Shown here piece by piece: positions 1-31,666 of a DNA stretch of 31,666 nt. How positions within the stretch are numbered: position 1 is the stretch's first letter; every line of letters starts with the position of its first letter. The position numbers and the translations under genes were made by a program. Under the pieces are notes generated by a model. That model ran no database searches. It worked only from the letters and a program-made list of their open reading frames with translations, and was not told where the DNA came from. Origin of the DNA: a virus; the IMG/VR virus record IMGVR_UViG_3300029624_000082, positions 1 to 31,666 of that record. One strand, given 5' to 3'.

Positions 1-210
1 CAGCTCAGCCCACACTCGCGCGCGCCAGACGTAGTACGGCTCGCCCTCGCGGTGGTGCCATCCCTCGGAGGTCTGCACCCCTCCACCCAGCGGGCCGTAC
101 TCGGCGAGTAGCAGCTCTGCGGTCTCCGGGTCGGCGCTGACCACCGTGACGGTCTCGCCGTCCGAAGACAGCTCGAGCTGTCCGTGCTGCGACCGGATGC
201 GATCACCCAT
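1..210 (-). CDS. Hypothetical protein, partial (runs off the left edge)
   Basis: Only the first 70 codons are in the window; the frame stays open to base 1, so the C-terminus is missing. The ATG at 210 overlaps the stop of the upstream winged-helix gene in an 8-base ATGGGTGA arrangement, which implies translational coupling and fixes the start. The visible protein starts MGDRIRSQHGQLELS and has a short beta-rich stretch (VTVVSADPETAELLL), a glycine-rich turn and a WHHREGEPYYVWRARE segment rich in aromatic residues. I do not recognise the family. It is the last visible gene of the long leftward early operon. Confidence 0.6.
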   Translation of the reverse strand, partial: MGDRIRSQHGQLELSSDGETVTVVSADPETAELLLAEYGPLGGGVQTSEGWHHREGEPYYVWRARVWAEL

Positions 211-487
211 GGTCGGCCTCGGGCTCGGCCTCGGGCTCGGGCTCGGTCTCGACCTCGGCCAGCCTCCACTGATATCCCGGGCGGCCTCGGCGGCCGGGCT
301 GGCGCTCGAGGGAGCGCTTCACCAGGCCGCGTCGCAGCAGCGACCGCAGAGCGCTGCGCGCACTCCCTCGAGTGATGCTCAGCGCCTGAGTGATCTCGAC
401 CACAGTGATCGTCTCCTGCTCCTCTTCTCGCAGCAGATGCAAGATCTGCCGCTGCACATGGCCCATTCTCATCTCGGGTTCTTTCAC
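203..487 (-). CDS. Small winged-helix DNA-binding protein
   Basis: A 94-residue protein. The GTG start at 487 follows an AGGAG six bases upstream that overlaps the stop of the previous gene. Residues about 10-75 read as a winged helix-turn-helix: helix HVQRQILHLLREEE, then VVEITQALSITRGSARSALRSLLRRGLVKR (helix 2, turn, recognition helix), then a wing with GRRGRPGYQW. This is the layout of MarR/ArsR-type and replication-control regulators. The C-terminal tail is an acidic low-complexity run of Glu-Pro/Glu-Ala repeats, seen in DNA as repeated CTCGGG hexamers near 213-260. A role as transcriptional regulator of the early operon, or as an accessory replication protein, is inferred from the fold only. 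Confidence 0.65.
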   Translation of the reverse strand: MKEPEMRMGHVQRQILHLLREEEQETITVVEITQALSITRGSARSALRSLLRRGLVKRSLERQPGRRGRPGYQWRLAEVETEPEPEAEPEADHG

Positions 488-496
488 GTTTTACTC

Positions 497-754
497 CTAT
501 TCTGCCGAATCGTAGTACGTCGGAAGAGATCCGGCAACTGGAGGATCGATCTCATCGAGCTGGACCCCATACGCGGCGTCGACGGCCCATCGGAATCCAT
601 CCCACGTCGTTCCGGCGTAGAGAGACAGAGCCTCGGTCTCTGCCACTCTCCAAACTTGCCAGTATGTCCGGCCGTCGAGCCGCGAATGGTACACAGCGAC
701 CAGCTCACCCCGGTCCACGATCGAGACGGCGTTGCTCGAAATAGTCACTTCCAT
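497..754 (-). CDS. Hypothetical protein, 85 residues
   Basis: The frame is open far upstream, but the ATG at 754 is chosen because a GGAGG lies about five bases before it and the upstream residues are Arg/Cys-rich and unlike a real protein. The product begins MEVTISSNAVSIVDRG and reads as a small beta-rich domain: alternating strands, the segment YWQVWRVAE, and an acidic C-terminus. No catalytic motif or membrane segment is visible and I do not recognise the family. It lies 70 bases after the helicase stop, so it is probably in the same transcript but not coupled to the helicase. Confidence 0.6.
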   Translation of the reverse strand: MEVTISSNAVSIVDRGELVAVYHSRLDGRTYWQVWRVAETEALSLYAGTTWDGFRWAVDAAYGVQLDEIDPPVAGSLPTYYDSAE

Positions 755-824
755 CGCCCCTCCGAAATTGTGTTGTTCACGCGCGGCTTCATATTGCCAC
801 CTGCGGCTAATGAATGTGTCCGAG

Positions 825-2258
825 TCACGCGTGACGCCCAATGTCGTCGTCTGGGCCAGGCTCGGGCATGCTAGTATCGGCGCCCTGCGCTGCGTCCTCC
901 CCACGAATCCGCTCGAGCGACACTCGATGCAGGCGCGCCCTGGTCCCATCGACGCGCCGATGAATCGGTGGTCCACCGAGGATCTCGAGCGCCGCCCGGA
1001 CCGCGGAGGCCGATGGCACTCGCTCCGTCTCACCCACCAGCTGACGCCAGTGTGAACGGAGTGCAGAATTGCTCACGTGACAACCATCGGGATCCTCTGG
1101 CAGGAAGTGTGCCAGCGGGCGCCGGCCGGAGGTCCGCTCGCGCATCTCTCGACGCTCGATCGACGTGAGGTCCAGCCATGTCTCGAGGGCTTCGAGGATC
1201 GACGCCGGCAGCCCGACCCTGGACCGGATCGTCGCCACCCAGCGCTCCGCGTCGCCGTCCACCAGTAGCCGCTTGCCTGGCCGCTGGATCTGATGCGTCG
1301 ACGCGATCCAGGCCAGGTGCTGCAGCAGCATGCCTCTGCCGTCGATCCAGTCCTCGGTGTGGCCCGGTGCCCCGCGTGCCTCGAGCAGGTCCCGAGCAGC
1401 GGTCGAGCACTCCACGACGATCAATCGGCGCCCGATCGCCTCTTCAGTGGCTCGCGAGTTGCTGCGATTCCCGAGCCGCAAAGGATCCGGATCCTGCGCC
1501 ACCACCAGCAGTCGAGGGCAGCCCTCGAGCGTCGAGGAAGGCTGGTTCTTCGCGCGGATCGGGTGAGAGCGATTTGCGATCAAAGACCTAAACGCCTCCG
1601 AGGGCGCGTCCACCGTGGCAGCCTCGTCGCAAAGCACGACGGGATTGCGCAGCAGCGCATCGTTGAATCCTGACTCATGGAAGACGTCGTTGTAACTGCA
1701 TGATTCGCGGCCGAAGAACCGGGAGCAGGCCAATCCGAACATCGACTTCCCCGTGCCGGGATCGCCGTACAAGATCAGCCCAGCGACAGGGCGATCGAGC
1801 CGCGGCAATGCGACGATCCAGTCCCGCGCGTCGTCCCAGCGGTCTCCGAACAAAGCCTCTAGCCATTCCTGGCATTCGGCGTGGAATACCGGATTGGGCC
1901 TGGCTGATTTGCACACGCGGAGCACGAGCGTGCCACCGCGATTGTCGCCCTCGATCCAGCCGTCGGAAGACAGGTAGCTGTAGATGATCTGATCGGCAGA
2001 TCTTCCATACAGCCGGTACAGCCGGCTGATCGGCAGCAGCTTGCCGTCATCATCCCTGCACCTCAGGCCCGAGGTCTGCCATAGCGTCTCGAGCTCGCTG
2101 GGTACGAGCTGGCTCGGATACCGGCGGTAGCCCCCACCGGGCAGACCGACGAGCAGCTCACGCCCGGTGGAGACGAGCTTGGGAGTCGACGCGGTCGGGG
2201 CGCCGGGACGCTGCTCGATCGCCTGATCTGAGTACGAGCGCCACTGGTCGTCAGCCAC
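825..2258 (-). CDS. SF3-like AAA+ replicative helicase
   Basis: A 477-residue protein. The GTG at 2258 is chosen because GTGGCTGA overlaps the preceding stop and GAGAGG stands just before it; the open frame upstream lies inside the neighbouring gene. Walker A is GDPGTGKSMFG (about residue 165), Walker B is VVLCDEAA, sensor-1-like is LLVVAQDPDP, and the arginine-finger region is EAIGRRLIVVE. This order fits superfamily-3 or DUF5906-type phage helicases, which unwind DNA at phage origins. The N-terminal 150 residues (LVGLPGGGYRRYPSQ onward) may be the DNA-binding or primase-associated part, but no primase active site is visible. The C-terminal 130 residues include a possible helical DNA-binding domain. 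It is the main replication enzyme in the operon. Confidence 0.82.
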   Translation of the reverse strand: MADDQWRSYSDQAIEQRPGAPTASTPKLVSTGRELLVGLPGGGYRRYPSQLVPSELETLWQTSGLRCRDDDGKLLPISRLYRLYGRSADQIIYSYLSSDGWIEGDNRGGTLVLRVCKSARPNPVFHAECQEWLEALFGDRWDDARDWIVALPRLDRPVAGLILYGDPGTGKSMFGLACSRFFGRESCSYNDVFHESGFNDALLRNPVVLCDEAATVDAPSEAFRSLIANRSHPIRAKNQPSSTLEGCPRLLVVAQDPDPLRLGNRSNSRATEEAIGRRLIVVECSTAARDLLEARGAPGHTEDWIDGRGMLLQHLAWIASTHQIQRPGKRLLVDGDAERWVATIRSRVGLPASILEALETWLDLTSIERREMRERTSGRRPLAHFLPEDPDGCHVSNSALRSHWRQLVGETERVPSASAVRAALEILGGPPIHRRVDGTRARLHRVSLERIRGEDAAQGADTSMPEPGPDDDIGRHA

Positions 2259-2574
2259 CAGCGTCCTCTCGAGCAGCGCGGGCAATGCGCGCCCACTTGC
2301 ACTGCGGCGTGCAGTCCGACGGCGGCGTGCCAGATGTGCGGCCGGCGAACTCGAGGCCGAGCCGGAATCCCTCGAGTCGCGCCTGCCACACCTCGGGGCT
2401 GTCTGGCAGGCGCGCGATCCATCGATCGTACGCATCCCACTGCGCGCGTCGCTCGTGGGCGATCTCGAGCAGATGTCGGGTCGCGCAATCGCGCCGTCGC
2501 TGCTCCTCCATCGCCAGTCGATCCCAATACTCGGCGCGGAGCGTCGCGAGCTCTGCCTCGATCTCGTCGCTCAT
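2251..2574 (-). CDS. Hypothetical helical protein, 107 residues
   Basis: The start is the ATG at 2574, overlapping the stop of the FGE-fold gene as ATGA; its own stop overlaps the helicase GTG. An open frame extends upstream to about 3003 but this is the antisense-like shadow of the repetitive gene. The protein starts MSDEIEAELATLRAEYWDRL, strongly helical and probably a short coiled coil, and continues through WDAYDRWIARLPDSPEVWQARL. It has two Cys near the C-terminus (DCTPQCKW) but no second pair for a zinc site. Family unknown; tight coupling to the helicase suggests a replication accessory role. Confidence 0.7.
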   Translation of the reverse strand: MSDEIEAELATLRAEYWDRLAMEEQRRRDCATRHLLEIAHERRAQWDAYDRWIARLPDSPEVWQARLEGFRLGLEFAGRTSGTPPSDCTPQCKWARIARAAREDAGG

Positions 2575-3704
2575 ACGGTATCCCGGTCGTCGGGATCGAC
2601 GACGAGGCGGAGGCCGAGGATGAGGTCGCGGTCGCCGGGTTCGTCGTGGAGCCGATACGCCGCCCGCACGCTGCGAGCGTGGCTGCCCCAGGCGCCGCCA
2701 CGGATCACCCGAAGCCGGTCGCCCTCGTCCGACCCCTCCTCGATGGGATCGACGGCGACGCGGAACCCGATGCTGTCGTGGCGGCCGCCGGGGTCGATGC
2801 GGTTCCGAAACGCCGCCCGCGCGTTGCGAGCGTGGCCGTCCCAGAAGCCGCCACGGATCACCCGACCACCCCCGTCCTCGTCCTCGTCCGACCCCTCCTC
2901 GATGGGATCGACGGCGATGCGGAGGCCGATGTCGTCGTCGAGGTAGCCGGGGACGCTGCGGCCCCGAGCAGCCGCCCGCACGTTGCGAGCGCGGTCGTCC
3001 CACGAGCCGCCACGGATCAACCGATGCCGGCCGTCCGACTCCTCGGCGGGCTCAGGCTCGTATCTGCTCCACGCGTCTTGGCACCACTCCCATACGTTCC
3101 CGAGCATGTCGTACAGGCCCCACGGGTTGGGGGCCAGCCGCCCCACGGGCTGGGTCTGCCGCTCGGAGTTGTCCGCGTACCAGGCGATTTCGCCGAGGTC
3201 GCCGTCCTCGTTGGCGAGCCAGTGCGGGCCGGTGGTGCCTGCCCTACACGCGTACTCCCATTCTGCCTCGGTCGGCAGGCGCGCGGCGAGATTCGGGCAG
3301 TGCTGTCCGAGCGCTGCACAGAAGGCCTGCGCCTCGTCCCACGAGACGCACTCGACAGGGCGCGTGGGGCCCTCGAAGAAGCTGGGGGTCTCGCCAGTGA
3401 CCGCCTTCCACAGCGCCTGGGTCACCGGCGTGTCGCCTAGCCAGAAGCCGCGCGAGATGAAGACAGGGTGCTGCGGGCCCTCGTCTGCCCAGCGATCGGC
3501 CTCGTCCTCCGGTGAACCTCGGAGGTAGGTGCCGGGCTGGATCCAGCGCAGGCGCTGGCGGACCCCGCCCACCTCGAGCTCGCCCCACAGCCCGCAGGCG
3601 TCGATGCCGGCGTCGACAAGGCCCAGCTCGGGGAGTAGCATCCGCGCCGCCCGGGGCTCCTCGGCCAGCAGGGCGTCCATAAGGATTTCGATCAGGGGGT
3701 TCAT
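2571..3704 (-). CDS. FGE-sulfatase (SUMF1)-fold protein with three tandem variable C-terminal modules
   Basis: A 377-residue protein; ATG at 3704 follows GAGGAG and overlaps the previous stop (ATGA). Residues 50-215 carry the SUMF1/FGE signature in order: PGTYLRGSP, HPVFISRGFWLG, TPVTQALWKAV, VSWDEAQAFC, RLPTEAEWEYACRAGT and NPWGLYDMLGNVWEWCQD. The closing module R(L/V)IRGGxW...ARxxRAA.R...PG...GxR, normally present once, occurs three times (residues 228-280, 281-331, 332-377). The Cys pair of catalytic formylglycine-generating enzymes after RGGSW is absent, so it is probably a ligand-binding, C-type-lectin-like protein rather than an enzyme. The variable positions of the modules use NNC/NNT codons, as in targets of diversity-generating retroelements. 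No signal peptide or membrane segment. Its place among replication genes is odd for a receptor-binding protein. Confidence 0.85.
   Translation of the reverse strand: MNPLIEILMDALLAEEPRAARMLLPELGLVDAGIDACGLWGELEVGGVRQRLRWIQPGTYLRGSPEDEADRWADEGPQHPVFISRGFWLGDTPVTQALWKAVTGETPSFFEGPTRPVECVSWDEAQAFCAALGQHCPNLAARLPTEAEWEYACRAGTTGPHWLANEDGDLGEIAWYADNSERQTQPVGRLAPNPWGLYDMLGNVWEWCQDAWSRYEPEPAEESDGRHRLIRGGSWDDRARNVRAAARGRSVPGYLDDDIGLRIAVDPIEEGSDEDEDGGGRVIRGGFWDGHARNARAAFRNRIDPGGRHDSIGFRVAVDPIEEGSDEGDRLRVIRGGAWGSHARSVRAAYRLHDEPGDRDLILGLRLVVDPDDRDTV
2574..3023 (-). repeat. Three tandem ~150-bp coding repeats (FGE variable modules)
   Basis: Modules at 2865-3023, 2712-2864 and 2574-2711 encode the three C-terminal units of the FGE-fold protein. 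Scaffold codons (CGT GGC GGC, TGG, GCT CGC, CGG GCG, CCC GGC) are almost identical between copies, and a perfect 36-bp direct repeat lies at 2723-2758 and 2882-2917 in the linker. Between these, about 14 codons differ sharply, mostly in the first two bases only. Confidence 0.85.
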
Positions 3705-4414
3705 GGGGTCTCCTCGGGGCGTCGTGGATCGGCAGCGAGGGCCGCACAGACCGCTCGTGCCAGGGCGAGGCGATCGGCGTCGGTGGTCGTCCCTCGGAGG
3801 TCGGCCCTGCGGAGGTCGGCCCCTTGGAGGTCAGCCCCTCGAAGGTCGGCCAGGGAGAGGTCGGCCCGGTAGAGGCTGGCCCCCCGGAGGTAGGCCCCTC
3901 GGAGGTCGGCCCCTCGGAGGTCGGCCCAGCGCAGGTAAGCGCCGCGGAGGTCGGCCCGAAAGAGGTTGGCCCGGGACAGGTCGGCCCCTCGGAGGTCAGC
4001 CCCTCGGAGATCGGCCGCGGCGAGGTTGGACCCTTGGAGATCGGCCGCGGCGAGGTTGGCCTCTCGGAGGTCGGACCTGCGGAGGACGGCCCGGGAGAGG
4101 TCGGCGCCGCGGAGGACGGCCCGGGAGAGGTCGGCCCTGCGGAAGTTGGCCTCTCGGAGGTCGGCCCCTAGGAGGTCGGCACCGCGAAGGCAGACGCCGA
4201 CCATCGACCACATATAGAGAAGGCCCTCAGCAGCTAGCCAACCGAAGAACCGTCGGAAATCGGGGCTGAACACCAACCCGAAGAGCTGGGCGTCTCGGCT
4301 CCATGTCGGGAAGACCAGGGCGCCATTCCCGTCGGCCGCCCGGTCGAACGCGGCGAGCCCCTCGGAACAGGGGTCGCAGTACATGATGTCGTCCCGGTGA
4401 ATCGCGATCTTCAT
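3701..4414 (-). CDS. Pentapeptide-repeat protein (26 consecutive repeats)
   Basis: A 237-residue protein; the ATG at 4414 follows GGAGG and overlaps the preceding stop as ATGA. The first 75 residues (MKIAIHRDDIMYCDPCSEGL onward) are a non-repeat domain with aromatic-rich segments and a CxxC. From about residue 77 to 208 there are some 26 uninterrupted A(D/N/V/Y)Lxx pentapeptides, enough for about six and a half turns of a right-handed quadrilateral beta-helix. Known members such as Qnr and MfpA mimic DNA and bind gyrase, but many have no assigned role, so the function here is open. The repeat DNA has a 15-base period (about 3790-4190). The C-terminus ends in a short helix. Confidence 0.9.
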   Translation of the reverse strand: MKIAIHRDDIMYCDPCSEGLAAFDRAADGNGALVFPTWSRDAQLFGLVFSPDFRRFFGWLAAEGLLYMWSMVGVCLRGADLLGADLREANFRRADLSRAVLRGADLSRAVLRRSDLREANLAAADLQGSNLAAADLRGADLRGADLSRANLFRADLRGAYLRWADLRGADLRGAYLRGASLYRADLSLADLRGADLQGADLRRADLRGTTTDADRLALARAVCAALAADPRRPEETP

Positions 4415-5061
4415 TGGGTCCTCCGGTGCCAATGGGGCACATCGATCCGTCGCTCGGCCAGCAGTCGTTCCTGGGGTAGCCACCAGCGCAGTCGGTGCTG
4501 GCGACCCCAGGCCAGCGACTCCCCGAGACTGCCCTCGCGGTAGGGAGAGGGGTCGGTGCGCTCCAGCGCCCAATCCCGGAGCGGGTGGTCGACTCGCCGT
4601 GGGTCCAGCGGCGTCACCTGGTACTCGACCCGCTCGCCGAGCTGGGAGAGGTGCCGTTCCCGGGCCTTGGGGGTGGCCTGGTCGCGGGCGGCAACGGCCT
4701 GGGCGGTCCAGTTGATCGCTGCGAGCAGGTTGTTGTAGGCGGCTTCGGTCCCGTCGACCGAGGCGGCGACCCTGGCGGCGTGGACTGCGGCCCAGATGGC
4801 AGTCCGGCTGCCGCGGTCGTACGCGTCGGCGTAGACGGCGGCGTCGGCCGCATCGTTGCTCACGGCAAGCAGGCGAGAGGTCGATACCGTCACGCCCTGG
4901 GCCCACAGCCAGAGCAGTCGCAAGGCAGTCCGGCCCTCAGTGGGCATAATCCTCCACGCCGTACCAGCGCAGATGCTAGCACACCATGCGGCACCGGGGT
5001 GGTCCGCGGAAGCGAGCGCCCGGAGCGTGAAGCGGGGGTAGCTGTAGGCGTCAGTGGTCAT
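4411..5061 (-). CDS. Hypothetical helical protein (weakly Imm-5-like)
   Basis: A 216-residue protein. ATG at 5061 overlaps the exonuclease stop (ATGA). Residues 20-140 are Ala-rich helices with a regular pattern: WCASICAGTAWRIMP, then TALRLLWLWAQG, then AADAAVYADAYDRGSRTAIWAAVHAA. The spacing (P...AL...W..G, then repeated AA helices) recalls a family annotated as putative immunity protein (Imm-5-like), but I judge this by eye and it is weak. The C-terminal 70 residues are rich in Trp and Arg (WGRQHRLRWWLPQERLLAERR). It sits directly before the pentapeptide-repeat gene with a coupled start, so the two are likely made together. Confidence 0.65.
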   Translation of the reverse strand: MTTDAYSYPRFTLRALASADHPGAAWCASICAGTAWRIMPTEGRTALRLLWLWAQGVTVSTSRLLAVSNDAADAAVYADAYDRGSRTAIWAAVHAARVAASVDGTEAAYNNLLAAINWTAQAVAARDQATPKARERHLSQLGERVEYQVTPLDPRRVDHPLRDWALERTDPSPYREGSLGESLAWGRQHRLRWWLPQERLLAERRIDVPHWHRRTQ

Positions 5062-6089
5062 CCCGCCCCCATCGCATCGAGCGTCTGATCGATGTGTCGC
5101 AGCGCATCGACGTCGACCGAGCACACCTCGGCAATGGCGTCGATGTTCCGCGGCCGGACGGGCGCGCCCTGGCCTGCGATCGTGCACGGCACGGGTCCGA
5201 CGTACTCTTGCGCAGGATGGTCGAGCATCTCTGGGATCTGCGAGTGACTGAACTCGATGGCCCATTGCGGCACCTCGAATCCCAGGAATTCGGCGACACC
5301 GAGGAGTCGTCCAATCCGCTGCGAGCCGCCGAAGCTCCAGGTCTCGCGAGGGTCGCGCAGGTGGCTGGCCTTCCAGGGCCGTCCGTGCCAGCAGCGGCGA
5401 ATCAACAGCGCCATGTCCGGACACATCGACCCGACAGCGTGCTCGGATACCGCGGCCGTATGCTCGGTGATGGTCGCGTGCCGCAGCGATGCGAGCGCGA
5501 CGAAGCGAAAGTCGAACCCGAACCCGTTCCAGGCTGTCAGCTTGACGGGCGGGCCGTCCTGCTCTGCCCAGCGGATCACCGCTGCCAAGCGAGCCAGTAG
5601 CCGGTACTCCATCGCGCGGTACAGGCGGTGACGCACCTCCCGATCCGCCTGCTGGCCGAGGTAGTCCTGACGCAGGCTGCTGCGCAGCTCCGGGTCATTC
5701 AGCGGGTGCAGCACCTTGACCGCACCGTCAGCCAGCGCGACGCCGATGCACGCGATGGTGCCGCCGTAGTAGGCCTCGAGCGCGGTCGTTGCGCGGAGGG
5801 TCTCGACCTGCTGATCGTGCTCAAGCCAGAGCTGGTCGTATCGCTCACGACGCTGTGCGCTCCACTCCTCGAGCGCCTTCTCGTCGGCAGCGATCTGCTC
5901 GGCGATGTAGTCCGCTCGCTTCTCGCCCTTGCGGTTGCCGGCTTTGACCTGAGACGGCAGGCGCACCGCCGGCGGCGTGCCACCACCCCACATCTCGTAG
6001 GGCGGAGGCGTCTCCGGGAATCCTCGCATGTCTCGGTGGGCCGTGGCCCCCGGCATGGTCTCGATGTCCAGGTATAGCCGTCGGCTCAC
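5058..6089 (-). CDS. DnaQ-like / PolB-type 3'-5' exonuclease
   Basis: A 343-residue protein, GTG start at 6089 overlapping the previous stop (GTGA). Motif I is YLDIET at residues 6-11 (Asp and Glu bind metal), motif II is WNGFGFDF near residue 190, and the motif III equivalent is EVCSVDVDAL near residue 325, comparable to YCxxD in the predicted PolB-like exonuclease family. Between motifs I and II there is a 100-residue insertion with a charged helix (RADYIAEQIAADEKALEEW). It lacks a polymerase domain, so it would serve as a separate proofreading, repair or recombination nuclease. Its neighbours are an SSB-like protein and a helicase. Confidence 0.82.
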   Translation of the reverse strand: MSRRLYLDIETMPGATAHRDMRGFPETPPPYEMWGGGTPPAVRLPSQVKAGNRKGEKRADYIAEQIAADEKALEEWSAQRRERYDQLWLEHDQQVETLRATTALEAYYGGTIACIGVALADGAVKVLHPLNDPELRSSLRQDYLGQQADREVRHRLYRAMEYRLLARLAAVIRWAEQDGPPVKLTAWNGFGFDFRFVALASLRHATITEHTAAVSEHAVGSMCPDMALLIRRCWHGRPWKASHLRDPRETWSFGGSQRIGRLLGVAEFLGFEVPQWAIEFSHSQIPEMLDHPAQEYVGPVPCTIAGQGAPVRPRNIDAIAEVCSVDVDALRHIDQTLDAMGAG

Positions 6090-6313
6090 AGGTGCCCCCA
6101 GATGACCAGGCGGAGAAGGACGATGAGCAGGAGCGCCGCGTCTAGCCAGAGCAGCAGCACCGCTGACAGCGTAAAGCCCACGCCGATAGACCAGATCATC
6201 CCCTGGATCAGGGGATGGGGCTCCGAGCTCACGGGTGGGGGCGTATGGTGTGGCTGGTAGATCATCGCAAAGCGAGGATCGGGCCGCACGTGCCGGCCGG
6301 TCGGGTTGCTCAC
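6086..6313 (-). CDS. Small membrane protein, 75 residues
   Basis: The GTG at 6313 is chosen over an internal ATG because it overlaps the upstream stop as GTGA and GAGG stands about six bases before it. The first 33 residues are polar and Pro-rich (RPDPRFAMIYQPHHTPPP). They are followed by two hydrophobic stretches, about residues 39-57 (MIWSIGVGFTLSAVLLLWL) and 58-72 (DAALLLIVLLRLVIW), broken by one Asp, so the C-terminal half is a membrane hairpin or one long helix. No family recognised. It lies in the middle of the replication operon; it may anchor a complex at the membrane, which is only a guess. Confidence 0.65.
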   Translation of the reverse strand: MSNPTGRHVRPDPRFAMIYQPHHTPPPVSSEPHPLIQGMIWSIGVGFTLSAVLLLWLDAALLLIVLLRLVIWGHL

Positions 6314-6570
6314 TGCATGCCTCGGACGACCCTCGAGACCGCGTCCTGAATGGCCCGGAAGCGTCGCTCGCGCTCGATCAGGAGCTGCTCGCGGACCGCT
6401 ACGGAAGCTCCGCGCTCGCAGAGCGTGACAGGTTCCCAGCTCGGGAGCTCGTGTCCGCACACCTGGCAGCCTGGCTCTACCAGGGCCAGCGGCGCGTCAG
6501 TGTACACCGTGTAGCCGCACTCGGGACACAGGCCACGGTGCAGGTACAGGTCGTCAGAACGGGATTTCAT
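6310..6570 (-). CDS. Zinc-ribbon protein, 86 residues
   Basis: ATG at 6570, preceded by a G-rich stretch rather than a clear Shine-Dalgarno; the start lies 17 bases inside the SSB-like gene. Two CxxC pairs, CPEC at 15-18 and CQVC at 35-38, separated by 16 residues, make a zinc ribbon that would hold one zinc ion. The C-terminal half is a charged helix (VAVREQLLIERERRFRAIQDAV). Such small ribbons bind nucleic acid or proteins; the exact role is unknown. It follows the SSB-like gene in the same operon. Confidence 0.7.
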   Translation of the reverse strand: MKSRSDDLYLHRGLCPECGYTVYTDAPLALVEPGCQVCGHELPSWEPVTLCERGASVAVREQLLIERERRFRAIQDAVSRVVRGMQ

Positions 6571-7027
6571 CGTCGGGTCCCCCTGGCGAGTTGATCAGAT
6601 CCTCGGCCTCCGGAGGAAGGCCGGGGGTGAAGTGGGCGCGGTACTCCTTGGGGCTGTGCTTGCCCCTGCCGGTCGGCTCTCCGCCACTGAAGTACTGGAT
6701 CTTAAGGGTCCCTCCCAGGGGAGAGTCCCCACGCTGGAGCCCTGCGGCCTTGAGCGCGTCGCGGAAGGCTTGGAGGCTCTTCCACTTCAGGAAGAGCCTG
6801 CGCTGACCGTCGTCCTCTTCGGACGTCGTCGTCGTCTGCAGGGTCAGCACCAGCTGCATCTTGGGCTTGCCGTCGGACCAGAGCTTCGGCGTCCCGGTGT
6901 CGATGTCCGTCTCGGGCGCCGTCTCCATGCGGAGGATGCGCCCCTCGTGGGTCGTGCCCTTGGTGGGGAAGGAGAGGGCTGGCGGACCCCCTCCTCCCCA
7001 GAGCAGGTCGTATGCGTCGTCGCTCAT
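6554..7027 (-). CDS. Phage single-stranded DNA-binding protein
   Basis: A 157-residue protein with an excellent Shine-Dalgarno (AAAGGAG, eight bases before the ATG at 7027). The central segment GTPKLWSDGKPKMQLVLTLQT is typical of an SSB-like family in phages of high-GC bacteria, with an OB-fold expected over residues 25-135. It ends PGGPDDEIPF, the acidic aromatic tip by which SSBs recruit other replication proteins. It is the first gene of the leftward operon, upstream of exonuclease and helicase, as expected for an early gene made in quantity. GGTCGTGAGACC, a short inverted repeat, lies just before the Shine-Dalgarno and could be an operator. Confidence 0.85.
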   Translation of the reverse strand: MSDDAYDLLWGGGGPPALSFPTKGTTHEGRILRMETAPETDIDTGTPKLWSDGKPKMQLVLTLQTTTTSEEDDGQRRLFLKWKSLQAFRDALKAAGLQRGDSPLGGTLKIQYFSGGEPTGRGKHSPKEYRAHFTPGLPPEAEDLINSPGGPDDEIPF

Positions 7028-7515
7028 TTCGTCACTCCTTTAGGTCTCACGACCTTACCCCCTCTCGCACTCGGGGCGCAACCAGATTGGTGAAATCAAC
7101 CTCTGCGGGAACAGCGTTCACCTGCTGTGCGATATCGCACGCCCGGAACACCCGGGTGGCACAGGTGGCACAGCAGCGGCACACCCGAGGCACACCCTAT
7201 TCCGCTCTACGATGTAGTACTACACTGCCTTGGAACACCTGGAACAGGTCTACAAGGAAGTAAGAGAAGAGAGAGAGAGAGAGAGCAATGGGGGCGATTT
7301 CCGTGCCGTCTGGTCCAGCAGTACAATAGACCAGTTCAGAGCCCCGAAATGCTGTCACACCCCCGTGTGCCACCCTGTGCCACCACCTGTGCCACCACCT
7401 GTGCCATCGGCATATTGCTGGCGACCGACGCTAGCTTTGGCGTGGCACACCACCTGTGCCACCCTGTGCCACCGTCACCGGCCGGCAGGTGCTAGGGTGG
7501 GCAAGGAGGTGTCGG
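7028..7515. other. Gene-free divergent region, candidate origin/operator
   Basis: A 488-base stretch between the leftward early operon and the rightward late operon with no convincing gene. It holds the GGCACA/TGTGCC array, a perfect 12-bp palindrome TGTAGTACTACA at 7213-7224, an (AG)9 run at 7268-7285 and a CTGGTC/GACCAG inverted repeat at 7310-7333. It is locally less GC-rich than its flanks. Position between two divergent operons and iterated sites suits an origin of replication or a shared control region; I could not pick out convincing -35/-10 pairs. Confidence 0.5.
7156..7472. repeat. Iteron-like array of GTGGCACA / TGTGCCAC
   Basis: GGCACA at 7158, 7167, 7178, 7189 and 7444; TGTGCC at 7366, 7376, 7388, 7400, 7455 and 7465. 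Eight of these extend to the full octamer GTGGCACA or TGTGCCAC. Neighbouring copies are 9-12 bases apart, close to one helical turn, so bound proteins would lie on one face. The copies at 7442-7449 and 7455-7462 form a perfect 8-bp inverted repeat with a 5-base spacer. Confidence 0.7.
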
Positions 7516-7899
7516 ATGGGTGGGCGAGCGAGTCGAGACAAGGGTGCGCGTGGAGAGCTCGAGGCGTGCCGAGCGCTCGAGGAGATCCTGGGAGGCGAGT
7601 GGCAGCGCTCGTTGGTCCAGTCTCGAGGAGGCGGCGCCGAGCGACCGGATGTCGAGTGCTCCGACATGCCGCAGCTGCACATCGAGGTCAAGCGTGCCGC
7701 CCGCGTCAGCTGGCTACCTGCCCTGTCGCAGGCAGTAGCAGACGCTGGGCTCGACGGGAGGTCGGCAGTGCCGCTGGTCCTCGGCCGTCAGGACCGAGGC
7801 GAGTGGTGCGTGCTGGTACGGCTGTCAGACCTGCCCGCGCTGGCTGATGCTCTGCGTCATAGTCACACGCCTAGGATGCCCACCAACACTGCATCGTAG
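7516..7899 (+). CDS. PD-(D/E)xK nuclease, Holliday-junction-resolvase-like
   Basis: A 127-residue protein. ATG at 7516 is chosen over an earlier in-frame start because AAGGAGGT lies five bases upstream. The residues fit the archaeal Hjc/phage resolvase-like pattern: basic N-terminus RASRDKGARGELEACRAL (catalytic Glu), Asp in AERPDVEC, then LHIEVKRA (ExK) near residue 57. The full length is close to that of the small resolvase family. Such enzymes cut branched DNA before packaging, which suits its place just ahead of terminase. It is the first plus-strand gene to the right of the iteron region. Confidence 0.72.
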   Translation: MGGRASRDKGARGELEACRALEEILGGEWQRSLVQSRGGGAERPDVECSDMPQLHIEVKRAARVSWLPALSQAVADAGLDGRSAVPLVLGRQDRGEWCVLVRLSDLPALADALRHSHTPRMPTNTAS

Positions 7900-7960
7900 A
7901 GTGTATCAGAATCTTGTACACGATAGTGTGCCTTCGACCTCCCATACGGGGGGTATATGA

Positions 7961-7989
7961 CTGGCATTTTTCAACTCCCCCACTATACA
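7961..7989 (+). promoter_or_regulatory. Candidate sigma70-type promoter for the packaging/head operon
   Basis: CTGGCA at 7961-7966 and TATACA at 7984-7989 are separated by exactly 17 bases, each matching the consensus at four of six positions. It lies in a relatively AT-rich 195-base gap before the first packaging gene. An imperfect hairpin (AACCGGC/GCTGGTT, with one G-T pair) follows at about 7996-8014 and could lie in the leader. Host promoter rules are unknown, so this is tentative. Confidence 0.35.
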
Positions 7990-8094
7990 GGAGATAACCG
8001 GCCTTTCGCTGGTTGACCCTTAGTCACGCTCCAGGATCATCCTCCGCTGTGCGCGAGTCGCCCATCCGTGCTACCCCCTCCGCGAGGGCGAAAG

Positions 8095-8424
8095 ATGGAA
8101 AGCAAGCGGGCGGCACAGCGTGCAGCACTAGAGCGACAGATCGCGCTGCTCTCGCGTCAGGCGAAAGAGAGTCTCAAGTCCTCCAAAGCCGCGGAGGTAG
8201 CAGGCAAATGGACCGCGGCCTCGAAGTATGCGGAGCTGGCCGCGAAGGCGACCGATGCGCTCGGCGCAGCCGAGGCCGAGCTCGCAGAGCTCGCCGAGGA
8301 AGAGGAACCGATTCATGACCCTGCGCTGCTGCTCGAGCAGATCAGCAGCCAGGCGATGCGCCTCCCCAGCTACGTGCTTGACGACCTCATCGCGGCGCTC
8401 GAGCGGCTTCGGGTCGATGGATGA
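8095..8424 (+). CDS. Probable terminase small subunit
   Basis: A 109-residue protein; the ATG at 8095 follows GAGGGCGAAAG. The whole chain is helical and Ala/Glu-rich, with a likely coiled coil from about residue 5 to 75 (ALERQIALLSRQAKES, then AELAELAEEEE). No classical helix-turn-helix can be recognised. The assignment rests on position: it is immediately upstream of the large terminase with an ATGA overlap, where small terminase genes normally sit. If correct, it binds the packaging site as a ring. It could instead be an unrelated early structural protein. Confidence 0.5.
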   Translation: MESKRAAQRAALERQIALLSRQAKESLKSSKAAEVAGKWTAASKYAELAAKATDALGAAEAELAELAEEEEPIHDPALLLEQISSQAMRLPSYVLDDLIAALERLRVDG

Positions 8425-9923
8425 GCGGCAGCGATGCGACCGCCACGCTGCAGGGGCTGGCTGAGCAGATCAGGCTGCTTGCGACCGGATGGTATGAACG
8501 GCCACTTGACTGGACGAAGTGGCTACCCCACCAAGCCGTGACGCTCCGCGACAGCTCGAGGTACCGCCTGCTCCGCACCGGCAACCAGTTAGGCAAGACT
8601 CGCGTTGGGGTAGCCGAGGTGCTCTACGCTGCAGCGGGGATCCATCCGTACCGGACGCCGACGCTAGAGCATGGCGAGTACTGGATCTGCTGTGCCTCGT
8701 GGTCGCAGTCGATCGCGATCCAGGGCAAGGTGCACGAGCTCGTCTGGGCAGACCGTCTGCCTCCGGGGACACCATTCTCGGATGAGCGCGGCTACGGCGG
8801 ACGCTACCCATCGGTGCAGGTTCTGCACGAAGATGGACAATATTCGACCATTCGCTTTAAGACAACGGGTCAGGAGACGCTAGACCTGGCGGGTGCCACG
8901 ATCGATGGTGCTCTCTTCGACGAGCCGCCCAAGAGCCAATCCACCTTTGCGGAAATACAGAAGAGAGTGCAGGCCAACGGCGGATGGATCCTCATTACGC
9001 TGACCCCGATCGGCGCGGATGTCGCGTGGCTGCAGAAGCTGGTTGCCGACGGGATGATCAGCGAGCATCACGCCAGGCTCACGCCGCCGGCGATGATCCC
9101 TGTCGGTCACGATAGGCCCATGCGAATGCGAGATCGCTCTGGATCTCTCTGCACCTGGGATGCGAGCTGGGTCTCGGAGGTCATTCGCATGACCCCGGAA
9201 TCCGAGGTAGACATCCGTGTGCACGGGCAGTGGGATAGTCGTCCAGTCGATGCCTATTACGCGTCGGTCTGGCGCGAGGGCATCCACGTTCGGACCTACC
9301 AACAGATCGAGATCGCGCGCGATGGCGCAGCGGTGATCTGCCACGTGGGCATCGACCATGGCCATCAGCCAGGCAAGCAATACGCATGCGTGCTCGAGGT
9401 GGACGACACAGAGCCCGACAGGCCTCGGGTCGATCTCGTCGCGGAGTACGTCGATCGTGAGGGCCTGGCAGATCCCGCGCGCGACGCAGAGGGCATCTTG
9501 TCCGCACTCGCAGAGGCTGGCTGGGAGTGGCACGAGGTCTCCTACGCGGGCGGTGACCGAGACCACATGCCAGGTTCGGCATGGAGAAAGTCCAACGCAG
9601 ACATCGAGTATGCGCTGGTGGAGCTGCTAGGTACTGGGTCGGTCCAGAATCTGGAGCCGCGAATCAAGACAATGAAGCGAGGAGCCGGACGTAACCAGGG
9701 GTCTGTCGCGACGGGGTGTCGGTGGCTGTATCAGGCCATCGCAGACGGCCGGTTCCGCGTCGCGTCCCATTGCGAGCGCGCGATCACCGCGCTGCGTAGA
9801 TATCGCATGAAAGGCAAGCAGGACGCGCACAAGGATGTGATCGATGCGATCCGGTATGGGTGTCACACGCTGATATTCCGCTCGCGCGAGGATCGTCCTG
9901 CGTCCGCTATCCAGATCGGATAG
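8421..9923 (+). CDS. terL: Terminase large subunit
   Basis: A 500-residue packaging motor. The ATPase half has a Walker A-like GNQLGKT (about residue 54-60), Walker B GALFDEPP (about 163-170) and coupling motif ILITLTP. The nuclease half has an RNase H-like set of acidic residues: GIDHGHQPG (about 314), YAGGDRDH (about 377) and HKDVIDAIRYG near the C-terminus. Together they cut the concatemer and drive DNA into the prohead. The length is normal for the family. Start ATG overlaps the stop of the small gene before it. Confidence 0.92.
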   Translation: MSGSDATATLQGLAEQIRLLATGWYERPLDWTKWLPHQAVTLRDSSRYRLLRTGNQLGKTRVGVAEVLYAAAGIHPYRTPTLEHGEYWICCASWSQSIAIQGKVHELVWADRLPPGTPFSDERGYGGRYPSVQVLHEDGQYSTIRFKTTGQETLDLAGATIDGALFDEPPKSQSTFAEIQKRVQANGGWILITLTPIGADVAWLQKLVADGMISEHHARLTPPAMIPVGHDRPMRMRDRSGSLCTWDASWVSEVIRMTPESEVDIRVHGQWDSRPVDAYYASVWREGIHVRTYQQIEIARDGAAVICHVGIDHGHQPGKQYACVLEVDDTEPDRPRVDLVAEYVDREGLADPARDAEGILSALAEAGWEWHEVSYAGGDRDHMPGSAWRKSNADIEYALVELLGTGSVQNLEPRIKTMKRGAGRNQGSVATGCRWLYQAIADGRFRVASHCERAITALRRYRMKGKQDAHKDVIDAIRYGCHTLIFRSREDRPASAIQIG

Positions 9924-9932
9924 CCACTACCC

Positions 9933-11420
9933 ATGTACACCCACGTGCCCGATCCACCAATTGGCAGCACCGCCGTATCTGCACGCTGGAACGAGCAGCG
10001 CCGCAGGCGTCGTCTGCTCGAGGGGGGCTGGCGAGGCGACCTCCACTCGAGGGCTGTCGAGCTCGTGGGTGGCATGCGTCGAGACGCATGGGGATTCCTG
10101 GACATGTCCGCGAATCCCTTTCGTCAGCTGTGCGATCAGTTCGCGACTCTGTACGATCACGAGCCGCTCGTGCGTCACGCGCTCGCCGATGAGCTCGGGG
10201 TCGCGACCCTCGAGCGCGCGCTAGCTGACTCGGGCTACTGGGCGCTGATGCAGCGGGTCCAGCGCGACACGATCGGGCTCCGGCACGGCTTTGTCAGGAT
10301 CGACATCGACGATGATGCGGCGCTGATCTACGAGCGCATCGCGCCAGACACGGTCTACGAGGTCGACTACTCGCCGAGCGGTCGTCGCGTCGAGCACTTT
10401 GCCCACCTGCGCCTGCGCCAGGATCGCGAGACTGGACGGCTGCGCTGGTACTGGGACGTGCTCTCGGTCAGCGGAGGCGTGGGCCAGTATGCGGTGGTCC
10501 AGGATGCTGGTGGCTCGCCGCTCGGCGCGGATGTGTCGCCCGACTACCTGTCGACGCCCACCGGAGCCCCCGCCCCACCGGGTGGTCTGTCCGGCGACCT
10601 GTATCCCTACATCGATGGAGAGGGGCGACCCTACGTACCCGTGGTCCACTACCGAGCCCAGCTCACAGGCCGCGCCGGATGGGATCACCTCACGTGGAGC
10701 GAGGTGGTCGAGGGTACCCTGAATGTGGCGGTCTACTGGTCATTTTGGGGCCACGTGCTTCGCTCTGCCAGCTGGCCACAGCGGTATGCCGCGGGCGTCC
10801 ACGTGCGGTCTCACCTCATCGAGGGAGCGGCCTCCGTCGCTGGAGCACAGCGCCGAGGCGTCGTGACCGACCCCGCGACGCTGCTCGAGTTTGACCTGGA
10901 CGAGGACTTTACCGGGCAGCCGGTGATTGGTCAGTTTAATCCTGGCGGAGACGCAAATTCCCTCGCGTCGGCGATCAGCGTCTACGAGGCGCGCATCGCC
11001 GCTGGGGTGGGCGTCTCGCCAAGTGACCTGACGCGCACCAGCGGCGATCCCCGCTCTGGCTACGCGTTGGCCGTGAGCAACGAAGCGCTGCGAAAGCAGC
11101 AGCGCAGGTATGAGCCTGCGTTCCGCCAGGGCGACATGATTGCGCTCGAGATCATCACGGCGCAGCTGAATCGCATCGCTGGTGTCGGCCTACCCGAGCG
11201 AGGATGGCGACCGGAGTATGTGTCTCTGCCGCTGTCCGTCGCGGAGCGGCAGGAGCTGAGGTCGGAGGTGTTCGAGTTGCTCGACCGGCGATTCATCGAT
11301 GAGACCGAGGCGATGCGCAGGCTGTCTGGCTCGACGATGACTCGAGACCAGGCCCGCGCGGCACTCGAGCAGGCACGCGCTGCGGCGCCCGCTGCGGCGC
11401 CCGATAGGAGCGAGGAATGA
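9933..11420 (+). CDS. Portal protein
   Basis: A 495-residue protein directly after terminase. It matches portal proteins in length, position and general pattern: N-terminal basic helix (WNEQRRRRRLLEGG), the segment ANPFRQLCDQFATLYDHEP, a central helical region with ISVYEARIAAGVGVSP and DPRSGYALAVSNEALRKQQ (the clip/stem-adjacent helix and the typical SG-A-L signature), then long C-terminal helices and an Ala/Pro tail. It would form the dodecameric ring through which DNA enters. No strong Shine-Dalgarno is visible before ATG 9933. Its stop overlaps the scaffold ATG (ATGA). Confidence 0.85.
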   Translation: MYTHVPDPPIGSTAVSARWNEQRRRRRLLEGGWRGDLHSRAVELVGGMRRDAWGFLDMSANPFRQLCDQFATLYDHEPLVRHALADELGVATLERALADSGYWALMQRVQRDTIGLRHGFVRIDIDDDAALIYERIAPDTVYEVDYSPSGRRVEHFAHLRLRQDRETGRLRWYWDVLSVSGGVGQYAVVQDAGGSPLGADVSPDYLSTPTGAPAPPGGLSGDLYPYIDGEGRPYVPVVHYRAQLTGRAGWDHLTWSEVVEGTLNVAVYWSFWGHVLRSASWPQRYAAGVHVRSHLIEGAASVAGAQRRGVVTDPATLLEFDLDEDFTGQPVIGQFNPGGDANSLASAISVYEARIAAGVGVSPSDLTRTSGDPRSGYALAVSNEALRKQQRRYEPAFRQGDMIALEIITAQLNRIAGVGLPERGWRPEYVSLPLSVAERQELRSEVFELLDRRFIDETEAMRRLSGSTMTRDQARAALEQARAAAPAAAPDRSEE

Positions 11421-12037
11421 GCGACGACGCGATGGTGCCGAAGGCACGCCTGGACGCAGCGCTGAGCAAGCAGGCAGAGCTGCAGGCTCGCCTCGATGCT
11501 GCGACCCAGCAGATCAGCGCTGCGGAGTCCAGCGCCGCCGAGGCGAGGAAGGCCGCGAAGGCCGCCGAAAAGAGGATCGGCGAGATGGAGGCGGACAAGG
11601 ACTCGGCGACCTCGCTCCGCACACAGCTCGCCGAGGTGCGCGCGGAGCTCGAGGCTGAGCGGCAGACGCGAGAGCAGGACCGGATCATTGCGTCCGCTGG
11701 GTTCGACGATCCGGATCTCGTACGCTTTGAGGCCAAGCGAGCGGGCGCAGAGGATCTCGCCCAATGGATCGAGTCGATCCGCAAGGATCGAGACAGCGCC
11801 CCCGCGTCTTTGCGGCCCTTCCTGCCCGAGGCCGCCGAGCCGGCCGAGCCCCCTGCCGAGCCCCCTGCCGAGCCACCGAAGGGCACAGCAGCGCAGACGG
11901 GACGAGCTGCTCCGACGGCTGCTCCGGCAGCGGGCGCGTCAATGAATGATCGGATCAAGGCCATCCCGCACCCGGTCGGCTCGCCCGAGTACATGTCCGC
12001 AGCGCGGGCCATCCTCCGCGGCAAAGACCCGTCCTAG
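11417..12037 (+). CDS. Capsid scaffolding protein
   Basis: A 206-residue protein with a long coiled coil over about residues 8-90 (KAAKAAEKRIGEMEADK, then LRTQLAEVRAELEAERQ), a helical middle and a Pro/Ala-rich linker made of repeated AEPP units (about residues 138-155). The short C-terminal helix (MNDRIKAIPHPVGSPEYM onward) would bind the coat. This architecture, and the place between portal and capsid, is that of phage scaffolds, which shape the prohead and then leave. No protease domain is visible. Confidence 0.82.
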   Translation: MSDDAMVPKARLDAALSKQAELQARLDAATQQISAAESSAAEARKAAKAAEKRIGEMEADKDSATSLRTQLAEVRAELEAERQTREQDRIIASAGFDDPDLVRFEAKRAGAEDLAQWIESIRKDRDSAPASLRPFLPEAAEPAEPPAEPPAEPPKGTAAQTGRAAPTAAPAAGASMNDRIKAIPHPVGSPEYMSAARAILRGKDPS

Positions 12038-12088
12038 CGGACGCTGGGTTTCTACCGGGCTACATTGCGTCTACGGCCTGCCCTGGCC

Positions 12089-12154
12089 GTCGGTGCCGCC
12101 GACCGCGACGGGCGCAACGGGCGATGATCTGGCCATCGAGGTGCCGCCGACCTC
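12089..12154 (+). promoter_or_regulatory. Paired hairpins with a 13-bp direct repeat in the capsid leader
   Basis: GGTGCCGCCGACC occurs twice, at 12092-12104 and 12140-12152. Each copy sits in a small hairpin: GTCGG/CCGAC (12089-12103) and GAGGT/ACCTC (12138-12154). They lie in the 197-base gap before the capsid gene, which otherwise holds no gene that I can support. They may be leader structures or sites for a regulator. Confidence 0.4.
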
Positions 12155-12234
12155 CATCCTCCGCCACCGGGAGGGGCCAATCGGGTGCATAGGGCAATTC
12201 GCTAAACCATTGACGAAACCACAATGGGGGCCCG

Positions 12235-13170
12235 ATGTCCGCAGACACCACCACCACCCTCGCCGATCAATTCGCGGCGAACGTCGTCACCGCCGAGTAC
12301 CTGCTCACGATCGGCGACCGAAACGCTCTCCCCCAGCACCCGGCGCTCGTGTACGCGGGCCCGGTCGACGCGAGCGGGTCGACCGTCCGCAAGGTCCCGC
12401 ACGTCGGCCTCGGCGGCGTCGAGCAGCCACTGGCGATCAGCGAGGGATCGCTGATCACTCCTCAGTCGATCAGCGATGGATCCACCACGATCGCGGTCAG
12501 CCGGTACAGCAAGGCATATCAGACCTCTGACGCTGTCAGGATGGTCCAGAATGCCGACCGGGTGGGCCTGCAGCCCCTGACGCTCGACGCCGTCGCAGCG
12601 ACGAATATGCGCCAGACTAACCTGATCGCCAACGTAGCCGACGACTTCACCGCGACGGCAGGCCCTGGTACCGGCTCCGATCTCACGGTCGCCACCGTGC
12701 TCGCTGCGATCGGCGCGGTCGCGGTCAACAACGTCCCGTCCGATGGCGGCTACCTCGGGATCCTGCATCCGCAGCAGTGGTCCGATCTGATCGTCGACGG
12801 TGGGTCTGCGCTGACCGGTGGGACCCAGCAGTACTCGATGGAGCTCGCTGAGCTGCAGCGGCTTCGCGGTGGTGCCTTCATCGGCACCTGGCTGGGCGTC
12901 GATTGGTTCAAGTCGTCGCAGGTGCCGACGGCGAACTCGGGCGCGGACCGGGCCGGGGCAATCTTCGGTCGTGGTGGAGTGATCTGGGCCGACGGCCGGT
13001 TCGCCGGCGTGGATCTGGATCCCAGCAATCAGTTCCTGATCGGCGACGGACACGTGCTGTTCGAGCGCGATCGCACGGCACTGGCTGCTGTCACCGCCTA
13101 CGTCATGCACGCGTACATGGGCGTCAGCAAGGGGATCGAGGCTGGTGTCACGCTGATCTCTGACGCATGA
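12235..13170 (+). CDS. Major capsid protein
   Basis: A 311-residue protein between scaffold and connector genes. It begins MSADTTTTLADQFAANVVTA, has the beta-rich segment KVPHVGLGGVEQPLAISEGS, a long helix-like stretch TLDAVAATNMRQTNLIAN and the signature GYLGILHPQQWSDLI often found in coats of this type, and ends in beta segments (AGAIFGRGGVIWADGRFAGV). The HK97 fold is assumed from size and order. A leader of about 200 bases and strong hairpins on both sides suggest that its expression is separated from its neighbours. The Shine-Dalgarno (GGGGG) is poor. Confidence 0.85.
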   Translation: MSADTTTTLADQFAANVVTAEYLLTIGDRNALPQHPALVYAGPVDASGSTVRKVPHVGLGGVEQPLAISEGSLITPQSISDGSTTIAVSRYSKAYQTSDAVRMVQNADRVGLQPLTLDAVAATNMRQTNLIANVADDFTATAGPGTGSDLTVATVLAAIGAVAVNNVPSDGGYLGILHPQQWSDLIVDGGSALTGGTQQYSMELAELQRLRGGAFIGTWLGVDWFKSSQVPTANSGADRAGAIFGRGGVIWADGRFAGVDLDPSNQFLIGDGHVLFERDRTALAAVTAYVMHAYMGVSKGIEAGVTLISDA

Positions 13171-13177
13171 TTCTATT

Positions 13178-13220
13178 CGCGCGGGGTTGCGGCGATGGCC
13201 CCCGCGCGACAGTTGCTGTC
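13178..13220 (+). terminator. Two hairpins after the capsid gene
   Basis: CGCGCGGGG (13178-13186) pairs with CCCCGCGCG (13200-13208) around a 13-base loop, and GACAG/CTGTC (13208-13220) forms a second hairpin with a 3-base loop. Both lie in the 65-base gap after the capsid stop and before AGGAGG of the next gene. There is no T run, so partial termination or protection of the capsid mRNA 3' end is more likely than full stop. Confidence 0.5.
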
Positions 13221-13235
13221 AGGAGGTCCATCCCA

Positions 13236-13931
13236 ATGGCCGTGAGAAAGACTGCTCCCCAGCGAGGCACTCGGCGAGGCCGGCCGACGGCGGTAGCGCC
13301 CGAGGCAAAGCAGCCTGCGCTTGCGCGCACCGGCCGCGCTGCGCCGAAGTCGACCGCGACCCCACAGCCTCCCTACTACCTGGTCTATCGGCCGGAGCGG
13401 TGGCAGGTACTGGGCGACCGCGTGCTCCCGCACCTGTCCAAGCTGAAGCTCGTCCCTGGCGCCAATGGCGTCACGGCCGATCGGGATGGTCGCCCGGATG
13501 CGTCGCTGGCCATCGCACAGATCGAGTCGAGTGGCGGCCAGGTGATCCCGCTCGATGCATGCGGCGGGTACCTCGCTCGCGACGCGGCGTCGGGTGGCTG
13601 GTACGACCGATGGGAGCGCGTTGTGCCGGGCTCGGATGTCGTGATCCCTGGTGGCCAGGGATACGCCGATTGGCTGTCGCAGCTCATCGATGAGGGGATC
13701 ATCGAGCTGCCGGCGCTGCATGTGCTCGAGTCGCTGCTGGCGCAGCTGGATCGCCAGCGGTCTCAAGTAGCAGGAGACCCGGCCAAGACCACGATCCTCG
13801 CCAAGTACGAGGAGCAGATCGACATCGTGCAGGACGAGATCTCGCAGGCGCTTGCCGAGCTCGAGCTCGAGGCCGAGCCGTCGGACGATGAACTCGAGCT
13901 GGCCACCCGCCCCGCTGCGGACGAAGACTAA
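13236..13931 (+). CDS. Hypothetical head protein, 231 residues
   Basis: The ATG at 13236 is chosen because AGGAGG lies nine bases before it; an earlier in-frame start has no such site. The first 50 residues are basic, Ala/Pro-rich and probably disordered. Then YYLVYRPERWQVLGDRVLPHLSKLKLVPGANGV opens a folded part, with GYLARDAASGGWYDRWERV and GYADWLSQLIDEGII further on. The C-terminal 90 residues are helical and acidic (AKYEEQIDIVQDEISQALAE). Position directly after the capsid suggests a head accessory or connector function; family unknown. Confidence 0.65.
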   Translation: MAVRKTAPQRGTRRGRPTAVAPEAKQPALARTGRAAPKSTATPQPPYYLVYRPERWQVLGDRVLPHLSKLKLVPGANGVTADRDGRPDASLAIAQIESSGGQVIPLDACGGYLARDAASGGWYDRWERVVPGSDVVIPGGQGYADWLSQLIDEGIIELPALHVLESLLAQLDRQRSQVAGDPAKTTILAKYEEQIDIVQDEISQALAELELEAEPSDDELELATRPAADED

Positions 13932-14338
13932 TGCCCCTGTACGACTACCGCTGCCTGGTCTGTGGCCGCGAGGAGATCGATCGCCTGGTCCAGGCCGGTG
14001 CATCTCCAGAGCTCAGCTGCCCGGAGTGCGGTAGCCCGATGGTCCGACCGCTCCGGCCCGCATCGGTGGCGATCGCTGGCGCGTACCGGGCGGCGCGCGA
14101 GGATGGCGAACTCTGGTCGGGCGACCATCGCAGCCAGCTGCAGCAGGGGACCGAGTCCTCCACGATGGAGGTCCACTACGACGTGCTGCGCCGCAGCGGC
14201 TTCGATCGCGGTCGCGCTCGAGAGATCTCGTCACAGAGCGCATCCGAGGGCGTGAAGGTCGCGGAGAGACAGGCGACCGCGATCGCGGGCGAGACCTCGG
14301 CCCAGCGGTCGCTGCGGCGAGGGCTCGACGATGGCTGA
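13931..14338 (+). CDS. FmdB-like zinc-ribbon protein
   Basis: A 135-residue protein. ATG at 13931 overlaps the preceding TAA (TAATG). The first 45 residues are a zinc ribbon of the FmdB/CxxC family: MPLYDYRCLVCGREEIDRLV then SCPECGSPMVRPLRP, with CLVC at 8-11 and CPEC near 30-33. The rest is helical and charged and does not match a known domain. FmdB-like ribbons occur next to phage head genes in several phages; the zinc-ribbon call is firm, the virion role is inferred from place. Confidence 0.75.
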   Translation: MPLYDYRCLVCGREEIDRLVQAGASPELSCPECGSPMVRPLRPASVAIAGAYRAAREDGELWSGDHRSQLQQGTESSTMEVHYDVLRRSGFDRGRAREISSQSASEGVKVAERQATAIAGETSAQRSLRRGLDDG

Positions 14339-15092
14339 TCTCCTCTACAGCTTCGATCTGCTCGCGCGATACCTGATTGTCCGTGGCCAAGACACGACGC
14401 TGACCGCGAGCTGGAGCCGGTCAGGATCCACGGTCACGCCTACCCCAGGTACGGCGCGAGTCTATCGCTCCTCGAGCGAAGAGGTCATCAGCGCGACGGC
14501 CTTCACCGTCGACGCCGATGACATCGCGTCAGTCACTGTGCCTGCAGCGGCTACTGCAGATCTTCCGCTCGAGACGGGATGGACTGTCGAGTGGTCCGAC
14601 GTTGAGTTCCCCGATGGCACGACGCGCACGTTCGTGGCCGAGGCGGTGCTCGTGCGGCACGCCATGGCTCCGCCGGCGAGCCAGGCCGATCTGTATCGCC
14701 GCTTCGCACGGCTCGATCCGACGCACCGCTCGCCGATGGTCAGCTCGGACTTCGATCTGCAGGACAAGCTAGACGAGGCGTGGCGGGAGATCGAGGACAG
14801 ACTCTATCGCAATGGTCGACGTCCCGAGCTCGTGATGAGCCCGGCCCAGTTCCGCCGGCCCCATCGAGAGCTAGCGCTCGCGCTGATCTTCGAGGATTTG
14901 CGGACGATGAACTGGGAAGCCTACGACGCAGTGGCCTCCCAGCTTCGTCAGGGATTCGAGGCCATGTGGTCCCAGCTCGTGTTCAGCTACGACGCCGATG
15001 AGGACGGGCTTCCCGACGAGGGGGCCACAAATCACAAGGCAGGCGCGACGACGCCGATGTGGCTCACCGGCCGCGGTAGTGGCTACCACTGA
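14331..15092 (+). CDS. Head-tail connector / adaptor protein
   Basis: A 253-residue protein; ATG at 14331 overlaps the preceding stop (ATGGCTGA). The N-terminal 100 residues are beta-rich (DTTLTASWSRSGSTVTP, then VEWSDVEFPDGTTRTFVAE). The C-terminal 130 residues are helical: SQADLYRRFARLDPTHRSP, EAWREIEDRLYRNGRRPELVM and LALALIFEDLRTMNWEAYDA, like the helical adaptor that docks under the portal (gp6/gp15-type). Place between capsid and tail genes agrees. The two-part structure is a little longer than usual adaptors. Confidence 0.65.
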   Translation: MADLLYSFDLLARYLIVRGQDTTLTASWSRSGSTVTPTPGTARVYRSSSEEVISATAFTVDADDIASVTVPAAATADLPLETGWTVEWSDVEFPDGTTRTFVAEAVLVRHAMAPPASQADLYRRFARLDPTHRSPMVSSDFDLQDKLDEAWREIEDRLYRNGRRPELVMSPAQFRRPHRELALALIFEDLRTMNWEAYDAVASQLRQGFEAMWSQLVFSYDADEDGLPDEGATNHKAGATTPMWLTGRGSGYH

Positions 15093-15553
15093 TGCCGCTC
15101 GCTACCAACGCCCGGTCAATGTACCCCTCGGAGATCGTGGATCGACTCGAGGAGATCATCGAGTCCACTGACTGGCTGGTCTCGCACCATGCTTACCCCG
15201 ACTTCCCGCCGGGCAAGGATTCGGGCGATGTGACACACCGGTCCTTTGCCGTCGGGATCACGTCGACCAATTTCCTCCCTCCGGACCGTCAGCTGCGAGG
15301 GGGTCCGGGCCTGCACGCAGAGTCTAGTGTGGTCGTGCGCTGGCTGGCAGATCTGCAGCCCGACGACAAGCGTGGGTCCTATCAGGCTGCGCTCGATCTC
15401 GAGGTGGATCTGGTCACGCGGATCATCTACGGCGAGCGCGACCCCAACCTGCTGTTCAGACTGGACTCGAGCCGGCGCGTGGCGCTCTCTGAGACCACGC
15501 TGCAGGGCGAGGTCCTGTTGACCGTCCGACACTTCTACCCAATCGAGGAATGA
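15092..15553 (+). CDS. Tail terminator / head-tail completion protein
   Basis: A 153-residue protein whose ATG overlaps the previous stop (TGATG). It has an N-terminal helix (PSEIVDRLEEIIESTDWLV), strands with VVVRWLADLQPDD, a helix (SYQAALDLEVDLVTRIIYG) and a final strand TLQGEVLLTVRHFYPIEE. This alpha/beta order, with a helix followed by a concluding beta strand, fits tail terminators of the lambda gpU type, which cap the tube and join it to the head. It lies between the connector and the tail tube, as expected. Confidence 0.65.
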   Translation: MPLATNARSMYPSEIVDRLEEIIESTDWLVSHHAYPDFPPGKDSGDVTHRSFAVGITSTNFLPPDRQLRGGPGLHAESSVVVRWLADLQPDDKRGSYQAALDLEVDLVTRIIYGERDPNLLFRLDSSRRVALSETTLQGEVLLTVRHFYPIEE

Positions 15554-15554
15554 C

Positions 15555-16091
15555 ATGGCTGTATCCGGATTCGTCAAGACCAATACCTGCGGACAGATCG
15601 AGCTGGCCGATGGCACGGGTACCCCCGTCACCCTGACGCTGGCGTATGACCGAGGCGATCTCTCGCTGTCTGGGGTCGCTCCAGTCCTCAACGAGCGCGT
15701 GGCCATCGAGCGGCGCGGCAAATTCATCAACCTCGCACACGGCGCCCGATCCTATCCGACGGTCTCGTTCTCGTGCTGGTTCACCGAGTTCGGCGACTCC
15801 GGTACGGCGCCCGGCAACATTCTCACGTTCCTGCAGCGCACGACCGGCTCGGCGTACGAGGACAACGAGTCGACGCTCGGGAGTGGCGCGAAGGTGCCCT
15901 ATACCGTCGACATCACGTACACCATCGAGGGCACGGATTGGGGCGACAGCTCCGACCACACCTTTACGCTGCACGATGTGGACTTCTCGATCGACTCCTT
16001 CACGGAGGCCGCCGAGGGCTGCTCGATCGCGCTCACGGGTACGATCTACGGCGAGATCGATGGTGACCTCGAGATGGACGAGATCGCATGA
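15555..16091 (+). CDS. Major tail tube protein
   Basis: A 178-residue, beta-rich protein placed directly before the tail chaperone. Strands include TPVTLTLAYDRGDLSLSG, GARSYPTVSFSCWFTEFG, KVPYTVDITYTIEG and CSIALTGTIYGEIDGD, the pattern of a tube-forming beta sandwich. The ATG lies two bases after the preceding stop. The stop (TGA at 16089-16091) is followed at once by the parS-like palindromes. The assignment rests on size, composition and order. Confidence 0.75.
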   Translation: MAVSGFVKTNTCGQIELADGTGTPVTLTLAYDRGDLSLSGVAPVLNERVAIERRGKFINLAHGARSYPTVSFSCWFTEFGDSGTAPGNILTFLQRTTGSAYEDNESTLGSGAKVPYTVDITYTIEGTDWGDSSDHTFTLHDVDFSIDSFTEAAEGCSIALTGTIYGEIDGDLEMDEIA

Positions 16092-16094
16092 TCA

Positions 16095-16126
16095 TGTTCC
16101 ACGTGGAACAGTGTTCCACGTGGAAC
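16095..16126. promoter_or_regulatory. parS-like palindrome pair
   Basis: TGTTCCACGTGGAACA (16095-16110, perfect 16-bp palindrome) and GTTCCACGTGGAAC (16113-16126, 14 bp) lie between the tail tube stop and the AAGGAG (16128-16133) of the tail chaperone. The bacterial parS consensus is TGTTTCACGTGAAACA, so each half-site differs at one base. In RNA each could form GUUCC/GGAAC around ACGU. Confidence 0.7.
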
Positions 16127-16138
16127 CAAGGAGAGGGA

Positions 16139-16525
16139 ATGGAAGATCGAACGCTGCTCGGACGGCCCGTAGACCTGGTCACGCCCGCCAGCCTGTCAGA
16201 TCGATACACGCTCGGCGAGCTGCAGTCGAGCGGGCATGCGATGGTTCGGTGGCAGGGATTCGCGATCGCGATCGCGTGGCCTCGGCTGCGGCGAGCGCTC
16301 GCGAGCAAGGGGATCCACTACCGGGGCGACGCGAGCGCGTACGGAGCGGCCGCGTTCGACTACCTCATTGCCCAGGGCGCGAGCTTTCAGGACGTTGTCG
16401 AGGTCGCTACCGAAGCCGTCGCGAAGGTGCTCGATGACCTTCCCGGCGTCGAGCTCCCCGCGTCTGATACGGAGCTCGATGAAGCCCTGGGAAACTCCGA
16501 GACCGACACGGAGGGCTCGGACTGA
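16139..16525 (+). CDS. Tail assembly chaperone (frame-0 product, gpG-like)
   Basis: A 128-residue protein. ATG at 16139 is preferred over in-frame ATGs at 16088 and 16094 because AAGGAGAGG stands just before it and the earlier start would translate the palindromes. It starts MEDRTLLGRPVDLVTPASLS, has a helical middle (RGDASAYGAAAFDYLIAQGAS) and an acidic end (DTELDEALGNSETDTEGSD). Position between tube and tape measure, acidic C-terminus and the slippery site before its stop identify it as the gpG-type chaperone that coats the tape measure during tail assembly. Confidence 0.8.
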   Translation: MEDRTLLGRPVDLVTPASLSDRYTLGELQSSGHAMVRWQGFAIAIAWPRLRRALASKGIHYRGDASAYGAAAFDYLIAQGASFQDVVEVATEAVAKVLDDLPGVELPASDTELDEALGNSETDTEGSD

Positions 16526-16680
16526 TCGCGATGGACATAGAGTCGGCATGGGGCAAGGAGCCGGGGTGGTATGCTGCCCAGCAGCCGAGCGTGCGTCGCG
16601 ACCTGCTGATCTGGTACGTGTGGAGACGAAGAGAGGAGGAGGCACAGCGTGGCACGAACGTACCGCAGCGGCGGCGCTGA
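16139..16680 (+). CDS. Frameshifted tail assembly chaperone (gpGT-like fusion)
   Basis: Frame 0 is read from 16139 to 16495, then -1 from 16495 to the TGA at 16678-16680, for 180 residues. The T part starts LRDRHGGLGLIAMDIESAW and contains the helical, basic segment PSVRRDLLIWYVWRRREEE, ending NVPQRRR. In known phages the T extension recruits the tape measure and the tube protein, and a low frameshift rate sets the G to GT ratio. The ATG at 16531 inside the T frame could also be used, but has no Shine-Dalgarno. The end overlaps the next gene by 32 bases. Confidence 0.75.
16489..16495 (+). promoter_or_regulatory. -1 ribosomal frameshift site GGGAAAC
   Basis: The heptamer is read G GGA AAC in the chaperone frame (codons GGA at 16490, AAC at 16493), a canonical X XXY YYZ site; lambda uses GGGAAAG at the same place. 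The -1 frame is open from 16483 to 16680, and the frame-0 stop is 30 bases downstream, so a slip here gives a longer fusion. Confidence 0.8.
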
Positions 16681-17047
16681 GGTGGATCTCGACGCCGGCG
16701 GCCTCGAACGGCTGATCGGCAAAGCCAGCTCCTCAGCTCCTCGAGCTGCAGCTGACCGGATGCTAATCGAGCTCGACGCGATCGTCGCCGAGGCTCGCCG
16801 ATCGTGGGGCGTCAAGACGGGCCGCACCCGCCGGTCCCTGAGGGTCGTCAAGCAAGAGGTGGACGGGTCGTATACGCTGACGGTCCAGGCGAGCGGGGAT
16901 GAGCTCCCGAACCAGCGTCGACGCGGTGCAGAGGCCGGCTACTGGGAGAGCCTGATCGCTCGACCGATCCGAGACCGATCAGCCGAGCTCGGCGACTTGG
17001 CACTTGGCGCCTACGTTGCAGATCTCCGGAGCGTGACGCGTGGCTAG
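16649..17047 (+). CDS. Hypothetical tail/connector protein (HK97 gp10-like pattern)
   Basis: A 132-residue protein with GTG start at 16649, six bases after GGAGGAGG. It is alpha/beta: a helix over APRAAADRMLIELDAIVAEARRSW, then KTGRTRRSLRVVKQEVDGSYTLTV, where the TGR(T/S)RRS segment resembles the HK97 gp10 / tail-completion family, then a C-terminal helix. A completion protein normally lies before the tail tube, so its place between the chaperone and the tape measure is unusual. Function is tentative. Confidence 0.6.
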   Translation: MARTYRSGGAEVDLDAGGLERLIGKASSSAPRAAADRMLIELDAIVAEARRSWGVKTGRTRRSLRVVKQEVDGSYTLTVQASGDELPNQRRRGAEAGYWESLIARPIRDRSAELGDLALGAYVADLRSVTRG

Positions 17048-19172
17048 GGAGACGCTCCGGTTCGGGATCTCGGGCGACTCGAGCGACGCAGTATCGGCGC
17101 TGCGAGACATCATGACGGAGGCGCAGTCATCGGCGTCCGGGATGGCTCGCTCGCTCGGGTCTAGCTTCGACCGGGTGCGGAAGCAGGCGCAGACCGCCGG
17201 GAAGACGGTCGGCTCGACCATGCAGGCCGGATTCCGCAAGGCGGCCAAGGCCGGACAGAGCGTGGTCCGCGTCAGCAGCAAGATCAGCGCAGGCGTGCTC
17301 GCTGCTGGCGCCGCGTTCGCTGCGTTTGCTGATCAGGTCGCCGGGACGGTCGACGAGATCAATACGCTGGCCGCGGCTAGCGGGCTCTCGTCCAGATCAA
17401 TCGCTGGTCTCAGGACAATCGCTGCGCAGACCAACAAAGACCTAGCCTCGATCGTGCCCAAAGACCTCGCCAAACGGATGCTCGAGGCGAGCCAGGGCGC
17501 AGGCGAGGCAAGGCTCGCCTATGATGCGCTTGGCTTCTCGGTCCGCGGCGCAACCGGCGAGCTGAAATCAGTCGACGAGGCCCTGCCAGAGCTGATCGAC
17601 AAGATCATGGCTGTCGAGAGCTCCACCGAGCGTGCCGCAATCGCAGAGCGTGCTTTCGGCGCCGAGGGTCGCGAAATGCTCTCGGCATTTTCGGACTCGG
17701 ACGATCTGGCTCGCGCGGTGGACCTGACCAATCTGTTTGGCGCAGACGTCGGGCCGAAGGCGACCGCTGCCGCCAACGCCTGGTTTCAGGCGACGGGTAC
17801 GCTAACGACGGTCATGGAGGGCGCAGCTAGCGCGATCTTCAACGCGCTAGGTCCACCAGCGACTAAGGCGATCAGGAATTTCACCCTCGGATTTGTCTTC
17901 CTGTTCGAAAAGGTTCGAGCGCTGATCGGACTGTTCCCGCTGCTCGGGGACATTGTCTCAGACGTCATGTCTGGGAACATCGGCCTCACAGAGGGCTGGC
18001 AGCAGGCGACCGATGGGGTGGCCCGCGCCCACGAACAGGCGATGGCCAAGGCCAAGTCGTTCTCCGGTGTCACCTCCGACGTCGGAGAGGCAACCAAGGA
18101 AACTGGCGAAGAAACCCAGGAAGCGAGCAAGAAGGTTGAGTCTCTGGTCGCCGCATTGGATCGGCAGCGAGCCGCGGCTCAACCCGCGGCGAGGGCCACT
18201 GAAGATCTGAGCGAGTCCGTTGAGGCAATGCACGGGGTGGTCAGCGAGACGCCGGATGTCTTCGCTGGTGCCAGACAGGCGATGAGCGAGGCATCGGACG
18301 CGATGGCCGACCCGGTGCTCGGCGACCCCGAAGAGCGGCGCGAAGGCATCATGAACCTGGCCGATTATGCGGTCGGTCAGTTTCAATCAATGTTTGCATC
18401 AATCGCAGATCTGCGCGCAGAAGCGATCGAGCAGGAGTATGAAGCGGAGGTCGCAGCGGCCGATGCGATCCTGCAGACGCGCCTCGATGCCGCTCGATCA
18501 GCGTTCGAGGCCGAGACCGAGCAGCACGAGATGCGGATCGGCTACTTCGAGCGGCTCCGCGACGAGGGGCGGATCACCGGCGAGGCTGCTCGCGAGCGCA
18601 TCGCTGCCGAGCGCCAGGCCGTGCAGGACGCCGCAAAGCAACGGGTCCAGGCCGAAAAGCAGGCGAGGAAGGAAGCCAAGAAGACGAGGAGAGAAGAAGC
18701 CAAGCAGGCCAAGAAGCAGTTCCGCTTGGTCAAGGCGATCCGGATCGGACAGGCGATCATCGACGCGGCCTCCGCAGCCCTGGCGATGATCCCAGGCTTT
18801 GCGTTTCTCGGCCCGGGCGCTCCGGCGGCTGCAGCCGTGGCCGCCAGCGCAGCGCTCGGCGCGCAGATCGCCGTGATCGCAAAGCAGAAGCCACCGTCAT
18901 TTGCGACCGGTGGTGTGGTCAGCCCATCGGCAGGTGCGCGCTCCGGACACGTGCCAGCCTATCTCGAGCCTGGCGAGGGCGTGGCATCGAGGCGCGCGAT
19001 GGGAGACCCCGACTTCCAGCGAGCTCTGCAGGCCGCCAATCGTGGAGAGCATGGGATGGCTGGCGCCCCGAATGAGGTCCGCGTGGTCGTGCGGTATGAT
19101 GACTCCATCGATCGCATCGTAGTCGAGCAGGACCGGGTCTCGCCCGGCCGGATGGGTAGGAGGCGGCCGTGA
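17040..19172 (+). CDS. Tape measure protein
   Basis: A 710-residue protein, GTG start at 17040 overlapping the previous stop (GTGGCTAG). It follows the chaperone genes and is almost wholly helical. There is an N-terminal phage-like segment (ALRDIMTEAQSSASGMARSL), Ala-rich hydrophobic helices (VLAAGAAFAAFADQVAG; AIFNALGPPATKAIRNFTLG; LGFVFLFEKVRALIGLFPLL), a long highly charged coiled coil (about residues 460-570, with KQARKEAKKTRREEAKQAK) and hydrophobic helices near the end (IIDAASAALAMIPGFAFLG). Hydrophobic stretches may enter the host membrane during DNA injection. The known 1.5 angstrom per residue ratio would give a tail of roughly 100 nm. Confidence 0.9.
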   Translation: MARETLRFGISGDSSDAVSALRDIMTEAQSSASGMARSLGSSFDRVRKQAQTAGKTVGSTMQAGFRKAAKAGQSVVRVSSKISAGVLAAGAAFAAFADQVAGTVDEINTLAAASGLSSRSIAGLRTIAAQTNKDLASIVPKDLAKRMLEASQGAGEARLAYDALGFSVRGATGELKSVDEALPELIDKIMAVESSTERAAIAERAFGAEGREMLSAFSDSDDLARAVDLTNLFGADVGPKATAAANAWFQATGTLTTVMEGAASAIFNALGPPATKAIRNFTLGFVFLFEKVRALIGLFPLLGDIVSDVMSGNIGLTEGWQQATDGVARAHEQAMAKAKSFSGVTSDVGEATKETGEETQEASKKVESLVAALDRQRAAAQPAARATEDLSESVEAMHGVVSETPDVFAGARQAMSEASDAMADPVLGDPEERREGIMNLADYAVGQFQSMFASIADLRAEAIEQEYEAEVAAADAILQTRLDAARSAFEAETEQHEMRIGYFERLRDEGRITGEAARERIAAERQAVQDAAKQRVQAEKQARKEAKKTRREEAKQAKKQFRLVKAIRIGQAIIDAASAALAMIPGFAFLGPGAPAAAAVAASAALGAQIAVIAKQKPPSFATGGVVSPSAGARSGHVPAYLEPGEGVASRRAMGDPDFQRALQAANRGEHGMAGAPNEVRVVVRYDDSIDRIVVEQDRVSPGRMGRRRP

Positions 19173-22100
19173 CCCCAGGTTTCGGCATTGTGGCGCTGGA
19201 TGGTCGGCTATCGTTCGACTGGTCGACCGAGATCGGCACAGATGGCGTGACCTACTCTCAGGCGGGGCCGGGTCCGGGCCACCCGATCCGCAGCGAGGCG
19301 AGCTCGGAGTGGCTCCCGTTTGCGGCGGGGGCGCAGACGGCAGGCGTGCAGCTGCGCACGATTCGAGCGGGGTACCCGGGTCGTGATGGAGCCTCGGTCG
19401 CTGCTCGTCTCGAGTCCGAGACCGCGCTGACTGACTGGCGCGGATGGGACGAGCCCGTACTGGTCGCGGATGCATGGGAGGTCGACGGGGCGGAGAGTGT
19501 GGGCTACGCGCAGGTGACGCGCCTGCCCGACACCGATGAGCTCGTCATCTCCACGACGGCCGGTGGACTGACCAACGGGGAAATCTGGGTCTTCAACCCG
19601 CGTACGGAGGAGTTCCGCGGGCCGTATGATTGGTCTGCCGAAGAGGACTCGGCGGGACAGCCGTATGCCGCGGTCTGGGATCCGGAGTCGAGCCGCATGA
19701 CGTGGCTGGTGGGGGCCGGATCGGTCGCCGCTGGTGACCGCGCGGGCTACGTGGCCTACCGCGCTGACGAGCGCGTATTCGATCCGGCTAACGGTAGCCT
19801 CCGGATCATGTCGGTCGGATGGCCGTCTGAGGAGATCACCACCGCAGCCGGCACGCCCGACTCGCTGGATCGCCTCTCGATTGCCGCAAAGCGAGGCGCG
19901 AACTGGCTTGCCTTCTGGCGCGTCGAGGACCAAGACGTCACACTGCAGATGCAGTCCTCGGATCGAGGAGCCACCTGGCAGCTCGTCGAGTCGATCGCTG
20001 ATTCGGTGGCCGACCAATTCCGCGTCGTCGCTACGGACACCGGGTTCGCGGTCGCCTATATCGATACGGGCGCCTCGAACCAGGCCCGGTGCAGGCTGCT
20101 GTCGACAGCGGGCGCGCTATGGAGCGAGGCGAGCGGCGTCGATATCGTGACGCTCGGGTGCTCTCACGTGCATGTGGACGTCGATGGAGACGGGGTCCTG
20201 TATGCGCTCGCGATGGATGACACGGACTTCTGCCGGTGGCTCGTGTCGCGATCGCTGGATGGGGGCGCGTCATGGGATCAGTACGAGAGCAGCGCACTCC
20301 CCGACACGAGCGAGGCGTGGCCCAGCCTGCTCCCGCAAGTCGATGACATCTGCTGCGCCAATGGTGCTGTCTACGCAGTGGTGGCGACGACCCCTCGAGT
20401 AGGAGTCATCCGCCTTGGCGGATGGACAAACGTGGAGCACGCAGGCCGCCTCGATCGCGCGGCAAGCAGGCTCGATCGCTTCGGGTGGGGCGGCCTGGGC
20501 ACCGGAGGCGAGGCGTACATTCGGGTGATCGACGCCAACCTGCTGAACTGGGACTGGACCTTTACGACCAGCCCTTCGGACTACTGGACCTCGCCGACGT
20601 CTTCACTCATCCGCACGGCCGGATGGGGCAAGGTGACCTATCAGTCTGGCGGCGAGGCCGATAGCGGCGTGTCGACCGGATTCGAGTGGGGATGTCTCGA
20701 GCAGGCCGGTGGGTTCAGCGTCCTGCTGCAGATCCTGATGGGCTCCAACGGATTCCGCGTCATAAACGGGGATGCCGACGGGCTCTTCGCTACGGTCGAC
20801 AGCCTAGACCTGTCCGTCACGCCCAGCATTTCGTTCCGGGTGCACATGGAGGGCCTGGGCACCGGAAACGGCGCGCTCTGCTCGGTATGGTACCGAGTCG
20901 AGGGCGCGGACAAGTGGACGGCAGTCTTCACCGACGAGACGCTGTCGTCTGCTGACGCTGAGATCACGACGACATACGCGCGATTTGGCGAGCTTGCCAC
21001 GCCCACGCGCACCGAGTCCTACGTGTTCGAGGCGATGACAATTGCGCAAGGGGCGTGGAATTATGGGGTCCAGAACCCGGCCGCGATCTTCGAGGCCTCC
21101 GACGATGGTGTCCGCGGCTTGTCGTACGGCAAGGCGCTGCCCGCTGATCGGCCGTACCCGCTGCCCATCCTGACTGCGGCAGCAGAGGCGGAGCCGAGCG
21201 GAGGGATCCAGGGTCAGGGGTACACGCGCGCGACCGAGATCGTGACGCTGCCGGTGCGCTACGAATACGGTGTCCACAACATCCTGCCCACGGATGCGCC
21301 GTCTCCTCGCGACGGATGGCGGAGCACGGACGACTCGGAGGCCCGATTCGCGTGGGATTGGCTCGACTATGGAGACAACGAGGCCGCGCACAACATAGGC
21401 GAGGTCATCGGATTCTACGTCCAGAGTGCCAATCCAGCAGTCTGGGTTGTCGAGCACAACAGCTCGGGCTCGTGGGAGACTACCGGTACGCTCGATCTGC
21501 GGCTGGGCACAGGGCTTTCCTTCGTGAGAAATGGTGCAACCATCCGCCCGACAGCGGGCACGGTGATCGATCGGTACATCCACGAGGGAGAGCTCGTCGG
21601 GGGCTACGTCTCGGACGGGAGCAATGCTGCCAGGATCACAAGAAACACAGGCGGATACTGGAATCCATCCGGTGACAGCAAGCGGATCCGGATCGACGTA
21701 GCGACCGACGGGGGTGCGCTGGCAGCGTCGGCTACCGAGACCGCTGAGCTGGTAGCGCCGGGGGGCGTAGTCCTGCTCGCGCTGCCCGGGATCCCGCGAC
21801 GGATCCGATTCGGCGCCGCGGCGAGCCAGGTCACGCCGTACGGCGACTATCGGCTGGGGTCGGCAGGGATCGGTCGCGTGATCGGGGTCGGTGCTGATCC
21901 AGGGTGGGGCTGGCGTCGAGAGGCGCTGCTCACTCGAGAGATCTCGCGTCGAGCCGATCAGTCGATGGACGTCCGGGTACTCGGGCCGCCTAGGACTCGA
22001 CTCACGTATGAGTGGCCAGACGGTGTGATCATGCGTGACCTGCGCAGCCGGAGCGCGGGAGACTATGAGGCCGTTGAGGTGCCCTCAACTGGAGAGGTCA

Positions 22101-22345
22101 TCGGGATGCGCGAGGACGCATACAGCTCGATGACCGGAGCGCTGATCTCGATCCTCGACCAAGGCAGGGTGCCGTGTCTCGTGATCCCGCGCCTGCCCGC
22201 CCTGGGTACCACGATCACAGATCCGTACCTCTGGCTGTACGGGCGCATCACCAGCGAGAGCCACGGGATCACCGGACTGTACGGCGACGAGGGGGACGAC
22301 GAGGTCGTACGCGTCGACGGGCTCTCCTTCGAGGAAATCGCATGA
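19169..22345 (+). CDS. Large tail-tip protein with Asp-box (sialidase-like) repeats
   Basis: A 1058-residue protein, GTG start overlapping the tape measure stop (GTGA). It is beta-rich throughout. Two Asp-box motifs are visible, SSDRGATW near residue 263 and SLDGGASW near residue 363, of the S-x-D-x-G-x-x-W type that marks turns in sialidase-like beta-propellers. Surrounding segments (VWDPESSRMTWLVGAG, DGDGVLYALAMDD) also look like propeller blades over about residues 100-430. The rest (about 430-1058) resembles carbohydrate-binding or fibre-like beta domains. A distal-tail/host-recognition role is inferred from place after the tape measure; catalytic sialidase residues were not identified. 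Confidence 0.7.
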   Translation: MTPGFGIVALDGRLSFDWSTEIGTDGVTYSQAGPGPGHPIRSEASSEWLPFAAGAQTAGVQLRTIRAGYPGRDGASVAARLESETALTDWRGWDEPVLVADAWEVDGAESVGYAQVTRLPDTDELVISTTAGGLTNGEIWVFNPRTEEFRGPYDWSAEEDSAGQPYAAVWDPESSRMTWLVGAGSVAAGDRAGYVAYRADERVFDPANGSLRIMSVGWPSEEITTAAGTPDSLDRLSIAAKRGANWLAFWRVEDQDVTLQMQSSDRGATWQLVESIADSVADQFRVVATDTGFAVAYIDTGASNQARCRLLSTAGALWSEASGVDIVTLGCSHVHVDVDGDGVLYALAMDDTDFCRWLVSRSLDGGASWDQYESSALPDTSEAWPSLLPQVDDICCANGAVYAVVATTPRVGVIRLGGWTNVEHAGRLDRAASRLDRFGWGGLGTGGEAYIRVIDANLLNWDWTFTTSPSDYWTSPTSSLIRTAGWGKVTYQSGGEADSGVSTGFEWGCLEQAGGFSVLLQILMGSNGFRVINGDADGLFATVDSLDLSVTPSISFRVHMEGLGTGNGALCSVWYRVEGADKWTAVFTDETLSSADAEITTTYARFGELATPTRTESYVFEAMTIAQGAWNYGVQNPAAIFEASDDGVRGLSYGKALPADRPYPLPILTAAAEAEPSGGIQGQGYTRATEIVTLPVRYEYGVHNILPTDAPSPRDGWRSTDDSEARFAWDWLDYGDNEAAHNIGEVIGFYVQSANPAVWVVEHNSSGSWETTGTLDLRLGTGLSFVRNGATIRPTAGTVIDRYIHEGELVGGYVSDGSNAARITRNTGGYWNPSGDSKRIRIDVATDGGALAASATETAELVAPGGVVLLALPGIPRRIRFGAAASQVTPYGDYRLGSAGIGRVIGVGADPGWGWRREALLTREISRRADQSMDVRVLGPPRTRLTYEWPDGVIMRDLRSRSAGDYEAVEVPSTGEVIGMREDAYSSMTGALISILDQGRVPCLVIPRLPALGTTITDPYLWLYGRITSESHGITGLYGDEGDDEVVRVDGLSFEEIA

Positions 22346-23874
22346 TCACGGCAGACTGGCTGCTCGACCTCGAGATCGACGGCGCGGTCTACCGGTACGC
22401 GGTCGATGACTGCGTCGTCCTCGACGCAGACGGCATCGAGCTCCGCTACCGCGGTGGTCTCTCCTCTCCGCGAGCTCTCGAGCGAGGTGTCACGACGGTG
22501 GAGCTGTCGGTCCTCGATCGGTCGGTAGACTGGCCGACCCTCGCTCGCAGGCTCCGTCGAGCGACCCTGCGCCGATGGGAGTTCGGGCAGACCATCGAAG
22601 AGGCTGCGGTCTGGACGTCAGGAGAGATTCGCGGCGTCTCGCATGGCGATCAGTTCGACCCCGTCTCGTTCGCGGTCACGTCTCCGTCCGGCGAGGAGTC
22701 GCGCGGGCAGCCCTTCCCGGATCCCTTGGCGCGCCACACCGAGGACACGTGGGGTGCGCTGGCTGCCGTCGATGCGGTCGACCTGGAAGACCTCGGCTCT
22801 CCCTACCCGATCGTGTTTGGCGAGCCGGGCAAAGACGAGACCAACGCTGGCGAGCCTGCGGTGCCGACGTTCTGCTTGTCGCGCAGCGACGATGGCACGT
22901 ACATCTTCGTGAGCGAGGGGCACATCGAGGCGTCGGAGGTGTGGGTCCACGAGCTCGAGCGCTTCGATGCGGTCGACGATCTCACGGTCAGCAAGGGCTT
23001 CGACGACCTGGGCCGGCGGATCACCTACGCGTTTGCCGGTCCTGCTACCGTCACACATTTAGATAACAACGGCGACAAGCACCGGTACTTCCTTGCGTTT
23101 CGAGAGGGCGCCGGGTTGACCGGCAACGCATGGGAGACGATCGAGTACATGCTGTCGCGATGGGCTCGCGGCGCTGTCGATTGGCGAAGGATGCGCCAAG
23201 TGGCTGGAGACCTTGCGCAGTACCAGATCGACAGCTACGTCAGCCAGCCGGTCAAAGATCCGTGGGCCTGGATCTCGAGCTGGGTCCGCGACCTGCCGTA
23301 TGAGGTGCTCCGCGGAGACCGTGGGTTCTATCTGAGGCGTCAGCGCTGGCTGCCGGCGGGCCGGCCCAGTGGAGAGTGGACCGAGGGCCGTGACGCGATC
23401 CGCATCTCCGACCGCTCGCTGCTCGAGGGCGACGTGAATGAGTACTCAGCGCGCTACCGGCCTGGTCAACAGCAGGGGGTGTGGCTGGCTCGACACACGG
23501 TCACGAGCGAAGGCGGCCCCCGCGGTCGCCCAGCCGAGGTCCGGGGCTGGAAGGGGTCGACAGTAGAGGTCGATGGGCGGTGCTCTCGCAGCTACGCCCG
23601 CTACGGATTCGCGCCCGCCAAGACGGTCGACCTAGACTGGACGTGGAGCCAGTCCACCGCGGTCGCCGTGCTCCGAGACCTGGTCGAGCGAGACGCCGTC
23701 GATCGATGGCAGACGACGTACGCGCTGCGGGGAGGATCGCGGCTCGAGCTCGGGGATGAGATCTACATCTCGGATCCCGACCTCGGAGTCGACCAACAAC
23801 TGGCTGTCGTCGGCTCGAGCCCCACGTCCGATCGCACCGACTATGCGACCGTCACGCTGTGGTATGCTGCCTAG
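22342..23874 (+). CDS. Tail tip / baseplate hub-like protein, 510 residues
   Basis: The ATG at 22342 overlaps the preceding stop (ATGA) and follows GAGGAAATCGC; the longer frame upstream is the shadow of the previous gene. Start MITADWLLDLEIDGAVYRYA is a beta-rich first domain. Middle parts include WTSGEIRGVSHGDQFDPVSF, YPIVFGEPGKDE and WARGAVDWRRMRQVAGDLAQ, and the end has RGGSRLELGDEIYISDPDLG and TVTLWYAA. The general layout, two gene lengths behind the tape measure, matches tail tip proteins (Dit/Tal class) but I cannot assign which. No catalytic motif was seen. Confidence 0.65.
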   Translation: MITADWLLDLEIDGAVYRYAVDDCVVLDADGIELRYRGGLSSPRALERGVTTVELSVLDRSVDWPTLARRLRRATLRRWEFGQTIEEAAVWTSGEIRGVSHGDQFDPVSFAVTSPSGEESRGQPFPDPLARHTEDTWGALAAVDAVDLEDLGSPYPIVFGEPGKDETNAGEPAVPTFCLSRSDDGTYIFVSEGHIEASEVWVHELERFDAVDDLTVSKGFDDLGRRITYAFAGPATVTHLDNNGDKHRYFLAFREGAGLTGNAWETIEYMLSRWARGAVDWRRMRQVAGDLAQYQIDSYVSQPVKDPWAWISSWVRDLPYEVLRGDRGFYLRRQRWLPAGRPSGEWTEGRDAIRISDRSLLEGDVNEYSARYRPGQQQGVWLARHTVTSEGGPRGRPAEVRGWKGSTVEVDGRCSRSYARYGFAPAKTVDLDWTWSQSTAVAVLRDLVERDAVDRWQTTYALRGGSRLELGDEIYISDPDLGVDQQLAVVGSSPTSDRTDYATVTLWYAA

Positions 23875-23916
23875 CAGGGACCGGTCGGCGCGGCTAGATT
23901 GGGTCGGGAGGCGCTC

Positions 23917-24213
23917 GTGAGGCGAGCATGGGAGACCATCGGCACCGTGGGTCTGTCCACCCTGATTGCCATCGCCCTCGTGAGCGGCACCGCCGCTATG
24001 GCGGCCGATGCCGACATCGATGCAGGACCATGGATCCCAGACCTGATCGGGTCTCTCGGCCCAAACGGCGCCCTGATCTATCTCATTTGGACAATTGGGC
24101 GATCCAACGGGATCCCGCTGACCGTCAGCGTCCGGATGAGTCCCGAGGACCGCGAAGCGCTAGACCGCATCTACAGGCGGATCACCGTCGTTATGAGACA
24201 CCTGGAAAAGTGA
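23917..24213 (+). CDS. Small membrane protein, holin candidate
   Basis: The GTG at 23917 is preferred over an upstream TTG because GGGAGG lies six bases before it. The product has 98 residues. A hydrophobic stretch at about 10-28 (TVGLSTLIAIALVSGTAAMA) could be a membrane helix or a signal peptide ending AMA-AD. A second hydrophobic segment is at about 45-63 (LIGSLGPNGALIYLIWTIG). A charged helix RMSPEDREALDRIYRRITVVM follows. Two hydrophobic helices and a charged tail fit a class II holin, which would time lysis. No endolysin was recognised beside it, so holin is a candidate only. Confidence 0.5.
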   Translation: MRRAWETIGTVGLSTLIAIALVSGTAAMAADADIDAGPWIPDLIGSLGPNGALIYLIWTIGRSNGIPLTVSVRMSPEDREALDRIYRRITVVMRHLEK

Positions 24214-24223
24214 GAGTTAGACA

Positions 24224-24694
24224 ATGGATCAAGATCTGGAAGTCACGCGCGATGAGGTCGCGGAGATCCTGCGCGAGCTGCTTACCGAGCTCGAGGAGAC
24301 CGTCGACGCCTACGAGGAGCCTGAGGTCAGCTACGATGCCGCGGACGCCGCAGAAGCAGCGATGTCCATCGCTCTCCGCATCGGCTCTGCGCTGGTCCCC
24401 ACGGCTTCGCCGATCGCCGCTGTACTGGCCGCGATCGCAGCTCCGGTCTCGTCGTTTGTGACCGGCCTCGTCGAGCAGGCGCAGGAGCGGTCGCGGACCG
24501 GGGAGCGGCTCGAGGAGCGCATCAGCACGGCATACGCCATGCGAGACGAGGCGCAGGGCAAGATCGACGAGCTGCTCTCGACGCCCCGTCGCGAGTTTGC
24601 CGAGCGGTTCCGCGTCTGGCGTCTCCGCAGACGCGTCCGTGAGCTCAGCCAGAAGATCACCCGACTCGAGGGCTACCGCGAGCCGTCGGAGTGA
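24224..24694 (+). CDS. Hypothetical membrane-associated helical protein
   Basis: A 156-residue protein with ATG at 24224 and weak Shine-Dalgarno. The acidic N-terminal helix (MDQDLEVTRDEVAEILREL) leads to a hydrophobic, Ala-rich stretch at about 50-82 (ALVPTASPIAAVLAAIAAPV), then a long charged coiled coil with Arg-rich end (FRVWRLRRRVRELSQKITRL). The hydrophobic stretch could be one or two membrane passages. It follows the holin-like gene, so a lysis or membrane role is possible, but family unknown. Confidence 0.6.
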   Translation: MDQDLEVTRDEVAEILRELLTELEETVDAYEEPEVSYDAADAAEAAMSIALRIGSALVPTASPIAAVLAAIAAPVSSFVTGLVEQAQERSRTGERLEERISTAYAMRDEAQGKIDELLSTPRREFAERFRVWRLRRRVRELSQKITRLEGYREPSE

Positions 24695-25260
24695 CTCGCG
24701 ATCGGGTCATCCTGCACGACGCGACGGACCGGTCGCTCTCGGTCTGGTGGCGCCTCGGCAATGCGATCGACGGGACGCCGCACCACTACGCGGTGCGCTC
24801 ACCGATGGATGCGCTGAGCCGCATCGAGCTCCACTGCAGCGTATACGGGCCGATCCGCGAGCTGCAGCTGTGGTGCCACGGGAACGCATTCGGCGCCTAC
24901 ATCGATGGCAAGCGGATCCGGACCATCGATCTCATCGCTGCGCTGTCTGGTTGCGTCACGGGGTACCTGTGGCTGCGCGCCTGCGAGGTCGCCGAGTCGC
25001 CGAGACTGATCGAGCGCCTCGCTCGAGAGCTCGACGTGACAGTGGTCGCGCACACAAACCGGATCAGCGCTGAGCCCATCTGGAGACCCCTCCGACATGG
25101 TGGCCTCGTCGCGCTGCGGCCTGGGGAGCGGCCGTTCTGGGACCCCAAACGTGACAGGTACACGCGCGGGCCCAAGAAGGGCAGGCGCCTGCCTGGATGC
25201 TCGGCCCTCAGAATGAGGCCCCCCTCACGGGCCACCGTGGACGGGGGACGCGTGTTCTGA
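24691..25260 (+). CDS. Caspase-hemoglobinase-fold-like protein (HG / AC motifs)
   Basis: A 189-residue protein, GTG start overlapping the previous stop (GTGA). Residues 57-65 LQLWCHGNA give a strand ending in His63-Gly64, and residues 92-101 YLWLRACEVA give a second strand ending in Ala97-Cys98. These two strand-end motifs, 35 residues apart, are the dyad layout of clan CD proteases (caspase/gingipain fold) and of DUF4347; a third strand VTVVAHTNRI follows, as in DUF4347. If active it would cut proteins; a lysis or host-takeover role is possible. The basic C-terminus (KRDRYTRGPKKGRR) is outside the domain. Not verified by search. Confidence 0.55.
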   Translation: MTRDRVILHDATDRSLSVWWRLGNAIDGTPHHYAVRSPMDALSRIELHCSVYGPIRELQLWCHGNAFGAYIDGKRIRTIDLIAALSGCVTGYLWLRACEVAESPRLIERLARELDVTVVAHTNRISAEPIWRPLRHGGLVALRPGERPFWDPKRDRYTRGPKKGRRLPGCSALRMRPPSRATVDGGRVF

Positions 25261-25264
25261 CCAG

Positions 25265-25331
25265 TGTTCCACGTGGAACACGCGTGCTACGTTCCACGTG
25301 GAACCATCACCTTCATGTTCCACGTGGAACA
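25265..25331. promoter_or_regulatory. parS-like palindrome triplet
   Basis: TGTTCCACGTGGAACA at 25265-25280 and 25316-25331, with GTTCCACGTGGAAC at 25291-25304 between them; centres are 25 and 26 bases apart. The last palindrome overlaps the first base of AAGGAG (25331-25336), the Shine-Dalgarno of the next gene. The gap from 25261 to 25342 holds nothing else. Same sequence and same relation to the Shine-Dalgarno as the pair near 16100. Confidence 0.7.
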
Positions 25332-25342
25332 AGGAGCAGAGA

Positions 25343-25852
25343 ATGTCCGCCATCAACGTGGTCGCCGTTACCCCCACCGAGGGTGACGAGCACGAGAACA
25401 CCACCACCGAAGGCTCGATTCACCGGGTGACCCTCCCGGCGAATTTCTGGTCGCCTGGCAAGGTCCTCTGCTATCGTGCCTCGGCCAACGTCAACGACAG
25501 CAATGCCATGGATACGCTGACCATGGGGCTCCGCTTCGGCGACGAATCGACCGTGACCGACAACGACGCACTGGCCACCAGCAATGCGGTCGACGTCGCG
25601 GACAACGACAAGTCGATGGTCGACATGACGCTAGTCTGCCGTGACGTCGGCGATGGCACGTACACCGTCGTCGCGATGGGCGTGATCTCCGACGCGGACG
25701 CCTCGGACATCCTGGTCAATCACGCAGTGGCGGTCGCGACCGCGTTCGATCCGTCCGATGTGACCTACCTCGACTACACGGCGGATTGGTCGGCAGCCAG
25801 CGCCGACGACGAGGTCGCCTGCATCGCTGCGGTCTGCTACGAGATCGCCTGA
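25343..25852 (+). CDS. Hypothetical beta-rich virion protein, 169 residues
   Basis: ATG at 25343 is chosen because AAGGAG lies six bases before it; an upstream in-frame ATG at 25298 would translate part of the palindrome array. The protein is acidic and beta-rich: SIHRVTLPANFWSPGKVLCY, DTLTMGLRFGDESTV, KSMVDMTLVCRDVGDG and a final EVACIAAVCYEIA. Small jelly-roll decoration or fibre proteins have this kind of composition. It starts its own expression unit, with two coupled genes after it. Family not recognised. Confidence 0.65.
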   Translation: MSAINVVAVTPTEGDEHENTTTEGSIHRVTLPANFWSPGKVLCYRASANVNDSNAMDTLTMGLRFGDESTVTDNDALATSNAVDVADNDKSMVDMTLVCRDVGDGTYTVVAMGVISDADASDILVNHAVAVATAFDPSDVTYLDYTADWSAASADDEVACIAAVCYEIA

Positions 25853-26145
25853 TGGCGGCCGCGACGCTCGTGGGCAATCAGGCGCAGACCGTGACGCTGT
25901 CCTCGACAGTAGGTCAGCGTCGACGCGTCGTCATGCCCAGTGGTGGGTTCCGATTCCTGCGCGTATATTCGGATTCCGAGCTGTATATCGAGCACATCGA
26001 CGCGGCCGATGAGTCGGACATCGGGGACTACATCGAGACGATCCCGGGCGGCATCGAGACTGTGCGGTACATCGGCCGCGGAGAGATCGCGCTGTCGCCG
26101 AGCTCGGCGGGCCAAGAGGTCGAGCTGACTGCGGTGCAGCAGTGA
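25852..26145 (+). CDS. Hypothetical small beta-rich protein, 97 residues
   Basis: ATG at 25852 overlaps the preceding stop (TGATG). The protein MAAATLVGNQAQTVTLSSTV has short strands (RRRVVMPSGGFRFLRVYS, ELYIEHIDAADESD) and ends with AGQEVELTAVQQ, compatible with a small beta sandwich. Coupling with its two neighbours suggests they make one virion part (fibre or decoration). Family not recognised. Confidence 0.6.
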   Translation: MAAATLVGNQAQTVTLSSTVGQRRRVVMPSGGFRFLRVYSDSELYIEHIDAADESDIGDYIETIPGGIETVRYIGRGEIALSPSSAGQEVELTAVQQ

Positions 26146-26846
26146 GCTGGCGGTACGTCCGAGCACTCGGCGCAGGTGGGCGGAGCGCGCTGGCCCGCCC
26201 CTTCTCGTTGGCGTCAACGACCCCGACGAGCGACACGTCCAGTCAGGTCGTAGCCGTCCGCGATGCAGGGGCGGGCTGGATCGAGGTCGACTACGACGAC
26301 GATGTCGCAGCAGACACCTCGCTGCCCGACGACGGCATCGTGATCCAACTGCTCGCTCCAAGCGATGTGCTGGGTCAGCCGATCGTCGATCCGGGAGCAG
26401 GAGAGTTCGTCCTGTCCCTCGAGCTCGACGCGGTGCCCCCAGATGGCGCGGTGGTCTCTCTCCTAGCCGCAGACTCGACCGACCTGCAGAGCGGGGACGC
26501 CCAGGGATTCGGGCTGATCTCGGACGGCACGACGGTGCAGCCTCGCCTAGTGACTAGGACGACGGAGATCGCGACCGCTACCGCGGACGCGACGATTCGT
26601 CGATTATCTTGGCAGAACGTGAAATTCAACGGAACCATCGCCAATCGACAGCGCGCGAGCACGGTCACGGGATGGACCGCTGCGAAGGCGATCGTCGAGT
26701 CGGTGACGGAGATCGGCGCGTCGGTCATCCCGAGCACGTACTGGTGCATCTCCGTCGGCCACACGGCCAGTGGCGCTGGAGGGACCCAGACGATCCGGTT
26801 CCGGCCCCGCATCTATGCTTTCCCGCCGGACGCGTTCCTCGGGTAG
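26142..26846 (+). CDS. Hypothetical virion protein, 234 residues (last late gene)
   Basis: GTG start at 26142 overlaps the preceding stop (GTGA). The sequence is beta-rich: QVVAVRDAGAGWIEVDYDDD, GEFVLSLELDAVPPDGAVV, and RLSWQNVKFNGTIANRQR in the middle, with a hydrophobic C-terminal part (YWCISVGHTASGAGG, then TIRFRPRIYAF). It is the last plus-strand gene and is followed at once by a perfect 9-bp terminator-like hairpin. Probably a fibre or decoration protein; no family recognised. Confidence 0.6.
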   Translation: MSWRYVRALGAGGRSALARPFSLASTTPTSDTSSQVVAVRDAGAGWIEVDYDDDVAADTSLPDDGIVIQLLAPSDVLGQPIVDPGAGEFVLSLELDAVPPDGAVVSLLAADSTDLQSGDAQGFGLISDGTTVQPRLVTRTTEIATATADATIRRLSWQNVKFNGTIANRQRASTVTGWTAAKAIVESVTEIGASVIPSTYWCISVGHTASGAGGTQTIRFRPRIYAFPPDAFLG

Positions 26847-26876
26847 GCTGTGACCCTTGGCCCTAAAGGTCACAGC
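26847..26876. terminator. Perfect 9-bp hairpin after the last late gene
   Basis: GCTGTGACC (26847-26855) and GGTCACAGC (26868-26876) around a 12-base loop, starting directly after the TAG at 26844-26846. No clear T run follows. It also lies just downstream of the minus-strand gene at 26949-27095, so it can serve both strands. Confidence 0.6.
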
Positions 26877-26939
26877 TCCCCGGACCGATGAGAGAAGCAG
26901 ATGGAGGGCACGGGCCCGGCCGGTAGCCACCGAGCCTGC
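26847..26939 (-). repeat. Dispersed repeat element, copy A (inverted)
   Basis: About 93 bases ending in the GCTGTGACC hairpin. Its reverse complement matches copies B and C nearly throughout, including GCAGGCTCGGTGGCTACCGG, CTCCATCTG, CTCTCATCGG and the hairpin stem. It fills most of the 102-base gap between the late operon and the first right-hand minus-strand gene. Confidence 0.75.
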
Positions 26940-26948
26940 GCGCAGCCC

Positions 26949-27095
26949 TCATCGCGTCATGAGGCCCTCTTGGGCGCTGCGCACCAGGCGCTCTGCGCGC
27001 CCGAACCCAGCAATGATCCCGGCCATGTAGGCGACGCCTAGGCTGGCCGCCCAGGCCGCGGCCAGTCCCAGCGCGATGACCTCTAGGCTCATCAT
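26949..27095 (-). CDS. Small membrane protein, 48 residues
   Basis: ATG at 27095 overlaps the previous stop (ATGATGAG), and the next ATG is one codon on. The product MMSLEVIALGLAAAWAASL is almost all one membrane helix (about residues 5-28, with AAAWAASLGVAYMAGIIAG), then a short basic tail. Too short for the usual cut-off but the coupling supports it. Possibly a small holin or antiholin; function unknown. Confidence 0.5.
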   Translation of the reverse strand: MMSLEVIALGLAAAWAASLGVAYMAGIIAGFGRAERLVRSAQEGLMTR

Positions 27096-27253
27096 CGGCG
27101 CCGCTGCCGCGGGGCCTTGGCTGCGGTGTCCCGCCACCGGCGGGCCAGGCGTCGAGCCATCTGGGCGGCTTGGGTCATGCCCCGCGCCTCGGCTTCCTGG
27201 GCTCGGCGGTCGGACTGGTCAGCTCGGGTCATGCACTCTTCGTAGGTCATCAT
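27092..27253 (-). CDS. Small charged helical protein, 53 residues
   Basis: The ATG at 27253 follows GAGGGAGACGAG. The product MMTYEECMTRADQSDRRAQE is a helix with a heptad-like pattern through the middle and a basic end (RWRDTAAKAPRQRRR). No family recognised. It overlaps the start of the membrane protein gene, which implies joint translation. A longer frame upstream begins ATGAGAAGG, but has no Shine-Dalgarno. Confidence 0.5.
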   Translation of the reverse strand: MMTYEECMTRADQSDRRAQEAEARGMTQAAQMARRLARRWRDTAAKAPRQRRR

Positions 27254-27309
27254 CTCGTCTCCCTCTGTCCTTCTCATCGGTCCAACTGCGGGCCTGGTGG
27301 AGTCAAATC

Positions 27310-27334
27310 GGTTGCGGGCGGGTTACCCGCAACC
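27310..27334 (-). terminator. 9-bp hairpin between the 84- and 53-residue genes
   Basis: GGTTGCGGG (27310-27318) and CCCGCAACC (27326-27334) around a 7-base loop, 5 bases after the stop of the 84-residue gene (stop at 27340). The minus strand then reads GATTTGACT, only weakly T-rich. It may end or attenuate transcription. Confidence 0.5.
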
Positions 27335-27339
27335 GCCCC

Positions 27340-27594
27340 TCACCCCTCCTCGAGAGCGCTCCAGACCTCGCAGACGAGGTCAATGAACCAGTGCTCCTCG
27401 AGGGCATCCTCGTCGAACCAGTCGATGAGGGGCACCATCTGACCGGTGCCATACTGCGGGACCATCTCCAGCCCGAAGTGCCGAGCGGCGGCCCGGCGGG
27501 CCCAGCCCGCATCCTGGGGGCTCGGCTGCTGCGCCGCGTAGGCGCTCTGGAGCCAGCTGGTGACTGCTTCGATGTTCTCGTTGGTCCGTTCCAT
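27340..27594 (-). CDS. Hypothetical protein, 84 residues
   Basis: ATG at 27594 follows AGAGGGAGACAAC, and a good promoter-like pair lies upstream. The product MERTNENIEAVTSWLQSAYA is helical and then has DWFDEDALEEHWFIDLVCEV, an acidic aromatic C-terminus. No motif recognised. The acidic, small, singly promoted character is common for phage accessory or anti-host proteins, but nothing shows this here. Confidence 0.6.
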   Translation of the reverse strand: MERTNENIEAVTSWLQSAYAAQQPSPQDAGWARRAAARHFGLEMVPQYGTGQMVPLIDWFDEDALEEHWFIDLVCEVWSALEEG

Positions 27595-27615
27595 GTTGTC
27601 TCCCTCTTTCTGTTT

Positions 27616-27644
27616 ATATTATCGGACCCATTTCCCTATGTCTA
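27616..27644 (-). promoter_or_regulatory. Sigma70-like promoter for the 84-residue gene
   Basis: On the minus strand TAGACA (5/6 to TTGACA), a 17-base spacer and TAATAT (4/6 to TATAAT) lie 20-50 bases before the ATG at 27594. A CCTAT/ATAGG inverted repeat overlaps the -35 and could be an operator. This is the most AT-rich place in the window. Confidence 0.5.
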
Positions 27645-27690
27645 TAGGAAAAAGATCAGGAATATTGCTCGCCCTGATGGCAGGCTGGTC

Positions 27691-27783
27691 GCAGGCTCGG
27701 TGGCTACCGGCCGGGCCCGTGCCCTCCATCTGATTCTCTCATCGGATCAGGGGGCTGTGACCTTTAGCAGACAAGGTCACAGC
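27691..27783 (+). repeat. Dispersed repeat element, copy B
   Basis: 93 bases, same sense as copy C, ending in hairpin GCTGTGACC/GGTCACAGC (27754-27783, loop TTTAGCAGACAA). Part of the 315-base gene-free stretch 27595-27909, which otherwise holds only the promoter above and copy C. Confidence 0.75.
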
Positions 27784-27813
27784 GCCATCCAAGCGCCGTC
27801 CACCAGGCCCCGC

Positions 27814-27901
27814 GCAGGCTCGGTGGCTACCGGCCGCTTCCCTCCATCTGCTTCTCTCATCGGTTCAGGGGGCTGTGACCTTTAGCAGACAAGGTCACAG
27901 C
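27814..27901 (+). repeat. Dispersed repeat element, copy C
   Basis: 88 bases, nearly identical to copy B apart from a short length difference after ACCGGCCG, with the same hairpin and identical loop at 27872-27901. The hairpin lies 8 bases after the stop of the tail-spike-like gene and may terminate it on the minus strand. Confidence 0.75.
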
Positions 27902-27909
27902 CCAGGCCA

Positions 27910-29037
27910 CTAGGGGCGGTAGCTAACCGCGGCCCCGTCGATGGCCTCGCCTCCCCAGACGAACGTGAGGCCGTCGAGACTTCCCCACCGGCTGGCCCCG
28001 CCATCCCAGCGGGTGCGCGCACCGTCCCCCATCGGGTCGCGCAGCAGGCCATAGATCACCGCGCCCTCCAATGCTCGTCGTGTGACCTTGACCCCGCCTA
28101 GCCGGTTCGCCGGATTCTCTAGGTGGGCAGTGTACACCCCCCGAATGTGCACGTTCGTGTGCCATTCGCCCCACTGGATCCCCACCCCGTTCGCTGACGC
28201 GACGACTTCCCAGGTTCCGCCGTAAAGCCCACCGTCGAGCAGGCATACCCCCGTACGCTGGCACACGAGGCGCCCACGTACTCCGGTCGTGTTGCCCCCG
28301 CGCAACCTGACCCCCGCTCCGTGCGAGCTCTCGATCGTGCCCGACGCCGCGGTGCCGCGGTAGTGCGGGTATACGTCGACGTAGTCAGGGCCCATGTCGT
28401 GGATCCAGTAGATCCGGTCCTCGATGTAGACCGGATCGTGCAGCCTCCAGTCCGGGTGGGGGACCACCGGGATCCGAGAGTGCTGCCACGGGGCGTGGGC
28501 CCCGAGATAGTCCTGCACTGCACCGGACCACTCGACCCGGACGCTCGAGTGGTGGCCGGCGATCGCACTCGATCCGCAGTCCCGGGCGAGGATCGTGCCG
28601 AGGTCTGCCCCGATCACGGTCGCGCCAGGCGTCTCGGAGACAGCGAGGCAGTCTCTCCGGGCCCGAGAGAGCACGAAGCCGTCGAACCGCGAGGTCCAGA
28701 CGTCTCCGAGCTCCACAAGGGTCTCGACGGATCGCTGGCTGTATACGGTAGATCCGGCCCCGGTGACGCGCACCTGCCCAACCCATGACGCGAGCCTGGA
28801 ATCGATACGGAGGGCGACGGCGGTGTCGGTGGCGACGATCTGCCCCGGGTAGACCGTGGCCTCATCGAGGTGCACCTCTACGGTCTCGTCGATCTGCCAC
28901 ACCCCGTCGCCCGGTCCTTCCCGCCAATCGAGCACGACCGGGTGCGTCGCAGCGGAAGCTGCGTCGAACGCAGCCTGCAGGGCCTCCGCCTCCGTTGTCG
29001 AGCCGTCGAAGAACGCCAGCGCTACGATCGTAGTCAT
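27910..29037 (-). CDS. Beta-helix tail-spike-like protein
   Basis: A 375-residue protein with a very good Shine-Dalgarno (AAGGAGGT, five bases before the ATG at 29037). The N-terminal region MTTIVALAFFDGSTTEAEAL has the pattern of the start of pectate-lyase-like phage proteins (a short parallel-coil cap with an AFDAASAA helix). Then repeated beta rungs follow: TVYSQRSVETLVELGDVWTS, DCLAVSETPGATVIGADLG, SGAVQDYLGAHAPW and GVCLLDGGLYGGTWEVVAS, as in a right-handed beta-helix. These proteins bind or cut surface polysaccharide. It is on the strand opposite the other virion genes, with its own terminator, so it may be an exchangeable accessory spike. Confidence 0.7.
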   Translation of the reverse strand: MTTIVALAFFDGSTTEAEALQAAFDAASAATHPVVLDWREGPGDGVWQIDETVEVHLDEATVYPGQIVATDTAVALRIDSRLASWVGQVRVTGAGSTVYSQRSVETLVELGDVWTSRFDGFVLSRARRDCLAVSETPGATVIGADLGTILARDCGSSAIAGHHSSVRVEWSGAVQDYLGAHAPWQHSRIPVVPHPDWRLHDPVYIEDRIYWIHDMGPDYVDVYPHYRGTAASGTIESSHGAGVRLRGGNTTGVRGRLVCQRTGVCLLDGGLYGGTWEVVASANGVGIQWGEWHTNVHIRGVYTAHLENPANRLGGVKVTRRALEGAVIYGLLRDPMGDGARTRWDGGASRWGSLDGLTFVWGGEAIDGAAVSYRP

Positions 29038-29073
29038 GAACTACCTCCTTGTGGAGCGTAGCCCGAACGGAGA

Positions 29074-29274
29074 TCACGGCGCCCGATGGCCCCCACGAGG
29101 ACGACCCCGCGGACCGCGGTCGGCCGGAGGCGCCTTGCGCCAGCGCCGAGCTGCAGGTCGCCGCAGCTCGGCCTCACGCCGGTAGCTGGCGGTGAGGCGA
29201 AGGATCGCGACCAGGCACACGAGCAGCGATGCGCCCTGGCATGCCCATGCGACGAGCTCGCCCAGCGTACTCAC
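29074..29274 (-). CDS. Small membrane protein with basic tail, 66 residues
   Basis: GTG at 29274 overlaps the lipoprotein stop (GTGA). One hydrophobic helix at about residues 8-28 (VAWACQGASLLVCLVAILRL), then a highly basic, Pro/Arg/Gly-rich tail (RREAELRRPAARRWRKAPP onward) that would be cytoplasmic. It could be a lysis accessory (holin or antiholin) or an inner-membrane partner of the lipoprotein; coiled-coil features of an i-spanin are absent. Confidence 0.5.
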   Translation of the reverse strand: MSTLGELVAWACQGASLLVCLVAILRLTASYRREAELRRPAARRWRKAPPADRGPRGRPRGGHRAP

Positions 29275-29441
29275 TGATCGACCCCAGTGTCGCTGGTAGG
29301 CAGCGGCAGCGTCACTTCGTGGGGGACGTATCGGCTGATCGAGACGCGGTAGCCACAGCCCGACAGGAGCGCGCCCAGCATCGCCGCGTAGATCACGAGG
29401 ACGACCGGCATGGGGAGGGTCAGCGATAGGACTCGCCTCAC
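29271..29441 (-). CDS. Small lipoprotein, outer-spanin-like
   Basis: A 56-residue product, GTG at 29441 overlapping the preceding stop (GTGA), and stop overlapping the next GTG. Basic MRR, a hydrophobic run (VVLVIYAAMLGALL) and a lipobox LLSGC with Cys29 form a type II signal peptide; the mature part is only about 28 residues (CGYRVSISRYVPHEVTLPLP). Small Pro-rich lipoproteins of this size are typical of Rz1-type outer spanins, which disrupt the outer membrane at lysis. The partner inner spanin is not clear. Implies a Gram-negative host. Confidence 0.6.
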   Translation of the reverse strand: MRRVLSLTLPMPVVLVIYAAMLGALLSGCGYRVSISRYVPHEVTLPLPTSDTGVDQ

Positions 29442-30088
29442 AGTCGCACCGGCATGATCAGAGCGACCGGGTCTTCGTCGGTCGAGTAGACCACGACAGG
29501 CTCGAGGGGATGAGCCCAGCGGACGCAGCCCGGCGGGGTGTCCACGGCACGGAGTGCTCGATCCACCATCTGGACGTAGCGGGCGTCTACGCAGACGCCT
29601 CCCCCGATCTCTACCCAGGGCAGGGCGAGTTCAGGCCGGGTGAGCTCGGACATCGCGCTCCAGCGACGCGCCACCGCGTCGCGGGCGGACGTTCTCGCCC
29701 GGCTCGCCTCGATGCTGCGAATGCCCTTCAGGGCCGCGTAGACATCTCTCTTTTGCCGAACTGCCTCTTCGTGGGCCTCCCTTGCGTGCTTCTGAGCCTC
29801 CGTCCAGACGGCCAGGCGCTCTTCGAGGTTCGCCCTAGCCTGCTCGAGACGCTCCTCGGATCTGGCAAGGAGGTCCGCCCATTCGGCCGACCCGAGCCTC
29901 GCCCGGTCGATGGCGCGGGCCCAGCCCGCCTCGACGCCATCGGGGCCCGGGCCCATGGCGTGGTCGAGCCCGATGAGCACTAGGACCCGGCCATCGCTGA
30001 CTGCAGCCTGCCCGGCGCAGGGGAATGGCTGGTCTAGGTGATCGATCTCGTGGCCCAGCAGGTCACGGATGGGCTTGGGGAGAGTCAC
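29438..30088 (-). CDS. Hypothetical coiled-coil protein, 216 residues
   Basis: GTG at 30088 overlaps the previous stop (GTGA), which excludes the longer upstream frame. The N-terminal part (TLPKPIRDLLGHEIDHLDQP) is folded, with a beta segment SDGRVLVLIGLDH. The middle (about 80-130) is a strong coiled coil: SEERLEQARANLEERLAVWT, EAQKHAREAHEEAVRQ. The C-terminal part is beta-rich (LALPWVEIGGGVCVDARYVQ, EPVVVYSTDEDPVALIMPV). No membrane segment. It precedes the lipoprotein and is coupled to it. Function unknown. Confidence 0.6.
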   Translation of the reverse strand: MTLPKPIRDLLGHEIDHLDQPFPCAGQAAVSDGRVLVLIGLDHAMGPGPDGVEAGWARAIDRARLGSAEWADLLARSEERLEQARANLEERLAVWTEAQKHAREAHEEAVRQKRDVYAALKGIRSIEASRARTSARDAVARRWSAMSELTRPELALPWVEIGGGVCVDARYVQMVDRALRAVDTPPGCVRWAHPLEPVVVYSTDEDPVALIMPVRL

Positions 30089-30351
30089 GGGACTGCCTTC
30101 AACAGGTCGATGACCTGCATCTTGTGCGGGGTCCAGGGCCACCCTCGGATGGCCCCCGCCTCCGCGAGGGCATTCCCGAGCTCCTCGAGCTCGGGCGTCC
30201 AGGCCGCGCCCGGCGATTGCGGCTCGGCCGCGATGGCGGCCCGAGCCGCGAAGCGGAAGGCGTGGTCGATTACGCCTTCGTTGGGGGGTTCTCCGGCCTT
30301 CACGCTGCGGGCGAGTGCCCGCAGCGAAGAGGTGTAGATATCGACTTCCAT
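30085..30351 (-). CDS. Hypothetical protein, 88 residues
   Basis: The ATG at 30351 is chosen because GGAG lies six bases before it and the leader matches those of the genes at 30822 and 31408; an ATG four codons earlier is also possible. The product MEVDIYTSSLRALARSVKAG is mostly helical, with an Ala/Arg-rich middle and the segment WTPELEELGNALAEAGAI. No family recognised. Confidence 0.55.
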   Translation of the reverse strand: MEVDIYTSSLRALARSVKAGEPPNEGVIDHAFRFAARAAIAAEPQSPGAAWTPELEELGNALAEAGAIRGWPWTPHKMQVIDLLKAVP

Positions 30352-30362
30352 GGAGGTCTCCA

Positions 30363-30447
30363 TGCCCCTCTCGGGGCGGGGTGGGCTCCGATGCCCTTGG
30401 CAGCACTCGAGCTCGTCGAGCGCTGGCAGGGACCCCGGAGCGGGGTC
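30363..30447 (-). repeat. Intergenic cassette repeat R1
   Basis: 85 bases lying between the stop of the gene at 30454 and the start of the gene at 30351. Near-identical to R3 (31420-31504), with one mismatch over a 42-base core, and to the shorter R2 (30836-30876). It contains a terminator-like hairpin at one end and a Shine-Dalgarno-bearing leader at the other. Confidence 0.75.
30431..30447 (-). terminator. Terminator-like hairpin in R1
   Basis: GACCCCG and CGGGGTC with a 3-base loop, six bases after the stop of the gene at 30454 on the minus strand. No T run. The same stem is found in R3. Confidence 0.5.
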
Positions 30448-30453
30448 GAGTGG

Positions 30454-30822
30454 CTACCAGGCCCGCAGGCCCTCGCATCCGACGATGCGCCCCGCGTCGT
30501 CCCGGACGAGCTTGCCCGGGGAGAGCACATCCTTCCGGCCCTGCCGGGCCGCCACCTGGGCGACGGGCATGGAAGCGATGAAGACCACGCCCTTCTCGGG
30601 CTCGGGAAGATCCGTGATCTTCCCGTGGAGCGCCCGCTGACGCGGGATCCGGTGGACGACTCCTTCGTCGCCGTACTCATCGAAGAGCACGGGAGGAAGG
30701 TCGGTGAGCTCTTCCTCGAGCCGAGCAACCTTCCCAGAAGGGGGGATGCGGACGACGTGCCCGCCGACGTGCAGCGTGATTTCGTGAGGGGTCAAGTTGA
30801 CGAGGTTCACCAGGTCGTACAT
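30454..30822 (-). CDS. Hypothetical protein with NLTPHEI start, 122 residues
   Basis: ATG at 30822 with GGAG eight bases upstream; the open frame beyond it lies in the hairpin and R2. The product opens MYDLVNLVNLTPHEITLHV, has PPSGKVARLEEEL and ends with ASMPVAQVAARQGRKDVLSP, then KLVRDDAGRIVGCEGL. A family with NLTPHEI, PPSG and a terminal RDVLSPG...GRIIGC pattern is common in phages and plasmids as a hypothetical protein. Function not known. Confidence 0.7.
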   Translation of the reverse strand: MYDLVNLVNLTPHEITLHVGGHVVRIPPSGKVARLEEELTDLPPVLFDEYGDEGVVHRIPRQRALHGKITDLPEPEKGVVFIASMPVAQVAARQGRKDVLSPGKLVRDDAGRIVGCEGLRAW

Positions 30823-30835
30823 GTGCGTGTCTCCG

Positions 30836-30876
30836 TGCCCCTCCCGGGGCGGTAGGGCTCCGATGCCCATGGCAGC
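30836..30876 (-). repeat. Intergenic cassette repeat R2 (short form)
   Basis: 41 bases matching the leader end of R1 and R3, before the gene at 30822. The operator-like and hairpin part is lost; a different, much larger inverted repeat (30919-30972) stands where the terminator would be. Confidence 0.6.
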
Positions 30877-30918
30877 CTCCCGGCGGGCGGGGGGCTGGCA
30901 TCGACCTCGGAGCGAGAC

Positions 30919-30972
30919 GGGCGGGCCTGGTGCGCGGTGTCCAAGGAGAGGTTCCGCGCACCAGGCCCGCCC
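30919..30972. terminator. 19-bp perfect inverted repeat
   Basis: Arms 30919-30937 and 30954-30972 are exact reverse complements (arm starting GGGCGGGCC and ending GCGCGG), with a 16-base loop. In the 238-base gap 30823-31060, which has no gene. It would make a very stable RNA hairpin on either strand, without a T run. Confidence 0.6.
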
Positions 30973-31060
30973 GCGGTCAGTCGTCTTCGTCGTCCGGCAG
31001 CTCCGGCCGCTTGAAGGCCGGGGGGATCGGCCGGGAGTCATCGGGGCTGTGGAGTACCGC

Positions 31061-31408
31061 CTACTGGCGCGACTGGCCGCGGTGCACCATCCGCTCGTAC
31101 TGGCGGACGATATAGTCCGCCAGGTCACGGTAGTATCCAGCGCCCTCTCGGGAGCAGCGGTAGATGTGGTGCTGGACACCGTCCACCACCGCGTCGAGGG
31201 AGACTACCGTCTCGACCGGCTCGTGGTCGTCGAAGTAGGAGTGAAGGCGGATGCCTCCACCCCTCTCTTCGAGGGTCACGTAGTCCGCGACGTGCAGCTC
31301 GGCCGGGTCCCCGTAGGCGAGGACCTTGAGCCGGGGGCCCTCGCTGTCGATAAGGATGGTGGCCATCAGGAACTCCCGCTGGGGGTAGTAGGGGTCGTTG
31401 TCGTACAT
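31061..31408 (-). CDS. Hypothetical protein, 115 residues
   Basis: ATG at 31408, seven bases after GGAG; the frame upstream is part of repeat R3. The product starts MYDNDPYYPQREFLMATILI, with beta-rich segments (PRLKVLAYGDPAELHVADYV) and a C-terminal helical part (AGYYRDLADYIVRQYERMVH). It ends at a TAG (31061-31063), after which the same frame is open for 27 more codons ending in an acidic tail. The start ATGTACGAC is shared with the gene at 30822. Family not recognised. Confidence 0.6.
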   Translation of the reverse strand: MYDNDPYYPQREFLMATILIDSEGPRLKVLAYGDPAELHVADYVTLEERGGGIRLHSYFDDHEPVETVVSLDAVVDGVQHHIYRCSREGAGYYRDLADYIVRQYERMVHRGQSRQ

Positions 31409-31419
31409 TCCGTACTCCG

Positions 31420-31504
31420 TGCCCCTCCCGGGGCGCTTGGGCTCCGATGCCCGTGGCAGCACTCGAGCTGGTCGAGCGCTGGCAGGGACCCCGGAGACGG
31501 GGTC
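31420..31504 (-). repeat. Intergenic cassette repeat R3, with terminal hairpin
   Basis: 85 bases between the stop of the gene at 31510 and the start of the gene at 31408. The hairpin GACCCCG/CGGGGTC (31487-31504, GAGA loop) lies five bases after that stop. In the middle lies CTCGA-n5-TCGAG, an inverted repeat shared with R1. Confidence 0.75.
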
Positions 31505-31509
31505 GGCAA

Positions 31510-31647
31510 CTAGAATCGGACCGCGCCGTGCGACCTGTCGCTGTTCGGCCAGACTACGTCGCCGAAATCGACCTCGACGGCGTAGCCGTCCTCGTCGGCG
31601 GTAACCACGACCAGGTGCCCTACTGCGGACCCGCCGGTGCGGCCCAT
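31510..31647 (-). CDS. Hypothetical protein, 45 residues, possibly partial
   Basis: From ATG 31647 to TAG 31510-31512. AGGA stands before the ATG, but the frame also remains open upstream to the window edge, so the true start could lie outside. The product MGRTGGSAVGHLVVVTADED continues YAVEVDFGDVVWPNSDRS, a small beta-rich piece. No family recognised. The hairpin of R3 lies directly behind it. Confidence 0.5.
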   Translation of the reverse strand: MGRTGGSAVGHLVVVTADEDGYAVEVDFGDVVWPNSDRSHGAVRF

Positions 31648-31666
31648 GGCGATCCTGCGGCGGTCG

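Follow-up and report, generated by a model that had tools for sequence, protein, structure and literature searches.

The window analysed here is a whole IMG/VR record of 31,666 bases. Its late region carries, on the plus strand, a gene (24691-25260) that the open reading frame, codon use, homologs and an AF2 model together point to as encoding a putative caspase-fold protein of the DUF4347 superfamily. ORF analysis gave a product of 189 amino acids and a GTG start that shares bases with the TGA ending the preceding ORF (24224-24694). The codon score was positive for this frame only among the frames compared, and the G+C content of its codon positions (0.66/0.54/0.84) is as in other late genes. 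No signal or membrane segment was predicted in the protein. The upstream ORF (24224-24694, plus strand) encodes one hydrophobic segment followed by a charged, helical C-terminal part, and had only a weak PHROG match. Before it lies a gene for a holin-like small membrane protein (23899-24213, plus strand), called from hydropathy and with no family match, whose product resembles by eye a sister-phage protein at a similar position (L092 5264-5623). The gene at 22336-23874 (plus strand) is a late structural, probably tail, gene that anchors the synteny to the sister phages L090 and L092 (tblastn E values of 5.5e-10 and 1.2e-5); a search for relatives of this tail protein in IMG/VR found none. The original prediction had placed the caspase-like gene in a late operon, beside holin-like and membrane proteins and just before a parS-like cluster. 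Predicted membrane segments in both upstream products (23899-24213 and 24224-24694) bear out the first part, and three exact copies of a parS-like palindrome, TTCCACGTGGAA, directly downstream (25267-25329) bear out the second.

The same palindrome occurs five times in the window, in two clusters, and none is expected in shuffles. The cluster at 25267-25329 sits between two late genes, and the two remaining copies (16097-16125) lie inside the start of the ORF at 16088-16525. Near the other end of the window, on the minus strand, are genes for an FGE-sulfatase-domain protein (2571-3704; E of 7.4e-59) and a pentapeptide-repeat protein (3704-4906), the latter with a best Pfam E value of 2.2e-43 when the ORFs of the window were scanned. 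The C-terminal part of the former repeats about three times (RVIRGGxWDxxARNxRAAxR...), recalling the variable proteins of diversity-generating retroelements.

Sister phages were traced through the terminase (39% identity). One of them, contig 299 of the bacterial genome bin G149 (31,753 b; L092/L093), has terL split over both ends and carries homologous terL, portal, capsid and tail genes; it looks like a complete circular phage and contains an integrase-like ORF (L092 6893-8071). The gene that follows the holin-like gene in this contig encodes a DUF5675 protein (E of 5.6e-17). In the sister phage L090, the gene in a lysis-like position (178-720, minus strand) encodes a protein that looks by eye to be of the L,D-transpeptidase type (H...EGC) and has no Pfam match. 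A convincing match to the caspase-fold family was found in none of the sister-phage genomes G090, G159, G149, G174 and G104, and G005 gave a weak match only (E of 0.049). In the window itself, no endolysin family of Pfam was matched by the likely genes or by nearly all other ORFs of at least 90 amino acids.

Three segments of the 189-residue protein make up its proposed active site. Predicted strand 3 ends in IRELQLWCHG (residues 55-64; 24853-24882, plus strand), which contains Gln59, Trp61, the proposed catalytic His63 and Gly64. Predicted strand 4 ends in YLWLRAC (residues 92-98; 24964-24984, plus strand), with Trp94, Arg96 and the proposed nucleophile Cys98; predicted strand 5 is VTVVAHT (residues 116-122; 25036-25056, plus strand), with an invariant His121 and a nearly invariant Thr122. 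The assignment of all three combines conservation with model strands at residues 55-65, 89-97 and 117-121, respectively. The strand-end motifs first read from the letters were all found where they had been claimed: His63-Gly64 at bases 24877-24882, Ala97-Cys98 at 24979-24984, 35 residues between the His and the Cys, and the VTVVAH strand at residues 116-121. The HG/C motif by itself is weak evidence: when the residues were shuffled 20,000 times, an equally loose layout of a hydrophobic strand with HG followed by a hydrophobic strand with C appeared in 206 cases (about 1%). The motif rises above chance because phage and bacterial-chromosome homologs conserve it. Across these homologs, Gln59, Trp61, Trp94, Arg96, Cys98 and His121 are invariant and His63 and Gly64 nearly so, giving the family signature Q-x-W-x-H-G ... 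W-x-R-x-C ... [AG]HT. W-x-R-x-C is present in all 47 family sequences and the His in 46 (41 scored directly by a regular expression and five, L015, L020, L032, L059 and L062, read from alignments), with P0004 as the exception. The window protein retains Gln59, Trp61, His63, Gly64, Trp94, Arg96, Cys98, His121, Thr122, Gly138, Leu139 and Pro144; in the alignment it lacks the Gly in the helix that follows the Cys and has HGGL instead of the usual Q[SG]GL. Since Gln59, Trp61 and His63 alternate along strand 3, as Trp94, Arg96 and Cys98 do along strand 4, these residues would share one face. Two positions ahead of the Cys, caspases carry a Gln, which lines their S1 pocket, and metacaspases an Asp. 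The invariant Arg96 occupies this position in the family and, by analogy, suggests that acidic residues are favored at the cleavage site.

Searches with the window protein alone had no match in Pfam (E ≤ 10), PHROGs, PADLOC (up to an E of 5), the PDB or plasmid records. The sole match among phage records, the replicative helicase of Burkholderia phage KS9 (tblastn E of 0.2), was rejected as chance. Its family emerged stepwise. The first relative (L002) came from the Deltaproteobacteria MAG HyVt-553, with 31% identity and an E value of 3e-10 among candidate stretches, and the pair formed by this protein and the window protein then retrieved a relative from a 43.7-kb viral contig (L003; E of 2e-5, and 4e-12 with a profile). 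Family members are present in at least 16 IMG/VR viral contigs besides the window, seven of which are 168-190 kb long, and as standalone genes in the chromosomes of 42 of 379 genomes of the phylum of HyVt-553 (about one in nine). Named relatives, among them P0003, P0005, P0002, L055-L066 and L076, are of the same length class as the window protein, which is 20-33% identical to its phage and bacterial relatives. Searches of 50,697 phage records with P0002 and P0003 and of PHROGs with P0002-P0004 gave no match, and profile searches of PDB sequences with the family returned chance hits only. In a tree of the family, thirty copies from chromosomes cluster together (99/99), to the exclusion of the phage copies and P0004. 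The partner of the window protein in this tree is P0004 (98/88), its closest relative (L002 3269-3853), which has DE in place of HG. As the branches of both are very long, the exact position of the window protein is unsure. HyVt-553, the MAG of P0004, carries a second family copy, L006, that keeps the His-Gly; the two could be an active/inactive pair.

The gene neighborhoods of the family are varied. In the phage contig L059, the family gene comes shortly after a Glyco_hydro_19 gene, and a Peptidase_C39 gene overlaps both of them. Elsewhere, phage copies are found in the company of genes for primase, RecA-like, ERF, methylase, dUTPase, thioredoxin and Clp protease proteins, and ten chromosomal loci had no shared neighbors. 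In large phages (L008, L057 and L058), the family gene and a conserved gene pair (L008 6559-7388, minus strand) are convergently oriented. The first protein of the pair has an N-terminal membrane segment and a charged helical part, the second an N-terminal signal-like segment and a C-terminal membrane segment; this anatomy is spanin-like, and neither had a Pfam match above cutoff.

The motifs had also been said to match DUF4347, a claim that holds as kinship through intermediates and fails as a direct match of the window protein. The Pfam DUF4347 model was matched by 27 of 34 aligned family members (E ≤ 0.1; best 2.5e-10), and several chromosomal members scored above the curated cutoff of PF14252 (24.6 bits), as P0003 did with 27.8 bits; the window protein stayed below it. 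An hhalign comparison of the family with a canonical DUF4347 alignment of nine domains gave an E value of 1.2e-5 (probability 81%), and a very similar one (1.4e-5, 80%) with the window protein placed first; it put CHG on SHG and RAC on YGC. Compared without its relatives, the window protein gave an E value of 0.13, which is not significant. The two groups share a His-Gly that ends one strand and a Cys that ends the next, and are aligned by profile comparison. Canonical DUF4347 domains occur in large repeat proteins, and the copies found here are in open frames of 710-3120 amino acids, whereas the window protein is small and standalone. It also has L-R-A-C, and thus R-x-C, where the canonical motif is Y-G-C, and extra invariant W, R and AHT positions. 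Because only its relatives pass the cutoff, we file the window protein as a divergent member of the superfamily, as judged from sequence profiles and reached through intermediates, and not as DUF4347 itself.

Structure prediction supported the caspase-fold reading. A single-sequence AF2 model was discarded (pLDDT 33.5), and a model built with a 17-sequence alignment reached a pLDDT of 80 and a pTM of 0.79, with uncertainty over the last 25-30 residues. Its predicted elements are a strand (residues 5-10), a helix (14-27), a strand (31-35), a helix (38-52), a strand with His63 (55-65), a hairpin (68-71), a helix (78-85), a strand followed directly by Cys98 (89-97), a helix (104-114) and two strands (117-121 and 139-142). 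The resulting order, b-a-b-a-b3(H)-hairpin-a-b4(C)-a-b5-b6, is caspase-like. Among PDB structures, Foldseek placed caspase-7 first (E of 0.017, probability 0.99), and the best of many caspase matches were caspase-7, caspase-3 and drICE (E of 0.017 to 0.1; TM of 0.32-0.45). No PDB match fell below an E of 0.001, and some PLP enzymes, dehydrogenases and Rossmann-like structures had E values near those of the caspases. A giant-virus caspase-domain protein came third in BFVD (E of 4.9e-3), after two proteins with no informative name. The expectation that structure prediction would recover a clan CD arrangement is supported by the model, in which His63 ends strand 3, Cys98 comes just after strand 4 and caspases head the PDB matches. 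Judged by predicted secondary structure and Foldseek scores, the opposite outcome, a fold in which the His/Cys pair does not face one pocket, did not appear: the model has both residues where strands 3 and 4 terminate on their C-terminal side. The likeness to caspases (C14) and viral caspase-domain proteins consists of the predicted topology, the positions of the His and Cys and the top fold matches; unlike them, the window protein has no sequence similarity and no QACRG motif (LRACE in its place), and the TM scores (0.32-0.45) are modest. On the strength of the model, the caspase-fold call is good but not beyond doubt.

Foldseek also retrieved chain 9qpe_G of a DUF4347 protein, Tce1. The protein PA0256 contains a DUF4347 domain (PMC8262886) and is Tce1, whose C-terminal domain has been solved by cryo-EM and whose His186 and Cys240 align with the dyad of the cysteine protease domain of TcdB, a clan CD toxin protease (PMC13323088). 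The Tce1 chain was also the best PDB match of the canonical DUF4347 profile (E of 0.0097). Given this structure and domain, a caspase-like structure bearing the same dyad has been solved for one member of the superfamily. Tce1 and Tce2 are linked to the window protein by the DUF4347 domain of Tce1 and by a solved fold with a His/Cys dyad. They differ from it in being type VI secretion effectors with His-Cys spacings of 54 and 50 residues, compared with 35, and have no sequence match to it. An active-site change in Tce2, C115S, relieves toxicity, and Tce1 showed no measurable toxicity in tests (PMC13323088). A dyad of this superfamily therefore does not prove activity, for which a single mutant of a relative, that of Tce2, would be the backing.

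Taken together, the data lead us to favor, with moderate confidence, a cysteine endopeptidase of clan CD fold that uses His63 and Cys98, acts late in the cytoplasm and cuts host or phage proteins toward take-over or lysis. The catalytic dyad of this small, soluble protein would comprise His63, which ends strand 3, and Cys98, which ends strand 4. Its gene would be expressed late as part of the structural/lysis operon, in coupling with the preceding membrane-protein gene. The most likely site of action would be the cytoplasm as infection ends; cleavage there of a single host (or phage) protein, or of a few, could help take-over or lysis. We infer both catalysis by the His63/Cys98 pair and the late cytoplasmic role. 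A lysis-time role is suggested by the adjoining holin-like gene, the lack of a recognizable endolysin and the DUF5675 gene that fills this slot in a sister phage.

Other readings have to be weighed against this endopeptidase. The protein could belong to the lysis module itself, as an unusual endolysin or accessory protease that helps to break the envelope with the holin-like protein and takes the place of a different putative lysis protein of sister phages. The order of holin-like, membrane-protein and caspase-fold genes, the DUF5675 gene after the holin-like gene of the G149 phage, the scan of window ORFs without a Pfam endolysin and the overlapping Peptidase_C39 and Glyco_hydro_19 genes in L059 all favor it. 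We nonetheless consider it unlikely. We know of no clan CD endolysin, and a literature search found none; the protein matched no known lytic-enzyme family in Pfam or PHROGs, the window is possibly incomplete, and an endolysin may have diverged too far for Pfam to recognize it. Outside the window, family genes have DNA-metabolism and other genes around them, and the chromosomal copies have no conserved neighbors. A role in lysis is therefore possible for the window phage and is not a property of the whole family. The broader proposal that the phage caspase-fold family acts in lysis, replacing the endolysin or being obligatory beside the holin, with an acidic preference set by the Arg, is improbable.

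A counter-defence or host-shut-off protease that came from a bacterial family and destroys a particular host protein is a tentative alternative, to which we give clearly less than even weight. It is favored by a family common to phages and chromosomes, by the many phage copies in DNA-metabolism regions and by the very fast divergence of the window copy, and the DUF4347 relatives include secretion-system effectors (PMC8262886; PMC13323088). The late-operon position in the window phage and the lack of a match to a PADLOC defence family speak against it, and the separation of the chromosomal clade from the phage copies (99/99) does not support a recent transfer. The pairing of the window protein with the HG-less P0004 on a long branch makes decay or a changed function possible, and the protein could be a pseudo-protease that retains the fold and acts as a binding module or regulator. 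This reading, also fed by conserved positions that are lost elsewhere (for instance, the Gly in the helix that follows the Cys), is doubtful, as the window protein retains every strongly conserved residue of the site. Lastly, an unrelated alpha/beta (Rossmann-like) protein could carry HG and C by coincidence, given the frequency of the motif in shuffles and the Rossmann-like and PLP-enzyme structures that score near the caspases. Such a chance resemblance is very improbable: it is contradicted by the conservation across the family, the DUF4347 matches that pass the cutoff, the profile-profile alignment and the topology of the model.

Discussion of caspase-like proteases mostly concerns their part as death or defence effectors of bacteria, and the original prediction, too, described caspase-fold proteases as known mostly in defence systems. 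The family described here is not confined there, with no PADLOC match and with members in many chromosomes and, besides the window, in 16 or more viral contigs. The finding ties a scarcely studied domain, DUF4347, to phages and delineates a compact, standalone family of predicted caspase fold with its own signature in 17 or more uncultured viral contigs as well as in bacterial chromosomes. With one conserved Cys and one His, the phage version would offer a small, testable system for the viral use of the caspase fold.
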